This document shows positions 1 through 64,000 of a DNA stretch of 64,000 nt, in pieces. Under the pieces are notes generated by a model that saw nothing but the letters and a program-made list of their open reading frames with translations, made no database searches and was not told the origin of the DNA. Position 1 is the stretch's first letter; each line of letters opens with the position of its first letter. The stretch lies in contig NZ_AP018042.1 in the NCBI RefSeq assembly GCF_002356295.1, positions 4,682,361 through 4,746,360 on the forward strand, written 5' to 3'. The position numbers and the translations under genes are program-made. The stretch comes from Labilibaculum antarcticum (GTDB lineage: Bacteria; Bacteroidota; Bacteroidia; Bacteroidales; Marinifilaceae).

Positions 1-826
1 CAGCTTGCAATACCTGAATCAAGACAACGTAACGATCTACAATTGAGTTTGTCGATTCCATTATTAATGGTATTGACGGATCATCAATATTATAATTGAC
101 GTAAAAATTTAATCTAAATAAGTAGTAATTGTAATAATCATTTTGAAATTCAGTTCTATTGCGTTTGAAATTATTAAATAGATCTTGGTCATATCTTAAT
201 GCTGAGATATCTCTTTGTGCTCTATATGATAAATAGTGTAATAAAAGTGAAACAAATCCATTTTCGTTTTTTTTATTGTTTATCTTTTGCTTATTTTTTT
301 TGTTATTACTCTCATCCTCAAGTCTTGCTTCGTTAATCTTTGACAATAATGTTATTGCTTCTTCTGGCTTTTTCATTAATTCAAAAACAAGTAACTTGCT
401 TTCATACAGCCAAATTGAAACCCCTATTTCTTTTTCAACAACTGAAAGTATTTGTAAAGCTTTGTCATTTTCACCAAGTAAGATTTCGTGTTCAAAGGAT
501 TTTCTTAAGACAATAAATTTCTTTATTATTTCTTTTGAATTTTTAATGGATAGGATTATCCAATTTATCTCATTTTTTAAAGATTCCGGTTTATAAAAAT
601 AAGTTTTGTGAGTGCCAAGTTCTGTGATTTTTTCAGGTAAACTATTCCCAAAAAGGCACTTTTCAAATGGAGGGATGTTTTTTTTAAGATATTGCACTAG
701 ACTATTTACTAAACTGTAGTCTGTACTGTTTTTCAAATCATTTATCTTTTCTGCACATTCTTTGGGGTTTCTGAATGAACTCAATAAATTTTGCTTTACT
801 TGATATTCTGGAATTTCTTTACTCAT
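1..826 (-). CDS. Hypothetical protein, 3' part cut by window edge
   Basis: Reading the minus strand from the ATG at 826 gives an open frame of 275 codons that runs off the left edge without a stop. It begins MSKEIPEYQVKQNLL. The protein is rich in Lys, Asn, Glu and Leu, looks helical, and has no signal peptide or membrane segment. A stretch around residues 100-165 (ILSVVEKEIGVSIWLYESKLL, read in parts) has a TPR-like spacing of small and aromatic residues. That is only suggestive. I do not recognise a family. The plus-strand frame at 276-596 is very Ser/Phe-rich and is the shadow of this gene. Large uncharacterised helical proteins of this composition are common in accessory regions of Bacteroidota, but the sequence does not tell its role. 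Confidence 0.7.
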   Translation of the reverse strand, partial: MSKEIPEYQVKQNLLSSFRNPKECAEKINDLKNSTDYSLVNSLVQYLKKNIPPFEKCLFGNSLPEKITELGTHKTYFYKPESLKNEINWIILSIKNSKEIIKKFIVLRKSFEHEILLGENDKALQILSVVEKEIGVSIWLYESKLLVFELMKKPEEAITLLSKINEARLEDESNNKKNKQKINNKKNENGFVSLLLHYLSYRAQRDISALRYDQDLFNNFKRNRTEFQNDYYNYYLFRLNFYVNYNIDDPSIPLIMESTNSIVDRYVVLIQVLQA

Positions 827-897
827 GAGTTGTAGTGGGATATATTTATTGAATATTTTTTCATATTTAGAATTATAATATGTTGAAAATATATAGT

Positions 898-1119
898 TTA
901 CTTCCTAACAGCCCTCACTTTCCGGTAAACAAAATAACACAAGGCAAGTGTAATAAAAATTTTAATCAGGTTTCCGAGGGTTGCTCCAAGAACGAAACCT
1001 ATATCGTAGGGGCTAGTATTGGCATTGCCAAATGGAAGGTCGAATGCGGTGAAAATAAGAGAAAGTAAAAAGATGCAGAATAGCATCAGGAAAAATGGGC
1101 GTGTTTTGTCGTTTTTCAT
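898..1119 (-). CDS. Small two-helix membrane protein
   Basis: A 73-aa protein with two clear hydrophobic segments: about residues 8-27 (FFLMLFCIFLLSLIFTAF) and about 40-63 (a GFVLGATLGNLIKIF segment followed by a second hydrophobic run). A short polar N-terminus and a basic C-terminal tail (YRKVRAVRK) flank them. By the positive-inside rule both ends may face the cytoplasm. It lies between the cut gene at the left edge and the long noncoding stretch before locus 1, with 71 bases between it and the left gene, so the two could be cotranscribed. No family recognised. An overlapping plus-strand frame at 880-1068 lacks any protein-like composition and was rejected in favour of this one. Confidence 0.6.
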   Translation of the reverse strand: MKNDKTRPFFLMLFCIFLLSLIFTAFDLPFGNANTSPYDIGFVLGATLGNLIKIFITLALCYFVYRKVRAVRK

Positions 1120-1494
1120 TTTTTATAATTTAGGTTCGATGATTTATCAGGTCAGTGTGCTTTCCAGATAAAACACCTTAAACTCTTTTGTATAGTAAAA
1201 GCCCTGTGTTTTCTGAATAGCGTCCGAATGTAATCATAAAATGGGAGTGTGTATTTATTTTGGCGGTAAAAATGCTTTTTGTAGTCAATATTTTAAAATT
1301 TGCTACTGTATATAATTATATGGGTATAGCTCAGACAGGAAGCTGGCGGCTTGTTTTCTTTACTTTTAAAACTCATTGTCAGTTAGGGGTTAGTGATCTT
1401 ATATAGGTATTGATAGGAGTATTTACCTTTAGGTTTCTGAAAACCTACTTAACGCATATATTTTTCTGGCGTGCATTTATTTTTTTATATCCGC
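1120..1494. other. Noncoding stretch before locus 1
   Basis: About 375 bases with no credible gene on either strand. The AT-rich stretch probably holds the divergent promoters of the small membrane gene on the left and the locus 1 leader on the right. I found no clear -7 TAnnTTTG box with correct -33 spacing. The nearest thing is TACCTTTA around 1424-1431. Confidence 0.5.
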
Positions 1495-1716
1495 AAGAGC
1501 GTGTGTTTACTGCAATTCCAACTTTGTTCATACATAATAAGTGGTGGTGTTGATGAAATAATGCGGTGTAAAGTTTTTTTATTAAATAATTATTGTTTAG
1601 CTTCATTGCGTTTTTGTTAAATAGTTGTTCCCGGCCGGGGCAGTGCAATCAAAACAAAATTTGTGTGGGAGAATTGGTGAGGAAAGATAATATTCACTTT
1701 TTTAAAACTATTATTA
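1495..1716 (+). promoter_or_regulatory. Conserved leader of locus 1
   Basis: This ~220-nt noncoding stretch aligns end to end with the region upstream of the paralogous gene at 47775. Shared blocks, in order, are: an AAG-G-CGT-TTTACT block; CATAATAAG-TGGTGGTG near 1533-1550 (CATAAATAAGATGGTGGTG at locus 2); a TAGCTTCAT block near 1599; TTTTGTTAA near 1612; the hairpin at 1623-1650; CAATCAAAA; a TTGTG-GAGAATTG block; TATTCA-CTTT; and the ATGTC start. Such conservation upstream of two genes that have diverged in protein sequence implies function at the DNA or RNA level. It could be a 5' UTR regulatory RNA, a separate small RNA, or a protein-binding region. Which of these is unknown. Confidence 0.7.
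1623..1650 (+). ncRNA. Leader hairpin, locus 1
   Basis: A hairpin of 28 nt. Outer pairs GTTG/CAAT (one G-U), an internal bulge, then TCCC pairing with GGGG around a GGCC loop. CCCGGCCGGG in it is a perfect palindrome. The same 28 positions at locus 2 (47683-47710) fold the same way. At position 8/17 a T-A pair in locus 2 is replaced by C-G here, and the outer pairs are also kept. The 5' strand TTCCCGG is the exact complement of the CCGGGAA core of the downstream 21-bp array. Confidence 0.55.
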
Positions 1717-2475
1717 ATGTCAGAATTACAAAACTATCAGGATTCATTAGAAGAAATTCAAGCTGTTACCCGCGAGGCAGTAAAACATTGTAATCTTCCT
1801 TTCGAAATCTTTATTCACGAAGCCAAAAAGGTATGCAACATAGCCGAAGAGGACATTGCTGTTTTGGCGCCTTTGGGATTGCAACAAGAAAAAATTGAGC
1901 GTTGCAATGTATTAACAGGCGCTTTGCTTACGGCTGAACTGAATTGGGAGAATCAGAATACCGAGCGCAAGGAGGCTATGGCAAAATGGAAAGCCGATGC
2001 TCCTAAAATGAACGAACAAATTAGTGATATGTACGCCACCATGAGGTTTGCCTACCGGAACAACCAGCGTTTGCTGGCAATTTTGGATACAATTAGCGAG
2101 GGAGACTCGAATGCCGATGCAGTGATGGATTTGGCGCGTTTGGGTTCGCTGGCAAAAGAGAATCCGGAGCCTTTGCAAGCGATTAGTTACGATATGGAGC
2201 AGTGCAATACTGCTCTTACTGAAGCGGAACGCATGAGTGCCTTATTGGCCGAGGTAAATGGCAATATGTATGTCGACGATGAGAAAAAGGTAATCCGCGA
2301 CAAAGCCTACACTCTTGTAAAAGTTTTGGTTGACGAAATAAGAGAATATGGAAAATTTGCTTTTCGCAAAGACGAGGATCATGTGCGTTTGTATGCCAGT
2401 AAATACCAGCGCGACCGGAAAGCGGAATATCGCAGAACAAAAATTGAGAACGAGGTGGATGCTGAACAGGCTTAA
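1717..2475 (+). CDS. Array-associated helical protein, locus 1 (unknown function)
   Basis: A 252-aa, probably all-helical soluble protein without signal peptide or membrane segment. It is a paralogue of the product of 47775-48542, at roughly 40% identity by eye. Shared landmarks are MS-x-x-QN near the start, LEEI-AVT-EA (11-22), TGAL-TA-NW (near 67-77), AP (about 95), a DAV/DLA-LG-EN-AL-AISYD run (about 135-160), and a strongly conserved C-terminal block RDKAYTL-K-VDE-R-YGKF-FR followed by Y-SKY-R-R-A-YR (about 193-240). That C-terminal block ends in a basic, Arg/Tyr-rich tail which could contact nucleic acid; that is inference. I cannot name the family with confidence. All-helical Bacteroidota DUF families of about 250 aa (DUF6261 is one candidate) should be compared. 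The gene is monocistronic, framed by a conserved leader and a terminator-like hairpin, and followed by a 21-bp tandem array. Confidence 0.85.
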   Translation: MSELQNYQDSLEEIQAVTREAVKHCNLPFEIFIHEAKKVCNIAEEDIAVLAPLGLQQEKIERCNVLTGALLTAELNWENQNTERKEAMAKWKADAPKMNEQISDMYATMRFAYRNNQRLLAILDTISEGDSNADAVMDLARLGSLAKENPEPLQAISYDMEQCNTALTEAERMSALLAEVNGNMYVDDEKKVIRDKAYTLVKVLVDEIREYGKFAFRKDEDHVRLYASKYQRDRKAEYRRTKIENEVDAEQA

Positions 2476-2523
2476 TTGAAAGGCATGTAGCTGTTTACGA
2501 AATAGTGGTTTGGTCCACACCAT

Positions 2524-2556
2524 GGGGAATCTGTTCGGGTTCCCTTTTTTAATGCC
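2524..2556 (+). terminator. Terminator-like hairpin after locus 1 gene, conserved with locus 2
   Basis: GGGAA (2525-2529) pairs with TTCCC (2540-2544) around a 10-nt loop. It is followed by six T and AATGCC. Locus 2 has the same 5-bp stem, the same loop length of 10 (different loop sequence), seven T and ATGCC at 48583-48614. The element therefore seems to be part of the cassette. If it terminates efficiently, the array downstream would not be in the mRNA, or only in read-through transcripts. Confidence 0.6.
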
Positions 2557-2605
2557 TTCCTCCCAAACTTCACTGTCTCCTGACTCAAAATGAATACTGG
2601 ATTTC

Positions 2606-2775
2606 TGTCCGGGATGATCTGGAACGTGTCCCTGAAACAGTACCTCCTGTCCGGGAAAGACTCCCAGCTTGTCCGTGAAACCGTAATTCATGTCCGTGAA
2701 GCCCTGACTCCTGTCCGGGAAGCTCTCATTCTTGTCCGGGAAATACTCACTCCTGTCCGGGGGGTTGTCATTCAG
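2606..2775 (+). repeat. 21-bp tandem array, locus 1 (8 units)
   Basis: Eight units begin with TGTCC at 2606, 2627, 2648, 2670, 2691, 2712, 2733 and 2754. The steps are 21, 21, 22, 21, 21, 21 and 21. Each unit is a ~10-nt core (TGTCCGGGAA, or TGTCCGTGAA in units 4 and 5, TGTCCCTGAA in unit 2) plus ~11 nt that vary but tend to end in CTCC/ATTC. The period is two helical turns, so cores lie on one face of the DNA. The steps make an open frame (2590-2805) encoding a seven-residue VREALTP-like repeat. The one 22-bp step changes that frame, and the locus 2 array has stops, so coding is unlikely. The array is unlike CRISPR (too short) and unlike the REP elements elsewhere in the window. Confidence 0.85.
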
Positions 2776-3030
2776 GATGTTACAAAAAACGAATTAGTTA
2801 GATGAGTGTCTTCTCCTGAAATCCATAAAGGACAATATTTTAATATGGAGTTCTACTTCAGTAAACCTAACAGCGTGTTTAGGCCTGAAAGCGTCTGTGT
2901 CAATTCTAAACAAATAACCATCAAGTCTTATGGTCTCGAAATTACAGTGCTTACTGATTGGAAATAAACTGTTTATTTGGTGTTTCTGCATAAATGCTCT
3001 AAATTTAGTATCGAGCCTATAAAAGTCAAT
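2776..3030 (+). other. Noncoding stretch between array and histidine kinase
   Basis: No supported gene. It includes AACCTAACAGCGTG and CCTGAAAGCG (about 2865-2893), which resemble half-sites of the REP elements at 43-55 kb (AACCTGTCAGCGTC, CTGAAAGACC) but are degenerate. The promoter of the kinase gene must lie here; I found no convincing consensus. Confidence 0.4.
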
Positions 3031-5439
3031 ATGAAAGGGAGAAAAACAGTCTTTGAGAATGAAAAGTTAACTTTTCAAGAAATTGAAAAATCTACTTCTG
3101 CTGCACTTGTTTGCGATGGTACCCAAATACACAATGCAAATAAGGCTGCAGTCAAACTTCTTGAATCCGAATCTGTTGATCAATTGGTGAACGCCAATTT
3201 TCTCGATCTGTCTTCCCCCATACAAGCAAACGGAAAAATATCGGAGGAATTATTTACATGCAGGCAAAAGGATGCCTGCGAAAAAGGAATTGTCAATTTT
3301 GAATGGATCGTAAAAACGGCAAAAGGAAGACTTCGACCCATTGGGATAACGCTTATTCCGCTCGAATTTTCCGGTGATAAAATGTTCTGTATTTATATGA
3401 ATGATTCAGCCTTAGTAAATGATATAGAAGCAAAAGAGGCTCAGGAATACCCTTTTGATCGATTTATTTTTAATATTCAGGATATTGCCGTTGTTGGCTA
3501 TGATAAAAACAGAAAAATAACCTACTGGAACAAAACGAGCGAGAAAAATTATGGTTACACAAAGGAGGAAGCCGTAGGTAAATATCTGGAAGATTTAATT
3601 ATCCCCGATCAAACGAAGGCAGATTTTATAAGTGCTGTTGTTAATTTCTATGAGAGCAACATATCCATTCCCAGTGCCGAAATTATCTTAAAGAGTAAGG
3701 CTGGTTTACCTGTTTATGCCTTCGCGAGTTATGCAATGTTGAAAAATAGGGAGGGTGAAAATGAAGTGTACTGCATCAATTTTGATATCTCAGGAAGGAA
3801 ACGGGCAGAAAAGCTGCAGAATGTATTGCAAACCATTACCCATGCTGTTAATAGTAGCAAGAACCTCGAAAAACTAATTCAGTTGGTAAAGAGAGAGATC
3901 GGTTCTGTTATTGATGCAACTCATTTTTACATTTCTCTTTACAATTCGGAAAGTGAGACCATTGAGGTGCCCTATGTGAGAACAAGTAAAGTCAAATTCG
4001 AGTTTGTACCCTTTGGAATTACTTTAAGTTCATATGTGCTTAAGACTCAGCGGCCTTTGTTGGCGAAAAGCAGGAGGTTACTTCAGCTTTTAAAGTCAGG
4101 AGAAATTAAAATGTTGGAGCCGGGGCTTAAAGTATGGCTTGGTATTCCTTTAAAGGTGAAACAAAAATTAATTGGAGTATTGGCAATACAAAGTTTTACT
4201 GATGAAAATGCATATAGTAAAGATGATCTTAAGTTTTTGAAAGTAATTTCTCATGAGGTGAGTGTTGCTATTGAAAGAATAAAAATGGATAATGAGATTA
4301 AGGCAGCTTTAGAAAAAGCAAAGGAAAGTGATCGGTTGAAATCAGCTTTTTTAGCCAATATGAGCCACGAAATCCGCACTCCGATGAATGGTATTCTGGG
4401 CTTTTTAGAATTGTTGAAAAAACCCAATATAACCAAGGAGAATATTCAACGCTATACTCAAATTATGGATCAGAGTGGGCAAAGGCTTCTTGAAACCATA
4501 AACGACATCCTTGATATTTCAAGAATTGAAGCGGGTCAGGTAAAGTCAGATCTTAAGGAAATGAATGTTAACAAAATACTGGATGAGTTATTTGCGTTTT
4601 TCGAGGAGCAAACTTCAAGTAAAAATGTGAATTTGAAATTGCATAAAGGAATTCCCGGTAGCGATTTTATCATCATTTCCGATCAGGTGAAAATTGAATC
4701 GATACTAACAAATTTGATTAAAAATGCCATTAAATTTACCGATTCGGGTAAGATAGAGATGGGCTACAGAATAGAGAATTGTGAACTTGTCTTTTTTGTT
4801 ATCGACACAGGTGTTGGAATTGAGGAAGAGAGCTTGAGTCTTATTTTCAATCGTTTTGAGCAAATCGCCGGCAACATCAAAAAAGTACAGCAAGGTTCAG
4901 GATTGGGATTAGCCATTTCTAAATCGTATGTAGATATGCTAAAGGGGAAGATGTGGGTTAACTCAAAAGTAAAGCATGGTTCGGAATTCTACTTTACGAT
5001 ACCCTTGCAGCTTCCGAAAAATAGGATGACCAATGGTGCTGACTATTCTGAGAAAGGCTACGTGCAGCCAAATGTACTAGTGGTTGAAAATGATCCGGAA
5101 ATCACCTTATCGCTACAAGAAATTTTGGATGGTTTTGCCAAAACTGTAATTCACGTTAAAACCGGACTCGAAGCTGTTGCTAAATGCCAATATTGCCAGG
5201 CGATTGATGTGGTGCTGATAAGTGCCGATCTTCCATGTGTTGACGGTTATCAAACCGCCGGATTAATTCGTGAATTCAATACTTCTATAATCGTGTTGGC
5301 GATGATTGATGATGCAAAAGAGGGTGAACAAGACAAGGCGTTAAATTCTGGCTGTGATGGTTTTATTACCAAACCAATAAAGTCGGTTGAGGTTTTAGAA
5401 TCCATCGGCGTCTTTTTTAAGAATAAAACTACGGAATAG
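3031..5439 (+). CDS. Hybrid sensor histidine kinase with pseudo-receiver domain
   Basis: Starting at ATG 3031 (802 aa; a TTG start at 2977 would add 18 unconvincing residues), the domains are: a weak PAS-like region (about 10-125), a PAS domain (about 135-250, NIQDIAVVGYDKNRKITYWN), GAF (about 255-415), HisKA with the phospho-accepting His446 in MSHEIRTPMNG, HATPase with N-box IKNAIKF, DTGVGI and GSGLGLAI, and a C-terminal receiver. No transmembrane segment or signal peptide is visible, so it is a cytoplasmic sensor. The receiver keeps the beta-strand framework, the acidic pair region (ENDPE) and the FITKPI lysine. At the phospho-acceptor position (family LMDIQMP) it reads LISADLP, with Ser731 where the Asp should be. 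It is therefore probably a pseudo-receiver that regulates the kinase or binds a partner rather than accepting phosphate. No response regulator is adjacent. Ligand unknown. Confidence 0.92.
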   Translation: MKGRKTVFENEKLTFQEIEKSTSAALVCDGTQIHNANKAAVKLLESESVDQLVNANFLDLSSPIQANGKISEELFTCRQKDACEKGIVNFEWIVKTAKGRLRPIGITLIPLEFSGDKMFCIYMNDSALVNDIEAKEAQEYPFDRFIFNIQDIAVVGYDKNRKITYWNKTSEKNYGYTKEEAVGKYLEDLIIPDQTKADFISAVVNFYESNISIPSAEIILKSKAGLPVYAFASYAMLKNREGENEVYCINFDISGRKRAEKLQNVLQTITHAVNSSKNLEKLIQLVKREIGSVIDATHFYISLYNSESETIEVPYVRTSKVKFEFVPFGITLSSYVLKTQRPLLAKSRRLLQLLKSGEIKMLEPGLKVWLGIPLKVKQKLIGVLAIQSFTDENAYSKDDLKFLKVISHEVSVAIERIKMDNEIKAALEKAKESDRLKSAFLANMSHEIRTPMNGILGFLELLKKPNITKENIQRYTQIMDQSGQRLLETINDILDISRIEAGQVKSDLKEMNVNKILDELFAFFEEQTSSKNVNLKLHKGIPGSDFIIISDQVKIESILTNLIKNAIKFTDSGKIEMGYRIENCELVFFVIDTGVGIEEESLSLIFNRFEQIAGNIKKVQQGSGLGLAISKSYVDMLKGKMWVNSKVKHGSEFYFTIPLQLPKNRMTNGADYSEKGYVQPNVLVVENDPEITLSLQEILDGFAKTVIHVKTGLEAVAKCQYCQAIDVVLISADLPCVDGYQTAGLIREFNTSIIVLAMIDDAKEGEQDKALNSGCDGFITKPIKSVEVLESIGVFFKNKTTE

Positions 5440-5628
5440 GCGGAAATCCCCAATTGTATCAGAGCAAAAAATAGTCAGTCCCGATGTGTTGAGATGACGG
5501 TGCTTTGAATTAAGAGTATTGATTGTTTCTATAAAGATTTGAATCCTACAGATTCTGTTTTCGGTAAGCGCTAGTTAAAAGCTGGCGCCAGCAAGGGGGA
5601 ACCACTGACGGGTTATTTGGTTCTGTCT

Positions 5629-7080
5629 TTACTTTATCATCCCTGCTTTCTCGATAAATGCCTTTGCTTTTTCTGTTTCTGGTTTGGTTATCAGGCTAAC
5701 GAATACAAATATTAGGAGTGAAGCGACCATACCAATTCCTGCCTGCTGAACCGAGGCAATTTCCCATGCTGTTGGTAATTTTACGCCCAAGGCGATAAGC
5801 AGATTGTAGGTAGAAAACAGCAAACCAAATAGGATAGAGGCAGTAGCCGCTTTTGAATTTCCTCTTTTCCAAATAAAGGCAAGAATCAGTGGCACAAATG
5901 CTCCTGTTGCCAGGAAATCGGAACCAATCCAGGTGATTTTTAGAATCGAACGAATTTCAAGAGCAAGCAGCAATCCCAGAAAGGCAATGATTACGGTTGA
6001 GATTTTACCAGCCCAAACCATTTGCTCTGGCTTTGCCAATGGGCGAAATCGATTTTTGAAAATATCCACACTTAAAACCAAGGCGCCGGTATTAATCATC
6101 GAATCCATGGTCGACATAATGGCCGAGCACAAACCCAGAAACATAAAAGCCGCAAGACCAACCGGCATGTATTGAATGATGATGGCTGGTACAATTCCTC
6201 CTTCGGGCACCGAATCGAATAAACCAAGGCTAAGTACGCCGGTTAGTGTTACGATGAGGTATAAAGGAATAAAAACCACAAAAGCCAATGCCATCATCTT
6301 TTTGGCATCGGCAGGAGTCTTGGTTGCCGAAATGCGTTGCCAAATGTTGGCTTGTATCATCCACGAACAGCCAAAGGTAATAATGAATACAAAGTTGTTA
6401 GAGAGGTTGTGAAAGAAGGAAAAGAACTCCGGCTTGTCAGAGGCTATAGCAATCTCATAAACCCGCTCAAAGCCTCCTGAGTGATTGTAGGTGAAGATGA
6501 AAAGCACAATGGCCGCAATCAGTAGAAACACAAACTGAATGATGTCAGTAACTACTACACCCTTAAATCCGCCAAAGAAAGAGTAGAGAAGAACAATGCT
6601 TGTACCTGCCAAGGCTGCAATTTTGTAATCGATATCGAAAAAGGCCTGAAAGAATTTCCCGATCACCACCGCTTGTGTGGCTACTCCTAAAATCATGAAA
6701 ACAAGTATGAGTATGGAGAGAAGAAGGGCAACGGATTTGTTATAGCGCAACTCCATTAATTGAGGTTGGGTAATGGTTCCTATTTTTCGAATCGCTTTCG
6801 AGAACAAGTACATTAAAAAAGTGGAGAAAAGAACCGGCATTCCATAAATCCAAAACGAGCTGACTCCTTGATTAAATCCATGATCCACCAAATCGATGGC
6901 AGATCCGCCTCCCCACCACGATGCTATGAATGTAACAGCTAAGGCCCAAAAGGGAAGTTGACGGCCGGCTAAAAAGTAATCTTCAGTATTTTTACTTGCT
7001 TTCGACCGGAGAACAATGAACATGATTCCTGAAAAATAGAGCAGTAAAAGGAGTATGGAAATTACTTGAAGATGGTTCAT
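5629..7080 (-). CDS. Sodium:solute symporter (SSS family)
   Basis: A 483-aa polytopic membrane protein with about 13 hydrophobic segments, typical of the SSF/SLC5 family. Recognisable parts are the N-terminal first helix, the AGRQLPFWALAVTFIASWWGGG segment (family Na+-site/helix-2 region, about residues 40-60), the YSFFGGFKGVVVTDIIQF loop (about 165-185, a signature of the family) and MSTMDSMINTGALVLSVDI (about 315-335), which contains the conserved Ser/Thr region of the sodium site. It would import a solute with Na+. The substrate (amino acid, sugar or organic acid) cannot be told. It stands alone, converging on the histidine kinase with a 190-base gap that contains the perfect palindrome GCTGGCGCCAGC at 5581-5592. 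That palindrome may be part of a convergent terminator. Confidence 0.93.
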   Translation of the reverse strand: MNHLQVISILLLLLYFSGIMFIVLRSKASKNTEDYFLAGRQLPFWALAVTFIASWWGGGSAIDLVDHGFNQGVSSFWIYGMPVLFSTFLMYLFSKAIRKIGTITQPQLMELRYNKSVALLLSILILVFMILGVATQAVVIGKFFQAFFDIDYKIAALAGTSIVLLYSFFGGFKGVVVTDIIQFVFLLIAAIVLFIFTYNHSGGFERVYEIAIASDKPEFFSFFHNLSNNFVFIITFGCSWMIQANIWQRISATKTPADAKKMMALAFVVFIPLYLIVTLTGVLSLGLFDSVPEGGIVPAIIIQYMPVGLAAFMFLGLCSAIMSTMDSMINTGALVLSVDIFKNRFRPLAKPEQMVWAGKISTVIIAFLGLLLALEIRSILKITWIGSDFLATGAFVPLILAFIWKRGNSKAATASILFGLLFSTYNLLIALGVKLPTAWEIASVQQAGIGMVASLLIFVFVSLITKPETEKAKAFIEKAGMIK

Positions 7081-7456
7081 TTGGAGTTTGTTTAAGAAAA
7101 ATAGGATAATGATTTATTTAAAGAAAAAATTCTCTAATATGTCTAATGATATTAGCGCTAAACGTTTATACCGGAACAGTATTGTCAATTTTGCTTTTGT
7201 TTAACAATTTCGCATATTTAAAACGATGTAAATATACTTTTTTTTCATTTGTATCGATTTCGGTAAAGTGTAGTGAAAAATAATATGTTAACTGCATTAT
7301 GAGGTGTGAATAAATTCGCAAAAAAATAATATAAAAATGCTATGGATAGCGCGTGTTTTCTAAATAAAAGTGATAACTTTAATCAAAGCAAAATTTTTTG
7401 TTATGATAACACAAGTAAGCTAATTGCCTGAAACCCAACCCTAAAATCGTTTGTTA
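7081..7456. other. Divergent intergenic region
   Basis: About 375 bases between the divergently read symporter and the glycogen cluster, AT-rich, no gene. TTGTTATGATAACACAA at 7398-7414 is a near-palindrome just upstream of the debranching enzyme and may be an operator. TAACTTTA near 7373-7380 is a poor match to the Bacteroidota -7 box (TAnnTTTG). Both are weak. Confidence 0.35.
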
Positions 7457-9391
7457 ATGGACTACCTTAAATTTGACAAAGCTCAATTGGTAAATACAGA
7501 GTATTCTCTGAAAAAAGAATACATTCGAACCAATCGTGCAGGCTCTTTTGCCTCTTCGACTATTATTAATTGCAATACCCGCAAATATCATGGACTCTTA
7601 ATATGTCCAATAGATAATTTTGGTGGTGAAAATCATGTTCTTTTATCATCCTTAGATGAGACAATAGTTCAGCATGATTCCCCTTTTCATTTGGGGATTC
7701 ATAAATTTCCCGGAGAATATAGCCCGAAAGGCAATAAATATGTTCGTGAGTATTTAATGGATCCAACTCCTACAATAATTTACCGTGTAGGTGGTGTGGT
7801 GTTACGAAAAGAGTTGCTTTTGGTTGAAAAAGAGCAACGGGTTTTGGTTCGTTACACTTTACTGGAAGCAAATTCGTCAACAACTTTGCGTTTGCAGCCT
7901 TTTTTGGCATTTAGGAATATTCATTCCTTAACAAAGGCAAATCTGGATGCTAATACCCGATCCGAAGATATCAGTAATGGTATTAAAATACGTTTGTATC
8001 AGGACTTTCCATATTTATACATGCAGTCTTCGGTTGAGTCGGAGTTTGTACATGTACCGGATTGGTACTATGATATAGAGTACAAAGAGGAAAAGAAAAG
8101 AGGATATGATTACCATGAGGATCTTTTTGTTCCCGGCTATTTCGAGATGAATATTAAAAAGGGAGAATCCATTGTGTTTTCGGCCGGAACGAAAGAAATT
8201 TCGCCCAAGACACTAGCTAAACAATTCGATTCGGAGTTAAAGAAAAGAGTACGTCAAGACAGTTTTGAGAACTGTTTGGAAAATTCAGCGGTTCAATTCT
8301 TTTCAAAGAACAGTCACGGAACACGTATCATAAACGGTTTCCCTTGGTTTAGTACCAGCGAACGAAATACTTATTTATCCTTGCCAGGACTAACTTTGGC
8401 AAGAGGTGATCAGAAAACTTTTCTGGATGCGTTTGATACTGTATTTAAGAGGGTTTGCAATCGCTTTTCGAAAGATCCTGCTGTTAATGAAGGAAGATTT
8501 TCTGTTGACGTTCCATTGTGGTCATTTTGGACCCTGCAAAAATACATTGAAGCGGGAGCAGACCGAAAGGAGATTTGGAAAAAATACAGTAAAAAGATCA
8601 AGGAAATATTTCAATCCTATAAACATGGGTCTAATTTGGCTATTAAGATGCATGACAATGGATTGCTCTGGATTATGGAGCAAGGAGTAACCTGGATGAA
8701 TGTTAAGCATCGTGGGGTTAGTTTGAACCGGCGAATGGGTTATGTTGTTGAGATTAATGCGCTTTGGTACAATGCAATTTGTTTTGCATTAGAAATGGCT
8801 GGGGAAGCTAAAGACACTAAGTTTGTTGCAGAATGGGCAGGTGTTAAAGAAAATTTGAAAGAATCATTTATTGATGCATTTTGGGATGAAAGTAAATCAT
8901 ATCTGGCGGATTATGTAGATGATACTCATAAGAGTTGGGCTGTTCGCCCCAACCAATTATTTGCAGTATCGCTTCCTTACTCCTGTCTCTCTGATAATCA
9001 GAAGAAAGCTGTGCTGGATGTGCTTGAGAACGAACTATTAACACCAAGAGGCTTACGAACACTCTCACCCAAAAATCATGAATATGAGGGAGTGATTGAA
9101 GGAAACGAAGAAAGCCGAAGTAAGGCATTTCATTATGGATCGGTTTACCCTTGGTTGATAGGGCATTTTGCTGAAGCTTATTTAAAGCTCCATAAATTGA
9201 GTGGTGAAACTAAGATTAAAAGATGGTTAGCCGTATTCGAAGATAGTTTGCTCGAGCATGGCTTGGGCACTGTATCTGAAATTTACAGCGGAAATCCGCC
9301 TCACAAGCCGAATGAGGCTACTTCTTACGGGTTAAGTGTGGCAGAAATTATTAGAGTTACTAAAATGTTTAATAAATCATCTTTAAAATAA
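7457..9391 (+). CDS. Glycogen debranching enzyme (amylo-alpha-1,6-glucosidase, GH133)
   Basis: From ATG 7457 (644 aa; the TTG six bases upstream is less likely), the protein has the N-terminal beta-sandwich domain of bacterial-type debranching enzymes (about 10-235; NRAGSFASSTIINCNTRKYHGLL matches the family start) and a C-terminal (alpha/alpha)6 GDE domain (about 270-640). The latter has family landmarks DVPLWSFWTLQKY, LWIMEQGVTWMN, AVRPNQLFAVSLPY, FHYGSVYPWLIGHF and GTVSEIYSG (candidate catalytic Glu). It hydrolyses alpha-1,6 branch points of glycogen in the cytoplasm. It opens a run of four alpha-glucan genes in the same direction. The next gene begins seven bases after its stop, so they are an operon. 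The order GDE-GT4-GH57 is a known Bacteroidota arrangement. Confidence 0.92.
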   Translation: MDYLKFDKAQLVNTEYSLKKEYIRTNRAGSFASSTIINCNTRKYHGLLICPIDNFGGENHVLLSSLDETIVQHDSPFHLGIHKFPGEYSPKGNKYVREYLMDPTPTIIYRVGGVVLRKELLLVEKEQRVLVRYTLLEANSSTTLRLQPFLAFRNIHSLTKANLDANTRSEDISNGIKIRLYQDFPYLYMQSSVESEFVHVPDWYYDIEYKEEKKRGYDYHEDLFVPGYFEMNIKKGESIVFSAGTKEISPKTLAKQFDSELKKRVRQDSFENCLENSAVQFFSKNSHGTRIINGFPWFSTSERNTYLSLPGLTLARGDQKTFLDAFDTVFKRVCNRFSKDPAVNEGRFSVDVPLWSFWTLQKYIEAGADRKEIWKKYSKKIKEIFQSYKHGSNLAIKMHDNGLLWIMEQGVTWMNVKHRGVSLNRRMGYVVEINALWYNAICFALEMAGEAKDTKFVAEWAGVKENLKESFIDAFWDESKSYLADYVDDTHKSWAVRPNQLFAVSLPYSCLSDNQKKAVLDVLENELLTPRGLRTLSPKNHEYEGVIEGNEESRSKAFHYGSVYPWLIGHFAEAYLKLHKLSGETKIKRWLAVFEDSLLEHGLGTVSEIYSGNPPHKPNEATSYGLSVAEIIRVTKMFNKSSLK

Positions 9392-9398
9392 TCTGTAT

Positions 9399-10709
9399 AT
9401 GAAAGTTCTAATGTTTGGGTGGGAGTTTCCACCTCATATTTCCGGAGGGTTAGGTACTGCTTGTTACGGACTAACAAAAGGTTTGGCTAAAATTGAAGAT
9501 CTGGATATTGTTTTTGTTGTTCCTAAGGCTCATGGAGATGAAGATCAGAGTACAATGAGCTTAGTTGGTGCGAATTCTGTTTCTATTCAGCAGGTTCAAA
9601 CTCATATTGAAAATTTTAAGTCTCAGCATACCTATTTGGAAGTAGAATCGCAATTGATTCCCTATAATGATCCTGATGAATATTATACATTTAGGAGCCA
9701 GGATTTATTTGGAAAAAACAAGTTTTTTAAAGTTGATAACGAAGGGAAACTTGAATTTAGTGGAAAGTACGGTACTGATTTAATGGAGGAGATCTATAAA
9801 TATGCTTTTGTAGCTTCCTCTATTGCTGCTGAACATGATCATGATGTAATACACGCACATGACTGGCTTTGTTATCCTGCAGGAATAGCTGCAAAAGAAA
9901 TGTCTGGGAAACCATTGGTGATACACGTTCATGCTACTGATTTTGATAGAAGCGGAGGAAATGTAAATCCGAAGGTTTATGAGATTGAAAAAATGGGAAT
10001 GGATGCTGCCGATAAAATTATTGCAGTGAGTAATTTAACCCGTAATATCGTTATCGAAAAATACGGACAGAATCCCGATAAGGTGGTTACTGTTTACAAT
10101 GCGGTTGAACCTGTTTCTATGGAAGAAAAGGCGAAAATTAAAAAAGGAGTTAAAGAAAAAGTTGTAACTTTTTTAGGCCGGATAACAATGCAAAAAGGTC
10201 CGGAATATTTCGTCGAAGCTGCTCATCAGGTTTTGAAAAGAACAAATAATGTGCGATTTGTAATGGCCGGTAGTGGAGATTTGCTGGAACAAATGGTGGA
10301 TAGAGCGGCTCAATTGGGTATCAGTGATAAGTTTCATTTTACAGGTTTTTTAAAGGGAGATGATGTTTTTAATATGTTCCTTTTAAGCGATGTATATGTG
10401 ATGCCATCGGTATCGGAACCATTTGGAATCTCGCCTTTGGAGGCAATGCAATCAAATGTTCCTGTTATTATATCAAAGCAGTCAGGAGTATCGGAAATTC
10501 TGACTCACGCTGTAAAAGTTGATTATTGGGATATTGATGCAATGGCTGATGCCATTTACGGAATTATTAAGTATGATTCTCTTTCGGAAGTTTTTAAGGA
10601 AGAGGGGAAAGAGGAAGTGGATAATTTGAAATGGGCCAAAGCGGCAATTAATGTTCATGATGTCTACAACTCAGCAATTCAATTATTCGAACAACAAATT
10701 AAAAATTAA
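9399..10709 (+). CDS. Glycosyltransferase family 4 (glycogen-cluster type)
   Basis: A 436-aa GT-B enzyme. N-terminal Rossmann half begins MKVLMFGWEFPPHISGGLGT, with the KxGG-like Gly-rich loop (SGGLGTA, about 15-21) shared by starch/glycogen synthases. HAHDWL (about 150) and HVHATDFDRSGG follow. The C-terminal half has FLGRITMQKGPEYF and the E-x7-E donor-binding motif SEPFGISPLEAM (Glu340 and Glu348). In Bacteroidota this gene lies between the debranching enzyme and GH57, and is usually called a glycogen synthase or GT4 protein. Its actual donor (UDP-, ADP-glucose) and acceptor are not shown by the sequence. It might extend or prime glucan. Four bases separate its stop from the following ATG, which points to translational coupling. 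Confidence 0.88.
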   Translation: MKVLMFGWEFPPHISGGLGTACYGLTKGLAKIEDLDIVFVVPKAHGDEDQSTMSLVGANSVSIQQVQTHIENFKSQHTYLEVESQLIPYNDPDEYYTFRSQDLFGKNKFFKVDNEGKLEFSGKYGTDLMEEIYKYAFVASSIAAEHDHDVIHAHDWLCYPAGIAAKEMSGKPLVIHVHATDFDRSGGNVNPKVYEIEKMGMDAADKIIAVSNLTRNIVIEKYGQNPDKVVTVYNAVEPVSMEEKAKIKKGVKEKVVTFLGRITMQKGPEYFVEAAHQVLKRTNNVRFVMAGSGDLLEQMVDRAAQLGISDKFHFTGFLKGDDVFNMFLLSDVYVMPSVSEPFGISPLEAMQSNVPVIISKQSGVSEILTHAVKVDYWDIDAMADAIYGIIKYDSLSEVFKEEGKEEVDNLKWAKAAINVHDVYNSAIQLFEQQIKN

Positions 10710-10713
10710 CATT

Positions 10714-12000
10714 ATGAAGGCACTTTGTTTATATTTTCAGATTCACAAACCATTACGTTTAAGAAGATACAGATTTTTCGATATCGGTAACGATCACTAC
10801 TATTACGATGATTATACCAATGAGTCGATCATGAGACAAATTGTGGATGAATCTTATTTGCCGGCAAATAAGATTATTCTGGAATTGTTGAAGAAGAATA
10901 AAGGGAAATTTAAAATATCATTCTCCATTACGGGAATTGCTTTGGATCAATTTGAACAATATGCTCCTGAGGTGATTGATAGTTTTAAAGAACTGGCAAA
11001 AACCGGTGATGTGGAGTTCTTAGCGGAAACTTATTCTCATTCTCTTGCCTCATTAATCAATCAAGATGAATTTGTTCAGCAAGTTACCAGCCACAGCGAT
11101 AAAATAGAAGATCTTTTTGGAAGACGACCTACTGTATTTAGAAATACAGAAATGATTTATTCTGATGAAATTGGTGCAATGGTTGCCAAAATGGGCTATA
11201 AGGCAATTTTAACAGAAGGGGCAAAGCATATTTTAGGATGGAAGAGTCCAAATTATTTGTATTGTAATGCCATTAATCCGAAGCTGAAAATTTTAATGCG
11301 CAACTATAAATTGAGTGATGATATTTCATTTCGGTTTTCATCTAAAGGATGGAAAGAATGGCCACTTACAACTACAAAATTGGTTGGCTGGTTAAACGAA
11401 ATGGATGATAAAGAGGATTTGGTGAATATATTCATGGATTACGATACATTCGGAGAACATCAGAAGAAAGAATCTGGGATTTTTGAGTTTCTGGCTCACC
11501 TTCCACAGGATGTTATTCTCAAATCGAAATATAAATTTTCTACTCCTTCGGAAGTTGCCGCAGAATTTCACCCAATTGCACAAGCACATGTGCCTAATGT
11601 TATTTCCTGGGCCGATGAAGAGCGCGATTTGTCAGCGTGGTTGGGAAATAAACTTCAAGATGAAGCTTTTCAAAAACTATACGCTTTGCGTGATGATGTT
11701 TTGGCTGTAAATGATGATCGAATTAATAAGGATTGGAAATATTTACAAGCCAGCGACCATTTTTATTACATGTGTACCAAGTTTACTTCAGATGGTGATG
11801 CACATTCTTCTTTTAATCCTTACAGTTCGCCTTACGATGCTTTTATTAATTACATGAACGTAGTAAGCGATTTTCAGATACGTTTAAAAGAACTCAAAGA
11901 AGGAGTGGCAGTTGATCCCAAAGAGTTGCAAAATCAGCTCATACAAAAGGATGAAATAATCGCTAAATATGAACAGCAATTGAGCGAATTGAATATTTAA
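10714..12000 (+). CDS. GH57 alpha-amylase / glucanotransferase
   Basis: From ATG 10714 (428 aa), MKALCLYFQIHKPLRLRRY is the canonical GH57 N-terminus (H11 region). The upstream in-frame ATG at 10651 lies within the previous gene and is rejected. Catalytic regions are visible: LAETYSHSLASL (about 100-112), FRNTEMIY with candidate nucleophile Glu146, and MDYDTFGEH with candidate general acid Asp242. The C-terminal ~30 residues are helical (ELKEGVAVDPKELQNQL). GH57 enzymes in this cluster act on alpha-1,4-glucans in the cytoplasm as amylase or 4-alpha-glucanotransferase. Together with the debranching enzyme it should process stored glycogen. Confidence 0.92.
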   Translation: MKALCLYFQIHKPLRLRRYRFFDIGNDHYYYDDYTNESIMRQIVDESYLPANKIILELLKKNKGKFKISFSITGIALDQFEQYAPEVIDSFKELAKTGDVEFLAETYSHSLASLINQDEFVQQVTSHSDKIEDLFGRRPTVFRNTEMIYSDEIGAMVAKMGYKAILTEGAKHILGWKSPNYLYCNAINPKLKILMRNYKLSDDISFRFSSKGWKEWPLTTTKLVGWLNEMDDKEDLVNIFMDYDTFGEHQKKESGIFEFLAHLPQDVILKSKYKFSTPSEVAAEFHPIAQAHVPNVISWADEERDLSAWLGNKLQDEAFQKLYALRDDVLAVNDDRINKDWKYLQASDHFYYMCTKFTSDGDAHSSFNPYSSPYDAFINYMNVVSDFQIRLKELKEGVAVDPKELQNQLIQKDEIIAKYEQQLSELNI

Positions 12001-12171
12001 TTCATAAAAAAGAATGGTGTTGGGATGCTTTTTGGAGCTAATGAAATACTAAATTTGTTTTGTTATGCAATTAGTAAAGAGAATGTATTTTGTTGAATTT
12101 TAGAATAGTTAATGCTTTGGCCATTTTACAAAAAAAATGACCAATGTCTAATCAATAATAATATATTAGGT

Positions 12172-15100
12172 ATGAATAATAGGGATATAACTCCAGATTT
12201 TGTATTTGAAGTTAGTTGGGAGGTTTGTAATAAGGTAGGAGGAATTCATACCGTTATTTCTACAAAGGCCTTGTCGTTGAAACCATTATTTAACGATCAA
12301 ATCATTTATATAGGACCAGATTTCAAGATTGCTGAACACCGGGAAAAGGAATTTCAGGAAGATGAAAATTTGTTTCCGGAATGGAAAGAGAAGTTAATAG
12401 CAGAAGGTTTATTGGTTCGAATAGGACGATGGAAAATAGCTGGGAATCCCTTGGTGATTCTAATCGATTTTTCATGTTTAGAATCGCAAAAGGATCTTAT
12501 TTATAGCAAACTTTGGGAAATTTATCGAGTAGAATCTTTGTACGGACATGATGATTATAGGGATGCTGCATTATTTGGATATGCAAGTGGTAGAGTCATT
12601 GAAAGTTTTGTAGAATACAAGGATTTACCTAAGAATAAAATTGTTGCTCAATTTCATGAATGGATGTCGGGTGCAGGTCTTTTGTATTTAAAATACAAGG
12701 CTCCTGATATTGCTACAATTTTCACAACTCATGCGAGTATGCTTGGACGTGTATTAGCCAGTAACTATGAGAATTTGTACGATAATCTGCTTAATTTTAA
12801 TCCAATTGAAAAACCAAGACAGTATAATGTTACGGCCAAATGTTCAATGGAAAAATGTGTGGCTCTGGCGGCTGATTGTACTTCAACAGTTAGTGATATT
12901 ACCGCACGCGAATGTAAGCAGTTTCATGGACGGGCAATAGATGTCGTGATGCCAAATGGTTTCGAAGATGAATTTGTTCCCGAATTGGCAGAACTTGAAA
13001 TTACAAGGCAGGAATCCAAAAAAAGTTTTAAGAAAGTTGCTGAGTCACTTCTGGGTTATGAAATTCAGGCAGATACCTTATTTCTTGGAACAGGAGGACG
13101 GTACGAGTACAAAAACAAGGGGATTGATGTATTTCTGGAAGCTTTGGCGAAGCTGAATGAAAATAAATATTTGGATCGCGACATTGTCGTTTTCTTTTTA
13201 ATTCCTGGAGATCAGCGAGGTGCCAGAAAGGATTTGCAAGAGAATCTGGCTAAATATCCCGATAGAAATCCTTTAGTTTCACCTTTTTCAACCCATTATT
13301 TGGGGAATGTAGACCATGATGAGATCTTGAATAAGATTAAGTCTTTAGGTTTTACAAATAGTCTGACCGAGCGAATTAAGGTTATTTTTGTGCCTACCTA
13401 TCTGGATGGTATGGATGGTATATTTAATAAGTCCTATTATGAACTTTTAATGGGATTGGATTTATCGGTTTTTCCATCGTACTATGAACCTTGGGGATAT
13501 ACTCCAATGGAAAGTGTTGCCTTTAGTGTTCCTACAATCACAACTTCTTTAGCCGGATTTGGTCAATGGGTTCGAATGATTGGAGAAGCGGGTAAAGGTG
13601 GTGTTGCAGTAGTTGAACGAAATGATTCAAATAGAAAAGAAGTCGTTGAAAATATATCCTCTCAAATATTTAATTTCTCAACAAAATCAGTAGATGATAT
13701 TCTAAGGTGTAGGGAAAATGCGAGTAGCATTGCCAAAAGAACATTGTGGAAAAATTTTATAGAGAATTATTACCGTGCATACGAAATAGCAATCAAAAAT
13801 AATATGGAAAAGGAAAATGACGCATCTGTACATGTTGAGGTGGAAAATCATTTGAATGTACAGAGAAGCAATAATATTAATTGGAGGAAATTAATTATTG
13901 AAACTAATCTTCCAAAGGAATTACTTGGCCTTGAGAAATTATCAAAAAATTTATGGTGGTGTTGGAACTATAAAGCAATCGATCTTTATCAATCTATAGA
14001 TCCAAAGTTATGGCATACCTGCAATAAGAATCCAATTTTATTGCTTAAGCAAGTGTCGAGTTCTCGATTGAAGGAATTGGCGGAAGATGCAACTTTCATG
14101 AAGAATTATTCTGACGTTTTTAAGCAGTTTAATGATTATATGGCAGTGAAACCAACTGAAGGGCAAGCTAAAATTGCCTATTTCAGTATGGAGTATGGTT
14201 TAAATAATAACTTAAAGATTTATTCCGGAGGATTAGGAATTTTAGCAGGTGATTATTTAAAGGAGGCCAGTGATTCTAATGTTGATATGGTTGCGATTGG
14301 CTTTATGTATCGTTTTGGATACTTTAATCAGCATCTCTCCATAAATGGGGAACAGTTGGTTGAGTTGAGTGAGCAAAAATTCTCTCAATTGCCAATCAGT
14401 AGGGTAAGAGATCGTTCAGGTATGGAGAAAAATATTTCTTTTTCTTTAGAAGGAAGAACTGTTGTTGCTAAAATTTGGCAAGTTAAAGTGGGTCGAATTT
14501 CCTTATATCTGTTGGATACCGAAACATCTATGAATGAAGAGCAGGATCGATCATTAACTCACCAGTTGTATGGTGGCGATTGGGATCACCGTATAAAGCA
14601 AGAAATACTTCTGGGATTAGGAGGGATTAAAACACTTGAGGCACTTAATATTCAACCAGACTTGTATCATTGCAACGAAGGACATGCTGCTTTAATAAAT
14701 GTGGAGCGTTTGATTAATCTAATTTCAGAAGGTTATAAGTACGAAGTAGCTTTGGAAATTGTAAGAGCTTCATCACTGTTTACGACACATACGCCTGTTC
14801 CTGCTGGGCATGATACTTTTTCTCCTGATATGATTAGACATTATCTGTCATATGTTCCAGGAAAATTGAGCTTAGGTTGGGATCAATTTCTTGCTCTGGG
14901 TAGAGTGAATCCTTTGGATTATAACGAGAAATTTTCAATGAGTAATTTGGCCGCCAACACGTCGGTTGCCATGAATGGAGTAAGTATGCTGCATGGAAAA
15001 ATTTCTCAGGAAATGTTCAATAATCTTTACTCGGGATATTTCCCTGAGGAATTACATATTGGTTATGTGACTAATGGTGTTCATTACCCTAGCTGGACTG

Positions 15101-16407
15101 CAAAAGAATGGATGACTTTGCACGAAGAAGAATTTGATAAAGAATTTAAAAATGATTTATCGAACAAAGAATATTGGAAAAAAATATACGATGTTCCAGA
15201 TGAGAAAATCTGGGCGATTAAAAATGTATTGCGTAAAAAACTAATTGATTTTGCGAAGGATCGTTTCCAAAAAAACTGGGTTAAACGATACGAAGATCCT
15301 CGTTCGTTAGTAGAAACGATGGATTCAATAGATGAGAATGCTTTAACAATTGGTTTTGCCCGTAGATTCGCGACTTATAAACGTGCTCATTTATTGTTTA
15401 GTGATATCGATCGATTGTCCGAACTTCTAAATAATCCAGAAAGACCGGTGCAATTTATCTTCGCGGGGAAAGCGCATCCTGCGGATAAAGCAGGGCAGGA
15501 TTTAATTAAGCAAATTGTTGCGATATCCCGTCGTCCGCAATTTGAGGGTAAGATTCTGTTTCTAGAGAATTACGACATGGAATTGGGGCAACGATTGGTA
15601 AAAGGTGTCGATATTTGGATGAATACACCAACACGACCATTGGAAGCTTCAGGAACATCAGGAGAAAAAGCGGTGATGAATGGAGTTCTTAATTTTAGTG
15701 TTCTTGATGGCTGGTGGTTAGAAGGCTATCGCGAAGGAGCGGGTTGGGCTCTATCCGAACAACGTACTTATGAGAATCAAGACTTTCAGGATGAATTGGA
15801 TGCTCAGACAATTTATTCGATGTTTGAAAATGATATTATTCCTCTATACTATAAGCGTGATGAGAACAATATTCCAGTGGATTGGATTCAGTACATTAAA
15901 AAATGTATCGCTGAAATTGCTCCGGAATACACTACCAAGCGCATGATTGACGATTATAAGGATCGTTTTTATACTAAGATGTATCAACGTGTTACAAAAA
16001 CAAAGGAGAATGACTACAAAATTTTAAAAGACATAGTCAAATGGAAACAAAAAATCCTTGTTTCGTGGGAAAAAATTGAGGTCGTTTCTGTTGATGCACC
16101 GAGTACACCTAAGCACAAGTATTTATCAGGTGAAAATTACCACGTTGAAGTTGCACTTGATTTGAAAGATTTAGTTGAAGAAAAAATTTGTGTTGAGTTG
16201 GTGATAAGAGCTTCAATGGATACTCAAAATCCAGGACCGATTCGAACAGAGCAACTCGTTATGGATCATAAAGTTGATTCTCTAGCTTTCTATCGATTGG
16301 ATTTGGTATTGAATGATCCGGGAATCTTTGATTTTGGATTGAGAATGTATCCTTTTAATGATAATCTTCCACATCGTCAGGATTTTAATTACGTGAAGTG
16401 GATCTAA
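12172..16407 (+). CDS. Glycogen synthase (GT3) - alpha-glucan phosphorylase (GT35) fusion
   Basis: A very large protein, 1411 aa from ATG 12172 (1431 aa if the ATG at 12112 is used; MNNRDITPDF just before the GT3 start argues for 12172). Residues ~8-560 are a GT3, animal/fungal-type glycogen synthase: EVSWEVCNKVGGIHTV, GRWKIAGNP, QFHEWMSGAGLLYLK, FTTHASMLGR, TVSDITARE, NGF, and YYEPWGYTPMESVAF (E-x7-E). A linker of ~50 residues leads to a short-form phosphorylase (~585-1411): WNYKAIDLYQ, AYFSMEYGLNNNLKIYSGGLGILAGD, HCNEGHAAL, FTTHTPVPAGHDTF, and ASGTSGEKAVMNG with the PLP lysine near residue 1166. One polypeptide thus carries synthesis (probably UDP-glucose, as GT3 enzymes use) and phosphorolysis of glycogen. 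Both half-sites look intact. A strong hairpin terminator follows at 16423. Confidence 0.93.
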   Translation: MNNRDITPDFVFEVSWEVCNKVGGIHTVISTKALSLKPLFNDQIIYIGPDFKIAEHREKEFQEDENLFPEWKEKLIAEGLLVRIGRWKIAGNPLVILIDFSCLESQKDLIYSKLWEIYRVESLYGHDDYRDAALFGYASGRVIESFVEYKDLPKNKIVAQFHEWMSGAGLLYLKYKAPDIATIFTTHASMLGRVLASNYENLYDNLLNFNPIEKPRQYNVTAKCSMEKCVALAADCTSTVSDITARECKQFHGRAIDVVMPNGFEDEFVPELAELEITRQESKKSFKKVAESLLGYEIQADTLFLGTGGRYEYKNKGIDVFLEALAKLNENKYLDRDIVVFFLIPGDQRGARKDLQENLAKYPDRNPLVSPFSTHYLGNVDHDEILNKIKSLGFTNSLTERIKVIFVPTYLDGMDGIFNKSYYELLMGLDLSVFPSYYEPWGYTPMESVAFSVPTITTSLAGFGQWVRMIGEAGKGGVAVVERNDSNRKEVVENISSQIFNFSTKSVDDILRCRENASSIAKRTLWKNFIENYYRAYEIAIKNNMEKENDASVHVEVENHLNVQRSNNINWRKLIIETNLPKELLGLEKLSKNLWWCWNYKAIDLYQSIDPKLWHTCNKNPILLLKQVSSSRLKELAEDATFMKNYSDVFKQFNDYMAVKPTEGQAKIAYFSMEYGLNNNLKIYSGGLGILAGDYLKEASDSNVDMVAIGFMYRFGYFNQHLSINGEQLVELSEQKFSQLPISRVRDRSGMEKNISFSLEGRTVVAKIWQVKVGRISLYLLDTETSMNEEQDRSLTHQLYGGDWDHRIKQEILLGLGGIKTLEALNIQPDLYHCNEGHAALINVERLINLISEGYKYEVALEIVRASSLFTTHTPVPAGHDTFSPDMIRHYLSYVPGKLSLGWDQFLALGRVNPLDYNEKFSMSNLAANTSVAMNGVSMLHGKISQEMFNNLYSGYFPEELHIGYVTNGVHYPSWTAKEWMTLHEEEFDKEFKNDLSNKEYWKKIYDVPDEKIWAIKNVLRKKLIDFAKDRFQKNWVKRYEDPRSLVETMDSIDENALTIGFARRFATYKRAHLLFSDIDRLSELLNNPERPVQFIFAGKAHPADKAGQDLIKQIVAISRRPQFEGKILFLENYDMELGQRLVKGVDIWMNTPTRPLEASGTSGEKAVMNGVLNFSVLDGWWLEGYREGAGWALSEQRTYENQDFQDELDAQTIYSMFENDIIPLYYKRDENNIPVDWIQYIKKCIAEIAPEYTTKRMIDDYKDRFYTKMYQRVTKTKENDYKILKDIVKWKQKILVSWEKIEVVSVDAPSTPKHKYLSGENYHVEVALDLKDLVEEKICVELVIRASMDTQNPGPIRTEQLVMDHKVDSLAFYRLDLVLNDPGIFDFGLRMYPFNDNLPHRQDFNYVKWI

Positions 16408-16422
16408 AATAAGAATGATAGT

Positions 16423-16456
16423 AAAAGGGCTGTTTCGTTTCGAAACAGCCCTTTTT
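16423..16456. terminator. Bidirectional terminator after the glycogen operon
   Basis: AAAAGGGCTGTTTCG / CGAAACAGCCCTTTTT, a near-perfect 13-bp or longer stem with a TTT loop and flanking A and T tracts. It can serve the glycogen operon on the plus strand and the Kbp-like gene remnant on the minus strand. Confidence 0.9.
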
Positions 16457-16460
16457 AATT

Positions 16461-16819
16461 TTAGCTTAAAGGTGGAATTACGAGAACCTGTCCAGGATAA
16501 ATCATATTTGGATCCTTTAGCATTGGTTTGTTGGCCTCAAAAATAATATCGTATTTATTGGCCTTTCCATACACCTCTTTGGCAATTTTTGATAAATAAT
16601 CTCCTTTTTTAACGGCACAGAAACTGGTGGCTCAATCGAAGGAGAATTGGTAAGTTGAATCCTAAGAGTGACTTCTTTGCCATTCATAGCGACTAGTATG
16701 GTACTTGTGCCGAAACCAAAGTTTTTTAAAAGGGCCAGAATTAACTCAGATTTTTCTTTTTCATGAGTTTTTTCAGATTTTCTGGAAATTTTCTCCCTGC
16801 ATTTTATTTGGTTAAACAA
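16461..16819 (-). pseudogene. Decayed Kbp/YgaU-like LysM protein (frameshift)
   Basis: The last ~50 codons in one minus frame read [21 protein letters not shown], then [19 protein letters not shown] and QVLVIPPLS before TAA at 16461-16463. This is a clear LysM domain of the YgaU/Kbp (potassium-binding, BON plus LysM) type. Upstream, the open frame from ATG 16819 (MFNQIKCREKISRKSE) is in a different register. The switch falls at a run of six A on the minus strand (around 16609). The N-terminal part should be a BON domain, but only LLKNFGFGTS and VAMNGKEVTLRIQ are recognisable and the second half of BON is missing. So this is a frameshifted, internally shortened remnant, or a sequencing error at a homopolymer plus a short variant. 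Confidence 0.65.
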
Positions 16820-16841
16820 TGTTGAATAAGTACTGAAAGAA

Positions 16842-17045
16842 CTAGTTTAATAATTGAAAGGTGATTTTAACATTAACCCGGTACTCAGTAATGTCATTTT
16901 TATCGACAATGGCACTCATGTCCTGAACGTACACTGAACGGATTTCTTTAATCGTTTTCGCCGCAGTTTTTACTGCGTTTTTTGTGGCGTCTTCCCAACT
17001 TATTTTGGATGATGCCATTACTTCAATAACTTTTAAAATGCTCAT
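16842..17045 (-). CDS. Dodecin family protein
   Basis: A 67-aa protein, the family's usual length. MSILKVIEVMASSKISWEDA and the following helix NAVKTAAKTIKEIRSVYVQDMSA match dodecin: strand, the SW/SF-DA helix, then two strands (VDKNDITEYRVNVKITFQL). The Trp in ISWEDA corresponds to the flavin-stacking Trp of bacterial and archaeal dodecins. Dodecins form 12-subunit spheres that store flavin or CoA. It lies just behind the Kbp-like remnant on the same strand, a pairing of small stress or storage proteins. Confidence 0.93.
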   Translation of the reverse strand: MSILKVIEVMASSKISWEDATKNAVKTAAKTIKEIRSVYVQDMSAIVDKNDITEYRVNVKITFQLLN

Positions 17046-17225
17046 AATGTTGGATTTAAGTGAATGTGTTAAATCAAACAGCTATTTGATACTTGGAGTA
17101 CATTTAGCTCTTGTTTTTTTAGTGTACTTAATTTACGGAATATTTCAATAAAAATTAAATATTTTTTATTGAGTCCTAATGAGCTTTATTCTGTTGATAA
17201 AAATGGGGATTCTATCCTGTTAGCC

Positions 17226-17411
17226 TTAATTTGATTTAAAATATGAAATCACTGAAAGATTGTAATTATTTACGCCTCTAGTAAATAGAAAGGAAGAATC
17301 CTTTACAAAAAATACTAATTCATTATCTTCTTTTTTATAGTCCAAATCAATTTTATCAGAATTTGAGAAATTTCCATCGTGGTAACATATGTCTTCTTTA
17401 TTGCAATACAA
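17226..17411 (-). CDS. Possible small protein, unrecognised
   Basis: A 61-aa open frame with ATG at 17411, beginning MYCNKEDICYHDG and ending VISYFKSN. It is in otherwise empty DNA, just downstream of a terminator on the same strand. Composition is plausible for a small soluble beta protein, but there is no motif and no recognised homologue. It may be a chance frame in AT-rich DNA. Confidence 0.3.
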   Translation of the reverse strand: MYCNKEDICYHDGNFSNSDKIDLDYKKEDNELVFFVKDSSFLFTRGVNNYNLSVISYFKSN

Positions 17412-17438
17412 CTTCTTTGAACAGGTTTAATTTTATAT

Positions 17439-17474
17439 AAAAAAGCCTGATTCCATATGGAACCAGGCTTTTTT
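17439..17474. terminator. Bidirectional hairpin terminator
   Basis: AAAAAAGCCTGATTCCATATGGAACCAGGCTTTTTT: a GCCTG/CAGGC stem continuing through TTCCATATGGAA, with A and T tracts on both sides. It ends the transcript of the lysine-rich small gene on the minus strand. Confidence 0.85.
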
Positions 17475-17502
17475 ATATTGTATGAAACAAGATCAAAAAG
17501 TA

Positions 17503-17607
17503 TTAATTTTTTTTAGCTTTTTTCTCTCTTTTTTCTTCTTTTTTTTCTTTTGCTGTTTTTGTCGATTCTTTTTTGACGTTTTTCTTAGAGTCTTGTGACT
17601 TAGCCAT
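17503..17607 (-). CDS. 34-aa lysine-rich small protein
   Basis: The minus-strand frame from ATG 17607 reads MAKSQDSKKNVKKESTKT, then a run made almost only of Lys, Glu, Arg and Ala, and ends at TAA 17503-17505. It has 15 or more lysines out of 34. Short Lys/Glu-rich proteins starting MAKSQ are common in Bacteroidota, where they lie next to stress genes; their function is unknown. The terminator at 17439 follows directly, and an untranslated AT-rich promoter region precedes it. The clean start and terminator support it, although low complexity means it could be accidental. Confidence 0.6.
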   Translation of the reverse strand: MAKSQDSKKNVKKESTKTAKEKKEEKREKKAKKN

Positions 17608-17705
17608 GATATTTTAGTATAAAATTAATATTCCAATTTGCACTGATAAAATATGATTTCAAATTTACGAAATAAATTGGCATTTAATATTATTTCTATG
17701 TTTGG

Positions 17706-18830
17706 TTAAAGCAATTTTAGCACCCATAGTTCCACCATTTCTTCCTGGCGCCAATTTTGGTTTCTTTTTGTGTTTTTTGAAGCTGATCGAACCTTCTTAT
17801 GTAAAAGCAATTCCTTTTCGAAACGACCACCTTCAGCCAATTCCTTTTCAATAGGATGACCTTCTTTCTGATTGGTAATTTGAGCTAAATTAGAAAAAAG
17901 AATTACCACCCGGCCATTAATTTTAGTGTGTTTTTTTGCTTCTGCAAAAAAGCGTGGAAACAAATCTTTTTCATAGTAAATTGCTCCATCAAGACCTTCT
18001 GGATTGTAAGAAGCAGGTAACCATGGTGGATTAAATACAATCAAATCTGATTTTGTATTATTTTGAGCAAATAAATCTCCAAATTGCAGTTCTATCTTCG
18101 ATTCTAATTTGGTTTTACTCAAACTTTTAGATAATCCTATTATTGCATTTGGATTGTTATCTGTTGCACAAATTTTTTCAAATCCATGCTTTAACATTTG
18201 AAAGCTTAAAATACCGGAACCAGTTCCTACATCTATGGCCGATTTTTTATCTCCCTTGTAACGGTCTAGCCATTTCTCAAATACCTTTACGTGTTCAAAT
18301 CGAGTAGGGAAGTAGGTACCGAAAAAAGGATGTATTTTTCGATCAAGAACAGGAACGAAGATGCCTTTGTCATACCATTGCCAAGAGCTGTTTAATCCTT
18401 GTACCTGCGGATATGGTAATAGGAATTCAGTAAAATCAGGATACAAGTCTTTTAACCAGCCAATTTCCGGTGATTTTCTTACAGTTAGTTTGTTATTTGT
18501 TATATGTAGTAACAGTTTATTAGAAAGCTCTTTGTAAGCAGTTCTGAATTCACGTTGTCCTCTAAATGTTTGATCAGGATATTTTTTTTCAAGATGTTTT
18601 TTTAATTCACTGAGAACGGCTAGTCCACTGCTGTAATAATCAACGATTAAAACGAAATGCCCATCAATTAGTGCATCCACAGCATCCATAGGATCCATAC
18701 GTTTTTTGTAAGGAAATACTTCAATATCTGCCACAATTGGTTCAGGTCGGTTTACTGATATTTTCTTACCTGATATTCTCATCTCTAATTCACTCTTTAA
18801 CATTCCTAGTTTGTTTTTTGCGTTTTGCAA
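17706..18830 (-). CDS. Class I SAM-dependent methyltransferase
   Basis: A 374-aa protein. The C-terminal ~200 residues form a Rossmann methyltransferase: SAM motif I AIDVGTGSGILSFQML (about 190-205), an acidic ribose-binding position in CATDNNPNAI, FGDLF, and the catalytic-type motif VFNPPWLPASY (NPPW, about 265). NPP[YFW] is typical of enzymes that methylate exocyclic or amide nitrogens: RNA or DNA adenine/guanine, or Gln of release factors. The N-terminal ~170 residues are family-specific, with FRGQREFRTAYKELSNKLL. I read it as an rRNA- or protein-glutamine-type N-methyltransferase; the substrate is not determinable. It stands alone between the small lysine-rich gene and the GH13 amylase. 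Confidence 0.85.
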   Translation of the reverse strand: MQNAKNKLGMLKSELEMRISGKKISVNRPEPIVADIEVFPYKKRMDPMDAVDALIDGHFVLIVDYYSSGLAVLSELKKHLEKKYPDQTFRGQREFRTAYKELSNKLLLHITNNKLTVRKSPEIGWLKDLYPDFTEFLLPYPQVQGLNSSWQWYDKGIFVPVLDRKIHPFFGTYFPTRFEHVKVFEKWLDRYKGDKKSAIDVGTGSGILSFQMLKHGFEKICATDNNPNAIIGLSKSLSKTKLESKIELQFGDLFAQNNTKSDLIVFNPPWLPASYNPEGLDGAIYYEKDLFPRFFAEAKKHTKINGRVVILFSNLAQITNQKEGHPIEKELAEGGRFEKELLLHKKVRSASKNTKRNQNWRQEEMVELWVLKLL

Positions 18831-19013
18831 TACTAAGGCAAAACCCCCAAAGCAATGTTTTTCGCAATTAATTTAAAAAATTTGTGTAAACGTAGTACAA
18901 TTACACTTCATACTACGTTTAATGTACAGAATTAATTGTATCTAATTCGTAATAATTCCTAATTGAGCTGTTCCTAATTATGTATTTATAGCTAACAAAA
19001 TTGTCGAATTCCT

Positions 19014-20714
19014 TTAGACGTTAATCTCTAATAGAAGATATTGATGACCGGGAATACTTAGAGGCAATCCAATTTCAGCTACTTCATTAGAACTAAGCCT
19101 ATATTCTTCCTCTGAAAAAAGTTTGTTAAAGTGCAATTCTATCGGACGAGGAATATTCATTACTTCCATAGCATGTGCAGGAATTTTCACCTGTATATGC
19201 TGATTGTTAGAATCAAAATTGCAGATTACCAATACCTTTTGCTCGGCAGTGTGTCGCAAAAAGGCATAAACCTTATCCGAATTAAAGATCGATAAATCAG
19301 TATTTTGCCACATGATATCGTAAAATTCACCTTGGGAGATGGCTGGCAATTGTGCATGCTTCAGGATATCGCGATAGGCATTTTGTAAGTTTTTTTGCTG
19401 ATCAGATAATAATTCTCCATCAAATTTGCCATCATTCATCCATTTTTGATGTTCGGGTAAGTTCCAGTAATCAAATATTGTAGAACGTCCATCCGAGCCA
19501 CTATAGCCAGATTCTTCCATTCCTGTTTCTGCAAATTCTTGTCCGGAGTAAATCATGGCGGCACCTTTATTAAAGCAAACAGATAGCATCATCGCCGGAA
19601 GGGCTTTAATTGGATCTGATGCAAAATAGGGTGAGGCAAGTCGTTGTTCATCATGATTTTCCAAAAAACGAAGCATATATTCATCCAGATTATTTAAGGA
19701 TTGCCAGCATTGTGAAATATCTCTAGCCGGTCTTTCACTTCTAATAATTCCCTTGAGCGTATCATACAAACCCACTTTATCATACAAATAATCGAATTTA
19801 CCTGTTTTGATGTAAGCTTCGTATAAATAAGGATTGTACACTTCAGCAATAAAAAGAATTTCAGGAAATGCCGATTTTATTTCTTCAATCACCCAATGCC
19901 AAAATTCAACGGGCACCATTTCGGCCATATCGCATCGAAAGCCATCAACTCCTTTTTCTGCCCAATAGAGCAAAATGTTTTTCATCTTTATCCATGTATT
20001 TGGAATGGGATCGAAATGTAAGGAATGATTATTCTGATAATCGACACCATAATTTAATTTTACAGTTTCGTACCAGTCATTTAATTGCGGATTGGCGGTA
20101 AATTGATCGTTTCCTGTTGCCTTAGCAGGGAATTCCAGATAATCTATATTTGGAAAATGCTTTCTTATTTCATCAGACAGGTGTAGATGTTCATGCGGTA
20201 AATAGTAAAAATTATTGTTGGGCGCGAAACCTACACCACTATTATCCTCTTCGCCAAAATCGGAAATGCCTTTGGGTTTTACATCCGAATGATATTCTCT
20301 GGCCAAGTGGTTGGGAACAAAATCAATAATCACCTTCATTTTGTTCTGATGCGTACGGGTAAGCAGATTTTGAAACTCTTCAATTCTCTGATTTACATCT
20401 TCAGCCAAATCGGAGTTTACATCATAGTAATCTCTAATTGCATAAGGAGATCCTGCTTTTCCTTTTATCACTAATGGATTGCCATGTGGAATTCCGGCAT
20501 CAGGATATCCTTCGACAATTGCATGCTCAAGAATTCCAGTATACCAAACATGAGTAATTCCAAGTTTTTTAATTTCCTGAAGAGCTTTATTGCTGATATC
20601 ATTGAATTTACCAGTTCCGTTTTCACTCCGCGAGCCATTTACAACAAATTTTGTGTTTTTGTTTCCAAATAAACGAGGAACTAACTGGTATATAATTGGT
20701 TTCTGGTCGGTCAT
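19014..20714 (-). CDS. GH13 alpha-amylase family protein, cytoplasmic
   Basis: A 566-aa GH13 enzyme without signal peptide (starts MTDQKPIIYQLVPRLFGN). Conserved regions are: I, VIIDFVPNHLAREY (about 125-140); II, GVDGFRCDMAEMVP with nucleophile Asp (about 255-268); III, LFIAEVYNPY with the acid/base Glu (about 285-295); and IV, FLENHDEQRLAS with the transition-state Asp (about 350). A C-terminal beta domain ends in LPGHQYLLLEIN-type residues. It would cleave or rearrange alpha-1,4-glucans in the cytoplasm. The branching enzyme lies immediately upstream with two bases between them, so the pair is an operon. This is a second glycogen locus, opposite in strand to the GDE-GT4-GH57-GT3/GT35 run. 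Confidence 0.92.
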   Translation of the reverse strand: MTDQKPIIYQLVPRLFGNKNTKFVVNGSRSENGTGKFNDISNKALQEIKKLGITHVWYTGILEHAIVEGYPDAGIPHGNPLVIKGKAGSPYAIRDYYDVNSDLAEDVNQRIEEFQNLLTRTHQNKMKVIIDFVPNHLAREYHSDVKPKGISDFGEEDNSGVGFAPNNNFYYLPHEHLHLSDEIRKHFPNIDYLEFPAKATGNDQFTANPQLNDWYETVKLNYGVDYQNNHSLHFDPIPNTWIKMKNILLYWAEKGVDGFRCDMAEMVPVEFWHWVIEEIKSAFPEILFIAEVYNPYLYEAYIKTGKFDYLYDKVGLYDTLKGIIRSERPARDISQCWQSLNNLDEYMLRFLENHDEQRLASPYFASDPIKALPAMMLSVCFNKGAAMIYSGQEFAETGMEESGYSGSDGRSTIFDYWNLPEHQKWMNDGKFDGELLSDQQKNLQNAYRDILKHAQLPAISQGEFYDIMWQNTDLSIFNSDKVYAFLRHTAEQKVLVICNFDSNNQHIQVKIPAHAMEVMNIPRPIELHFNKLFSEEEYRLSSNEVAEIGLPLSIPGHQYLLLEINV

Positions 20715-20716
20715 TT

Positions 20717-22729
20717 TTAAAAAATTCTTTTTGTAGGAATATACTTGAATACCAGTGCTGTTCTGCTTGGAAGATATAAGTAAATCCTGTGTTTGTTCGA
20801 CATTAGTGCTTCAGGTTTCGAATAGTAAAGCAGATTTCCGTCTACGCGATCAAAACCTCCATATTTTTTTTCATCAGAATTAAGTACCAGTTGGTATTTA
20901 CCTGAATTTGCAGGAATACCATAATGAGTGAACGATTCGTTTGGATTTAGGTTGTAAACAAAAAGCAAATCCTTTCTCTGAACAGCTAAAACTTGATTTC
21001 CCTGATCGGATTGAACGCAATTGATATAGGGTTCATTAATGAATTCCTCTTTGTTTTGAAGAGCAATCATGTCTTTATCAAATTCATTTAAAGTTTCGAA
21101 ACGCAAGAGTTGATTGTCAACTAAACTCCATTGACGACGTGCATGTTTATAGGACCAATTATTTCCTACACGTGGGAAATCTATCCATTCGGGATGTCCG
21201 AATTCATTGCCCATAAAATTTAAATAACCATTCCCGGAACAGGAAATAGTTAACAATCGAATTAATTTATGAAGAGCAATTCCACGATCAACGACTAAGT
21301 TTTCGCTTGATTTATCCATGCTATCGTACATGGCTTTTTCAATTAAACGGAAAATAAGTGTTTGGTCACCAACCAGTGCCTGGTCGTGAGATTCGGCATA
21401 GCTAATGGTTTTTTCTTCGTATCGTTTGTTGGATAATTCGTAGAAGATTTTACCTACATCCCAGTTTTCATCAAGTGTTTCTTTTATCAGCTTGATCCAA
21501 TAATCGGGAATTCCCATTGCCAATCTAAAATCAAAATCCAAACCTCCATCTTCAAGTGAGGATGCTAATCCCGGATATCCACTCATTTCTTCGGCAACAC
21601 TAATTGCATTTGGATTGTATTCGTGAATTAGTTTGTTCGCTAATGTCAAGTAGCAAATGGCATCTTCATCTTGTCCGCCGTCAAAATACATTTCATAGCT
21701 GGTGAAATCTCTCGATAAACCATGATCGTAATACAGCATGCTCGTAACGCCATCAAAACGGTATCCGTCGAAATGATATTCTTCTAACCAGTATTTTATA
21801 TTGGATAATAAAAGGTGCAGGACCTCATTTTTTCCATAATCGTAGCAAAGAGAATCCCATGCGATATGTTCTCTTCGTTCATCTGCATGAAAAAACTGAT
21901 AAGGTGAGCCATCGAAATTACCTATGCCTTCCAATTCATTTTTTACAGCATGCGAGTGGATAATGTCCATAATTACCATGATGCCCAATGAATGTGCCGC
22001 ATCAATTAGTTGCTTTAATTCTTCGGGAGTTCCAAAACGGGAAGAGGCGGCAAACAAACTCGAAACATGGTACCCAAAAGAGCCATAGTAAGGATGCTCC
22101 TGAATGGCCATCAATTGAATTGTATTGTAACCAGCTTTGTGAATTCGAGGCAGCACTAACTCACGAAATTCATTGTAAGTGCCAACGCCTTCTTTTTCGG
22201 TAGCCATTCCAATATGGGCTTCATAAATAAGTGGCGATTTGTATTTTACTCTCTTTGACTCATATTTCCACTCGAAAGGCAATTCACTTTGCCATACTTG
22301 TGCTGAGTAAATCAGTGTTTTCGCATCTTGTACTACTCGTGTACACCACACGGGAATACGTTCTCCTTTTCCTCCAGGCCAATGAAGAAGTAATTTATAG
22401 AAATCAGCTTGTTTTAGTGAAGCTAATGGCAGTTTCAGCTCAAAATTCCCATTTTCGATTTTCTTGAATTGATAGTCCGCATGTTCTTGCCAGTCAGAAA
22501 ACTCACCAATAAGAAACATCTTATCTGCATTTGGAGCCCATTCCCGTATGATCCAATGATTTGAATTACGATGGAGTCCATAGTAGTGATGTCCATTAGC
22601 AAAGTCTGAAAGTGTTGATTTTGTGATCTCTCTTTCTTTTTGAGAAGCTGCGTTTAATCTTTTTTGAATCACATATTGATAATCAATCAACATGGGGTCA
22701 GATTCAATTATTTTAAGATGTTTAATCAT
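20717..22729 (-). CDS. glgB: 1,4-alpha-glucan branching enzyme, eukaryotic-type (GH13_8)
   Basis: From ATG 22729 (670 aa; a TTG two codons upstream is less likely), the order is an N-terminal helical region (MIKHLKIIESDPML), CBM48 (about 50-140; HWIIREWAPNADKMFLIGEF), and a GH13 barrel with YGSFGYHVSSLFAASSRFG, VIMDIIHSHAVKN, FDGYRFDGVTSMLY (nucleophile Asp), ISVAEEMSGYP (Glu) and SYAESHDQALVGDQT (Asp). GNEFGHPEWIDFPR is the hallmark of the animal/plant branching enzymes rather than the GH13_9 enzymes of Proteobacteria. It creates alpha-1,6 branches in glycogen. It pairs with the downstream GH13 amylase and with the GT3 synthase of the other glycogen locus, which is also of the eukaryotic type. 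Confidence 0.94.
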   Translation of the reverse strand: MIKHLKIIESDPMLIDYQYVIQKRLNAASQKEREITKSTLSDFANGHHYYGLHRNSNHWIIREWAPNADKMFLIGEFSDWQEHADYQFKKIENGNFELKLPLASLKQADFYKLLLHWPGGKGERIPVWCTRVVQDAKTLIYSAQVWQSELPFEWKYESKRVKYKSPLIYEAHIGMATEKEGVGTYNEFRELVLPRIHKAGYNTIQLMAIQEHPYYGSFGYHVSSLFAASSRFGTPEELKQLIDAAHSLGIMVIMDIIHSHAVKNELEGIGNFDGSPYQFFHADERREHIAWDSLCYDYGKNEVLHLLLSNIKYWLEEYHFDGYRFDGVTSMLYYDHGLSRDFTSYEMYFDGGQDEDAICYLTLANKLIHEYNPNAISVAEEMSGYPGLASSLEDGGLDFDFRLAMGIPDYWIKLIKETLDENWDVGKIFYELSNKRYEEKTISYAESHDQALVGDQTLIFRLIEKAMYDSMDKSSENLVVDRGIALHKLIRLLTISCSGNGYLNFMGNEFGHPEWIDFPRVGNNWSYKHARRQWSLVDNQLLRFETLNEFDKDMIALQNKEEFINEPYINCVQSDQGNQVLAVQRKDLLFVYNLNPNESFTHYGIPANSGKYQLVLNSDEKKYGGFDRVDGNLLYYSKPEALMSNKHRIYLYLPSRTALVFKYIPTKRIF

Positions 22730-23252
22730 ATGCAATATAAGTGTATCTGGTTAGGGTGTAAGTCATAGGTGCGACAATCCTAAAGGTACAATTTATCTAT
22801 TATAATTATTTTATAATCGAGTGAAGTTTTTGAGAATTTTGTATACCTGATAGTGATAGTTAAGGAAGAGCTGAATTTGCAGTCAATTACGTTTCCATTT
22901 AATTTAAATAAGGGGATTTAAATGGATGGAGTTAATCCATTTTATCGGATATGTTGCTTTTGGTTAATGTGTGGGATTATTAGGAAGTAATTGTCGTACA
23001 TTTTTTTTAATAAAACTTAAAATGTCTTATAACTAATAGCTTGCCTTTACTCTTTTTTTGAATCTGTTTGCATTTCGCAATCGTTTTAACCAAATTAGAT
23101 AAGAAATGAGCCAAATACAACATTTTGTATGAAATGAAACCGCTTAATTCACACTATATAAAATAACAAATAATTACAACAGGAAATTTTGTTAAGTAAT
23201 CTTCAGCTCGAAGGAAACAAACCCAACAATTAGCCTGTAAAAACTTATTTCT
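22730..23252. other. Divergent intergenic region
   Basis: About 520 bases between the glgB/amylase operon (minus) and dhaK (plus). AT-rich and without a credible gene. Promoters for both directions must be here. I see no strong repeat, only the ordinary AT tracts. Confidence 0.5.
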
Positions 23253-24323
23253 ATGAAAAAATTAATAAACAAAGTAGACGATGTTGTTGTAGAACAAATG
23301 CAAGGAATGGCAGCAGCACATGCTGGTGTTAAGATTAATCTTGAGCCAAAATACATGTATCGTTCAGATTCTCCAATTAGCACCAAAGTTGCTATTGTTT
23401 CTGGCGGAGGAAGTGGTCATGAACCAATGCACTGTGGATTTGTAGGAATGGGAATGTTAGATGGTGCTTGTCCGGGGGAAATGTTTACTTCGCCTACACC
23501 CGATCAAATGCTTGAATGTGCAAAGCAAGTGAATGGTGGTCCTGGAGTTTTATTTTTGGTGAAAAATTATACAGGTGACGTAATGAACTTTGATATGGCA
23601 ACCGAAATGTTGCATGAGGAGGGAATTGCAGTTCAAAGCATTTTAGTTGATGATGACGTTGCTGTAAAAGATAGTCTTTACACTGCAGGTAGACGTGGAG
23701 TGGGAACAACCGTGCTCATGGAAAAAATTGTTGGGGCAGCAGCTGAGGCTGGTTATAATTTAGATCAATGTGCTGATTTGGCAAGAAAAGTAAATTGTAG
23801 TGGCAGATCAATGGGAATGGCGTTAACTTCTTGTATTGTACCGGCGGGTGGTAAACCTAATTTTGAAATAGGTGATGACGAGATTGAGTTCGGCGTTGGT
23901 ATACATGGAGAGCCTGGACGTAAAAGAATGAAACATACCACTGCAGATGAAATCACAAGCATGTTGGTGTCAGGAATATTAGAAGATGAAAACTATACCA
24001 GAACTGTAAGAGAGTGGGATAGAATAAAAGGAGACTGGGAAGATAAAGTTATTACCAGTGATGCATTGAAGGCTGGTGATGAGGTTATTGTGATGGTGAA
24101 CAGTTTGGGTGGAACTCCACTTTCAGAATTGTATGTTGTTTATAAAAAGCTTGCTGAAATCTGCGAAGCAAAAGGAATTAAAATCGTAGAGAAGTTAGTT
24201 GGGGCTTATATTACCTCTCTTGAGATGCAAGGTTGCACCATAACTATGGTTAAAGCAGATGCAGAAATGAAGAAATTTTGGAATGCACCGGTAAATACAC
24301 CCGGTCTTCGTTGGGGCATATAA
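23253..24323 (+). CDS. dhaK: Dihydroxyacetone kinase subunit DhaK
   Basis: A 356-aa protein, the family's normal length. Family landmarks are [31 protein letters not shown] (about 50-62), [47 protein letters not shown], and [15 protein letters not shown] with His218, the residue that covalently binds dihydroxyacetone as a hemiaminal in DhaK proteins. The subunit presents DHA to DhaL-ADP for phosphorylation to DHAP. It is first in a three-gene operon, dhaK-dhaL-dhaM/HPr/EI. The gap to dhaL (133 bases) contains a hairpin that could set unequal expression. Confidence 0.97.
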
Positions 24324-24348
24324 GTTCAATAAATTAGTAAAGTATAAG

Positions 24349-24381
24349 TCAGGATGTTCATAATTATTTGTGACATCCTGA
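24349..24381 (+). terminator. Intra-operon hairpin between dhaK and dhaL
   Basis: TCAGGATGT pairs perfectly with ACATCCTGA around a 15-nt loop, with TTTATT after it. The T tract is weak, so it may be an attenuator or a 3'-end stabiliser for dhaK mRNA rather than a full terminator. Confidence 0.55.
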
Positions 24382-24456
24382 TTTATTACATTAAAATTCA
24401 TTTTCAAGAGTAGTTGAATTTGAGTTTTTAAACAAGATTTAATTAATAAAACAAAC

Positions 24457-25101
24457 ATGATGAATGTAATATCGCAGGTTTCAATTAATGAGTGGCTGAA
24501 AGAAATTGCAGTGGTGATGAGGCAGAATAAAGATTATCTGTCTCAATTGGATGCTGCAATTGGTGATGCCGACCATGGGATAAATATGGATAGAGGATTT
24601 CAAAAAGTCCTTATAAAAACAGAAACCTTTGCGGATCAAGATATAGGAGCAATGTTGAAAAACACCGGAATGACTTTAATCTCTAGTGTAGGTGGAGCTT
24701 CAGGACCTCTTTACGGAAAGTTTTTTATGCAAATGGGAATGGCCTTAATGGGCAAGATGGAGTTGAATTTAGAAGATTTATCTACTGGAATTTCTAAAGG
24801 ATTGGATGGTGTTAAAGGCATTGGTAAAGCATCTGTTGGGGATAAAACTATGGTAGATGTTTGGACTCCTGTTGTTGAATCGCTTAGCGAATCAGTTAAC
24901 CAGAAGGATACTTTAGAGATTGCATCCGATAAAATGGTAATAGCGGCTGATAAAGGTTTGAAATCGACTATCAACATGATTGCACGAAAAGGCCGAGCCA
25001 GTTATTTGGGAGAAAGAAGTATTGGACATCAAGATCCAGGAGCTACCTCTTCATGTTTTATCGTGAATATATTACAAGGAATTATTGTTGGAAAAAAATA
25101 G
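24457..25101 (+). CDS. dhaL: Dihydroxyacetone kinase subunit DhaL
   Basis: A 214-aa protein of normal length. LDAAIGDADHGINMDRGF (about 29-46) holds the Asp residues that bind two Mg2+ and ADP. SSVGGASGPLYGKFFMQMG (about 72-90) and GKASVGDKTMVDVWTP are further family motifs. It carries a tightly bound ADP that is rephosphorylated by DhaM and passes phosphate to DHA on DhaK. The stop is six bases before the next ATG, so dhaM is coupled. Confidence 0.96.
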   Translation: MMNVISQVSINEWLKEIAVVMRQNKDYLSQLDAAIGDADHGINMDRGFQKVLIKTETFADQDIGAMLKNTGMTLISSVGGASGPLYGKFFMQMGMALMGKMELNLEDLSTGISKGLDGVKGIGKASVGDKTMVDVWTPVVESLSESVNQKDTLEIASDKMVIAADKGLKSTINMIARKGRASYLGERSIGHQDPGATSSCFIVNILQGIIVGKK

Positions 25102-25107
25102 GAAAAG

Positions 25108-27591
25108 ATGATCGGATTAGTAATCGTTTCGCATAGTAAAATGTTGGCAGAGGGAGTCAAAGAACTTGCCATGCAAATGGGGCAAAATAAAGTGAGGATA
25201 GAAGTTGCTGGCGGCTTAGATGATGAGAATAATCCCATTGGAACCGATCCTATGAAAATTGAAGAAGCAATTCGTGCCGCTTATTCTGAGGATGGCGTTT
25301 TGGTTTTAATGGATATTGGAAGTGCAATAATGAGTGCCGAAATAGCCTTGGAATTTTTGGAGGATGATATTCGGAATAAAGTGGTTTTGTGTGAAGCTCC
25401 TCTTGTTGAAGGTACAATTGCAGCGGCAGCTCAAGCCATGTCTGGTTCTGATATGAAAGATGTGATTGCCGAGGCTAGGAATTCATTACATGCTAAAAAT
25501 GTTCTTTTACAACCAGAAAAAGAGATTGATGAAACTGTATCGGATGAGCAAAATGAACTACCTGTAGATGGAATAAATTTACAAATTATTGTTCCAAATA
25601 AACAAGGACTACATGCCAGACCTGCCGCAAAATTGATTGAGATTGTGAATCGTTTTAACGCCAGAGCTTTGGTTAGTGCCAAGGGAAAGAAACCTGTTTC
25701 TGCCTCCAGTATCAGTCAGGTTGGTACTTTGGGTGCGAAAAATGGCGAAGTTCTGGATTTTGTCATTTTTGGTAAAGATGCAGATGAGCTGGAAAAGGCC
25801 TTGATCTATTTCAGAGATGCAAATTTTGGTGATGATGACAAGGAAATTATTGAAACAACAACAAAAAAAATAGTGAAGTCAGAGGCTTTGGATGGTGCAA
25901 TTCATGGAATTGCTGCTTCTGAGGGAATCGCAGTTGGCAAATCTTTATGGTTCAAAAAAGAATTACCAACTATTAATAAGGAAAATGTTGAGGATACAAA
26001 TCATGAAATTTTCTTGTTGCACCAATCGATCGATCGGGTAATTCAAGAGTTGGGGGTGATTCAAAAGAAAATTACCCGTGAGCTGACTAAAGAAAAGGCA
26101 GAGATCTTCGATTACCACAAACTTCTTTTGCAAGATCAAGATTTACTTAAAGAAGTTGAAGACACTATTCGTAATGAAAAAATAAATGCAGCTTATGTCT
26201 GGTCAAGCCAGATCAAGAAATTGGAAACAGAATATTTAGCGATGGATAGTGCCTATTTGCAAGAACGAGCTGCAGATGTAGTGGAAGTTGGTAATAAAGT
26301 ACTTGTGGAGCTATTAGGTGTACCCAAAAAGAAGATTGTACTTACTCATGCTTGTATTATTGTTACTGACGAACTAGGACCAGCCGAGACCATGGAATTG
26401 GATCTTAATTTGGTGCAGGGAATTATAACAAGAACTGGTGGGGAGACTTCTCATTCTGCAATTTTATCAAGATCCTTGGGTATTCCGGCAATTGTTGGTG
26501 TAGGGGAGCAGATAGATAAGATTATGGATGGCGAGGAAATTGCTATCGACGGATCAACAGGTGATATTTGGACGGCAAATCATCCGGATGTAATTGCAGA
26601 TTTAAGAAAAGCTAAAGAGGTAGAGCAAGTAAAAAGGCAGGAATCTCTGGCCAAAGCTAAAGCCCCGGCTGTTACTAGAGATGGAAAAACCTTTCAAATA
26701 GTAGCAAATGTAAGTGGACCCAAGGAAGCGAAGATATCATTCGAGAATGGAGCAGAAGGAGTTGGCCTTTATCGAACAGAATTCCTGTTCATGAACCGGG
26801 AAGATGCTCCGTCGGAAGAGGAACAATATCAGGCATATAAAACGGTTTGTGAGAACATGAAAGGCTATCCGGTCACCATCAGAACTCTTGATGTCGGCGG
26901 AGATAAACCCATTCCTTACCTTGATATTCCTGCTGAGAACAATCCATTTTTAGGCCTAAGAGGCATTCGATATTGCTTGCAGGATACCAAATTATTTAAA
27001 ACACAATTGAGAGCAATCTGCCGTGTATCCGCTGAATACGATGTTCGGGTGATGTATCCAATGGTTGGTGTGATTGAAGAGGTTCTTTCGGCCAATGAAT
27101 TGCTTCGCAAAGTGCAAACAGATTTGAATAAAGAAGGAATTGCTTTTTCGAAGAAGATGAAAGTTGGCGTAATGATAGAAGTGCCGTCAACCATATTTTT
27201 TATTCCACAATTAGCTAAAGAATTGGATTTCTTAAGCATTGGGACCAATGATCTTACTCAGTATTTGTTGGCATTAGATCGGGATAACAACAGCGTAGCT
27301 AAATATCATAGTCCCTTTCATCCAGTGGTATTAGAAGCTATTCGAGAGATTATAAGCCGTTCGAAAAAAGCGGGAATAGAGGTTAGTATGTGTGGTGAGT
27401 TGGCAGGAAATGCTAAGGCGACTAACCTGTTAATTGGTTTAGGCTTAGAGAAGTTTAGCATGAATAGTCCGGCAATTCCTAAGGTGAAAGAAATGATTCG
27501 GGCAATGAATACTTCTGATAATCAGACTGATTTTCAAATTGATTCATCGATTCGGACTCTTGAGGGACTTAAAAAATCACTTGGAGAATGA
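25108..27591 (+). CDS. dhaM: DhaM - HPr - Enzyme I fusion (PTS phosphoryl donor of DHA kinase)
   Basis: An 827-aa protein with the whole phosphorelay in one chain. The order is: EIIA-Man-like DhaM domain (1-~130) with His9 in MIGLVIVSH; an HPr domain (~155-245) with active-site His169 in GLHARPAAKL; and Enzyme I (~260-825) with GGETSHSAIL (phospho-His449), the PEP-binding GVGLYRTEFLFM, and the C-terminal region ending with MCGELAGNA. Phosphate goes PEP to EI to HPr to DhaM to DhaL-ADP, and finally to DHA. E. coli DhaM carries only a truncated EI. Here the EI part looks full length, so the operon may not need a separate general PTS. No other PTS gene is in the window. Confidence 0.93.
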   Translation: MIGLVIVSHSKMLAEGVKELAMQMGQNKVRIEVAGGLDDENNPIGTDPMKIEEAIRAAYSEDGVLVLMDIGSAIMSAEIALEFLEDDIRNKVVLCEAPLVEGTIAAAAQAMSGSDMKDVIAEARNSLHAKNVLLQPEKEIDETVSDEQNELPVDGINLQIIVPNKQGLHARPAAKLIEIVNRFNARALVSAKGKKPVSASSISQVGTLGAKNGEVLDFVIFGKDADELEKALIYFRDANFGDDDKEIIETTTKKIVKSEALDGAIHGIAASEGIAVGKSLWFKKELPTINKENVEDTNHEIFLLHQSIDRVIQELGVIQKKITRELTKEKAEIFDYHKLLLQDQDLLKEVEDTIRNEKINAAYVWSSQIKKLETEYLAMDSAYLQERAADVVEVGNKVLVELLGVPKKKIVLTHACIIVTDELGPAETMELDLNLVQGIITRTGGETSHSAILSRSLGIPAIVGVGEQIDKIMDGEEIAIDGSTGDIWTANHPDVIADLRKAKEVEQVKRQESLAKAKAPAVTRDGKTFQIVANVSGPKEAKISFENGAEGVGLYRTEFLFMNREDAPSEEEQYQAYKTVCENMKGYPVTIRTLDVGGDKPIPYLDIPAENNPFLGLRGIRYCLQDTKLFKTQLRAICRVSAEYDVRVMYPMVGVIEEVLSANELLRKVQTDLNKEGIAFSKKMKVGVMIEVPSTIFFIPQLAKELDFLSIGTNDLTQYLLALDRDNNSVAKYHSPFHPVVLEAIREIISRSKKAGIEVSMCGELAGNAKATNLLIGLGLEKFSMNSPAIPKVKEMIRAMNTSDNQTDFQIDSSIRTLEGLKKSLGE

Positions 27592-27650
27592 TAAGCCAGA
27601 GATCTTAACTCTGTAATTTATTAATTAATTCTTACTTTCATAAAATGTAA

Positions 27651-27695
27651 TGGATTGCAAATTTGATTAAAATCAGACTTCTAATTTGCAATCCA
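27651..27695. promoter_or_regulatory. 13-bp inverted repeat between dha operon and AraC gene
   Basis: TGGATTGCAAATT at 27651-27663 is matched exactly by AATTTGCAATCCA at 27683-27695, with 19 bases between. It is followed by TACTCTATTTC rather than a run of T. It may end the dha operon transcript or be an operator for the AraC-type regulator that starts 30 bases later. Confidence 0.55.
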
Positions 27696-27724
27696 TACTC
27701 TATTTCAAATAAAAGATTAATAAG

Positions 27725-28603
27725 GTGATTAGCGAGGAACTAAAAGCATATTTTGAACGATCGGAGGTCTGTAAAATCTTGGAATCCGATCAACAGTATA
27801 TTGTCTATTATTCCAATACCAACCAGGAAGAGTTGGAAAAGTTTTTTATTGGTGAGCATACGCTAATGTTTATCCTGAAAGGCAACAAAGGTGTAGTTAC
27901 TCCGAATCATTACTACCAGATTGAGGAAGGCGAAGCCATTTTCATTAAAAAAGGCTCAATTCTTATCAACGAAAAATTGATTCAGGGAAACCAAAATTCC
28001 GGTATTTTTATTTTCTTAAAAGAGGAATTTATTGTCGAGTTTGTTGATAAATACCAACACATGCTTCACTCATCGGAAGCCATGGATATTAAAACTTGGG
28101 GTGCCTATCAATATCATATGGATTCATGGATGCAGGTGTATATCTCTTCTTTGATTTCTTATTTTCAAGTTCTACCACTTCCTGCTCCAGAATTATTAAG
28201 CAACAAATTAAATGAACTTCTTTTAGTTCTGATATTAGGGCAGGAGCGAACCTATTTTATTAGTTTCCTTAGGGAAATATTAATGGTACGTCAGTCGGCT
28301 ATTGATACGGTTCTGCAATCGAACATTTATCGAAATCTTAATGTTGATCACCTCGCATTTCTTTCGAACAAAAGCTTGTCGCAATTCAAAAGAGAGTTTA
28401 AGAAGAAGTACAATGACAGCCCGGCTAATTGGATTCGAATTAAAAGATTGGAATACTCTTCTCATTTACTAATAAGCACAGACAAATCAGTAAACGACAT
28501 TTGCTGGGAGTCTGGTTTTTCCAATGTTTCACACTTTTGTCAACTTTTTCAAAAGCAATATGGCACTTCACCCTTAAAATACCGAAATGTAATTAGGGAT
28601 TAG
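27725..28603 (+). CDS. AraC family transcriptional regulator
   Basis: A 292-aa protein with a GTG start at 27725. An N-terminal cupin-like sensor region (about 20-170; GEHTLMFILKGNKGVVTPNH, EEGEAIFIKKGSIL) is followed by a C-terminal AraC/XylS double helix-turn-helix (about 195-290; LAFLSNKSLSQFKREFKKKY and SVNDICWESGFSNVSHFCQLF with QKQYGTSPLKYR). The sensor half is typical of the many Bacteroidota AraC proteins of about 290 aa. Being next to the dha operon and behind a long inverted repeat, it is a candidate regulator of that operon. The link is by position only. Confidence 0.88.
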   Translation: MISEELKAYFERSEVCKILESDQQYIVYYSNTNQEELEKFFIGEHTLMFILKGNKGVVTPNHYYQIEEGEAIFIKKGSILINEKLIQGNQNSGIFIFLKEEFIVEFVDKYQHMLHSSEAMDIKTWGAYQYHMDSWMQVYISSLISYFQVLPLPAPELLSNKLNELLLVLILGQERTYFISFLREILMVRQSAIDTVLQSNIYRNLNVDHLAFLSNKSLSQFKREFKKKYNDSPANWIRIKRLEYSSHLLISTDKSVNDICWESGFSNVSHFCQLFQKQYGTSPLKYRNVIRD

Positions 28604-28802
28604 TATTATTTAGCCGGATTTACAACAGTCCTTTTTTTAATAGAGGGGTGAAGTGCAATAGTTTTTTTGCGATCCTTTAAGAGATCCATAAAGCAATTTG
28701 TGCGGAAGAGATAGTTTGAGCACTGCGTTATTCTCAATTCGTTTTATTATCTTAATAGGATAAATTGATATACACATTCAAGGGGGAATAAATAGTTGCT
28801 AT

Positions 28803-31352
28803 ATGAGATCTGAAAAATTCCAAAATGAAGTTGATTTAAAGTACAAATTGTACAATAGTATATTTTTAACCTTGCCGTTAGATGGCATACATGGAACGGG
28901 TATTTTAATTCCCATTCTGAAAGATTCATGCTCTAAAGGCTTAGATACAGGGAAATCACCTGTTGAAATTTTCGAGAACTTTTTTGAGAAACAAACTTCT
29001 TTTCGAACTGAGAAAGAACAGTTTGATTTTATGTTTCGTGTGATTCATTATATTGAACGACAGGTAGTTTTGCTGGATGCAGTGGAAGACGCAGTCTTTG
29101 ATAAAATGAACGATTTAGATGGAGCCGGTAGTTTGAAGGCATTGAAAGCGGAAATTAAAGAACTTGGTAAAGGAGAGGGATTTAAACGTGATTTGGAGAA
29201 ATTTGCCGTGCGGGTAGTATTAACGGCTCATCCTACGCAATTTTATCCAAGCACGGTGTTAGCAATCATTAATGATTTAATAAAATCCATTCAGAAAAGT
29301 GATTTACTTCAAATTAAATTATTGCTCACGCAATTGGGAAAAACGCCGTTTTTTAAGAAGGAAAGACCAACACCATACGATGAGGCTAAAAGTTTAAGCT
29401 GGTATTTGGAGAATATATTTTATCAGTCGGCATCTGATTTGTATTCCGAATTGCTAAATAATGAAGAATTATCTGATGAAATGGTTTGCCCTACAATTTC
29501 ATTTGGCTTTTGGCCAGGTGGAGACAGAGATGGGAACCCCTATGTAAATACAGAAACGACATTAAAAGTTGCTGAACGGCTTCGGTATATTCTTTTCTCT
29601 AATTATTACAAGGATTTGAGACTCTTGCGAAGACGTTTTAGTTTTAAAGGCGTGTATGAGCTAATTGTTGATTTGGAAGAAAAGGTTCTTAAGGCATTGA
29701 ATAAAAGCGAATCTGGTACTGGGATTTCTGTTGAGGAAATAAATATTTCGTTAAAAAAAATTGAAAAAATATTAATTGAAGAACACGATGGTTTTTTTCT
29801 TGATTTATTGAAGAAATTTCAGAATAAGGTGAAGTTATTTGGTGCTCATTTTGCCAGTATTGATATCCGGCAGGACAGTCGAATCATAAAGACAGCTTTC
29901 GATGTTTTATGTGAATCTTCTCCTGTTATCAATAAGCAAATTGGCGATCTTAGTATGGAAAATTTGTTTGAATTAAATGGGTCTGTCACTTCTATTCAGA
30001 CTGATGATGAGGTGAGTAAGGATACGATTACTGTTTTTTCTGCCATAAAAGAAATTCAAGAAAGAAATGGGGAGTCTGCTTGTAATCGTTTCATTATCAG
30101 TAATTGTCAGACTTCCGTTGATGTTGCGCGAGTATTCGCAATGGCTAAACTTTGCGCATGGGAAGAAACTTTACCGCTGGATATTGTGCCACTTTTTGAA
30201 ACAATTGATGATTTGGCAAAGGCAGATGAAACAATGAGGGAGTTGTTTGAAAATAAAGTATACTATCAGCATTTATTATCGAGAGGTAAGAAGCAAACCG
30301 TAATGGTTGGCTTTTCGGATGGAACCAAAGACGGTGGCTATTTTTCGGCAAATTGGAGCATTTATAAAGCCAAAGAGAATATAACACGTTTGGCTCGTGA
30401 AAAAGGGATTGTGGTGGTCTTTTTTGATGGACGGGGCGGACCGCCGGCGCGAGGAGGCGGGAATACTCACAAATTTTATTCTTCCCTAGGAAATAATATC
30501 GAAAATCAGGAAATACAAGTAACTATTCAAGGTCAGACCATTAGTTCGAAATTTGGAACTAAGGCATCTGCAAAATATTATCAGGAATTACTGATTACTG
30601 CAGGCTTGGGAAATCGGTTGTTCGAAGATCGGAGCAAACAATTGTGTCTTAAAGACAAGGAAATCATGGAAACTCTTTCACAATATAGTTTGGAGGAATA
30701 TCATCGGTTTAAATCATCGGATAAGTTTGTTCCTTATTTAGAGAAAATGAGTGCGCTAAAATACTATGGAAAAGCAAAGATTGGTAGTCGACCCAGCAAA
30801 CGAAAGGCATCAGCAGAATTGAATTTTGAAGATTTACGGGCAATTCCTTTTGTAGGAGCATGGAGCCAGATGAAGCAAAATGTACCAGGTTTTTTTGGTG
30901 TTGGAGCATCTATAAAAAGGTTGAAAGATGAAGGACGAATGGAAGGCTGCAAAAGTTTGTACAATAATTCATTATTTTTTAGAACTTTGGTTGAAAACAG
31001 CATGCAATCCATCAGTAAATCTTATTTTTCATTAACTGAATACATGAAAAAGGATGAGGAGTTTGGCGAATTTTGGAACTGGATTTACAGGGAATATCAA
31101 TTAAGTATTGATATGTTGTTGGAAGTGTCCGGACAAAAGGAAATCATGGAATTATCACTGGAATTAAAGGATTCAATTCATTTACGTGAAGAAATTGTAT
31201 TGCCCTTAATATGTATCCAGCAATTCGCTTTAATGAAAATTCGGGAAATGGACTTGTCCGGAAATATTGATCAGAATAAATATATCACATTGCAAAACTT
31301 GGTTATTCGGTCACTTTATGGTAATATTAATGCTAGTAGAAATTCAGCGTAA
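28803..31352 (+). CDS. ppc: Phosphoenolpyruvate carboxylase
   Basis: An 849-aa protein of normal length. Motifs are VLTAHPTQFYP (catalytic His143), FGFWPGGDRDGNPYV, FGAHFASIDIRQDSR, MVGFSDGTKDGGYFSANW (substrate lysine region), FDGRGGPPARGGGNTHKFY (the Gly-rich catalytic loop, about 540-560) and IPFVGAWSQMKQNVPGFFG. It fixes bicarbonate onto PEP to give oxaloacetate. It follows the AraC gene by 200 bases with its own promoter region. The final residues normally form the C-terminal Gly anchor. Here the end is LYGNINASRNSA, not the usual (N)TG, and the anchor sequence is relaxed. I would still call it active. Confidence 0.95.
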   Translation: MRSEKFQNEVDLKYKLYNSIFLTLPLDGIHGTGILIPILKDSCSKGLDTGKSPVEIFENFFEKQTSFRTEKEQFDFMFRVIHYIERQVVLLDAVEDAVFDKMNDLDGAGSLKALKAEIKELGKGEGFKRDLEKFAVRVVLTAHPTQFYPSTVLAIINDLIKSIQKSDLLQIKLLLTQLGKTPFFKKERPTPYDEAKSLSWYLENIFYQSASDLYSELLNNEELSDEMVCPTISFGFWPGGDRDGNPYVNTETTLKVAERLRYILFSNYYKDLRLLRRRFSFKGVYELIVDLEEKVLKALNKSESGTGISVEEINISLKKIEKILIEEHDGFFLDLLKKFQNKVKLFGAHFASIDIRQDSRIIKTAFDVLCESSPVINKQIGDLSMENLFELNGSVTSIQTDDEVSKDTITVFSAIKEIQERNGESACNRFIISNCQTSVDVARVFAMAKLCAWEETLPLDIVPLFETIDDLAKADETMRELFENKVYYQHLLSRGKKQTVMVGFSDGTKDGGYFSANWSIYKAKENITRLAREKGIVVVFFDGRGGPPARGGGNTHKFYSSLGNNIENQEIQVTIQGQTISSKFGTKASAKYYQELLITAGLGNRLFEDRSKQLCLKDKEIMETLSQYSLEEYHRFKSSDKFVPYLEKMSALKYYGKAKIGSRPSKRKASAELNFEDLRAIPFVGAWSQMKQNVPGFFGVGASIKRLKDEGRMEGCKSLYNNSLFFRTLVENSMQSISKSYFSLTEYMKKDEEFGEFWNWIYREYQLSIDMLLEVSGQKEIMELSLELKDSIHLREEIVLPLICIQQFALMKIREMDLSGNIDQNKYITLQNLVIRSLYGNINASRNSA

Positions 31353-31452
31353 AATAAGTTTAAGAAAAATTATTCTCTAATAACAATTTTCTAAGATGAA
31401 TATCGTTTTCTTTGTAATTCAAAAACGAACTAAAAAAACAAAAAGAAGCCCA

Positions 31453-32157
31453 ATGAAGATATACAAAACATTTTTTTCAATCACACTTTTCGCCTTATTT
31501 TCACTTTCAACATTCGCACAGACTACTGAAACTTCAACAGAAGTTAAAGCAGAGGTGAAAAAGCAGGAGGTAACAACGCAGGAAGTAACCAAACCAAAGG
31601 CTAAAACGCCAGTCGTAAGGAAGCCTTCAAAATCTTATCTTGACGAAGGATCAATAAAAGAGCAGTTTGATTATATGATGAGCAAATCTAATCGCTACGA
31701 AGATTACAAAGTGGTTAAGAAGAGTTCTTTAGATAAATTCCAGTCCAATGTTACGGATTCTTTGAATTTTGTGAAAAAGAATTTATTGGATTCAAAATCC
31801 TTAGTGTCTACTCAGAATACAGAGATTAGTTCGTTAAAGAAAGAATTGCAAACGGCAAAAGATCAACTGGAAGAAACGGTTAAATCTAAGGACAGTATGG
31901 GTTTATTGGGAATGCAACTTCCAAAATCAACTTACAATACTATAATGTGGGTTTTAATTCTGATATCCCTTTTGGTAGCTGGTATATGTTTCTTTTTGTT
32001 TAAGAGGAGTCACGTAATAACGGTTGAAACCAAAGACACTTTGGAAGATGTGCGCGAGGAATTTGATACACATCGTAAAAACGCCCTTGTACGCGAGCAA
32101 AAATTGGCAAGAAAACTTCAAGATGAGGTGATAAAAAATAAGAATTTAGGTCTGTAA
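31453..32157 (+). CDS. Secreted/anchored coiled-coil protein, unknown function
   Basis: From ATG 31453 (234 aa; an upstream in-frame ATG at 31396 gives an implausible lead), the protein has a signal peptide (MKIYKTFFSITLFALFSLST, then FAQ), a Lys/Thr/Glu/Val-rich spacer, a globular or helical stretch with SIKEQFDYMMSKSNRYEDYKVV, a coiled coil (about 90-150), one transmembrane helix (TIMWVLILISLLVAGICFFLF, about 165-187) and a charged cytoplasmic tail. Database entries of this Bacteroidota family are often labelled tRNA (guanine-N1)-methyltransferase, which the sequence does not support: there is no SPOUT fold. A scaffold in the envelope is possible. It follows ppc by 100 bases and ends in a strong terminator. 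Confidence 0.8.
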   Translation: MKIYKTFFSITLFALFSLSTFAQTTETSTEVKAEVKKQEVTTQEVTKPKAKTPVVRKPSKSYLDEGSIKEQFDYMMSKSNRYEDYKVVKKSSLDKFQSNVTDSLNFVKKNLLDSKSLVSTQNTEISSLKKELQTAKDQLEETVKSKDSMGLLGMQLPKSTYNTIMWVLILISLLVAGICFFLFKRSHVITVETKDTLEDVREEFDTHRKNALVREQKLARKLQDEVIKNKNLGL

Positions 32158-32180
32158 GATTTTAATTTCAAAAAAGTAAA

Positions 32181-32218
32181 AAAAGAGGTTTGACAGAAAT
32201 GTCAGACCTCTTTTTTTT
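32181..32218. terminator. Rho-independent terminator
   Basis: AGAGGTTTGACA pairs with TGTCAGACCTCT (one mismatch) around GAAA, followed by eight T. It ends the ppc/coiled-coil transcript and, with its A tract, could also end the minus-strand small gene. Confidence 0.9.
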
Positions 32219-32251
32219 GTAGAGCAAATTCATGTAATTTATTTACTGCTT

Positions 32252-32464
32252 TTAAATTGATTTTTGTGAAATATTCTTTGATATCAAGACTGCACCAACA
32301 ATAGATAATATCAGAAGAAATACCGCAAATTTGCAATAGAACCCACAATAAAATTGATCCTGAGCCCCCAATTCAAAAGCTGACCAACCGAAAGCAATAA
32401 GTACAACATAGTCGATGAATAATATCGAGCTAAGTAATAATAATATAAGTAATGTTTTTTTCAT
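32252..32464 (-). CDS. Small membrane protein
   Basis: A 70-aa protein with two hydrophobic helices: about 4-26 (LLILLLLSSILFIDYVVLIA) and about 44-62 (FAVFLLILSIVGAVLIS). A Cys/Tyr-rich connector (YCGFYCKF) lies between them, and the ends are basic. It has no recognised family. The clean ATG start, neutral surroundings and absence of a better frame support it. Confidence 0.6.
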   Translation of the reverse strand: MKKTLLILLLLSSILFIDYVVLIAFGWSAFELGAQDQFYCGFYCKFAVFLLILSIVGAVLISKNISQKSI

Positions 32465-32538
32465 TATTCTAGGTGCTTACTGTAAAGTTAAAACCTCTGT
32501 TGTAGATCTAAAAATTACTTATTGTGAATGTTTTATCT

Positions 32539-32546
32539 TATCTTTG
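32539..32546 (+). promoter_or_regulatory. Candidate -7 promoter box of the FNR-like gene
   Basis: TATCTTTG is an exact match to the Bacteroidota -7 consensus TAnnTTTG and lies 20 bases before the ATG at 32566. The TTG 14 bases upstream is too close for the usual -33 element, so the assignment is weak. Confidence 0.35.
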
Positions 32547-32565
32547 TGATATATATTACATCATT

Positions 32566-33270
32566 ATGTTGATACAACCAAAGGACTCTATTTTTTCCAA
32601 TTGTGAAATTTGTACAGACAAGTCTTGTGCGGTTCAAACGCTGTCGAGAGATGATCTAGCTTTGTTGAGTGATAACTACCATGAGACATCATTCGAAAAG
32701 GGCGAAATAATCTTGTCGAAAGGTTCTTTTGTAGATCATGTGGTATACTTACGTCGCGGACTTGTTAAGGAATATGGAAAGGGCGAACACAAGCAAGAGT
32801 ATATATTACAAGTGATTAAACCTCAATCTTATTTAGGATTGCATTCTATATTTAGTAACAGTTCAAATCACTATTCCTATATGGCTTTAACTAATGTAAC
32901 GGTTTGTTATATTAAACTACCTGTTTTTTCTAAATTTATTAAAGAAAATGGAAGGTTTAGTTATGAGATATTGTCTTCGGTATGTAATGATAGTTTGCGA
33001 AATTATCATCGTTTTATCGATCAGCATCAAAAGAAGATATTCGGAAAGGTTGCTGATGCTTTATTGTATTTTTCCAGTGTTATTTTTGAATCTTCAAATT
33101 TCACCTTACCTCTTAGCCGTAAAGAAATTGCTCACATGATTGGTACCAGTAGAGAAAGTGTATCAAAACAGATTTGTGGGTTTGAAGCAGATCAAATTAT
33201 TAAAGTAAACGGTCGTAGTATTTTCATTTTGGATATGGAGAAATTGAAACAAATCAGCAGGGTCGGATAA
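32566..33270 (+). CDS. Crp/Fnr regulator with FNR-like cysteines
   Basis: From ATG 32566 (234 aa), a cyclic-nucleotide-binding-type beta roll (about 30-130; FEKGEIILSKGSFVDHVVYL) and a C-terminal winged helix (about 155-232; TLPLSRKEIAHMIGTSRESVS recognition helix). Cys13, Cys16, Cys21 and Cys114 are spaced C-x2-C-x4-C-x92-C. E. coli FNR is C-x2-C-x5-C-x92-C, so a [4Fe-4S] oxygen-sensing cluster is plausible. It lies beside a ferric-reductase-like haem protein and molybdate transport, which suggests control of anaerobic molybdoenzyme respiration. That role is inference. The ATG 14 codons upstream is rejected because it precedes the candidate promoter. Confidence 0.9.
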   Translation: MLIQPKDSIFSNCEICTDKSCAVQTLSRDDLALLSDNYHETSFEKGEIILSKGSFVDHVVYLRRGLVKEYGKGEHKQEYILQVIKPQSYLGLHSIFSNSSNHYSYMALTNVTVCYIKLPVFSKFIKENGRFSYEILSSVCNDSLRNYHRFIDQHQKKIFGKVADALLYFSSVIFESSNFTLPLSRKEIAHMIGTSRESVSKQICGFEADQIIKVNGRSIFILDMEKLKQISRVG

Positions 33271-33427
33271 TTTGTAATACTTCAAATACCTAAATGTTGG
33301 TATTTATCATCTCTTGTATTTTTTGCAACTTCGCGCTTGAACATTTCGCTGGATTGCTTTTTTGAGCAACTTTTAATTCTATTTCATTTCAGTAAAGAGG
33401 TTCCGCGATACTAATCTTGAATTTTAT

Positions 33428-34081
33428 ATGAATTGGCTGAAAAAAAACTGGGACTGGATTTTAGTTTGTGTCATTGCGTTTGTACCTCTTTTCAGCTTAT
33501 ATGAATTGGCAAATTTCAATTTCGAGAATAATAATTACGATTTTCTCATTTTTGATGATTATGAATATCCTCCGCACATAGCTGAACAAATGGATTTTGA
33601 TACCATCCCAGGTATTAAATTTGCGATTCATACTACAGGAGAATGGGCCATTCGTTTTCTGATTACCATCTTACTGTGCACACCTGTGCGAATTCTTTTT
33701 GGGTGGACGTGCAGTCTCTATACTCGTCAGGCAATAGGCATAACGACAGGTATTTACGTGCTTCTTCATTTTTCCTTATTTCTAAAATATGAGGGATTCT
33801 TTGCTATTTTTAGTGAACCGGAATTGGTGCTGGGATTTTTGGCAGGAATTATAGTGGTTGCGCTAATGATTACCTCAAATAAAAGATCCATGAAGCTATT
33901 GAAAAAGGCATGGAAGAAGCTTCACCGAATGGCCTACGTGGCCGCAGGCTTAGTTCTTTTGCATGTGATATTACTCAAAGAAGACTGGCTTGTTTATGCT
34001 TGTATATTGGGTTTGGGTTTTCTAATTAGATACAAACCAATTCGTTCTCGTTTAGAAGAGTTGCGCCTGAAAAAAGCCTGA
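33428..34081 (+). CDS. Ferric reductase-like (MsrQ/YedZ-type) haem membrane protein
   Basis: A 217-aa polytopic membrane protein. A first helix (WDWILVCVIAFVPLFSLYEL) precedes a soluble loop. A core of four or five helices carries HTTGEWAIRFLITILLCTPVR, an IYVLLHFSLFLKYEG segment and WKKLHRMAYVAAGLVLLHVIL. The histidines in those helices sit where the ferric-reductase family binds haem, and KKAWKKLHRM-Y is a strong match to the MsrQ (sulfoxide reductase haem subunit) signature. MsrQ passes electrons to the periplasmic molybdoenzyme MsrP. No msrP is in the window. The neighbouring mod genes fit a molybdenum link. The longer N-terminal loop is not typical of MsrQ. Confidence 0.8.
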   Translation: MNWLKKNWDWILVCVIAFVPLFSLYELANFNFENNNYDFLIFDDYEYPPHIAEQMDFDTIPGIKFAIHTTGEWAIRFLITILLCTPVRILFGWTCSLYTRQAIGITTGIYVLLHFSLFLKYEGFFAIFSEPELVLGFLAGIIVVALMITSNKRSMKLLKKAWKKLHRMAYVAAGLVLLHVILLKEDWLVYACILGLGFLIRYKPIRSRLEELRLKKA

Positions 34082-34178
34082 TAATCGAATTTTTTGAGTG
34101 ATCTTCTGATTTCAGAAGGGGTAACTTGAAAAAAATTACTAATTTCAGGTCTTTAATCCCCAACTAAGCTAATCCTTC

Positions 34179-34952
34179 ATGAATTTTTTGTTGAAAATTA
34201 AGTTTCTCTATTTGCTCCTCTTTATTTTATTGATATCATGCTCATCTGGTGATAAATCAAAGAATTCAATTAGTGTATTTGCGGCGGCAAGTGTTACCAA
34301 TGTAATGACAGAGATTGCGGGAGAATTTAAAAATGAAACAGGTATACGTATTCAGTTAAATTTTGCATCATCAGGTATATTGGCCAGACAAATTGAAAGT
34401 GGTGCTGGTTTTGATTACTATGTGTCTGCAAGTAAGGAGTGGATGGATTATTTGGATTCTATGCAATTGGTTAATCGAAATTCGATTAGTAGCATCGCTG
34501 GAAATAGAATGGTAGCGATCGTGCCAATAGAGAATAAGGAGTTATTTATTGATTCGGTTTCGATTGTTAATTTCCCCGATCTCTTTAAAGGTCGTATTTC
34601 AATTGGTGATCCAGCTCATGTTCCTGCAGGTAAATATGCTCAACAAATTATGAGTTCAAATTCTTGGGAAGTAAAATTAGCGAAACGAATATTACCAGCT
34701 AAAAATGTACGGGATGCACTCTTTATGGTCGAAATGGGAGAGGTTGAAATGGGAATGGTGTATTCGTCGGACGCGCAGAAATCTAAAAAAGTAAGAACAG
34801 TTTATGAATTTGCAGTTGCCGATTGTGACCCGATACTTTATTATGGTGCAGGAAAAATAAAATCTGATGAAAATTTAAAAGCTTTTCTAACTTTTTTAGA
34901 GGGAGATAAAGCCAAGTTGATTTGGAAAAGGAATGGCTTTAAAATAAACTAA
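34179..34952 (+). CDS. modA: Molybdate-binding lipoprotein ModA
   Basis: A 257-aa protein with a lipoprotein signal (YLLLFILLISCSSGDKS; lipid Cys about residue 21). VFAAASVTNVMTEIAGEF and NFASSGILARQIESGAGFDYYVSAS are the ModA oxyanion-binding signatures (Ser/Thr at ASS and AAS). IGDPAHVPAGKYAQQIM and MVYSSDAQKS follow. It captures molybdate (or tungstate) in the periplasm, tethered to the membrane. modB starts three bases after its stop, so modABC is an operon. Confidence 0.95.
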   Translation: MNFLLKIKFLYLLLFILLISCSSGDKSKNSISVFAAASVTNVMTEIAGEFKNETGIRIQLNFASSGILARQIESGAGFDYYVSASKEWMDYLDSMQLVNRNSISSIAGNRMVAIVPIENKELFIDSVSIVNFPDLFKGRISIGDPAHVPAGKYAQQIMSSNSWEVKLAKRILPAKNVRDALFMVEMGEVEMGMVYSSDAQKSKKVRTVYEFAVADCDPILYYGAGKIKSDENLKAFLTFLEGDKAKLIWKRNGFKIN

Positions 34953-34954
34953 TT

Positions 34955-35650
34955 ATGGAGAATTGGTTCGTGTTTTCGGAAACAGAAATGAGTGCAATAG
35001 GCCTTTCTTTTAAAGTGGCTTTGTGGTGTGCTATTCTGGTTTTACCAATGGCAATTTTGACTGGCTGGTGGCTGGCCCGTAAATCATTTAGAGGAAAGTC
35101 TTTAATTGAGGGTTTTGTAAATTTACCATTGGTACTGCCACCTGTTGCAACAGGATTCGTTTTGTTGCTTTTGCTGGGTTCAAAAGGGCTGATAGGTCAG
35201 TTTATATATGAATGGTTTGGAATACGAATTGCCTTTACCTATTATGCTGCTGTAATTGCCTCTATGATTGTGTCTTTTCCCTTGGCTGTTCGTGCCATTC
35301 GTCTTTCAATAGAAATGGTAGATCCGGGTTTCGAAGAAGCCGCGAAGACATTAGGCGCCAGCACGTTTCAGAGTTTCGTGAGAGTGACTTTGCCCTTAGC
35401 TTTGCCAGGTATTATCAGTGGCTTTGTTCTTTCGTTTGCACGATCATTGGGTGAGTTTGGTGCGACCATCATTTTTGCAGGAAATATATCCGGAGAAACA
35501 CAGACAATACCATTGGCTCTTTTTAATCAGATTCAGGTTCCAGGAATGGAAAGTTCAGCATTCCGATTGCTTTTGGTTGCTGTGGTGTTTTCTTTTTTGG
35601 CTATGTCTGTTTCTGAATATTTAGTGAAGAAATTATACAAGCGAATTTAG
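34955..35650 (+). CDS. modB: Molybdate ABC permease ModB
   Basis: A 231-aa membrane protein with five or six helices. The EAA loop that contacts the ATPase is EEAAKTLGASTFQSFVRVTLPLALPG (about 127-152, in parts). LPPVATGFVLLLLLG and RSLGEFGATIIFAGNISGETQTIPLAL are the ModB/CysT-type signatures. It forms the channel with ModA and ModC. The start at 34955 is three bases from modA. Confidence 0.96.
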   Translation: MENWFVFSETEMSAIGLSFKVALWCAILVLPMAILTGWWLARKSFRGKSLIEGFVNLPLVLPPVATGFVLLLLLGSKGLIGQFIYEWFGIRIAFTYYAAVIASMIVSFPLAVRAIRLSIEMVDPGFEEAAKTLGASTFQSFVRVTLPLALPGIISGFVLSFARSLGEFGATIIFAGNISGETQTIPLALFNQIQVPGMESSAFRLLLVAVVFSFLAMSVSEYLVKKLYKRI

Positions 35651-35687
35651 CTTTGTAAAACCTATTTTAAGAACGAAAAAAAATCTG

Positions 35688-36788
35688 TTGTTTATGCACG
35701 CTTTATCGGCACATTTAAAACGTAAAAAAGGCAATTTCTCTTTGGATATTGAAGTTGATTTCTTTCGGGGAATTACTGGGGTATTTGGTCCGTCGGGAGC
35801 AGGTAAAACAACTTTAATGCACTTATTGGTTGGTTTAGAGAAGCCCGATGAAGGATTTTTGCAGATTGACGATATCTTGTTGGTAGATACTGTAAAGAAC
35901 ATAAATGAGCCTGCCCGAAATCGTAAAATTGGATATGTGTTTCAGGAAGGACGATTATTTCCTCACATGACTGTTCGGAAAAATCTGCTCTTTGCCACAA
36001 AGTACGTACCTAAAGGCAAACAAGTTATTGAATTTGCCGAATTGGTAAACTTATTGGAATTAAATAATTTGCTTGAAAAGCGACCCAAACAATTATCCGG
36101 AGGAGAAAAGCAAAGAGTGGCGATAGGGAGGGCTTTACTCAGTTCTCCTAAGCTTTTGCTGATGGATGAACCGTTTTCCTCTCTGGATGTAAAGTTGCGT
36201 AGACAGATTATTCCTTACCTGATTAAGATCAATCGAAAATTCAACATACCAATGCTTGTTGTAAGTCATGATTTGCCTGATTTACTAAGTTTGACCCGAG
36301 AGTTGTTTCTGCTCAAAAATGGACGTGTTCTTGGGCACGGAAACTATCTTGATTTGATTGAGCAGGAGAATATGTTTGATGTAATGCGGGGTGCTGGTTT
36401 AATGAATGTGCTTCAATTTAAGGTGGATGCTCACGATAAGGAAAATGGACTAAGCATTTTAACGAACAAGGATGCTAGTCAGGAAATTAGCATTGAGCGG
36501 GAAATGGTAAGTGATTGTTGCCAAATTGGTGATGAAATTAATGTGTCACTTCGACCTGAAGATATTTCTTTAACCTTGGAGAGGATCCCAAATATTTCCA
36601 TCAGAAATCAGTTGCCGGGAACAATAATGAAAATAATTGAGAAAGATAATCGGATCTATTGCCTTGTTGATGTTGGCTTTAAATTGCTTGTTTCAATTAC
36701 ACATGCTTCTTTGTTAAAAATGGAGCTTACCAAAGGAAAACAGGTGTGGTGTTTGTTTAAATCAATGGCCTTGCAAACTAATATTTGA
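35688..36788 (+). CDS. modC: Molybdate ABC ATPase ModC
   Basis: A 366-aa protein. ATPase domain (1-~235): Walker A GPSGAGKTTL, Q-loop YVFQEGRLFPHM, signature LSGGEKQRVAIGRALL, Walker B LLMDEPFSSLD and H-loop VVSHDLPDL. The C-terminal ~120 residues are a TOBE/MOP-type domain (SIRNQLPGTIMKIIEKDN) that can bind oxyanion. A TTG or ATG a few codons earlier is possible; MFMHALSAHLKRKKG is used here. It powers molybdate import. The 37-base gap from modB is consistent with one operon. Confidence 0.95.
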   Translation: MFMHALSAHLKRKKGNFSLDIEVDFFRGITGVFGPSGAGKTTLMHLLVGLEKPDEGFLQIDDILLVDTVKNINEPARNRKIGYVFQEGRLFPHMTVRKNLLFATKYVPKGKQVIEFAELVNLLELNNLLEKRPKQLSGGEKQRVAIGRALLSSPKLLLMDEPFSSLDVKLRRQIIPYLIKINRKFNIPMLVVSHDLPDLLSLTRELFLLKNGRVLGHGNYLDLIEQENMFDVMRGAGLMNVLQFKVDAHDKENGLSILTNKDASQEISIEREMVSDCCQIGDEINVSLRPEDISLTLERIPNISIRNQLPGTIMKIIEKDNRIYCLVDVGFKLLVSITHASLLKMELTKGKQVWCLFKSMALQTNI

Positions 36789-36838
36789 AATAATTATGAA
36801 TTGCAAATTTTAATTTTGTGCTAACTGCTACTACTTGC

Positions 36839-37078
36839 TCACTGATACTTCTTGCAAAGCGGTCGTAACATTCCCTCTAATCCATTTAGTTTTATTTCAT
36901 ACATGGAAGCAAGCATTTCTCCTAATTTCCCAGCAGGAAATCCTTTTTGTCGGTACCAAACCAAATAAGGTTCAGGAATATCAATTAAATATCGACCTTT
37001 GTATTTTCCATAGGGCATTCTCATTTGAATTAATTTAATTAATTCTTCATTCATGAAAGCCCCATCTATATTTTCCAT
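36839..37078 (-). CDS. DUF3820 family protein
   Basis: A 79-aa protein with the family core MPYGKYKGRYLIDIPEPYLV, then WYRQKGFPAGKLG. DUF3820 proteins are small, cytoplasmic and uncharacterised, and are sometimes linked to virulence regulation by annotation only. ATG 37078 gives eight extra residues over an inner ATG (MNEELIK); either may be used. It converges with modC and has 50 bases between. Confidence 0.85.
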   Translation of the reverse strand: MENIDGAFMNEELIKLIQMRMPYGKYKGRYLIDIPEPYLVWYRQKGFPAGKLGEMLASMYEIKLNGLEGMLRPLCKKYQ

Positions 37079-37209
37079 AATCGTTTGTTGATTGTTTGCT
37101 GTAAAGATATTTTAGATTTTTAAGATACAAGAGATTTTAGCATGAAATTTGTACTTGACATTATGGATAATTTTCGCATAACTTTATTAATCTTTAAAAG
37201 TAATTCGAG

Positions 37210-37671
37210 ATGAAGACATTAGAAAAACAAAATATAGGAAAGGAAATCTTGTGCAAATGGCAAGATGAAATTGATCTGCTTGAGGATTTATTAAAGGTGT
37301 CTGCAATTCTAATTATGAAATTGCATCCTCACGAATTGGAAGTTCTTGTTAGTTCGCGTAACGAGAATAACCCTTATTCAATTGGAGACAGAGGAGAGCT
37401 TAGTATTGGTTCGTACTGCGATTCGGTTGTTGCGAGCAAAGCTAAAGTTTACATTGAAGATGCCTTATCAGATGATTTTTGGAAGGATAAACTCAAGTAT
37501 AACAATGGCATGTGTTGCTATTTGGGCTTGCCAATTCTATATCCTAACGAGGAATTGTTCGGAACCATATGTGTCTTAAATAAGGAATATAGAGAATTTA
37601 ATGATTTAGATCAGAAATTAGTTAATCATTTCCGGAAAAGTATTGAGTCTGATTTACTTATTAATGAGTAG
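37210..37671 (+). CDS. GAF domain protein
   Basis: A 153-aa protein that is a single GAF domain: LLKVSAILIMKLHPHELEVLVSS, then SYCDSVVASKAKVYIEDALSD, YLGLPILYPNEELFGTICVL and FNDLDQKLVNHF. Free-standing GAF proteins bind a small ligand or haem, or act as redox sensors, but nothing here fixes the ligand. The pattern SYCDSVVASK and NNGMCCYLGLP resembles the Cys-containing (free-methionine sulfoxide reductase-like or redox) GAF. It is monocistronic and converges on mnmA. Confidence 0.8.
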   Translation: MKTLEKQNIGKEILCKWQDEIDLLEDLLKVSAILIMKLHPHELEVLVSSRNENNPYSIGDRGELSIGSYCDSVVASKAKVYIEDALSDDFWKDKLKYNNGMCCYLGLPILYPNEELFGTICVLNKEYREFNDLDQKLVNHFRKSIESDLLINE

Positions 37672-37709
37672 AATGATATCATTCGCAAGCCTCAATTTAT
37701 TAAACGGAG

Positions 37710-38813
37710 CTACTCGGCAAAACCGCCACCAATTAATTTATCACCAATGTAGAATGCGACTGGTTGCCCGGGTGCAATTGCCCATGCCGGATCCTCTAAT
37801 TTCACTTCCAGTTCTTTACCATTGATGATATGTATTGTGCTGTATTTTTGTGGATTTCGGCCCAATCCCCGCACAATGGTGTTAATATTTGGCAACTGAC
37901 TGTCAGCAATATTATTGAAATAATAATCGGAAACCTTTATATTCATTCGATTCAAATCATCTTTCTTTTCCAGGATAAGGGTGTTGCTACTGGCATCAAT
38001 CTTACTCACCATTAAGCCCGATTTTTCTTCCAGGTCCAGACCTCTTTTCTGACCAATTGTGTAGTAGGGATATCCATCGTGCCAACCCAAATGATTGCCT
38101 TTGGTATCGGTTACTTTTCCCCGGCCGATTTTCTGATCCAGATCAGGAATCATTTCTTGTAAAAAGTCGCGGTAATCCATGTGATCCATAAAACAGATGC
38201 CCATGCTTTCCTTTTTCTTGGCAACTTCGGCATAATTGTAGTTTCGAGCCAATTCACGCACTTCCGTTTTAGTATATTTTCCTAAAGGAGTAATTGTTCT
38301 CGATAAAATATCTTGTCCCAAATTCCAAAGGAAGTAAGATTGATCTTTCGCAGGATCTTTTCCTTTGTGGATATAGAAATTATCCGATTCCTTGATAATC
38401 TGAATGTAATGTCCAGTAGCAATAAATTCACAATTCAGCTCATTGGCTTTCTCCAAAAGTAATTTCCATTTCAGTTGCGGATTGCACTGAATACATGGAC
38501 TGGGAGTTCGTCCGGCCATGTATTCATCCAAAAAGAACTGAATAATGGTTTCTCTAAATTCTCTGCGGGCATCAATCACATGATGTTCGATACCTAACTG
38601 ATGCGCCAATTTTTGAGCATCAACAATAAAATCGGGTAGAGGATCAGTAGGATCAAATGAATTGTTTGGGCCAAAAAACCACAAAGAAACACCAATAACC
38701 TGATAGCCTTGTTCTTTTAGCATCATCGCTGCTACCGAAGAATCGGTTCCTCCGCTCATTCCCAATACAAGTCTGCCTTTTGTGTTCATCCCCTCGTTCA
38801 TATCATCATCCAT
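37710..38813 (-). CDS. mnmA: tRNA-specific 2-thiouridylase MnmA
   Basis: A 367-aa protein. PP-loop LGMSGGTDSSVAAMML (about 16-31) activates U34 of tRNA Lys/Glu/Gln with ATP. GRTPSPCIQCNPQLKW carries the first catalytic Cys and ESMGICFMDHMDYRDFL the second. The C-terminal barrel has GQKRGLDLEEKSGLMV and DPAWAIAPGQPVAFY. SGGTDSS replaces the common SGGVDSS, a change seen in Bacteroidota MnmA. The N-terminus MDDDMNEGMN is longer than usual; the third ATG (MNTKGRLVL) may be the real start. Confidence 0.95.
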   Translation of the reverse strand: MDDDMNEGMNTKGRLVLGMSGGTDSSVAAMMLKEQGYQVIGVSLWFFGPNNSFDPTDPLPDFIVDAQKLAHQLGIEHHVIDARREFRETIIQFFLDEYMAGRTPSPCIQCNPQLKWKLLLEKANELNCEFIATGHYIQIIKESDNFYIHKGKDPAKDQSYFLWNLGQDILSRTITPLGKYTKTEVRELARNYNYAEVAKKKESMGICFMDHMDYRDFLQEMIPDLDQKIGRGKVTDTKGNHLGWHDGYPYYTIGQKRGLDLEEKSGLMVSKIDASSNTLILEKKDDLNRMNIKVSDYYFNNIADSQLPNINTIVRGLGRNPQKYSTIHIINGKELEVKLEDPAWAIAPGQPVAFYIGDKLIGGGFAE

Positions 38814-38968
38814 TTTGTAATCCGGTGCAAAAATATCTCTTTAAAATCTGATAACAAAATCATTCTTGTCGGGGAAATCATAATGAATATCGAAAAAATA
38901 AGTAGTTATCGTGGCTTTTTCCTATTTTGGGCGAGTAAAATAAAAGTATAAACAACAAATCACACAAA

Positions 38969-41014
38969 ATGAATATTAAAAAATTGTCAGGTGGGATTTT
39001 GAGCGCAGGTTTAGCGCTTTCCATCATGGTAAGTTGTGCTGAAAAAGCACCAAAAGGTACAGGCGTACTGAATAAAGAAGACATGAACCTTGCAGTGAAT
39101 CCTGGTGATAATTTCTTCGAATATGCCAATGGTACTTGGATGAAAAATACACCAATTCCTGCTGATAAAAGTCGATATGGTGCTTTTGATATTTTAGGGG
39201 AAAGCGCTAATGAAGCTGTGCATAATATTATGGAAGAGGCTGCTAAAGCGGAGAATGCCGAGCCTGGAAGTAACTTGAAGAAAATTCAGGACTTCTATGC
39301 AACTGCCATGGATGTTGAGAAAATTGATAAAGTAGGGATTCAGCCTTTGCTTCCTGAGTTCGCACAAATAGCTTCCGTGCAAAATGCAACAGACTTACGT
39401 AATGAATTGCTGCATCTTCATAAAATGGGTGTTAGTGCTTTGTTTGGTGCAGGTGTTGACCAGGATATGAAGAATACGACAGTTAACCGTATGTATGTTT
39501 CGGAAGATGGTCTTTCCTTATCTGATCGTGATTACTATGTTGCCGATAACGAGACTAGTGAAAATATCCGTAAAGAGTTTGTGAAGCATGTTGCCAAGAT
39601 GTTTGAATTGATTGGTGATGATGCAGAAGTAGCTCAAAGCAATGCCGGGAGAATCATGAAATTTGAAACTCGCATGGCAGAAAAATTCAATACTCGTTTG
39701 GAGAATAAAGATTATCCCGCGATGTACAATCCTAAAACTCTTGAAGAACTAGAAAAAGAATATCCAAATTTTGCATGGGCTACTTATTTCAAGGAATTGG
39801 GTGCTGACATTAAAGAATATGTTATTATAACTCACCCTCGTTTTATGGCTGAGTTGAATAATATGTTGGTTGATGAAAAAATGGATGATATTAAATTGTA
39901 TCTGAAATGGAAAGTGTTAAACGATGCTGCAGGTGCTGTTGGTTCTGAATTGGAAAAGCAAAATTTCGCTTTTTTCGGAACTACCCTAACAGGTGCAACC
40001 GAACAGCAGCCACGTTGGAGACGTATGTCTAATTCGACAGGTTCTGTTTTAGGTGAAGCAGTGGGTCAGTTATACGTTGAGAAATATTTTCCACCACAAG
40101 CTAAAGTGAGAATGGACGAATTGGTGAACAATTTGAAAATCGCTTTGCGCGGAAGAATTGAAAAATTAGAGTGGATGAGCGAAGACACCCGAATTCAAGC
40201 ATTGGCGAAGTTAGATGCTTTTGGTGTGAAGATTGGTTATCCTGATAAATGGGAAGATTATTCGAAACTAGAAGTTGGAACGAACTCATATATTGAAAAC
40301 CTTTGGAATGCGGCTCGTTTTAGTTCCGAAAAGGACATTGCCAAATTAGGAGAACCAGTAGACACAGAGAAATGGGGCATGACTCCACAAACGGTGAATG
40401 CATATTATCATCCACTATTGAATGAAGTCGTATTTCCAGCTGCAATTCTTCAACCTCCTTTCTTTTACATGAATGGTGATGATGCCGTAAACTACGGTGC
40501 AATTGGTGTGGTTATTGGTCACGAAATGACTCATGGTTTTGATGATTCTGGTCGTCAATTCGATAAGGATGGCAACATGAGAGACTGGTGGACTGCCGAG
40601 GATACAGATAAGTTTAACGCAAAAGCTGAGAAATTAGTTGAGCAATTTAACGGTTTTCAGGCATTCGATGATTTACATGTTGATGGTAAATTGACATTGG
40701 GTGAGAACATTGCTGATTACGGTGGGTTAACCATTTCGATGGAAGCCTACAAAATGGCATTGAATGGTAAGAAGCCTGCAGATATTGATGGTTTTAATAA
40801 CATGCAACGTTTCTTTCTTGCTTACTCTAAAGTTTGGAGAGGTAATGTAAGAGATACGTATTTACGAAAATTGATCAAAGAAGATGAGCATTCTCCTGGA
40901 GAATACCGTGTGAATGGTGGATTATTCAATATTCCTGAATTTTATGCTGCTTTCGAAATTAGTCCGGAAGCTCCTTTGTACCGAACAGAAGAGCAAAGAG
41001 CTGACATTTGGTAA
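38969..41014 (+). CDS. M13 family metallopeptidase (neprilysin-like) lipoprotein
   Basis: A 681-aa protein with a lipoprotein signal (ILSAGLALSIMVSC; lipid Cys about 23). The M13 domain shows the zinc site HEMTH (His518, Glu519, His522) and the third ligand Glu579 in GENIADYGG, with NAYYHPLLNEVVFPAAILQPP and the C-terminal RVNGGLFNIPEF-AFEI block. Bacteroidota carry several such envelope-anchored oligopeptidases, which degrade small peptides in the periplasm. It reads away from mnmA. Its terminator at 41039 is shared in sequence with that at 43031. Confidence 0.95.
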   Translation: MNIKKLSGGILSAGLALSIMVSCAEKAPKGTGVLNKEDMNLAVNPGDNFFEYANGTWMKNTPIPADKSRYGAFDILGESANEAVHNIMEEAAKAENAEPGSNLKKIQDFYATAMDVEKIDKVGIQPLLPEFAQIASVQNATDLRNELLHLHKMGVSALFGAGVDQDMKNTTVNRMYVSEDGLSLSDRDYYVADNETSENIRKEFVKHVAKMFELIGDDAEVAQSNAGRIMKFETRMAEKFNTRLENKDYPAMYNPKTLEELEKEYPNFAWATYFKELGADIKEYVIITHPRFMAELNNMLVDEKMDDIKLYLKWKVLNDAAGAVGSELEKQNFAFFGTTLTGATEQQPRWRRMSNSTGSVLGEAVGQLYVEKYFPPQAKVRMDELVNNLKIALRGRIEKLEWMSEDTRIQALAKLDAFGVKIGYPDKWEDYSKLEVGTNSYIENLWNAARFSSEKDIAKLGEPVDTEKWGMTPQTVNAYYHPLLNEVVFPAAILQPPFFYMNGDDAVNYGAIGVVIGHEMTHGFDDSGRQFDKDGNMRDWWTAEDTDKFNAKAEKLVEQFNGFQAFDDLHVDGKLTLGENIADYGGLTISMEAYKMALNGKKPADIDGFNNMQRFFLAYSKVWRGNVRDTYLRKLIKEDEHSPGEYRVNGGLFNIPEFYAAFEISPEAPLYRTEEQRADIW

Positions 41015-41038
41015 GAAATTTTCGGATCTAAATAATTT

Positions 41039-41070
41039 AAACTGTCTCAAGAAATTGGGGCGGTTTTTTT
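41039..41070 (+). terminator. Rho-independent terminator
   Basis: AAACTGTCTCAAGAAATTGGGGCGGTTTTTTT, a stem with G-U pairs and a T tract. The same terminator plus the following ATGCTTTAA occurs at 43031. Confidence 0.8.
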
Positions 41071-41196
41071 ATGCTTTAACTCGAGTAGTTTATATAAATG
41101 AATCAGGACTAAAATTCATGTTAAAATCAATAAAGTTGATTTATAGTTGAATAATATTAAAATAAGTTTTATATTTATTGAATAAATTGTAATGAT

Positions 41197-41487
41197 ATGA
41201 ATAAAAAACTGCCGATTAATTGTCCCAGTTGTGAATCGGGACTTAAAGTAAATAGTTTGCATTGCGAAAGCTGCGATACAACTATAACAGGACTATTCGA
41301 ATTGCCAATCTTATTAAAGCTTGGTAATAAGGATCAAGCTTTTATTCTGGATTTTATAAAAAGTAGTGGGAGTCTAAAAGTAATGGCCGAGAAATTAAAG
41401 CTAAGTTATCCTACTGTGAGAAATATGCTAGACGAACTCATCACCAAAATTGAAAAATTGCAAGATCATGATTCAAAAAATCTTTAA
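41197..41487 (+). CDS. DUF2089 family protein
   Basis: A 96-aa protein with an N-terminal zinc ribbon (CPSCESGLKVNSLHCESCDT, four Cys in two CxxC pairs) and a C-terminal helix-turn-helix-like domain (FILDFIKSSGSLKVMAEKL, SYPTVRNMLDELI). This is the layout of DUF2089, a probable transcription regulator. It overlaps the start of the next gene by 20 bases and opens a three-gene operon with a membrane protein and an alpha/beta hydrolase. Confidence 0.85.
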   Translation: MNKKLPINCPSCESGLKVNSLHCESCDTTITGLFELPILLKLGNKDQAFILDFIKSSGSLKVMAEKLKLSYPTVRNMLDELITKIEKLQDHDSKNL

Positions 41488-42067
41488 CCCTTTTGTTTAC
41501 ATTGCAGGATTAAAATCTTTACTAAATGGACTGTTGATCATTCTTGCAACATCCATTGTTGGGTATCTAAGTCATACTCATTTTCCCGATATCATATCCG
41601 TAAAGATTGGTTTCTCTTCTCCGGTTTGGTATTTTGTTGTTCAGTCATTACTCAATTGGCTATCCATATCAATACTCCTTTATTTGGCCGCAATTATCTT
41701 GTCAAAATCATCTGTTCGCATGCTCGATATTTTTGGAACACAAGCTTTGGCACGATATCCATATTTTTTTGCAGCCTTTTTCGCTTTTTCTGATTCGATG
41801 CAGGAGTTTAGTTCGTTTTTAACGTGGACTTTTCTTCATTCAGGAGAACCTGTTGAGATATCAACTTTTAGCGTGATACTTGCCATTACTTTAATCATTT
41901 TAACACTTTTGCTAACCATTTGGATGGTAACTTTAATGTTTAATGCCTACAAGATTTCTGCGAATTTGAAAGGGGCAAAGTTGGTAACATCATTCATAGT
42001 GGCAATGATTGGGGCAATGATTTTATCTGGTTATTTAAGCAGTATTTTAATCCAAAATATTCAATAA
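41468..42067 (+). CDS. Polytopic membrane protein (Yip1-like)
   Basis: From ATG 41468 (199 aa), five hydrophobic segments at about 13-35, 48-75, 85-110, 130-160 and 170-195, with a short N-terminal MIQKIFNPFVYIAG. The layout resembles Yip1-type proteins, though I cannot be sure of the family. It overlaps the DUF2089 gene, which points to translational coupling, and is followed by the hydrolase start two bases after its stop. Role unknown; a membrane target of the DUF2089 regulator is a guess. Confidence 0.75.
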   Translation: MIQKIFNPFVYIAGLKSLLNGLLIILATSIVGYLSHTHFPDIISVKIGFSSPVWYFVVQSLLNWLSISILLYLAAIILSKSSVRMLDIFGTQALARYPYFFAAFFAFSDSMQEFSSFLTWTFLHSGEPVEISTFSVILAITLIILTLLLTIWMVTLMFNAYKISANLKGAKLVTSFIVAMIGAMILSGYLSSILIQNIQ

Positions 42068-42068
42068 A

Positions 42069-43001
42069 ATGAAAAAACTTGTATTGTTAACAGCATTTCT
42101 GGTAAGTGTATTGTGCACTCATGCACAGCAAACTGATACAACCTATGTTCAGGTTGAAGGAACAAGCTTGCATTGCGTTCTAAGCAAGGAAGCCAGCTCT
42201 ACAGCATCTCCGTTGGTGATTATTGTTGCGGGTTCGGGACCAACCGATTTGAATGGGAACCAACCTGGCATGCAAAACAATAGCTTGCGATTATTATCCG
42301 AAGCTCTTGTGTCGAAAGGGATATCAACATTACGATTCGATAAAAGAGCTATTGCAAAAAGTGCTTATGCCGATTTTAAAGAGGAAGATTTAAATATTGA
42401 TCAATATGCTAATGATCTTACCAAATTAATTAAGCATGCTGGGCAAAAAGGATTTACGGATATTTATGTGGCAGGGCACAGTGAAGGATCTTTGCTTGCA
42501 TTATTGGCAATTCAGAAGGTAAAAGTGAAAGGATTCGTATCCATTGCCGGAGCAGGAAGGTCGGCCGATTTGATTCTTAAAGAACAGTTGAAACCTAAAT
42601 TACCACCTGAGTTTTACTTGAAGGTGGAATTAATTATAGACAGTCTGAAAATGGGTGAATTGGTTAAAAATACTCCTCCCGAATTGAACGCTTTGTTTCG
42701 AGCCTCAGTTCAGCCTTACCTAATCTCTTGGTTTAAATACAGCCCGAGCGACCTAATTGCGAATTTAACTTGTCCTATATTAATCCTTCAGGGTGATAAA
42801 GATATTCAGGTTGGGCTAGAGGATGCCAATAAGTTGAAAGCAGCATCATCAAATGCGGAATTGGTTGTTGTGAACAACATGAATCATGTGCTAAAAACCA
42901 TTGAAATGGGAATGCAGGAAAATATCGCATCCTATACCAATCCAATTCTTCCGGTGAATACCGATTTGGTAGAAGCTATTGCTAATTTTATTAAAGAATA
43001 A
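42069..43001 (+). CDS. Secreted alpha/beta hydrolase
   Basis: A 310-aa protein with a signal peptide (MKKLVLLTAFLVSVLCTHAQ, cleavage after HAQ). Alpha/beta hydrolase features: oxyanion region VAGSGPTDLNGNQPG, nucleophile Ser in VAGHSEGSLLALL (about 138), acid Asp in LQGDKDIQVGLED (about 243) and His in VNNMNHVLKT (about 277). It resembles the dienelactone-hydrolase/esterase-like lipolytic enzymes of Bacteroidota. The substrate is unknown. It is last in the DUF2089 operon. Confidence 0.9.
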   Translation: MKKLVLLTAFLVSVLCTHAQQTDTTYVQVEGTSLHCVLSKEASSTASPLVIIVAGSGPTDLNGNQPGMQNNSLRLLSEALVSKGISTLRFDKRAIAKSAYADFKEEDLNIDQYANDLTKLIKHAGQKGFTDIYVAGHSEGSLLALLAIQKVKVKGFVSIAGAGRSADLILKEQLKPKLPPEFYLKVELIIDSLKMGELVKNTPPELNALFRASVQPYLISWFKYSPSDLIANLTCPILILQGDKDIQVGLEDANKLKAASSNAELVVVNNMNHVLKTIEMGMQENIASYTNPILPVNTDLVEAIANFIKE

Positions 43002-43030
43002 GAAGGCAAGTCAGAAAACTTCTTAAAAGT

Positions 43031-43064
43031 AAAACTGTCTCAAGTAATTGAGACGGTTTTTTTT
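43031..43064 (+). terminator. Rho-independent terminator
   Basis: AAAACTGTCTCAAGTAATTGAGACGGTTTTTTTT: an AAACTGTCTCAA/TTGAGACGGTTT stem followed by T tract and ATGCTTTAA. It is nearly the same sequence as the terminator at 41039. Confidence 0.9.
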
Positions 43065-43136
43065 ATGCTTTAAGTTTCTGAGGTTTTATTGAACCACCAG
43101 CTAAAGCAGGTGGGAAGGGATGGAATTGTAGGGTGA

Positions 43137-44378
43137 TATACAGATAGACCTGTCAGGTCTTTTCGTTTCAAACATACAAATGCTAACAGGTCCAAAGACG
43201 CTGTCAGGTTTCAATGCAGTGAAGTGTGGGTAACCTAAACCTGTCAGCGTCTGAAAGACCTGACAGCGTTAAAATTCCAAAACCGCATCTCAAATAGCAT
43301 TGGTTATGGCTTTTTGAGTCTAGAGGACTTGCATGCTTGTAGAAAAGCTAAGCTATATACATTCAAACGCTTACAGGTCTAAGGATGCTGTCAGGTTTTA
43401 AGGAAATGGTAAACGCAAAACCTGTAAGCCTTAAGATTCCAAAACCACAACTTCATTTTTCGCACCTTTTTGATTTTCTGATCAGGAGAATTTTGAATAT
43501 TGTCATAAGAAGTCTATACTCTTTGATGAAATCGACGATTTCTTTGGACTTTACTACAGATAGACCTGACAGGTTTCTAAAACCTGTCAGGTCTTTTCGT
43601 TTCAAACATTCAAACGCTTACAGGTCCAAGGACGCTGTCAGGTTTCAATGCAGTGAAGTTTGGGTAAACACAAAACCTGTCAGCGTCTGAAAGACCTGAC
43701 GGCGTTAAAATTCCAAAAGCCCATCTTCATTTTTCGCACCTTTTTGATTTTCTGATCAAGAGAATTTTGAATATTGTCATAAGAAGTCTATACCCTTTGA
43801 TGAAATCGACGATTTCTTTGGACTTTACTACAGATAGACCTGACAGGTCTTTTCGTTTCAAACATTCAAACGCTAACAGGTCCAAGGACGCTGTCAGGTT
43901 TCAATGCAGTGAAGTTTGAGTAACCAAAACCTGTCAGCGTTAAAATTCCCAAACCGCATCTCAAATAGCATTGGTTATGGCTTTTTGAGTCTAGAGGACT
44001 TGCATGCTTGTAGAAAAACTAAGCTATATACATTCAAACGCTTACAGGTCTAAGGATGCTGTCAGGTTTTAAGGAAGTGGTAAACGCAAAACCTGTAAGC
44101 CTTAAGATTCCAAAAGCCCATCTTCATTTTTCGCACCTTTTTGATTTTCTGATCAAGAGAATTTTGAATATTGTCATAAGAAGTCTATACCCTTTGATGA
44201 AATCGACGATTTCTTTGGACTTTACTACAGATAGACCTGACAGGTCTTTTCGTTTCAAACATTCAAACGCTTACAGGTCCAAAGACGCTGTCAGGTTTCA
44301 ATGCAGTGAAGTTTGAGTAATCAAAACCTGTCAGCGTCTAAAAGACCTGACAGTGTTAAAATTCCAAAACGACGCTGA
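43137..44378 (+). repeat. Tandem field of REP elements fused to internally deleted RAYT remnants
   Basis: Composite units start with CAGATAGACCTG at about 43140, 43557, 43831 and 44228. Most hold the REP element (AACGCT-ACAGGTC...GACGCTGTCAGG...AACCTGTCAGCG...GACCTGACAGCGTT). The REP is followed by CTTCATTTTTCGCACC, which is the CDS of RAYT residues HLHFSHLF, and then directly by GAGAATTTTGAATATTGTCATAA, corresponding to ENFKYCH near the RAYT C-terminus. The ~225 bases in between are gone and the reading frame is broken. Two units also carry a second shared block ending in GCATGCTTGTAGAAAA. Apparent frames at 43385-43690 and 44056-44316 lie in this material and are not genes. Confidence 0.85.
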
Positions 44379-44410
44379 CCGATTTAATGAAGAGTCAAAC
44401 TGATTTCAAT

Positions 44411-45892
44411 TTACATCCATTTCTTGTTGGATGTCTCAACATGATAAAGGATGTAGTTCATCAGTTTATTTGCAATATCTTCCTGGATGTAAGGGATATC
44501 TATTTGTCCTGATGCATTGTTTACTCGTAATGAAGCCAAGCCTCTTCGTTTTTGAAAAAACGTTTGTCTAAAATCAACAGATTGTGTTTTAAAGGCTTCG
44601 GATTGTTGCCACTCAGTATTTATCCCTCCTTTGCCAACGATCAATTGTGATTTATTAAATTGAAAATAGCTTTTTCGGACCATCACCCAGCAGTACACCG
44701 CTGATATAGCCAGCCAAAATGTTCCTGCAATCAGCCATAAAGGCTCAATAATATACAATGGAGTTGCGAGTGCTGCAGGAAACAATCCTCTTTGGAACCA
44801 TAACAAATTGAAATATCTGCGGTGTGAATAAATCTTTTCGCTGTAATCAGGCAGATCTCCCTTAAATACTTCATTTCGGATGCTTTCAATATGCTTCTCC
44901 AAACAACCGGGAGCATCAATCACTTGTTTTTGCTGTACTTGTTTACTCACAGCTTGTTTAAAGCTGATTTTAAATATACCAAACATCTTTTTTATGGGTC
45001 CGGTTTCCCAGTTGAGCTGTTGTACTTTGCTGAATGGAAGCAAAACCTTGCGCTTATTAAACAGGCCAGCGGTTATGCGGTAATTTTGTTGGTACTTAAC
45101 AAGTTTAAAATCGTAATATTTTATGACCGTGAACAGGAGTGTTGCGAAGATCGATATTGCCAGAGCGAAAATAATTAATGCCGTAAAAATTAATATGCCT
45201 GAGTTGGATATAATGTTTTGAACGGAATCGGAATAGGCATCGGTTTCTTTCTGAAATAAATCTTTAATTTGATCCACTATCTGAGAAACGAAAACAAGAA
45301 TAATTAATCCTGTTTTAAAATGGTTTTGACTTATTCCTATTCGCAATAAATCCGCGGGGCTAAGTTTTATGATTTCTACTTCTTTGCTGGTATCGGAAAT
45401 TGATTCAGACTTCTCTTCATTCGTATTTTCCTTATGTGATTCCAGGAATTGAGTTAGATGCTCGGTATAGGAACCGCTTAAGGAATAGATCTTTAATTCA
45501 TTTCCTACCGATCCTGCAGTATCTACTTCAAGCGAATATACATTTAATAGTTGTTGCAAAAGGTTTTGCTTTGTATTCACACTTTGTATGCGTTCCAGTG
45601 GTATTGAAAGAACTATTTTGCGCAGGTAGCCTTTTTTAATGATAAATTGATTCCCTTCAATGTAAAAGTAGAAATTCAGGTAGTAAAGAATGACATGAAC
45701 AAGCATTAACAGGCAAATAATTCCTATTGCCATAGGAATAGTTATTGATGCTGGCAGTAGCTTCTTCTGAGCAAAAATAAGGAGGAGGATAGGCCAAAAT
45801 ACCCGCAATCTTTTTTGAACTTCGAAAACGAAAATCACCAAAATTCCTCGCAAGGCTTGTCGGGTCGGTTTTGTTAAATCGGGTTTACTCAT
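44411..45892 (-). CDS. Membrane protein with bacterial PH domains (YdbT-like)
   Basis: A 493-aa protein. Hydrophobic segments near 15-70, 185-255 and 365-400 alternate with bPH2 (DUF304) domains: YFYIEGNQFIIKKGYLRKI-LSIPLERIQSVNTKQ (about 75-135), LFNKRKVLLPFSKVQQLNWETGP (about 280-310) and a third near 405-480 (GGINTEWQQSEAFKTQSV). This is the architecture of YdbT. Such pairs are implicated in membrane-stress defence in Bacillus subtilis (YdbS/YdbT and amylocyclicin resistance). It overlaps the preceding ydbS-like gene by eight bases. Confidence 0.9.
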   Translation of the reverse strand: MSKPDLTKPTRQALRGILVIFVFEVQKRLRVFWPILLLIFAQKKLLPASITIPMAIGIICLLMLVHVILYYLNFYFYIEGNQFIIKKGYLRKIVLSIPLERIQSVNTKQNLLQQLLNVYSLEVDTAGSVGNELKIYSLSGSYTEHLTQFLESHKENTNEEKSESISDTSKEVEIIKLSPADLLRIGISQNHFKTGLIILVFVSQIVDQIKDLFQKETDAYSDSVQNIISNSGILIFTALIIFALAISIFATLLFTVIKYYDFKLVKYQQNYRITAGLFNKRKVLLPFSKVQQLNWETGPIKKMFGIFKISFKQAVSKQVQQKQVIDAPGCLEKHIESIRNEVFKGDLPDYSEKIYSHRRYFNLLWFQRGLFPAALATPLYIIEPLWLIAGTFWLAISAVYCWVMVRKSYFQFNKSQLIVGKGGINTEWQQSEAFKTQSVDFRQTFFQKRRGLASLRVNNASGQIDIPYIQEDIANKLMNYILYHVETSNKKWM

Positions 45893-46433
45893 GCTTGCTT
45901 ACTTTTGATAAGAGGAATGATTCTATTTGGTGGGCCTTATCAGGCAAAAGTCCAGGAATCGAAAGGTCGCTAACACTGCCTCCAGCGGTAAATACTTTAA
46001 CTCTCGACAAACCAAAACTTTTTTCTATCATGTTCTGACTCACCTCTACATGTTGAATTCTATTAAATGGAATGGTAGTTAGTTTGTAAATAAAAAGTCC
46101 ACTGCGGTAGGATACATCTTGTTCTCTAAGTAAATATCCTTTTTTAGGAAATCCGAGAATGATGAAGGCTAATTTGCCAATAAATAAAACGGCAAAAATA
46201 AAGGGGACAGCTATTACTACTGTAATTGGGATGTTACCCGATGAGATTTGCGTAAAAAGGAAAAAGCCAATCAAAGCGAATACCAAAACTATTGCAGAAC
46301 CTATTTGATTTATAAGTTTATACTTATTTTCCAGAGCTTCAAATTCCTGGACTTCTATTGGAGCGAGTTGATCTGGTAACACAACTTGATTTGAGAATTC
46401 TTCGTTTAATTGCATATCTTTTCGATTATTCAA
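45885..46433 (-). CDS. Membrane protein with bacterial PH domain (YdbS-like)
   Basis: A 182-aa protein with a cytoplasmic N-terminus, two transmembrane helices (about 45-65 and 70-92) and a C-terminal bPH2 domain (LREQDVSYRSGLFIYKLTTIPF, NRIQHVEVSQNMIEKSFGL, KVFTAGGSVSDLSIPGL). It is the short partner of the YdbS/YdbT pair and is first in a two-gene operon with overlapping stop and start. The promoter should be in the ~100 bases upstream. Confidence 0.9.
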   Translation of the reverse strand: MNNRKDMQLNEEFSNQVVLPDQLAPIEVQEFEALENKYKLINQIGSAIVLVFALIGFFLFTQISSGNIPITVVIAVPFIFAVLFIGKLAFIILGFPKKGYLLREQDVSYRSGLFIYKLTTIPFNRIQHVEVSQNMIEKSFGLSRVKVFTAGGSVSDLSIPGLLPDKAHQIESFLLSKVSKHE

Positions 46434-46699
46434 GCATATTTTTGGGATGGTATTTTATTTCCAATTTTGGGCCACCGCTCTTCATGCACATTTATTTAAA
46501 GTAGTTTCCCCCTAAACTAATATCTATAACATTACGCTTTGGGTGAGTAAATTTAGTTAAATATTATCACACCAATAGTGGTTTCCCGCATGTTTTCCTC
46601 CTATCTACCCAGACAGGAAACCTCCCGCACTCTGCCAAGTAACTTATCCCTTTTTCCAACTCAGCCCATTATCCAAATAAGTCCATAAAATAGTAGCAG

Positions 46700-47110
46700 A
46701 ATGAAAACGAATTTTAAATATTGTCACAGGCAATCTATACAGGTTGATGAAATTGACGATTTACAGATAGACCTGACAGGTTTCTAAAATGGGTCAGGTC
46801 TTTTCGTTTCGATGCTGTCCGGTTTATGAAGTGGTAAACACAAAACCTATTAGCGTCTGAAAGACCTGACAGCGTTGAAATTCCAAAAGGCCAACTTCAT
46901 TTTTTGCACCTTTTTGGTTTTCTGATCAAGAGAATTGTAAATATTGTCACAGGCAATCTATACGCGTTGATGAAATTGACGATTTACAGATAGACCTGAC
47001 AGGTTTCTAAAATGGGTCAGGTCTTTTCGTCTCGATGCTGTCCGGTTTAATGAAGTGGTAAACACAAAACCTGTCAGCGTCTGAAATTCCAAAAGCACAT
47101 CTCAAATAGT
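46700..47110 (+). repeat. Two tandem REP/RAYT-remnant units
   Basis: CAGATAGACCTGACAGG recurs at 46764 and 46987 (223-bp period). Each unit has the RAYT C-terminal fragment (ATATTGTCACAGGCAATCTATAC, related to CHTQSIP), then a GACCTGACAGG/GGGTCAGGTC inverted repeat, a GATGCTGTCCGG block, and AACCT-T-AGCGTCTGAAA. They are more degenerate than the 43-44 kb field and resemble the C-terminal end of the intact RAYT better than the KKSIPFDE version in that field. No gene is present. Confidence 0.75.
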
Positions 47111-47224
47111 ATTGGCCTTGCTCTTTTGTCCGAATTGGCACAAAAATGTTACTTGGCCTTTGTTTATTATGTAGCTGTTGTGTATCCTTTATTTTGTCTG
47201 GGTTTTCACTTCGGATTATCAATT

Positions 47225-47559
47225 TATTGACTGTTGAAAATAGAGTGTATACAAGCTGGATTTTACTATTATTAACTCATAGGATTAAGTCGTGTTGATG
47301 GATTTTTAATTTAATGATAAGAAAAATAAAAACAAATATTATTGTTGATTAGGCAATTGGTCTGTTGGAAATTCAGACTTTTAACTTGAGCATAAAAATA
47401 GACTAGTAGTTCGTTTTGTTTTTGGTGGTGTTTCGCGCTGTGTTTATTGAAAATGCTATGGATGAGGATGTAGTAGTGAGTATTATTTGTGTTTTTAGTC
47501 GAGATTGATGTGTTTTGTTTAACTTGTTACTGTTGATTAAATGTGAAATTATTTTTTCC
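47225..47559 (+). other. Noncoding stretch upstream of the locus 2 leader
   Basis: AT-rich and G-poor on one strand, with many TTGTT/TGTTT words. No gene or clear repeat. It should include the promoter of locus 2, but I found no convincing -7/-33 pair. Confidence 0.45.
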
Positions 47560-47774
47560 TTCTGTAAGGCTCGTTTTTACTAAGTAAATAGTTGGGATAA
47601 ACATAAATAAGATGGTGGTGGACTTGATTGTAGGTTTTTAATTCAATAATTAATTTGTAGCTTCATCATGATTTTGTTAAGCGATTGTTTCCGAAAGGAG
47701 CGTTTCAATCAAAATAGTTATTGTGAAGAATTGATTGTGGGGTAGAATAGTATTCATCTTTAAAAAATAGTATT
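47560..47774 (+). promoter_or_regulatory. Conserved leader of locus 2
   Basis: Homologous to 1495-1716. Shared blocks are AAGGCTCGTTTTTACT, CATAAATAAGATGGTGGTG, TAGCTTCATCATG, TTTTGTTAAG, the hairpin at 47683-47710, CAATCAAAA, TTGTGAAGAATTG, TATTCATCTTT and the start ATGTC. The protein-coding parts differ at more than half of their residues, so leader conservation of this length suggests constraint on DNA or RNA. Confidence 0.7.
47683..47710 (+). ncRNA. Leader hairpin, locus 2
   Basis: GATTG pairs with CAATC. An inner stem TTCC/GGAG closes a GAAA (GNRA) tetraloop. The equivalent hairpin at 1623-1650 has GGCC in place of the GAAA loop, and a C-G instead of a T-A pair at the third inner position. 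TTTCCG on its 5' side is complementary to CGGAAA, the core of the 21-bp array that follows this gene (present as such in unit 7; other units match CGGAA). Confidence 0.55.
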
Positions 47775-48542
47775 ATGTCTGATCAACAAAACTTGTTGGA
47801 CTTATTGGAAGAAATTAAGGCTGTAACCGAAGAGGCAATTGTTTATTGCGATATGCCATATCAGGTTTACATCAACGAAGCGGAAGGATTGCATTCCCGA
47901 GCCAGTCTCGACATTGCTTCATTGGTGAAATACAATATGGAGCCGAATAGCTTGAATCGTTTATTGGCTTGCACCGGAGCACTTCGCACCGCACAATCCA
48001 ATTGGCAGTCACAAAAAACGGATAAGAAGAAAGCCCGAGAGGCCTGGGATGCAGAAGCCCCAGAGCTGTTTCGCTTTCGCGATGAATTGGCAGATCATCT
48101 GGCCTTTGCCCTTCGGAATAAGCCAACGGAATTAGAAATAGTGAAAAAGATTAAAGAGGGAACATCAAGATCGGATGCCATTCAGGATTTAGCCGATTTG
48201 GCAGTTCTGGGAAGAGAAAATGCACCTGCACTAACAGCCATAAGTTACGACCTGAGCTTATTGGATAAGGCAACTGGAATGGCTGATTACTTTGGGGGTT
48301 TGTTAGGAGAGCTTAACGGGCACATGTATTTCGAAGATGATATTAAATTGGTTCGCGATAAGGCCTATACACTTACCAAAGAAATAGTAGATGAAGTAAG
48401 AAGCTATGGCAAATTTGTGTTTCGGAATAATCCGGTGAAACGAGAGGCGTATACCAGCAAGTACAGCCGTGAACGGATGGCCGCTTATCGAAATCAGCCC
48501 GAAACAGAAGAAATAATAAATGAAACAACAATTGAAAATTAA
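47775..48542 (+). CDS. Array-associated helical protein, locus 2 (unknown function)
   Basis: A 255-aa paralogue of the protein at 1717-2475, with the same MS-x-QN start, LEEI-AVT-EA (about 11-22), TGALRTAQSNW (about 67-78), DAIQDLADLAVLGREN-P-L-AISYD, and the RDKAYTL-KEIVDEVRSYGKFVFR block (about 195-220), followed by Y-SKYSRERMAAYR. Probably an antiparallel helical bundle with a basic tail. No signal, membrane segment or catalytic motif is apparent. Unknown family; an unrelated neighbour cluster (DUF4145/PIN) lies downstream of its array. Confidence 0.85.
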   Translation: MSDQQNLLDLLEEIKAVTEEAIVYCDMPYQVYINEAEGLHSRASLDIASLVKYNMEPNSLNRLLACTGALRTAQSNWQSQKTDKKKAREAWDAEAPELFRFRDELADHLAFALRNKPTELEIVKKIKEGTSRSDAIQDLADLAVLGRENAPALTAISYDLSLLDKATGMADYFGGLLGELNGHMYFEDDIKLVRDKAYTLTKEIVDEVRSYGKFVFRNNPVKREAYTSKYSRERMAAYRNQPETEEIINETTIEN

Positions 48543-48582
48543 GTAAGTATTTACAACTACATACATGTAAAAACTGAGGGAG

Positions 48583-48614
48583 GGGAAGCAGCAATGTTTC
48601 CCTTTTTTTATGCC
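48583..48614 (+). terminator. Terminator-like hairpin after locus 2 gene, conserved with locus 1
   Basis: GGGAA (48583-48587) and TTCCC (48598-48602), loop of ten, then seven T and ATGCC. Same architecture as 2524-2556. Confidence 0.65.
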
Positions 48615-48633
48615 TCACTACAGGATGTACTTG

Positions 48634-48978
48634 TTCTGCTACCTGTTTTTGCCTTTCCGTTCCAACTTTCTATTCTTCCGTTCGTTCTTTTAGTCCATTT
48701 GTAACACGTTTTTGTTCTTCCGTGCGTTACGGAAGTTCTAAGTCTTGTCACGGAAGGCATGGTTGATGTTACGGAGACTCATTTGACCTGTTACGGAAGC
48801 TCCAATCCATGTTACGGAAGGCATTATTGCTGTTACGGAAGCCCAAATATATGTTACGGAAAGGCATTATTGCAGTTACGGAAGCACTATTTTATGCACT
48901 AATGGGGTTCTCTGTTGCACAAATTAAGTTCTTTTATGCTCAAATGAATACATCTGCTGTGCAAATGGCATTACTTGC
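48634..48978 (+). repeat. 21-bp periodic array, locus 2 (about 16 units, three cores)
   Basis: Three parts share the 21-bp step. First, TTC-pyrimidine units at 48634, 48655, 48676, 48697 and 48718, with TTCCGTTC at 48655 and 48676. Second, eight TGTTACGGAAG units at 48725, 48746, 48767, 48789, 48810, 48831, 48852 and 48874 (two steps are 22). Third, four units of a different core (TGCACAAATG-like) at 48895, 48916, 48937 and 48958, still in the same phase. The first part is in inverse orientation: TTCCGT and GTAACA are the reverse complements of ACGGAA and TGTTAC. Spacers are variable, but GGCATTATTGC is shared by units 5 and 7, and ATGGCATTACTTGC, almost the same, by the last unit of the third part. 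Confidence 0.85.
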
Positions 48979-49141
48979 CTATTTTTAGGCTTAGGGGTAA
49001 GAAATTGAGCGATTTACTACTTAAATTTAATTTGGCAACTTTGACAGGATAAGAGTTATATGAATTTTGTTAGCTTTGGTACTGTTAATTGAATAAATGA
49101 ATTAAAAGACTAGAAATATTTCAAAAATAAAATCTAAAAAT
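48979..49141 (+). other. Noncoding DNA upstream of the DUF4145/PIN cluster
   Basis: An AT-rich 160-base gap, presumably the cluster's promoter. No consensus found. Confidence 0.4.
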
Positions 49142-49747
49142 ATGCCCAATTTAAGCACCCAATTAATTCTTGACAGATGCCCTCATTGTAAAATTGCACA
49201 CCCATCATTACATACCTCTTCAGAATTTACCACAAAAGATTTTAAAGGAGGTCATATAAGATGTTGGATGACATATCGATGCACCCAATGTGGAGGTGTT
49301 GTCCTCGCATCTAGCCCAAATAGCAATGGACATATTACTGAAATGTACCCAGAATCTAAAATTGTAGATTCTGTTATACCTGAACCGGCAAAAGAATATT
49401 TAAAACAGGCCATTAATAGTCTTCATGCTCCATCTGCTTCAATAATGGTTGCCGCGTCTTCAATTGACGCTATGCTTAAAACCAAAGGATATACTGAAGG
49501 TGGTCTTTACCCTAGAATTAATAAGGCAGCAACAGACCATCTTATTACAGATGAAATGGCGAAGTGGGCACATCAAGTAAGATTGGGAGCAAACGGCCAA
49601 AGGCATGCTGATGGAGATTACGAAATGCCCACTCAAGAAGAAGCCCAGAGATTAATTGATTTTACTCAAGCATTAGCCGAATTTCTTTTTGTACTACCTG
49701 CCAAGGTTGAGCAAGGTGTTGCGAGTACCACTCCTACAGAAGTTTAA
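49142..49747 (+). CDS. DUF4145 protein, first of a five-gene cluster
   Basis: A 201-aa protein. An N-terminal zinc ribbon (CPHCKIAHPS, then YRCTQCGGV: two CxxC pairs, about 13-50) is followed by the helical DUF4145 domain (about 75-185; EYLKQAINSLHAPSASIMVA, SSIDAMLKTKGY, ADGDYEMPTQEEAQRLIDF). The paired ASIMVAASSIDAML and RHAD motifs are typical of DUF4145/HEPN-like proteins found beside restriction-modification and other defence genes. Here it precedes three membrane proteins and a PIN nuclease in the same direction with short gaps, so the five probably form one operon. Confidence 0.75.
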   Translation: MPNLSTQLILDRCPHCKIAHPSLHTSSEFTTKDFKGGHIRCWMTYRCTQCGGVVLASSPNSNGHITEMYPESKIVDSVIPEPAKEYLKQAINSLHAPSASIMVAASSIDAMLKTKGYTEGGLYPRINKAATDHLITDEMAKWAHQVRLGANGQRHADGDYEMPTQEEAQRLIDFTQALAEFLFVLPAKVEQGVASTTPTEV

Positions 49748-49765
49748 TATAAAAAAAGATACTAC

Positions 49766-50302
49766 ATGGATATAGACATGCTCGACGTGCTTGTTAATGT
49801 TTTTAGAAGAGATTACCCAATTAGTCTCAGAATTCGAGATATTCAAAGAGCAAGAACTGGCATTCCTCCAATAATGTTGGAAAAAGCTCTTACTTTCTTG
49901 GTATCAGAAAAAATTCTAATCTGTCCAGATAAAGATAGCTATGAATTAAACCCAGATATTTATAGGGATATTGAAGCTCATTATGGATATGGTAATTATA
50001 TCAGATCGTTGCAGGAAGAAAAGAAGAAGAAACAAGATTATAACGATATATCTTTTGAGAAACTCAACAATGACGCGAAAATTGCAAGATGGCAAACTAA
50101 AACTTTCTGGCCAGTATTCATTTTTGGAATTATTGGTGGTGTTTTTGGTGTTATCTCTTTTATCATGCAAGTATCCGAAAATAAAGAAACAAAACAAGGA
50201 CAGCAAGTTAATCAGCCTACGATTAAATCTAAAGCTGATTCTACAGAAATAATAAAGGCGAAAAAATCATTGGAAGTTAAAGACGAAAAAGCAATATTAT
50301 GA
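49766..50302 (+). CDS. Membrane-anchored protein with winged-helix-like N-terminus
   Basis: A 178-aa protein. Residues 1-75 look like a small winged helix (MLDVLVNVFRRDYPISLRIR, ALTFLVSEKILICPDK, YELNPDIYRDIEAHYG). One transmembrane segment follows at about 112-132 (FWPVFIFGIIGGVFGVISFI), and then a Gln/Lys-rich tail. The stop overlaps the next ATG by four bases (ATGA), so the two are translationally coupled. Family not recognised. Confidence 0.75.
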   Translation: MDIDMLDVLVNVFRRDYPISLRIRDIQRARTGIPPIMLEKALTFLVSEKILICPDKDSYELNPDIYRDIEAHYGYGNYIRSLQEEKKKKQDYNDISFEKLNNDAKIARWQTKTFWPVFIFGIIGGVFGVISFIMQVSENKETKQGQQVNQPTIKSKADSTEIIKAKKSLEVKDEKAIL

Positions 50303-51333
50303 CAGTTTATTCAGAAGACTATGTACAGGAATTATTCTCTCAAGTATTAAAATTAGACTATTCTGACATAAAACCTAAACTTGAGTTAACTAGAAAAGAT
50401 GAAACCTTCCTCCGGAATTCTTATCTAAAAGTCTCATTACCATTAAAACAAGCTATAAACATAAATACTCAAAATCTTAATGTTATACCAGAAAATTTAC
50501 AAAGAGAACTTTTAGAAATTTGTATTGACTGGTTGAACCGAATTTCTCTTTTTTCTGAAAAATCACTTAAAGGGTTTAAGAAAACTAACAAAGAACCAAC
50601 ACAAGAGGAAGTAGAAAGTTACATGATTAAATTCCATAATTTCAGTAACAATCTTGCCCAAACCAAATTCTTTAATTTGATTTTAACAATAAAGCTATAT
50701 GCAAACGAACCTGAATTATCAAGTATCAAAGAAATCGAAGATTTAATCAATTCAAAATTACCAAACCTTAAAGAATCAGAAAGGGATAGTAATTCCATTA
50801 AATCTCTACTCAACGAACTTCAGAAACAAACCAAAAAACATATCACATCTGATTATGCTTTAATTTTCCAAAGGGTATGGGAAAAACATCAAACTTACTC
50901 GCATTACTGGCTAAGTGCTGGTATTATTACTGCAATAGTGTTCATCCTTACATTATCTTTTGGTGCTTTTGATAGCCTCAAAACTGAGAATATGTCAGAT
51001 TCTGGAGTTTTCATCAACTACAATCTTGGAAATATCGTGGCACGAGTATTAATCATCGCTATTCAGGTATTTTTCATGAGCTTTTCATTTAAACAATACT
51101 CTGTAAACAAGCATTTGCAGAATGTAAACAGGCACCGTGCTAATGCATTTGAATCTTACCAATTGTTCGATAGTATTTTACCTAAAGATGACGAAATACA
51201 TCGTAATGAATTAATGCTACAATTAGCCAAAGCCATTTATGAGCAAGGTTCAACTGGTTACTTAAGTGAAAAAAGTTCAAATTTTAATTTAAGCTTAACC
51301 GAGATAACTAAAATGCTAGGGACAACTAAATAA
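50299..51333 (+). CDS. Membrane protein, unknown, in DUF4145/PIN cluster
   Basis: A 344-aa protein. A ~200-residue helical cytoplasmic N-terminus (LSIKEIEDLINSKLPNLKES-type charged helices) precedes two transmembrane helices at about 205-225 (WLSAGIITAIVFILTLSF) and about 245-265 (VARVLIIAIQVFFMSFSF). A cytoplasmic C-terminus of ~75 residues includes NKHLQNVNRHRANAFESYQ. That layout, with two helices and large soluble ends, is typical of anchored effector or sensor subunits in defence operons. No catalytic motif is seen. Family not recognised. Confidence 0.75.
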   Translation: MTVYSEDYVQELFSQVLKLDYSDIKPKLELTRKDETFLRNSYLKVSLPLKQAININTQNLNVIPENLQRELLEICIDWLNRISLFSEKSLKGFKKTNKEPTQEEVESYMIKFHNFSNNLAQTKFFNLILTIKLYANEPELSSIKEIEDLINSKLPNLKESERDSNSIKSLLNELQKQTKKHITSDYALIFQRVWEKHQTYSHYWLSAGIITAIVFILTLSFGAFDSLKTENMSDSGVFINYNLGNIVARVLIIAIQVFFMSFSFKQYSVNKHLQNVNRHRANAFESYQLFDSILPKDDEIHRNELMLQLAKAIYEQGSTGYLSEKSSNFNLSLTEITKMLGTTK

Positions 51334-51361
51334 GACAACAACATCTAATTACTATTTAATA

Positions 51362-52084
51362 ATGATTCAAGCCACTACCCATATTGATAGCCTACACACT
51401 CAGGTGAATGTTATTGATACAACTATTACTCATGTTCATGTTTATGATACCATTGTTACCCATGTTTACAGTACTGTGCCACCTGATTTGATTGCTGTGT
51501 ATGATAAAGTAATAGCAAGTCAAGACTCAAGATTTATATGGATACTCTCGCTATTAGGTGTATTTGTAACTTTATTGGTTGTCGTTTTCGCTTGGTTCAA
51601 TATTGACGTAGCTAAAAAGCTATTCAGAAAAGAATTTGAAGATATTATAAAGGAGGAAAAGCCTAAGATAAAAGAAGAAACTATAAAAGAACTTGATAAG
51701 GAATTGAACTTAATAAAAGCGGAAAGTGCTCGATTGTTTGCTTTATCAAGCAATGATAATGATTTGAACCTAGCCAATAAAATTTTTTGGTGGTTTAAAG
51801 CCCTTGAGTATTACAGTAAATCTGATAATACAAGACTTCAAAAAATCTGCATTAATTCTTTAATTGAAGATCTTGAAAAAGCAGTAGAAAAAAAAGAAAT
51901 ATTCCTAAGATACTTTAATCTAGCTGAATACTCATTTGAACACCATGAAAAGCAATGCGACCATATTCACGACACAGTATCTGAAAAAAAGACTATTCTA
52001 AATTACTTAAAACAATTAGAGGAATATAGTAAGCAGGAAGATGCAAAGATTGTGGATGCTATAGAAGTAGAAGAGACAAGATAG
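51362..52084 (+). CDS. Single-pass membrane protein, unknown, in DUF4145/PIN cluster
   Basis: A 240-aa protein with an unusual Thr/His/Val-rich N-terminus (about 1-40; THIDSLHTQVNVIDTTITHV and HVYDTIVTHVY show a short imperfect internal repeat), probably outside the cell. One transmembrane helix at about 55-77 (FIWILSLLGVFVTLLVVVFAW) is followed by a coiled-coil, Glu/Lys-rich cytoplasmic part (KEEKPKIKEETIKELDKEL) and a helical C-terminus. No recognised family. It follows the previous stop by 28 bases. Confidence 0.75.
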   Translation: MIQATTHIDSLHTQVNVIDTTITHVHVYDTIVTHVYSTVPPDLIAVYDKVIASQDSRFIWILSLLGVFVTLLVVVFAWFNIDVAKKLFRKEFEDIIKEEKPKIKEETIKELDKELNLIKAESARLFALSSNDNDLNLANKIFWWFKALEYYSKSDNTRLQKICINSLIEDLEKAVEKKEIFLRYFNLAEYSFEHHEKQCDHIHDTVSEKKTILNYLKQLEEYSKQEDAKIVDAIEVEETR

Positions 52085-52108
52085 AATTGAAAATAAACAA
52101 AAAAATAA

Positions 52109-53155
52109 ATGAAGAACCTTTTTATTGACACTAACATACTATTATCATTTTATCATCTTTCGAGCGACGACTTGGAAGAACTGAAAAAGCTGATTTTACT
52201 AATTGAAAATAATGATATCTGCCTATATATGCCAAGGCAGGTAATTCAAGAATTTAAAAGAAATAGAGACACTAAAATAGCCGATGCCCTAAAGAATGTT
52301 AAAGAGGAAAAAATCAGTAAAGCATTTCCTCAATTCTTTAAAGAATATCCTGAATTTGAAGATTTGAAAAAAATTCAAAAACAGTACTTAGATACTAAGA
52401 AGAAATTAATTGATAGTCTACAGAAGGATATTAAGGAAAAGTCACTCAAAGCAGATGAGATTATTGATGGCTTATTCAGTGTTGCTGAAATAATTGAATT
52501 TACTGACGACATCGTAACGAAAGGAAAACTTAGATTTGACCTTGGAAACCCTCCAGGTAAAAACAACTCTTATGGTGATGCTATCAATTGGGAATCTCTT
52601 GTGATGAACGTCAATCAATTCGAAGATTTATACTTTATTTCAGGTGATAAAGATTATTATTCAACAATTGATATAAACGATTTCAATCGGTTCTTGAAAG
52701 AAGAATGGGAAGAAGAAAAAAAATCATCAATCATTCATTTCAAAAAATTATCTGAATTCTTTAAACAAGAGTATCCGGATATTAAATTGGCTAGGGAACT
52801 GGAAAAGGATTTATTGGTTCAGAATTTAATTAATAGCAATTCATTCTACCAAACAAGAAAAATACTTGAAAAACTAGTTTCATTTAGTCCAGAACTATCC
52901 AAAATTCAAATATTTGAGATCACTAAAGCTAGTACAGAGAACAACCAAATTATTTGGATTGCAAAAGATGGAGATATTGCAGACATGCTTAATGAGTTAA
53001 TTCTGCCGTGGCGTCAAGATATTCCTACTCATTTATTTTATCATTTTATGGAATTATATAATGATGGACCTTCATTAGATGAAAGAATGCAGTATCACTA
53101 TGCCGCGAATGAGGATGAAAACGAAGACCTGAGTGATGATCCTAGGATGAAATAA
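52109..53155 (+). CDS. PIN-domain ribonuclease (DUF4935-type), last gene of cluster
   Basis: A 348-aa protein. N-terminal PIN domain (about 1-200): MKNLFIDTNILLSFY with the first acidic residue Asp7, MPRQVIQEFKRN with a Glu, NNSYGDAINWESLV with a conserved Asp, and DLYFISGDKDYY with the last Asp. These are the four acidic metal ligands of PIN nucleases, plausibly intact. A helical insert (KIQKQYLDTKKKLIDSL) and a C-terminal ~120-residue helical domain follow. PIN enzymes of this sort cleave RNA, so an abortive-infection-type effector is possible; that is inference from the context. Gap from the previous gene is 24 bases. Confidence 0.8.
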   Translation: MKNLFIDTNILLSFYHLSSDDLEELKKLILLIENNDICLYMPRQVIQEFKRNRDTKIADALKNVKEEKISKAFPQFFKEYPEFEDLKKIQKQYLDTKKKLIDSLQKDIKEKSLKADEIIDGLFSVAEIIEFTDDIVTKGKLRFDLGNPPGKNNSYGDAINWESLVMNVNQFEDLYFISGDKDYYSTIDINDFNRFLKEEWEEEKKSSIIHFKKLSEFFKQEYPDIKLARELEKDLLVQNLINSNSFYQTRKILEKLVSFSPELSKIQIFEITKASTENNQIIWIAKDGDIADMLNELILPWRQDIPTHLFYHFMELYNDGPSLDERMQYHYAANEDENEDLSDDPRMK

Positions 53156-53469
53156 ATACACGAAGGTTTGGGAGGCTTCGGGAACTGAACTCTGCTTTTT
53201 TTGAAAAAACAGCCATCTTTTATGGTGGCTGATATATAGCAAAAATTGAAATTTTAAATCAAAGCAATTTATACAAGTTGATGATATCTAGGAGTGGTTG
53301 GGAATATAATACAGAAAGTTCTGACAGCGTTTAAAAAGATGAAAGATCTATTATTTATTACAACAGTATGCAGGCATTAGATACTCTCGAATTTGGATAC
53401 TACTCATTCAAATTACCCTTGAGCCCAAGCAAAAGAAATAACATGATCTTAAAAATAAAGGAGTAAGGA
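53156..53469 (+). other. Noncoding stretch with RAYT relic
   Basis: Contains AAAAACAGCCATCTTTTATGGTGGCTG (a weak hairpin that may end the cluster), a fragment of RAYT C-terminal sequence near 53265-53305, CTGACAGCGTTTAAAAAG at 53322, and a 33-base copy of the RAYT start (ATGCAGGCATTAGATACTC at 53368). No gene. Confidence 0.6.
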
Positions 53470-53820
53470 ATGATTGATTCACTATTATTTACCTGGAGAG
53501 AAAATCGATTAAAAGTAGCCATTGCGGCTACGGTACTAATTTTTGGGGCCAGCTTATTGCTTTCTCTTCTAAATTCTGAGTCATTTGACTTACCAGCAGC
53601 TTTGATTCAAAGTTCAATGAACCTCGGACTATATGTTATCATGACACCAGTGTTTGTAATTGGGTATCATTTCTATCAAAAGCAGCAACACGACAAAAAT
53701 CCATCTTATAAGTCTAAAATTATAGATACATCCAATCTTGACATTTACTTGGCCGTCTATACTGTTTATGCGGTTTTAGCCTTTACTGCTAGTCTTTTGG
53801 TAAATAATATATTTCATTAG
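53470..53820 (+). CDS. Small membrane protein, three helices
   Basis: A 116-aa protein with hydrophobic segments at about 15-35 (AIAATVLIFGASLLLSLL), 45-68 (MNLGLYVIMTPVFVIGYHF) and 93-112 (YTVYAVLAFTASLLVNNIF). Start MIDSLLFTWRENRLK. No family recognised. It is stranded between REP/RAYT relics, so it may be cargo or a bystander. Confidence 0.65.
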   Translation: MIDSLLFTWRENRLKVAIAATVLIFGASLLLSLLNSESFDLPAALIQSSMNLGLYVIMTPVFVIGYHFYQKQQHDKNPSYKSKIIDTSNLDIYLAVYTVYAVLAFTASLLVNNIFH

Positions 53821-54381
53821 AAACAACGCCGGTGCACATCATGCTGCGTGCTATCATTCAAACGCTGACAGGTCCAAGGACGCTGTCAGGTTTTGTGCAG
53901 TAAGAAACCTGTCAGCGTCTGCAAGACCTGACAGCGTTTAAAAAGAAGAAAAATCTATTATTTATTACAACAGTATGCAGGCATTAGATACTCTTGAATT
54001 TGGGCAATACTATCACATTTACAATCGTGGTATAAATGGGTGCGATTTATTTGCAAACAATCAAACGCTTACAGGTCCAAGGACGCTGTAAGCGTTTTGT
54101 GCAGTGGGAAACCTGTCAGCGTCTACAAGTCCTGACAGCGTTTAAAAAGAAGAAAGATCTATTATTTATTACAACTGTATGCAGGCACTAGATACTCTTG
54201 AATTTGGGCAATACTATCACATTTACAATCGTGGTATAAACGGATGCGATTTATTTGCAAACAATCAAACGCTCACAGGTCCAAGGACGCTGACCGATTT
54301 AGTGGAGTGGGAAACCTGTCAGCGTCTACACGACCTGACAGCGTTTAAAAAGAAGAAATATTTATCATTTACAACAAGCTT
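53821..54381 (+). repeat. Tandem truncated RAYT N-termini joined to REPs
   Basis: Two long copies of the transposase start, at 53975 and 54179, each encode MQALDTLEFGQYYHIYNRGI and break off after CDLFANNQ into a REP. Steps between starts are 204 bases, and the next step (203) leads to the intact gene at 54382. REPs lie at about 53859-53939, 54063-54142 and 54267-54346. The block GCGTTTAAAAAGAAGAAA precedes each start, so the repeat unit is REP end + leader + first ~90 bases of the gene. The open frame 54179-54403 is a relic, not a gene. Confidence 0.85.
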
Positions 54382-55053
54382 ATGCAAGCCACAGAACCTT
54401 TAGAATTAGGAAACTATTACCATATCTACAATAGGGGAATAAACGGGTGCGACTTGTTTACAAGTGAAGAAAATTATCAATACTTCTTGAACCTGTACGA
54501 AAAACACATCGATCCTATTGCAGATACTTTTGCATGGGTAATGATGCCTAACCATTTTCATATTCTGATAAGGTTAAAGGAGGGAATTGTTTACAAACAT
54601 TCAAACGCTGACAGGTCAATGGACGCTGTCAGGTTTAATGAAGTGAAGTGGGAAACCCAAAACCTGTTAGCGTCTGAAAGACCTGACAGCGTTAAAATTC
54701 CAAAACCACATCTTCATTTTTCGCACTTTTTTAACGCTTATACCAAATATATTAATCAACGAAACAATCGCCACGGATCTCTTTTCGAACGTCCGTTTAA
54801 GCGTAAGCTAATTAACAACGAAAGTTATTTAAATAATGTATTAGTGTATATCCATCAAAATCCGGTGCACCATGGTTTTTGTGAGCACCCAATAGAATAC
54901 GGTTGGAGTAGCTACTTAGGTTGTATAAGCTCTAAACCAACTAAAATTAGGAGAGAGGCTGTTATTAAATGGTTCTCTGATAGGGAGAATTTTAAATATT
55001 GTCACACGCAATCTATACCTGTTGATGAAATGGATGAGTGGCTGGGAATTTAA
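54382..55053 (+). CDS. RAYT (REP-associated tyrosine transposase) with REP inside its reading frame
   Basis: A 223-aa IS200-like Y1 transposase of the TnpA-REP class. NYYHIYNRGINGCDLF (about 11-26) and FAWVMMPNHFHILIRL with the HUH histidines 58 and 60 are the family signature. The nucleophile is most likely Tyr120 in FFNAYTKYIN. RGSLFERPFKRK-type (HGSLFERPFKRK), YIHQNPVHHGF and YGWSSY follow. Residues ~72-108 are not family sequence but the translation of a REP element at 54603-54695 that keeps the frame. So either the enzyme tolerates this insert or the gene is dying. Other REPs flank it on both sides. Confidence 0.88.
   Translation: MQATEPLELGNYYHIYNRGINGCDLFTSEENYQYFLNLYEKHIDPIADTFAWVMMPNHFHILIRLKEGIVYKHSNADRSMDAVRFNEVKWETQNLLASERPDSVKIPKPHLHFSHFFNAYTKYINQRNNRHGSLFERPFKRKLINNESYLNNVLVYIHQNPVHHGFCEHPIEYGWSSYLGCISSKPTKIRREAVIKWFSDRENFKYCHTQSIPVDEMDEWLGI
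54603..54695 (+). repeat. REP element inside the RAYT gene
   Basis: AACGCTGACAGGTC and GACCTGACAGCGTT form the outer arms (one mismatch). GGACGCTGTCAGG and AACCTGTTAGCGTC are imperfect inner arms. The copy lies in frame in the transposase CDS. Confidence 0.85.
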
Positions 55054-55061
55054 TTGGAATC

Positions 55062-55154
55062 AAACGCTGACAGGTCCATGGACGCTGACAGGTTTAATGA
55101 AGTGAAGAGGGAAACCCAAAACCTGTCAGCGTCTGTAAGACCTGACAGCGTTAA
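55062..55154 (+). repeat. REP element downstream of the RAYT gene
   Basis: AACGCTGACAGGTC...GACGCTGACAGGTTT...AACCTGTCAGCGTC...GACCTGACAGCGTT, the same order as the internal copy, nine bases after the transposase stop. A weak further copy follows near 55168-55205 (ATAGGTCCAAGGACACTG). Confidence 0.85.
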
Positions 55155-55235
55155 ACAAGAACAAATATTCAAATGATAATAGGTCCAAGGACACTGTTAG
55201 GATTGAAAAAAAGAAGTATATAATTTGCGCACAAT

Positions 55236-56843
55236 ATGATCTTTAATTGTAAGAAAAAGCAAGCAGAACAATTAAAAGCCTCCTTTGGGAAGCTGAAAGA
55301 TGAATCCTTCAGTTTTGAATTAATTGAGAAGTATTTTCGGAATAAAGATCATTCCGAATCTTTGCAGATGCTTTCAGATAAGACTTGTAACGATCTCGAT
55401 TTTGATGAGTTGTTTATGTTCTTAGATCGAACAAATTCAAAAATAGGGCAACAATATTTGTACAACAAATTGAGAGAGATTCCTTCCGATTCAAAACATT
55501 TGGAGTTGGATGAGGAGCTAATCACTCAATTTGCAAGTGATTCTGATTTTCGGCTTGAGATTCAGGCGGAGCTAACGAAACTGGATCAGCGAGAGACTTA
55601 CTACATTTCCACTTTATTTCAGGAAGGGTATTTAGAGCAACCAAAATGGTTTTTTGTGATGCGTTTGTTATCCTTTACCAGTATTCTGTCTGTTCTTCTT
55701 TTGCCTTTTAATTTAAAATTGGTTTTCGTTTTAATAGGTGTTTTTATTATTAACATCTGCTTTCATTTGTGGAACAAGAAAAATTTGTCGAGCTATTCCG
55801 GTTCCATTTCTCAGCTTTTGATTCTAAAACGTGTTGCGAACCATTTGTTTCAACACGAAAACTTAAAAAAGATAAACCCAATTTTGACCGAATCGATTAA
55901 AGTAATTGATCAGGTTAGAAACAGCATGCTCATCTTTAAATTGGAGTCGAAAATTGAAGGTGATTTCCAAGTTATATTATGGTCTCTTTTGGAGCTTATA
56001 AAAATACTATTCTTACTGGAGCCATTGCTTTTGTTTGGTGTATTGAAACGTTTAGATACAAGAAGAGAGGAAGTCGAGAAGGTGTACTCGTTCGTAGGAC
56101 GTGTTGATGCTTTGGTTTCCATTGCTTCGCTACGAGTGGGCGCTGAAGTAAATTGTATTCCTGAAATATGCGAAGAGAATAGCAGAATTATTGGGGATCA
56201 AATTTATCATCCTCTAATTTTCGATTGCGTTACAAATCAGATTGTTGTGAATGATAAATCGGTATTGCTTACAGGTTCAAATATGTCTGGCAAGACTACT
56301 TTTATTCGGGCCATAGGCATCAATGTTATTACGGGGCTTACCATTAATACTTGCTTTGCTAAATCGATGGCGATTCCCCGAGCTCGAATCCACTCAGCCA
56401 TTCGTATTAGTGATGATCTGATGAATGATAAGAGTTATTACTTCGAAGAGGTTCTCACCATTAAGGATATGATTGACAATGCCGGCAAGGGCACAGCTAA
56501 TTTGTTCCTGTTGGATGAGATTTTTAAAGGCACAAATACCATTGAACGGATTTCGGCAGGCAAGGCCGTATTGTCTTCATTGGCTAAAAACGAGAATATT
56601 GTTTTTGTATCTACCCACGATATCGAATTAACCGATTTACTCGAGGATGAATATGAATTGTATCACTTTAGTGAAATTGTAAGCGATAAATCGGTTGATT
56701 TTGACTACAAATTGAAGGAAGGCAAGCTGAAAAATAGAAATGCCATCAGAATACTTCAAATTAACGGTTACCCGGATGAAATAATTGAAGAGGCGATAGC
56801 ATTAGCTGAGGAACTGGATCGAAATAAGGTGTTAGAAAGCTAA
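55236..56843 (+). CDS. Membrane-anchored MutS-family ATPase
   Basis: A 535-aa protein. N-terminal ~125 residues are helical and related to the MutS core region (YFRNKDHSESLQMLSDKTC, then LDRTNSKIGQQYLYNKLRE). Two transmembrane helices at about 140-185 (FVMRLLSFTSILSVLLLPF, VFVLIGVFIINICFHL) are followed by helices and a C-terminal MutS ATPase domain with Walker A LLTGSNMSGKTTFIRAIG (Lys353), Walker B LFLLDEIFKGTNTIER, FVSTHDIELTDL, and a helical tail. There is no mismatch-recognition (Phe-x-Glu) domain. Proteins of this kind occur in most Bacteroidota and are annotated MutS-like; a role in mismatch repair is doubtful. It lies just after the RAYT/REP block. Confidence 0.85.
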   Translation: MIFNCKKKQAEQLKASFGKLKDESFSFELIEKYFRNKDHSESLQMLSDKTCNDLDFDELFMFLDRTNSKIGQQYLYNKLREIPSDSKHLELDEELITQFASDSDFRLEIQAELTKLDQRETYYISTLFQEGYLEQPKWFFVMRLLSFTSILSVLLLPFNLKLVFVLIGVFIINICFHLWNKKNLSSYSGSISQLLILKRVANHLFQHENLKKINPILTESIKVIDQVRNSMLIFKLESKIEGDFQVILWSLLELIKILFLLEPLLLFGVLKRLDTRREEVEKVYSFVGRVDALVSIASLRVGAEVNCIPEICEENSRIIGDQIYHPLIFDCVTNQIVVNDKSVLLTGSNMSGKTTFIRAIGINVITGLTINTCFAKSMAIPRARIHSAIRISDDLMNDKSYYFEEVLTIKDMIDNAGKGTANLFLLDEIFKGTNTIERISAGKAVLSSLAKNENIVFVSTHDIELTDLLEDEYELYHFSEIVSDKSVDFDYKLKEGKLKNRNAIRILQINGYPDEIIEEAIALAEELDRNKVLES

Positions 56844-56938
56844 GAGGTTTTTTTCATCCAACTGATAAAAAAAATCTCGGAATGTTTCAGGAGGAATATC
56901 TGAATTAGAGGTAAATTGCAGTATAAAAGCATAACAGA

Positions 56939-57721
56939 TTGAAAGCAATAAAAATCACAGTTCAGATTCAGGCAATTAAAGAGCAGGAAATAGAATGTTT
57001 ACTTTCGGATGAAAGGGAAAGCATTCGCGTGGTTTATTTTCCTGTGGAAAGCCATGTTGTTTATTTAGACGATGCCAAGCTTGTAGAAGTCGTTCGTAAA
57101 ATTCAATTCCAATTCGAGAAGGTGATGCGCTCGGCCATTAGCGGTAATTTAAGGCTGGGGCAAACCATTAATTGTGTATTTATTGACGGTTTCAATTTTG
57201 TAAAAGAAGCTGATTTTCACCATTATATCAGGGTTGATCGGCGAACTGAAAACTTGAAAATCACCACAAGTGAAACGGAAATGAAAGGCATTCATAAAAT
57301 TTTTGCCGATGGATCGCATGCTTCTGAAATGAAGCTGTCGGGCTATGGTGGTTTTACCGAAACTCCGGATGGGGAACAACACATCTATCATCAGTCTTTT
57401 AAGCAGGGAAGCAGCAATATGATGGAGTTATTGGCTGTAATGGAAGGCTTGGAGCATCTGCAAGCTATTGAGAAGATACAAGTAAACACCGATAGTCGTT
57501 TTGTGATACGTGGATTGGTGCAATGGATTCATTTTTGGCAGCATAACAATTGGCAAACCGCCCATGGCAGTGAAGTGAAATTTGTAAAAGACTGGCAAAA
57601 AATGAATCGGCTTTGCGAAGGTAAATTGATGGAGTTTAAATGGATAAAAGGACATTCAGGAAATGAAAAGCAAGACTTTTGCCATCAGTTAGCCAGAGAA
57701 TCTACTAATGGCAAAAAATAA
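56939..57721 (+). CDS. RNase H-like protein with N-terminal extension
   Basis: A 260-aa protein with a TTG start at 56939. Residues 1-115 are an uncharacterised domain (KAIKITVQIQAIKEQEIECL, SGNLRLGQTINCVFIDGF). Residues ~118-260 are an RNase H domain with all four acidic residues: Asp124 (IFADGSHA), Glu163 (MMELLAVMEGL), Asp185 (NTDSRFVIRGL) and Asp246, plus His239 in KGHSGNEKQDF. It should cut RNA in RNA-DNA hybrids. The N-terminal extension is unlike the usual hybrid-binding domain. No ATG start is available. Confidence 0.88.
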   Translation: MKAIKITVQIQAIKEQEIECLLSDERESIRVVYFPVESHVVYLDDAKLVEVVRKIQFQFEKVMRSAISGNLRLGQTINCVFIDGFNFVKEADFHHYIRVDRRTENLKITTSETEMKGIHKIFADGSHASEMKLSGYGGFTETPDGEQHIYHQSFKQGSSNMMELLAVMEGLEHLQAIEKIQVNTDSRFVIRGLVQWIHFWQHNNWQTAHGSEVKFVKDWQKMNRLCEGKLMEFKWIKGHSGNEKQDFCHQLARESTNGKK

Positions 57722-57843
57722 ACGAATATTAACCCCGAACACTTTTCGTGAAGTCCACTAAAATTAGGAGTTGTGACAAAAAAAACTGTAGTTTTGCTGT
57801 CCTTACTCAAAGTGAGGCTATCAATCAGTTTAAAACGACGATA

Positions 57844-58269
57844 ATGAATATAAAAATAGTTGATTACGGAATTTGTAAAGCGATAGGAGAGACGAAGAAA
57901 GACATTGTTCCGGGTAGTACGACAGGATACTTTTTGCTTTCTGACGATATGGAGTTTGTGGAAAAAACCGATGTTATTCATCCTACGACTGGTTTGAGTT
58001 TTGGAATAAGCTATCAGTTCAGTCAGGATTCAGAAGAAGCGAAACTTGTTGATTTCGTGTGCAGAATTAGACATCCTAAGTTGGTGAATCCTGTGACCAA
58101 GGAACAATTTACTGAAACAACAGAGGAAAAAGATTGCTATAGTGATGAGTTAGGCTATGACTTCTACACATTTGAATTAGACTGGGAAATGCAGCTGGGG
58201 GAATGGATTTTTGAGATTATCTATGATGACCAGATCATGTGCAGCCAGACATTTACGCTGAAAGAATAA
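57844..58269 (+). CDS. DUF3859 family protein
   Basis: From ATG 57844 (141 aa; the ATG at 57748 would add 32 residues of implausible Ser/Lys-rich sequence), the protein reads MNIKIVDYGICKAIGETKKD, then GTTTGYF-type (STTGYFLLSD) and GLSFGISYQF, with RIRHPKLVNPVTKEQFTETT, FTELDWEMQLGEWIFEIIY-type (TFELDWEMQLGEWIFEIIYD) and SQTFTLKE. These are the family's beta strands in order. It is small and probably cytoplasmic or secreted without obvious signal. Function unknown. Palindromes with CTCACT-GAGTGAG surround it on both sides. Confidence 0.8.
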   Translation: MNIKIVDYGICKAIGETKKDIVPGSTTGYFLLSDDMEFVEKTDVIHPTTGLSFGISYQFSQDSEEAKLVDFVCRIRHPKLVNPVTKEQFTETTEEKDCYSDELGYDFYTFELDWEMQLGEWIFEIIYDDQIMCSQTFTLKE

Positions 58270-58372
58270 TTTTTTTTGATGCTCTCACTCCGAGTGAGGG
58301 TATCCATCTGATTAACGAGAGCCTCAGAAGGGTGAACTCTTAGGTGATAATAAGAACTTCAATTATCTATTC

Positions 58373-58845
58373 AAAAACAATAGTACGAGTATCATCCACA
58401 ATAATAAGGTGTTCTGCTTTGTAGGCAAGGGCACGAGCCAGTACGATACGCTCCAAATCACGACCTTTACGGATCAAATCTTTACTGGTATCCTTGTGCG
58501 TTATCCGCATAATATCTTGCTCGATAATTGGAGGGATTCCCAATAAATAGACCTTATTGGTACCCTCACTGGGAGTGAGAGCACCAAGCTCATGGTGTAA
58601 TTAAAAAACGATAGTACGCGTACCATCCACAATAATTCGGTGTTCGGCTTTGTAGGCAAGGGCACGAGCCAGTACGATACGCTCCAAATCACGACCTTTA
58701 CGGATCAAATCTTGAATGGTATCCTTGTGCGTTATCCGCATAATATCTTGCTCAATAATTAGTGGGGCTCCCACTGGAGTGGGATTCCCAATAAATAGAT
58801 CTTATTGGTACCCTCACTGGGAGTGAGAGCACCAAGCTCATGGTG
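58373..58845 (-). pseudogene. Two tandem partial copies of the purU 3' end
   Basis: About 150 bases that encode the last ~50 residues of PurU are repeated twice downstream of the gene, at about 58373-58532 and 58612-58765. GTAGGCAAGGGCACGAGCC is at 58421, 58652 and 58900 (steps 231 and 248). Between copies lies ~85 bases with GGTACCCTCACTGGGAGTGAG and AGCTCATGGTGTAATT. The copies differ from the gene at a few bases and cannot encode a full protein. Confidence 0.85.
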
Positions 58846-58848
58846 TAA

Positions 58849-59709
58849 TTAAAAAACAATAGTACGGGTACCATCTACAATAATGCGATGTTCGGCTTTG
58901 TAGGCAAGGGCACGAGCCAGAACGATACGCTCCAAATCACGACCTTTACGGATCAAATCTTGAATGGTATCCTTGTGCGTTATCCGCATAATATCTTGTT
59001 CGATAATTGGTCCTTCGTCCAGATTTTCGGTAACAAAGTGGCTGGTAGCTCCAATCATCTTCACACCTCGCTCGTAGGCTTGCTTGTATGGGTTTCCTCC
59101 CACAAAGCCTGGTAAAAAGGAGTGGTGTATGTTGATAATTTTATTGTTGAACTCACGAATAAAGTTCGGCGATAAAACCTGCATGTAGCGAGCCAAAACG
59201 ACCAAGTCGATATTGAGTTCTCTTAGTAAAGCAATTTCTTTTACTTCCTGTTCCTGTTTGGTTTCCTTGGTTATCGGAAAAACATGATATGGAATTCCAG
59301 CAGCATCGGCAATTGGTTTCAAATCTGGGTGATTCGAGATGATTAAAGGAATCTCGATGTCGTATTCGTTCATGTTATAACGCCACAGAATTTCCTGCAG
59401 GCAATGGTCGTATTTCGATACAAAAATGGCGACGCGTTGCTTGTGATTCGAAAATTCAATTCTCCAATGCGCATCAAACTCCTTGGCAAGAGGTTCAAAA
59501 GCCTCTTTAAGCTTGGAAGCGGGAATAGTAGAGTTGGTCATGTTCCATGCAATTCGTAAAGAGAAAAACTGCTGGTTCTGGTTTACATGTTCATCCAAAT
59601 CGATGATGTTTCCGCCTATTTGGTATATGAATTGGGTGATTTTAGCTACAATCCCGTTCTTATCGGGACAAGTGAAGAGTAAAAATGCGTTTACATTATT
59701 TTCAGACAT
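58849..59709 (-). CDS. purU: Formyltetrahydrofolate deformylase
   Basis: A 286-aa protein. N-terminal ACT domain (about 5-85; FLLFTCPDKNGIVAKITQF) and C-terminal formyltransferase fold: VAIFVSKYDHCLQEILWR, IPLIISNHPDLKP, PYHVFP, LVVLARYMQVLSP, IINIHHSFLPGFVGGNPYKQA (catalytic His/Asn) and GATSHFVTENLDEGPIIEQD. It hydrolyses 10-formyl-THF to formate and THF. The gene's last ~150 bases are duplicated twice behind it. Confidence 0.96.
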   Translation of the reverse strand: MSENNVNAFLLFTCPDKNGIVAKITQFIYQIGGNIIDLDEHVNQNQQFFSLRIAWNMTNSTIPASKLKEAFEPLAKEFDAHWRIEFSNHKQRVAIFVSKYDHCLQEILWRYNMNEYDIEIPLIISNHPDLKPIADAAGIPYHVFPITKETKQEQEVKEIALLRELNIDLVVLARYMQVLSPNFIREFNNKIINIHHSFLPGFVGGNPYKQAYERGVKMIGATSHFVTENLDEGPIIEQDIMRITHKDTIQDLIRKGRDLERIVLARALAYKAEHRIIVDGTRTIVF

Positions 59710-60286
59710 AGTCGTTTCGTTGATATCGGAATGATAAATTCCGTGAATTAAAGTTACTAATTTGCTTCAATATTGAACGATTTGTCCGTTAGGTAAGTGG
59801 TGTGTGATGCAAAATTAGAAAAATAAGTTTCAAGTGCAAAGGATCAAGCTAAAAGGTGAAAGGCAAAGAAGAAAGATAAATACTCGACGGTCATCCTGAA
59901 CGCAGTGAAGGATCTGTTCGAAAATGAATTGTTGGTTCAGAATACTTGCTGAGCAGTTATGCTTCCGAATCAAAAAAGCTTGTTACAATAACGAGTATTG
60001 GCAAGAATTACAGATCTACATGATATTAGTAACCCGAGGTGGCAGCAACAATTGCTCCATTACCCCGGGTTATTAATTTTAGAGCCTTTTGAGCTCGCTT
60101 GTATGTTTTTTCCTTTTACTTATTCCTTAGGAATGAGATCCCTCGCATCATCGGGATGACAAAGTCTTGTGCCTTTTCCTTTTACTTTGTACCTTTTTTT
60201 TCTTGGAACTTTTTCCTTGTACCTTTCTCCTTGTTCCTTTACACTTGGTACTTCTTCCTTGTTACTTTTTCCTTGAACCTTCTTTT
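59710..60286. other. Noncoding stretch with palindromes and polypyrimidine repeats
   Basis: About 575 bases without a gene. TCATCCTGAACGCAGTGAAG near 59893 resembles dispersed intergenic repeats of Bacteroidota. A ~41-base imperfect palindrome (AACCCGAGGTGGCAGC...TACCCCGGGTT) is at 60031-60071. Degenerate CTTTTTCCTTGTACC-like repeats fill about 60165-60290. Confidence 0.6.
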
Positions 60287-60290
60287 CTAC
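60165..60290 (+). repeat. Degenerate polypyrimidine repeat
   Basis: Imperfect units of the form CTTTTTCCTTGTACC, at roughly 13-16-base steps, occupy the whole stretch: GTGCCTTTTCCTTTTACTTT, TTTTCCTTGTACCTTT, CTCCTTGTTCCTTTA and further units. Strand asymmetry is extreme (almost no purine). It lies just beyond the end of the phosphofructokinase gene. The open frames here are chance products. Confidence 0.75.
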
Positions 60291-61507
60291 TCCCAATTCA
60301 AAATTTTGGTGAATACATAGTTTTCTGCATCAGGAAGATATGCTTTTGCTGCTTCAACATCTTCGGCTGTAAGATAATGCAAGTTGTAGTTCAATACAGA
60401 TTGCACGCGCTGACTGTTCACATCAACCAATCGTGGTTTAACCTTTCCGTTTTCGTCTTCTACATCTTTTAGGAATAGAGGAGAAGCATCGCCTACGGGA
60501 TCAACAGTAACCATACATTTCGAATGACCCTGCTTAAATAAAGTGTAGACTCCATTGCCTAGTAAAGTGCAAAGATTCAGGTCAAAGCCGATTGGACGAC
60601 AACAACGTATTTCAAATCCAAGTTCAACCGGACGAGTACCGATGTTCAGATCGTAAGATTTCATTTTGCGCTGAATCACCATATTGAAAACGTGAGCTTT
60701 GCTTACATTGAACAATTCGGGATGTCCGTGAGCATCGTAGGTGAAATTAACGCCTGTACTCTTGATATCTTCATCGCTCATAAAATGGAAAACTCCTTCG
60801 CTGATGATAGCTGCTCCGTAATTCAAGCCCATTAATCTTCTTTTAATGATGGAGGAGATTACCAATTGAGCAATTTTTTCGGCTGAAATATTGGTTTTGT
60901 TGAACATCTCAGGAATAATGATCATTGGAAAATGACAGGCAGTACCAATTCCGAAAGCCAGGTGACCGGCTTCCCGTCCCATAGCTGCCAATACGAACCA
61001 GTTCTGAGAAGTTCTGGCATCTTCGTACACTGTGGTTGCAATCTTAACTCCTTCGTCTTTGGCTGAGTGATATCCGAATGTTGGAGATCCTTCAGGCAAA
61101 GGAAGATCGTTGTCGATGGTTTTTGGTACGTGAATGTTAGAGATGTTTACCTTATTTTCTTCCAGATATTTTGAAATTCGGTTTGCCGTAGATGCTGTAT
61201 CATCGCCCCCAATGGTAACCAATAGTTTCACATTGTTTTCAACGAAAAAATCGGTTGAGAAATCAGAATTTTTAGGTTTGAAACGACTCATTTTTAGGTG
61301 TGAACCGCCTCTTGTGAAGATTCCATCAAGAGTCTCGAAATCGAGATCAACCATTTCACGATCTTTGGAGAAAAGACCTTTGTAGCCTTCGTGTAAACCA
61401 ATTACTCGATAACCGTTTTTTAAAAATACTTTTCCTACACTACTAATCACGGTGTTTATGCCCGGAGCCGGACCACCACCACACAGAATTACAACAGATT
61501 CTTTCAT
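60287..61507 (-). CDS. 6-phosphofructokinase, pyrophosphate-type
   Basis: A 406-aa PfkA-fold protein. CGGGPAPGINTVI (about 9-21) and FTRGGSHL begin it. TIGGDDTAST (98-107) has Asp103 where ATP enzymes have Gly (GGDGS), a mark of PPi-dependent enzymes. PKTIDNDLPLPEGSPTFGYH has the catalytic Asp and Lys. MGREAGHLAFGIG and EGVFHFM follow. It would phosphorylate fructose 6-phosphate reversibly with PPi. A single subunit of this length is typical of the group III or clade-X enzymes. The stop lies in the polypyrimidine repeat region. Confidence 0.92.
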   Translation of the reverse strand: MKESVVILCGGGPAPGINTVISSVGKVFLKNGYRVIGLHEGYKGLFSKDREMVDLDFETLDGIFTRGGSHLKMSRFKPKNSDFSTDFFVENNVKLLVTIGGDDTASTANRISKYLEENKVNISNIHVPKTIDNDLPLPEGSPTFGYHSAKDEGVKIATTVYEDARTSQNWFVLAAMGREAGHLAFGIGTACHFPMIIIPEMFNKTNISAEKIAQLVISSIIKRRLMGLNYGAAIISEGVFHFMSDEDIKSTGVNFTYDAHGHPELFNVSKAHVFNMVIQRKMKSYDLNIGTRPVELGFEIRCCRPIGFDLNLCTLLGNGVYTLFKQGHSKCMVTVDPVGDASPLFLKDVEDENGKVKPRLVDVNSQRVQSVLNYNLHYLTAEDVEAAKAYLPDAENYVFTKILNWE

Positions 61508-61866
61508 TGGATAAATGGGTATTTTATTTTAAAGATCCGGCAAAGATAAAGGAATTTGGAAAACATTGCTTGTTTTTTTGAATCGAGTAGGTGCTAATAT
61601 CATTCGGATGTTTTGCGTTAAGGATTGAAGAGAAAACCCCGAGACATTCCTGTAGCGGAGCGAAAGGGAGGTGAGGCGTTGAAACGGAAAGCCTGACCCG
61701 TGGGCTGAGAAGTGCGTAAGCTGGGGAGCGCCCAAATACTTATTTGAAAAGTGGGCAACAGGCTGTAAAATAATATTTTGTAAACCGGTCGCTTTGTGCT
61801 AATTTTATATAGGCACCACTTCTTTAAGTACTTCAATAGTTTTTCTAACCTTATTAAATCACAATT
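61508..61866. other. Noncoding stretch with a GC-rich structured segment
   Basis: A ~100-base GC-rich island (61635-61734) lies in AT-rich surroundings. It holds short inverted repeats such as AGGC/GCCT around GTTGAAAC, GGGCGCTCCCC-type ends and CTTTCGCTCC/GGAGCGAAAG. No convincing coding frame in either direction. It may be a dispersed repeat or a small structured RNA. Confidence 0.5.
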
Positions 61867-63789
61867 ATGAAGCGTAATTATTTGATCTTTTTTGCCCTTT
61901 TATTCGTGTTAGCTGCTTGTCAGCCCGAAAAAAAAGTTGTTGAGATTCCTTCCTACAGTATTGAACAGTTTTACAAAAATACCAATGTGAGTGGCGGTTC
62001 GTTCTCCAGCGATGGTAGTAAATTGTTGGTGAGTAGCAATGAAACGGGTATTTACAACCTGTTTGAAATTCCTGTTGACGGATCTCCTGCTAAACAATTG
62101 ACGAATTCGGAAAAGGAATCTTTTTTCGGATTGGCTTATTTCCCAAACAGTGATAAGGTGCTTTTATCCTACGATCAGGGGGGGAATGAGAACAATCATA
62201 TTTACATGAGAGATGTGGATAGTACGATTACCGATTTAACTCCTTTTGAAGGCGCAAGAGCAGGATTTTGGGGCTGGGACCGCGATGAGAAATCGTTTTA
62301 CTACCAAAGCAATAAGCGAGATCCAAAATTTATGGATTTGTATCAGATCGGTCTGGAATCCATAGAGAAAGGCGATTTTACTGCAAAAATGTTGTATGAA
62401 AATAACGACGGATTGGATGTTGCCGCCAAAAGTAAGGACAATAGATATCTTGCCTTGACCCAAAGCATAACTACAAATAACAACGAAATGTATTTGTACG
62501 ATCGGAAATCGGGCAAGAAAAAGCACATTTCAAAACATTCTGGCGATGCCACTTACAATCCTCAGTTTTTTAGTTTGGATCATAAGTATTTGTACTATTT
62601 AAGTAATGAAGATTCGGATTTTGTTTATCTGAATAAATACGACATTGAATTGGGTGAAAAGGAAATGGTTTTTAAGGCCGATTGGGATGTTTGGTATGCT
62701 TACGATTCGTACAATGAAAAATACCGGATTATTGGGATTAATGAAGATGGCAAAACGAATGTTAAGATGATCGATTTGGCAACGAATGAGGAAGTGAAAC
62801 TGCCCGAAATAAAAGGTGGTGACATAAAATCAGTGGGTCTGACAAAGGATGAGAGTCGTGTCCGTTTGGTTGTTGGAACCTCTGTTTCGCCTAATAACAT
62901 TTATGTTTTTGAACTGGGAGATGCTGAAGCGAAAAAATTGACTGAGACTTTAAATCCCGAAATAGATCCTGCTAATTTGGTTGAGGCAAAAGTGGTTCGT
63001 TACGAATCGTTTGACGGTGTTATGATTCCAGCCATTTACTATCAGCCTAAAATTGCGGCTACAGATCGTAAAGTTCCTGCTGTTGTATGGGTTCATGGTG
63101 GTCCGGGTGGACAATCGAGAGTGAGTTACTTCTCTTTAATTCAGTTTATGGTGAACCATGGCTATGCTGTTTTGGCGGTAAATAATCGTGGCAGTAGTGG
63201 TTATGGTAAGGAGTTTTATGCGATGGATGACAAGAAGCATGGTGACGAGGATTTGAAGGACTGTATTTGGGGAAAGGAATTTTTGGCCTCGACAGGTGTT
63301 GTTGATGAAACAAAAATTGGAATTATTGGCGGTTCGTATGGCGGTTACATGACGATGGCTGCATTGGCTTTTACTCCTGAGGAATTTGAGGTGGGTGTTA
63401 ATATTTTTGGGGTGACCAATTGGTTGCGTACCTTAAAATCAATTCCTCCTTATTGGGAATCATTCCGTAAGGCTTTGTATGCCGAAATTGGTGATCCTAC
63501 AACCATTGATTCTGTTGCCTTATATAATAAATCGCCACTGTTTTTTGCTGATCAAGTAACGAAACCACTAATGGTGTTGCAGGGAGCAAATGATGTTCGT
63601 GTTTTGAAAGCGGAATCGGATGAGATTGTTGACGCTGTGAAAAAGAATGGTGTACCTGTTGAATATATCGTATTTGATGATGAAGGGCATGGTTTCCGTA
63701 AAAAGGAAAATGAGATTAAAGGATACGGTCAGGTTGTAGTATTCCTTGATAAGTATTTGAAGAAAGAAGAAGTTGTTGCGACTGAATAG
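61867..63789 (+). CDS. S9 family peptidase, prolyl oligopeptidase type, lipoprotein
   Basis: A 640-aa protein with a lipoprotein signal (MKRNYLIFFALLFVLAAC; lipid Cys about 18). The N-terminal ~350 residues form a WD/Kelch-type beta-propeller (repeats near SGGSFSSDGSKLLVSSNETG, AGFWGWDRDEKSFYYQSN). The C-terminal alpha/beta hydrolase has the triad Ser490 in GGSYGGYM, Asp576 in ANDVRV and His608 in DEGHGF, with VWVHGGPGGQSR as oxyanion region. It resembles acylaminoacyl peptidases/dipeptidyl peptidases of Bacteroidota. It would trim peptides in the envelope. The terminator at 63808 follows. Confidence 0.95.
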   Translation: MKRNYLIFFALLFVLAACQPEKKVVEIPSYSIEQFYKNTNVSGGSFSSDGSKLLVSSNETGIYNLFEIPVDGSPAKQLTNSEKESFFGLAYFPNSDKVLLSYDQGGNENNHIYMRDVDSTITDLTPFEGARAGFWGWDRDEKSFYYQSNKRDPKFMDLYQIGLESIEKGDFTAKMLYENNDGLDVAAKSKDNRYLALTQSITTNNNEMYLYDRKSGKKKHISKHSGDATYNPQFFSLDHKYLYYLSNEDSDFVYLNKYDIELGEKEMVFKADWDVWYAYDSYNEKYRIIGINEDGKTNVKMIDLATNEEVKLPEIKGGDIKSVGLTKDESRVRLVVGTSVSPNNIYVFELGDAEAKKLTETLNPEIDPANLVEAKVVRYESFDGVMIPAIYYQPKIAATDRKVPAVVWVHGGPGGQSRVSYFSLIQFMVNHGYAVLAVNNRGSSGYGKEFYAMDDKKHGDEDLKDCIWGKEFLASTGVVDETKIGIIGGSYGGYMTMAALAFTPEEFEVGVNIFGVTNWLRTLKSIPPYWESFRKALYAEIGDPTTIDSVALYNKSPLFFADQVTKPLMVLQGANDVRVLKAESDEIVDAVKKNGVPVEYIVFDDEGHGFRKKENEIKGYGQVVVFLDKYLKKEEVVATE

Positions 63790-63807
63790 ACAAAACAAAT
63801 AGGAACA

Positions 63808-63846
63808 AAAAAAAATGCAGTAACCATTGGGTTACTGCATTTTTTG
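63808..63846. terminator. Bidirectional terminator
   Basis: AAAAAAAATGCAGTAACC / GGTTACTGCATTTTTT, a 12-bp perfect stem around ATTG with A and T tracts on both sides. It separates the peptidase gene from the converging cut gene. Confidence 0.9.
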
Positions 63847-63863
63847 TATTTATTAACGAGTAG

Positions 63864-64000
63864 TTATTCTGCAATTTCTACTAATTTTTCATCGGAGTGC
63901 CATAAGCCATGCTTTGTGCAGTAAGCTGTAGCGGTTAGTTTCATTTTACGAGAGGGTACTACGTAAAAATCTACTTCAGCCTGATTGGCTTCACCACCTA
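63864..64000 (-). CDS. Desulfoferrodoxin/superoxide reductase-like protein, C-terminal part, cut by window edge
   Basis: The minus strand reads ...EANQAEVDFYVVPSRKMKL, then TATAYCTKHGLWHSDEKLVE and IAE before TAA at 63864-63866. The C-x2-HGLW motif, with a Cys and a His on the last strand, matches the C-terminal iron-site loop of superoxide reductases (neelaredoxin/desulfoferrodoxin), in which Cys and His are Fe ligands. Only about 45 residues are in the window, so N-terminal features cannot be judged. A role in superoxide reduction fits an anaerobic or facultative organism. Confidence 0.7.
   Translation of the reverse strand, partial: GGEANQAEVDFYVVPSRKMKLTATAYCTKHGLWHSDEKLVEIAE

Follow-up and report, generated by a model that had tools for sequence, protein, structure and literature searches.

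Genes for a family of small helical proteins in Marinifilaceae are nearly always followed by their own 21-bp periodic arrays

The window, as we call the whole 64-kb stretch of Labilibaculum antarcticum DNA analysed here, carries two copies of a cassette in which the gene for a small helical protein is accompanied by its own array of short phased repeats. Analysis of relatives confirmed that this pairing of a protein gene with its own array is wider than the two window loci, and that some marine Bacteroidota have the gene in several copies. We propose, with a probability of roughly 45%, that the protein binds its own array cooperatively, along one face of duplex DNA and in a sequence-specific manner. 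The binding is inferred, and there are no binding or expression data.

Two cassettes of the same layout in the window

A preliminary description of this DNA had reported a leader hairpin, a protein gene, a terminator hairpin and a 21-bp array in the same order at two places, with diverged proteins. All four parts are present at both places (Table 1), and the two proteins have 44% identity across 239 residues. When the 64-kb window was scanned in sliding steps for 20–22/41–43 bp periodicity, the top 18 of 2550 positions all fell in the two arrays, and array 1 gave an autocorrelation z of 9.0 at lag 21. Tandem Repeats Finder (TRF) reported 21/42-bp arrays at 2644–2761 and 48746–48884; the extents of the cores, about 2604–2763 and 48653–48885, come from the motif search and are wider. 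The source genome is a single contig of 5.72 Mb.

Table 1. Features of the two window loci
Feature	Position	Strand	Basis
Leader hairpin, locus 1	1625..1643	+	Covarying 5-bp stem in 14 clade leaders
Helical protein gene, locus 1	1717..2475	+	ORF, 252 aa, all-helical model
Terminator-like hairpin and T run between gene and array, locus 1	2524..2551	+	Fold of 2476–2552; z of stretch −1.07, within the ordinary range
21-bp array, locus 1, core CcTGTCCGGGAA	2604..2763	+	TRF; 9 motif sites, 8 in phased run; phased copies in one orientation
Tag ATTTCAGGAGAAGACA	2807..2822	-	By eye like an insertion-sequence end; genome matches to ATTTCAGGANAAGACA
Leader hairpin, locus 2	47685..47703	+	Covarying stem common with locus 1
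Helical protein gene, locus 2	47775..48542	+	ORF, 255 aa
Terminator-like hairpin and T run between gene and array, locus 2	48576..48609	+	z −4.75; 0/200 shuffles fold as well
21-bp array, locus 2, core TGTTACGGAAGg	48653..48885	+	TRF; 10 motif sites; 2 inverted then 8 direct copies

Other repeats were seen elsewhere in the window. Positions 51351–51466, at the start of an ORF (51362–52084), show a 30-bp repeat along with a weaker 21-bp periodicity (z at most 4.9). Repeats around ACCTGTCAGCGTCT / AGACCTGACAGCGTTT, both dispersed and in tandem (204-bp unit), lie at 46800–47100 and 53858–54463, intergenic and palindrome-like by eye at both places. Positions 58533–59008 hold a near-perfect 248-bp tandem duplication (1.9 copies, 96% match).

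The array is tied to the gene

We found that 86 of 92 homologues have a 20–22 or 40–43 bp periodic array right after the gene, as against 1/91 with one in the upstream flank. The criterion was an autocorrelation z of at least 4 at lags 20–22 or 40–43, and by the same measure flanks of other window genes gave 1/39 downstream and 0/38 upstream (1/77 in total). When all lags from 14 to 60 were compared, the best was one of the seven lags 20–22/40–43 in 91/92 downstream flanks. Median z for the arrays of the window family was 5.7 at 20–22, 5.6 at 40–43 and 3.6 at 61–64. One of the 93 loci had too little downstream sequence and two had too little upstream; the 92 downstream flanks are not independent, two genomes (G032 and G033) having near-identical loci. 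Three further relatives on named contigs, outside the 93-locus set, peaked at lag 21 with z of 7.8, 4.3 and a weak 3.4. The preliminary description had held that the array belongs to the gene, had taken the whole for a real and possibly undescribed cassette, and had proposed a search of homologues for a ~21-bp array. That search has now been run; its refuting outcome, homologues mostly without an array, did not occur, and both claims are supported.

Leader and terminator belong to the window clade

The same description had treated the leader and the terminator as parts of the cassette, which stands at the two window loci and does not carry over to the family. The 5-bp leader hairpin covaries across 14 leaders (0.776, compared with 0.307 ± 0.063 in shuffled versions, 0/500 as high), and slid versions of the hairpin reached at most 0.273. 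Folding of the whole leader was not above shuffles (z +1.08 at locus 1, +0.51 at locus 2); the leader amounts to a short hairpin and not to a large structured RNA. Leaders of other clades differ. A second clade carries another conserved leader, which is longer and in which the covariation term is weak, and Rfam gave no match in the two own-genome loci scanned. This second strongly conserved 5' leader (CATCGGCTGGTCATCAACCG...GGAAGAGGAGGCCGATGG) was observed at positions 1381–1500 of locus L044 and in eight relatives, with few compensatory changes. RNAalifold found no common structure in the leaders of a third clade. Rfam matched nothing in the window at gathering thresholds and nothing at seven own-genome loci up to E 0.5.

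A terminator-like hairpin lies between stop codon and array in only 29 of 74 arrays, and after the array in 6/74. Several clades have an array that begins about 6–36 nt past the stop codon and is probably transcribed with the gene. Since the terminator may come before or after the array, co-transcription with the gene is not constant. The leader hairpin and the pre-array terminator are real features of the window clade and are not family-defining.

These observations bear on the main rival explanation, which we consider unlikely but worth keeping in view: the transcribed array acts as RNA that the protein binds, whether a scaffold or a set of short guides. The guide version, somewhat TIGR-Tas-like, would take the core as the repeat and the variable 11-nt stretch as the spacer. 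Arrays that start so close to the stop codon, the few terminator-like hairpins after the array and a 5' leader hairpin that is itself a covarying RNA element all suit it. However, in the window clade a terminator-like hairpin parts the gene from the array.

Array anatomy favours phased sites on duplex DNA

Each array unit is ~21 bp long, of which a core of ~10 bp is repeated and the rest varies. Across the 93 loci, neighbouring cores of the same orientation are 21 bp apart 317 times, 20 bp apart 94 times and 22 bp apart 27 times, and any other distance below 70 bp occurs at most 25 times. We based the similarity and spacing analyses on 60 good arrays, leaving out the 33/93 loci without at least 5 phased sites. 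There, 292 of 406 core spacings (72%) were 21 bp; these 406 were counted solely within 19–23 bp, and the 93-locus count took in all distances. Some arrays have a mean period near 20.5. The motif search takes the best-repeated 12-mer, and the contrast between core and spacer within an array is partly built in.

The predominance of 21-bp spacing also fits an array that codes for a heptad-repeat peptide, 21 bp being 7 codons, and locus 1 can be read by eye as VRE heptads in one frame. We regard this explanation as scarcely credible. Spacings of 20 and 22 bp break the frame, arrays with a mean period near 20.5 exist, inverted blocks would encode something else, and locus L002 has a stop in the equivalent frame (by eye). 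A peptide-coding array is disfavoured by the spacings, although no codon-level test was made.

Many arrays of the window clade consist of an inverted core block (TTCCG...) followed by a direct block (...CGGAA), with 7 and 8 cores in the case of L012. Phased core blocks of at least 3 sites in both orientations were found at 19/93 loci, or 15 of the 60 good arrays; a looser count of 28/60 took in unphased sites. Most arrays have phased cores in a single orientation, and the phased copies of locus 1 are direct only.

A neutral minisatellite, expanded by slippage after the gene and hitchhiking without function, would account for array lengths, which vary, and for the 42- and 63-bp higher-order repeats, which show unequal duplication. 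It would not readily account for a period near 21 or 42 shared by those 86/92 homologues, for inverted copies, for cores mostly conserved beside diverged spacers (see below) or for PQLLE genes, whose arrays share this period but lie on the opposite flank, and we hold it to be very improbable.

The arrays tested gave no indication of RNA structure. The spacers of inverted arms showed no complementarity (0.311 in register versus 0.310 out of register, 10 arrays), so that the two-arm arrays are not hairpins. Variable palindromes inside units were absent (1/65 chains at p<0.05), and none of 40 arrays had local hairpins with z<−2 against shuffles, the set being the first 40 arrays of the window family with z of at least 6. 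Folding of the two window arrays themselves did not clearly exceed that of shuffles (z +0.43; z −1.94, with 5/200 shuffles as good). An array of RNA hairpins is rejected for the window family on the strength of the non-complementary arms, the lack of palindromes and folding no better than in shuffles. For the RNA explanation more broadly, the window arrays and the 40 local arrays that fold no better than shuffles and the 19/93 loci with phased cores in both orientations count against it. Together, inverted cores in some arrays, frame-breaking spacings and the lack of RNA structure favour double-stranded DNA sites with two-turn phasing.

Cores vary together with the protein

The six intact copies in the own genome have cores of five kinds, one of which is common to two paralogs: CcTGTCCGGGAA at locus 1, TGTTACGGAAGg at locus 2, CaTGTTACGGAA at L008, and AATAGGCTTGAA, AATGGTAATTTG and TTcTtGCTACAG at the other three. 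Across the 60 arrays, core similarity correlates with protein identity (Mantel r 0.57 from the 1742 pairs under 80% identity; none of 2000 permutations reached it). Below 40% protein identity core similarity is at background, with a median of 0.31–0.32. A similar core (at least 0.6) was found in another genome for 51/60 arrays, and in only 4/107 within-genome paralog pairs.

Cores and spacers were then compared between relatives, where the contrast is not built in by the motif search. The core is conserved above the spacer in 128/162 relative pairs (medians 0.595 versus 0.46) and not in the other 34/162. The pair L012/L030 illustrates this, with proteins at 57%, cores at 85% and spacers at 37%. 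Linked descent explains part of the correlation between core and protein; the contrast with the spacer, the sole control against linked descent, points to function as far as such comparisons can tell.

A narrow protein family without a known domain

A profile search with the window protein gave 120 matches, spread over 22 of the 56 genomes in its taxonomic family, with at most 9 in any one. These are represented by the 93 loci, the remaining rows being mostly fragments and not loci of their own. The own genome has 7 matches on its one 5.72-Mb contig, and 6 of them are intact genes. Phylum-wide, matches occurred in only 6 of 395 genomes, one being the own genome and 5 being weak (at most 6 candidates were scored per genome). 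Because of this low and mostly weak yield, the family, as judged by profile search, is narrow and rare outside its taxonomic family. Named contigs with relatives come from Labilibaculum, Marinifilum, Ancylomarina and other Marinifilaceae, and single relatives were also found in one Marinilabiliaceae isolate and one Carboxylicivirga MAG.

The AlphaFold2 model of the locus 1 protein consists of helices only, one of them 56 residues long (mean pLDDT 93, pTM 0.74). Foldseek found no fold match for the window protein in the PDB at E≤0.001, and a PDB sequence search found none at E≤0.1. Pfam gave nothing above cut-off for the two window proteins, the nearest being Enhancer of rudimentary at 24.2 bits versus 25. 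Among 87 members Pfam gave scattered matches only, each in 1–3/87, with no known DNA-binding domain. When four proteins were compared with a defence library, there was a single weak match, of protein 2 to PDC-S24 (E 0.0005, 58 residues), and phage families likewise gave a single weak match for the four. With the locus 1 protein as query, tblastn at E≤0.01 found no relative among plasmid or phage records, and viral contigs gave none either.

Gene-less arrays and an insertion-end-like tag

Relatives of both window arrays occur without a gene in the own genome; the search for such copies covered only these two arrays and this genome. Array 1 has two, at 2.037 and 2.534 Mb (one is 77% over the full length, one 74 and 82% in two pieces), and array 2 has two, at 0.123 and 0.068 Mb (one at 79%, one at 70%). 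No gene remnant was detected when the 93 family proteins were compared by tblastn with the gene-less arrays, L169 left out (best E 0.059). By eye, two of the gene-less arrays (L170 and L174) keep a terminator-like stretch and L175 is without it. The 16-bp tag ATTTCAGGANAAGACA has 7 full matches in the genome, 6 of them beside an array (locus 1 included); the remaining match has, by eye, the look of a genuine insertion-sequence end. None of 5 one-mismatch copies lies beside an array. Two more periodic arrays lie beside the insertion-end-like tag, L181 at 2.519 Mb and L184 at 5.644 Mb of the own genome (z 5.9 and 7.3, respectively), where no match to the window family, DUF6261 or PQLLE was reported.

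These copies raise the possibility of a REP/RAYT-like selfish pair, in which the protein keeps or spreads the array and the gene-less arrays are dispersed copies. Two gene-less relatives per window array without a gene remnant, and a tag found beside arrays in 6/7 full matches versus 0/5 one-mismatch copies, are what such a pair could leave behind. However, two copies per array is not a REP-like high copy number, no transposase family was found in the protein, and no target duplications were found, though these were not searched for systematically. Gene loss beside a duplicated cassette would explain the gene-less arrays equally well, and insertion near arrays would explain the tag. We consider the selfish pair improbable; gene loss with insertion near arrays accounts for the observations most simply, and movement of the array is not excluded.

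PQLLE and DUF6261 genes also have arrays

The preliminary description could not place the protein in a family of known function. This needs revision in one respect. The PQLLE family (NF052641) is matched by 41/87 members at E≤0.001 (best 5.1e-9), and hhalign of the window family with PQLLE gave a probability of 95.7% (E 8.8e-9, 209 columns). The window proteins, at 29.2 and 17.1 bits, do not meet the PQLLE cut-off of 80 bits. The member matches and the profile comparison place the window protein as a remote relative of PQLLE, albeit far below the cut-off of that family.

PQLLE matches occur in 11 of 296 genomes of the phylum, 4 above cut-off. We examined 19 loci of 30 rows, 14 of the 19 being below cut-off. 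All five loci above cut-off have an upstream array (lag 21 or 42, z 4.9–13.6), and 16 of 18 loci with enough sequence reach a z of at least 4 upstream; a cleaner figure is 14/18, which drops L133, in fact an 11-bp satellite, and L122, whose 42-bp repeat looks different. The upstream region of L131 is AT-rich. PQLLE thus resembles the window family in having a small protein with a 21/42-bp array at the gene, and differs in that its arrays lie upstream of the gene and those of the window family downstream. The loci L123, L124 and L132, which give only weak PQLLE-type matches, each have a strong 21/42-bp array upstream, and their proteins have a C-terminal extension that by eye resembles a fibronectin type III domain.

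DUF6261 (PF19775) has 12 matches in the own genome, 11 over cut-off, where PQLLE has 1; it occurs in 3/198 genomes of the phylum. Upstream arrays with a period of 41–43 were found at 13 of 16 tested genes (16 loci of 17 rows were examined), and 12 of these 13 were below z 4 at 20–22 bp. DUF6261 proteins are of similar length to those of the window family, also have a model of helices only and share the own genome and the periodic array beside the gene. In contrast, their array is upstream, with a period of 41–43 and in most without the 21-bp sub-period. Homology of DUF6261 to the window family and PQLLE is unsupported and not detectable by sequence: DUF6261 was absent among the Pfam matches of the 87 members (E≤0.01), and hhalign gave E 0.13. 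Some tendency to local hairpins was seen in 4/13 DUF6261 arrays. Three DUF6261 genes (L108, L160 and L163) have near-perfect 41-bp repeats upstream (z 14.7–21.8), suggesting recent expansion. Two or four turns of B-DNA as a common measure of the three families is an inference.

A proposed mechanism

Our data suggest that in each cassette a small all-helical protein may be matched with an array of binding sites private to it, the ~10-bp core being what this protein would recognize. With cores ~21 bp apart, two turns of B-DNA, protein copies could stack along a single face of the duplex, and the stacked copies could form a cooperative nucleoprotein filament or cluster beside the gene. Were the pair to duplicate and protein and core then to change together, several pairs might coexist in a genome without cross-talk. 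Binding of the array by the protein, a double-stranded DNA ligand, cooperativity and the absence of cross-talk are all inferred.

Duplex sites would allow core blocks in both orientations. Against binding to duplex DNA are the lack of a known DNA-binding domain and the lack of core-protein tracking below 40% identity, as well as the mostly single-orientation cores and the arrays close after the stop codon, which would suit a role as RNA. As to function, our guess is that a role in local DNA architecture or anchoring, centromere- or silencing-like, is likelier than simple autoregulation, because the array follows the gene and, in the window clade, lies beyond the terminator.

We tentatively extend the proposal, at somewhat less than even odds, to a so far unrecognised Bacteroidota class, with many different pairs coexisting in a genome, in which the small helical proteins of the window family, PQLLE and DUF6261, each with private two- or four-turn arrays, form sequence-specific nucleoprotein assemblies (on DNA, or conceivably on array RNA) with a fold new to nucleic-acid recognition. 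The own genome holds 7 window-family, 12 DUF6261 and 1 PQLLE matches side by side. Should the protein prove to read its own core, the pairs would amount to a natural set of matched specificities, each protein variant with its target written beside the gene, and sequence alone could then teach the rules of recognition. It would also give a functional lead for PQLLE and DUF6261, which have no function in the libraries searched.

Comparison with known systems

Among known systems with a gene beside its repeats, plasmid iterons with their Rep protein have phased direct repeats beside the gene, a Rep initiator domain and a plasmid replicon. The window family meets the first of these, with direct sites about two helical turns apart beside the gene of the presumed binder. 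It differs in having no Rep family among its Pfam matches, a chromosomal location on a 5.72-Mb contig and no plasmid match for the locus 1 protein at E≤0.01; membership fails on the Rep domain and the plasmid replicon.

REP/RAYT (REPIN) systems pair a HUH (Y1) transposase with high-copy dispersed palindromes. Here too a gene adjoins its own repeats, and some gene-less copies lie elsewhere in the genome. However, the repeats of the window family form a phased tandem array, not dispersed palindromes, and no transposase family was found among the Pfam matches of 87 members (E≤0.01). Membership fails on the protein domain and on the high-copy dispersed palindromes.

Box C/D motifs were sought as the strings CTGA and GATGA. 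On either strand of the 60 array consensus units, CTGA was found in 4/60 and GATGA in 1/60. No Nop family was present among the Pfam matches of 87 members (E≤0.01), and no Nop protein among the best 50 of 654 Foldseek matches. The rarity of such motifs and the lack of a Nop domain count against the RNA explanation. TIGR-Tas systems are described as having a Nop domain protein and an array of two distinct alternating 8–12-nt repeats, whose spacers are mostly 9 nt long and from which 36-nt guide RNAs are processed, and as being carried by phages and parasitic bacteria (PMC12045711). The likeness is one gene next to an array in which short repeats alternate with short variable stretches, and such a layout, with a conserved short repeat and variable spacer beside one helical-protein gene, resembles that of TIGR closely enough to lend the RNA explanation some support (PMC12045711). 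The arrays of the window family differ in having one repeat type with one core per ~21 bp, not two alternating, in their chromosomal location and, for some, in cores of both orientations. TIGR-Tas membership fails on the Nop domain, the alternating repeats and box C/D.

No description of such a gene-array cassette was found among the papers listed from the open-access PMC literature, judged by title and start of abstract; bioRxiv is outside this literature, and absence from print is not established. In the same listings PQLLE is unmentioned and DUF6261 appears in one unrelated paper. If our reading of a protein bound to its own phased sites is true, CRISPR, TIGR, REP and iterons would be joined by a new kind of array-associated system.
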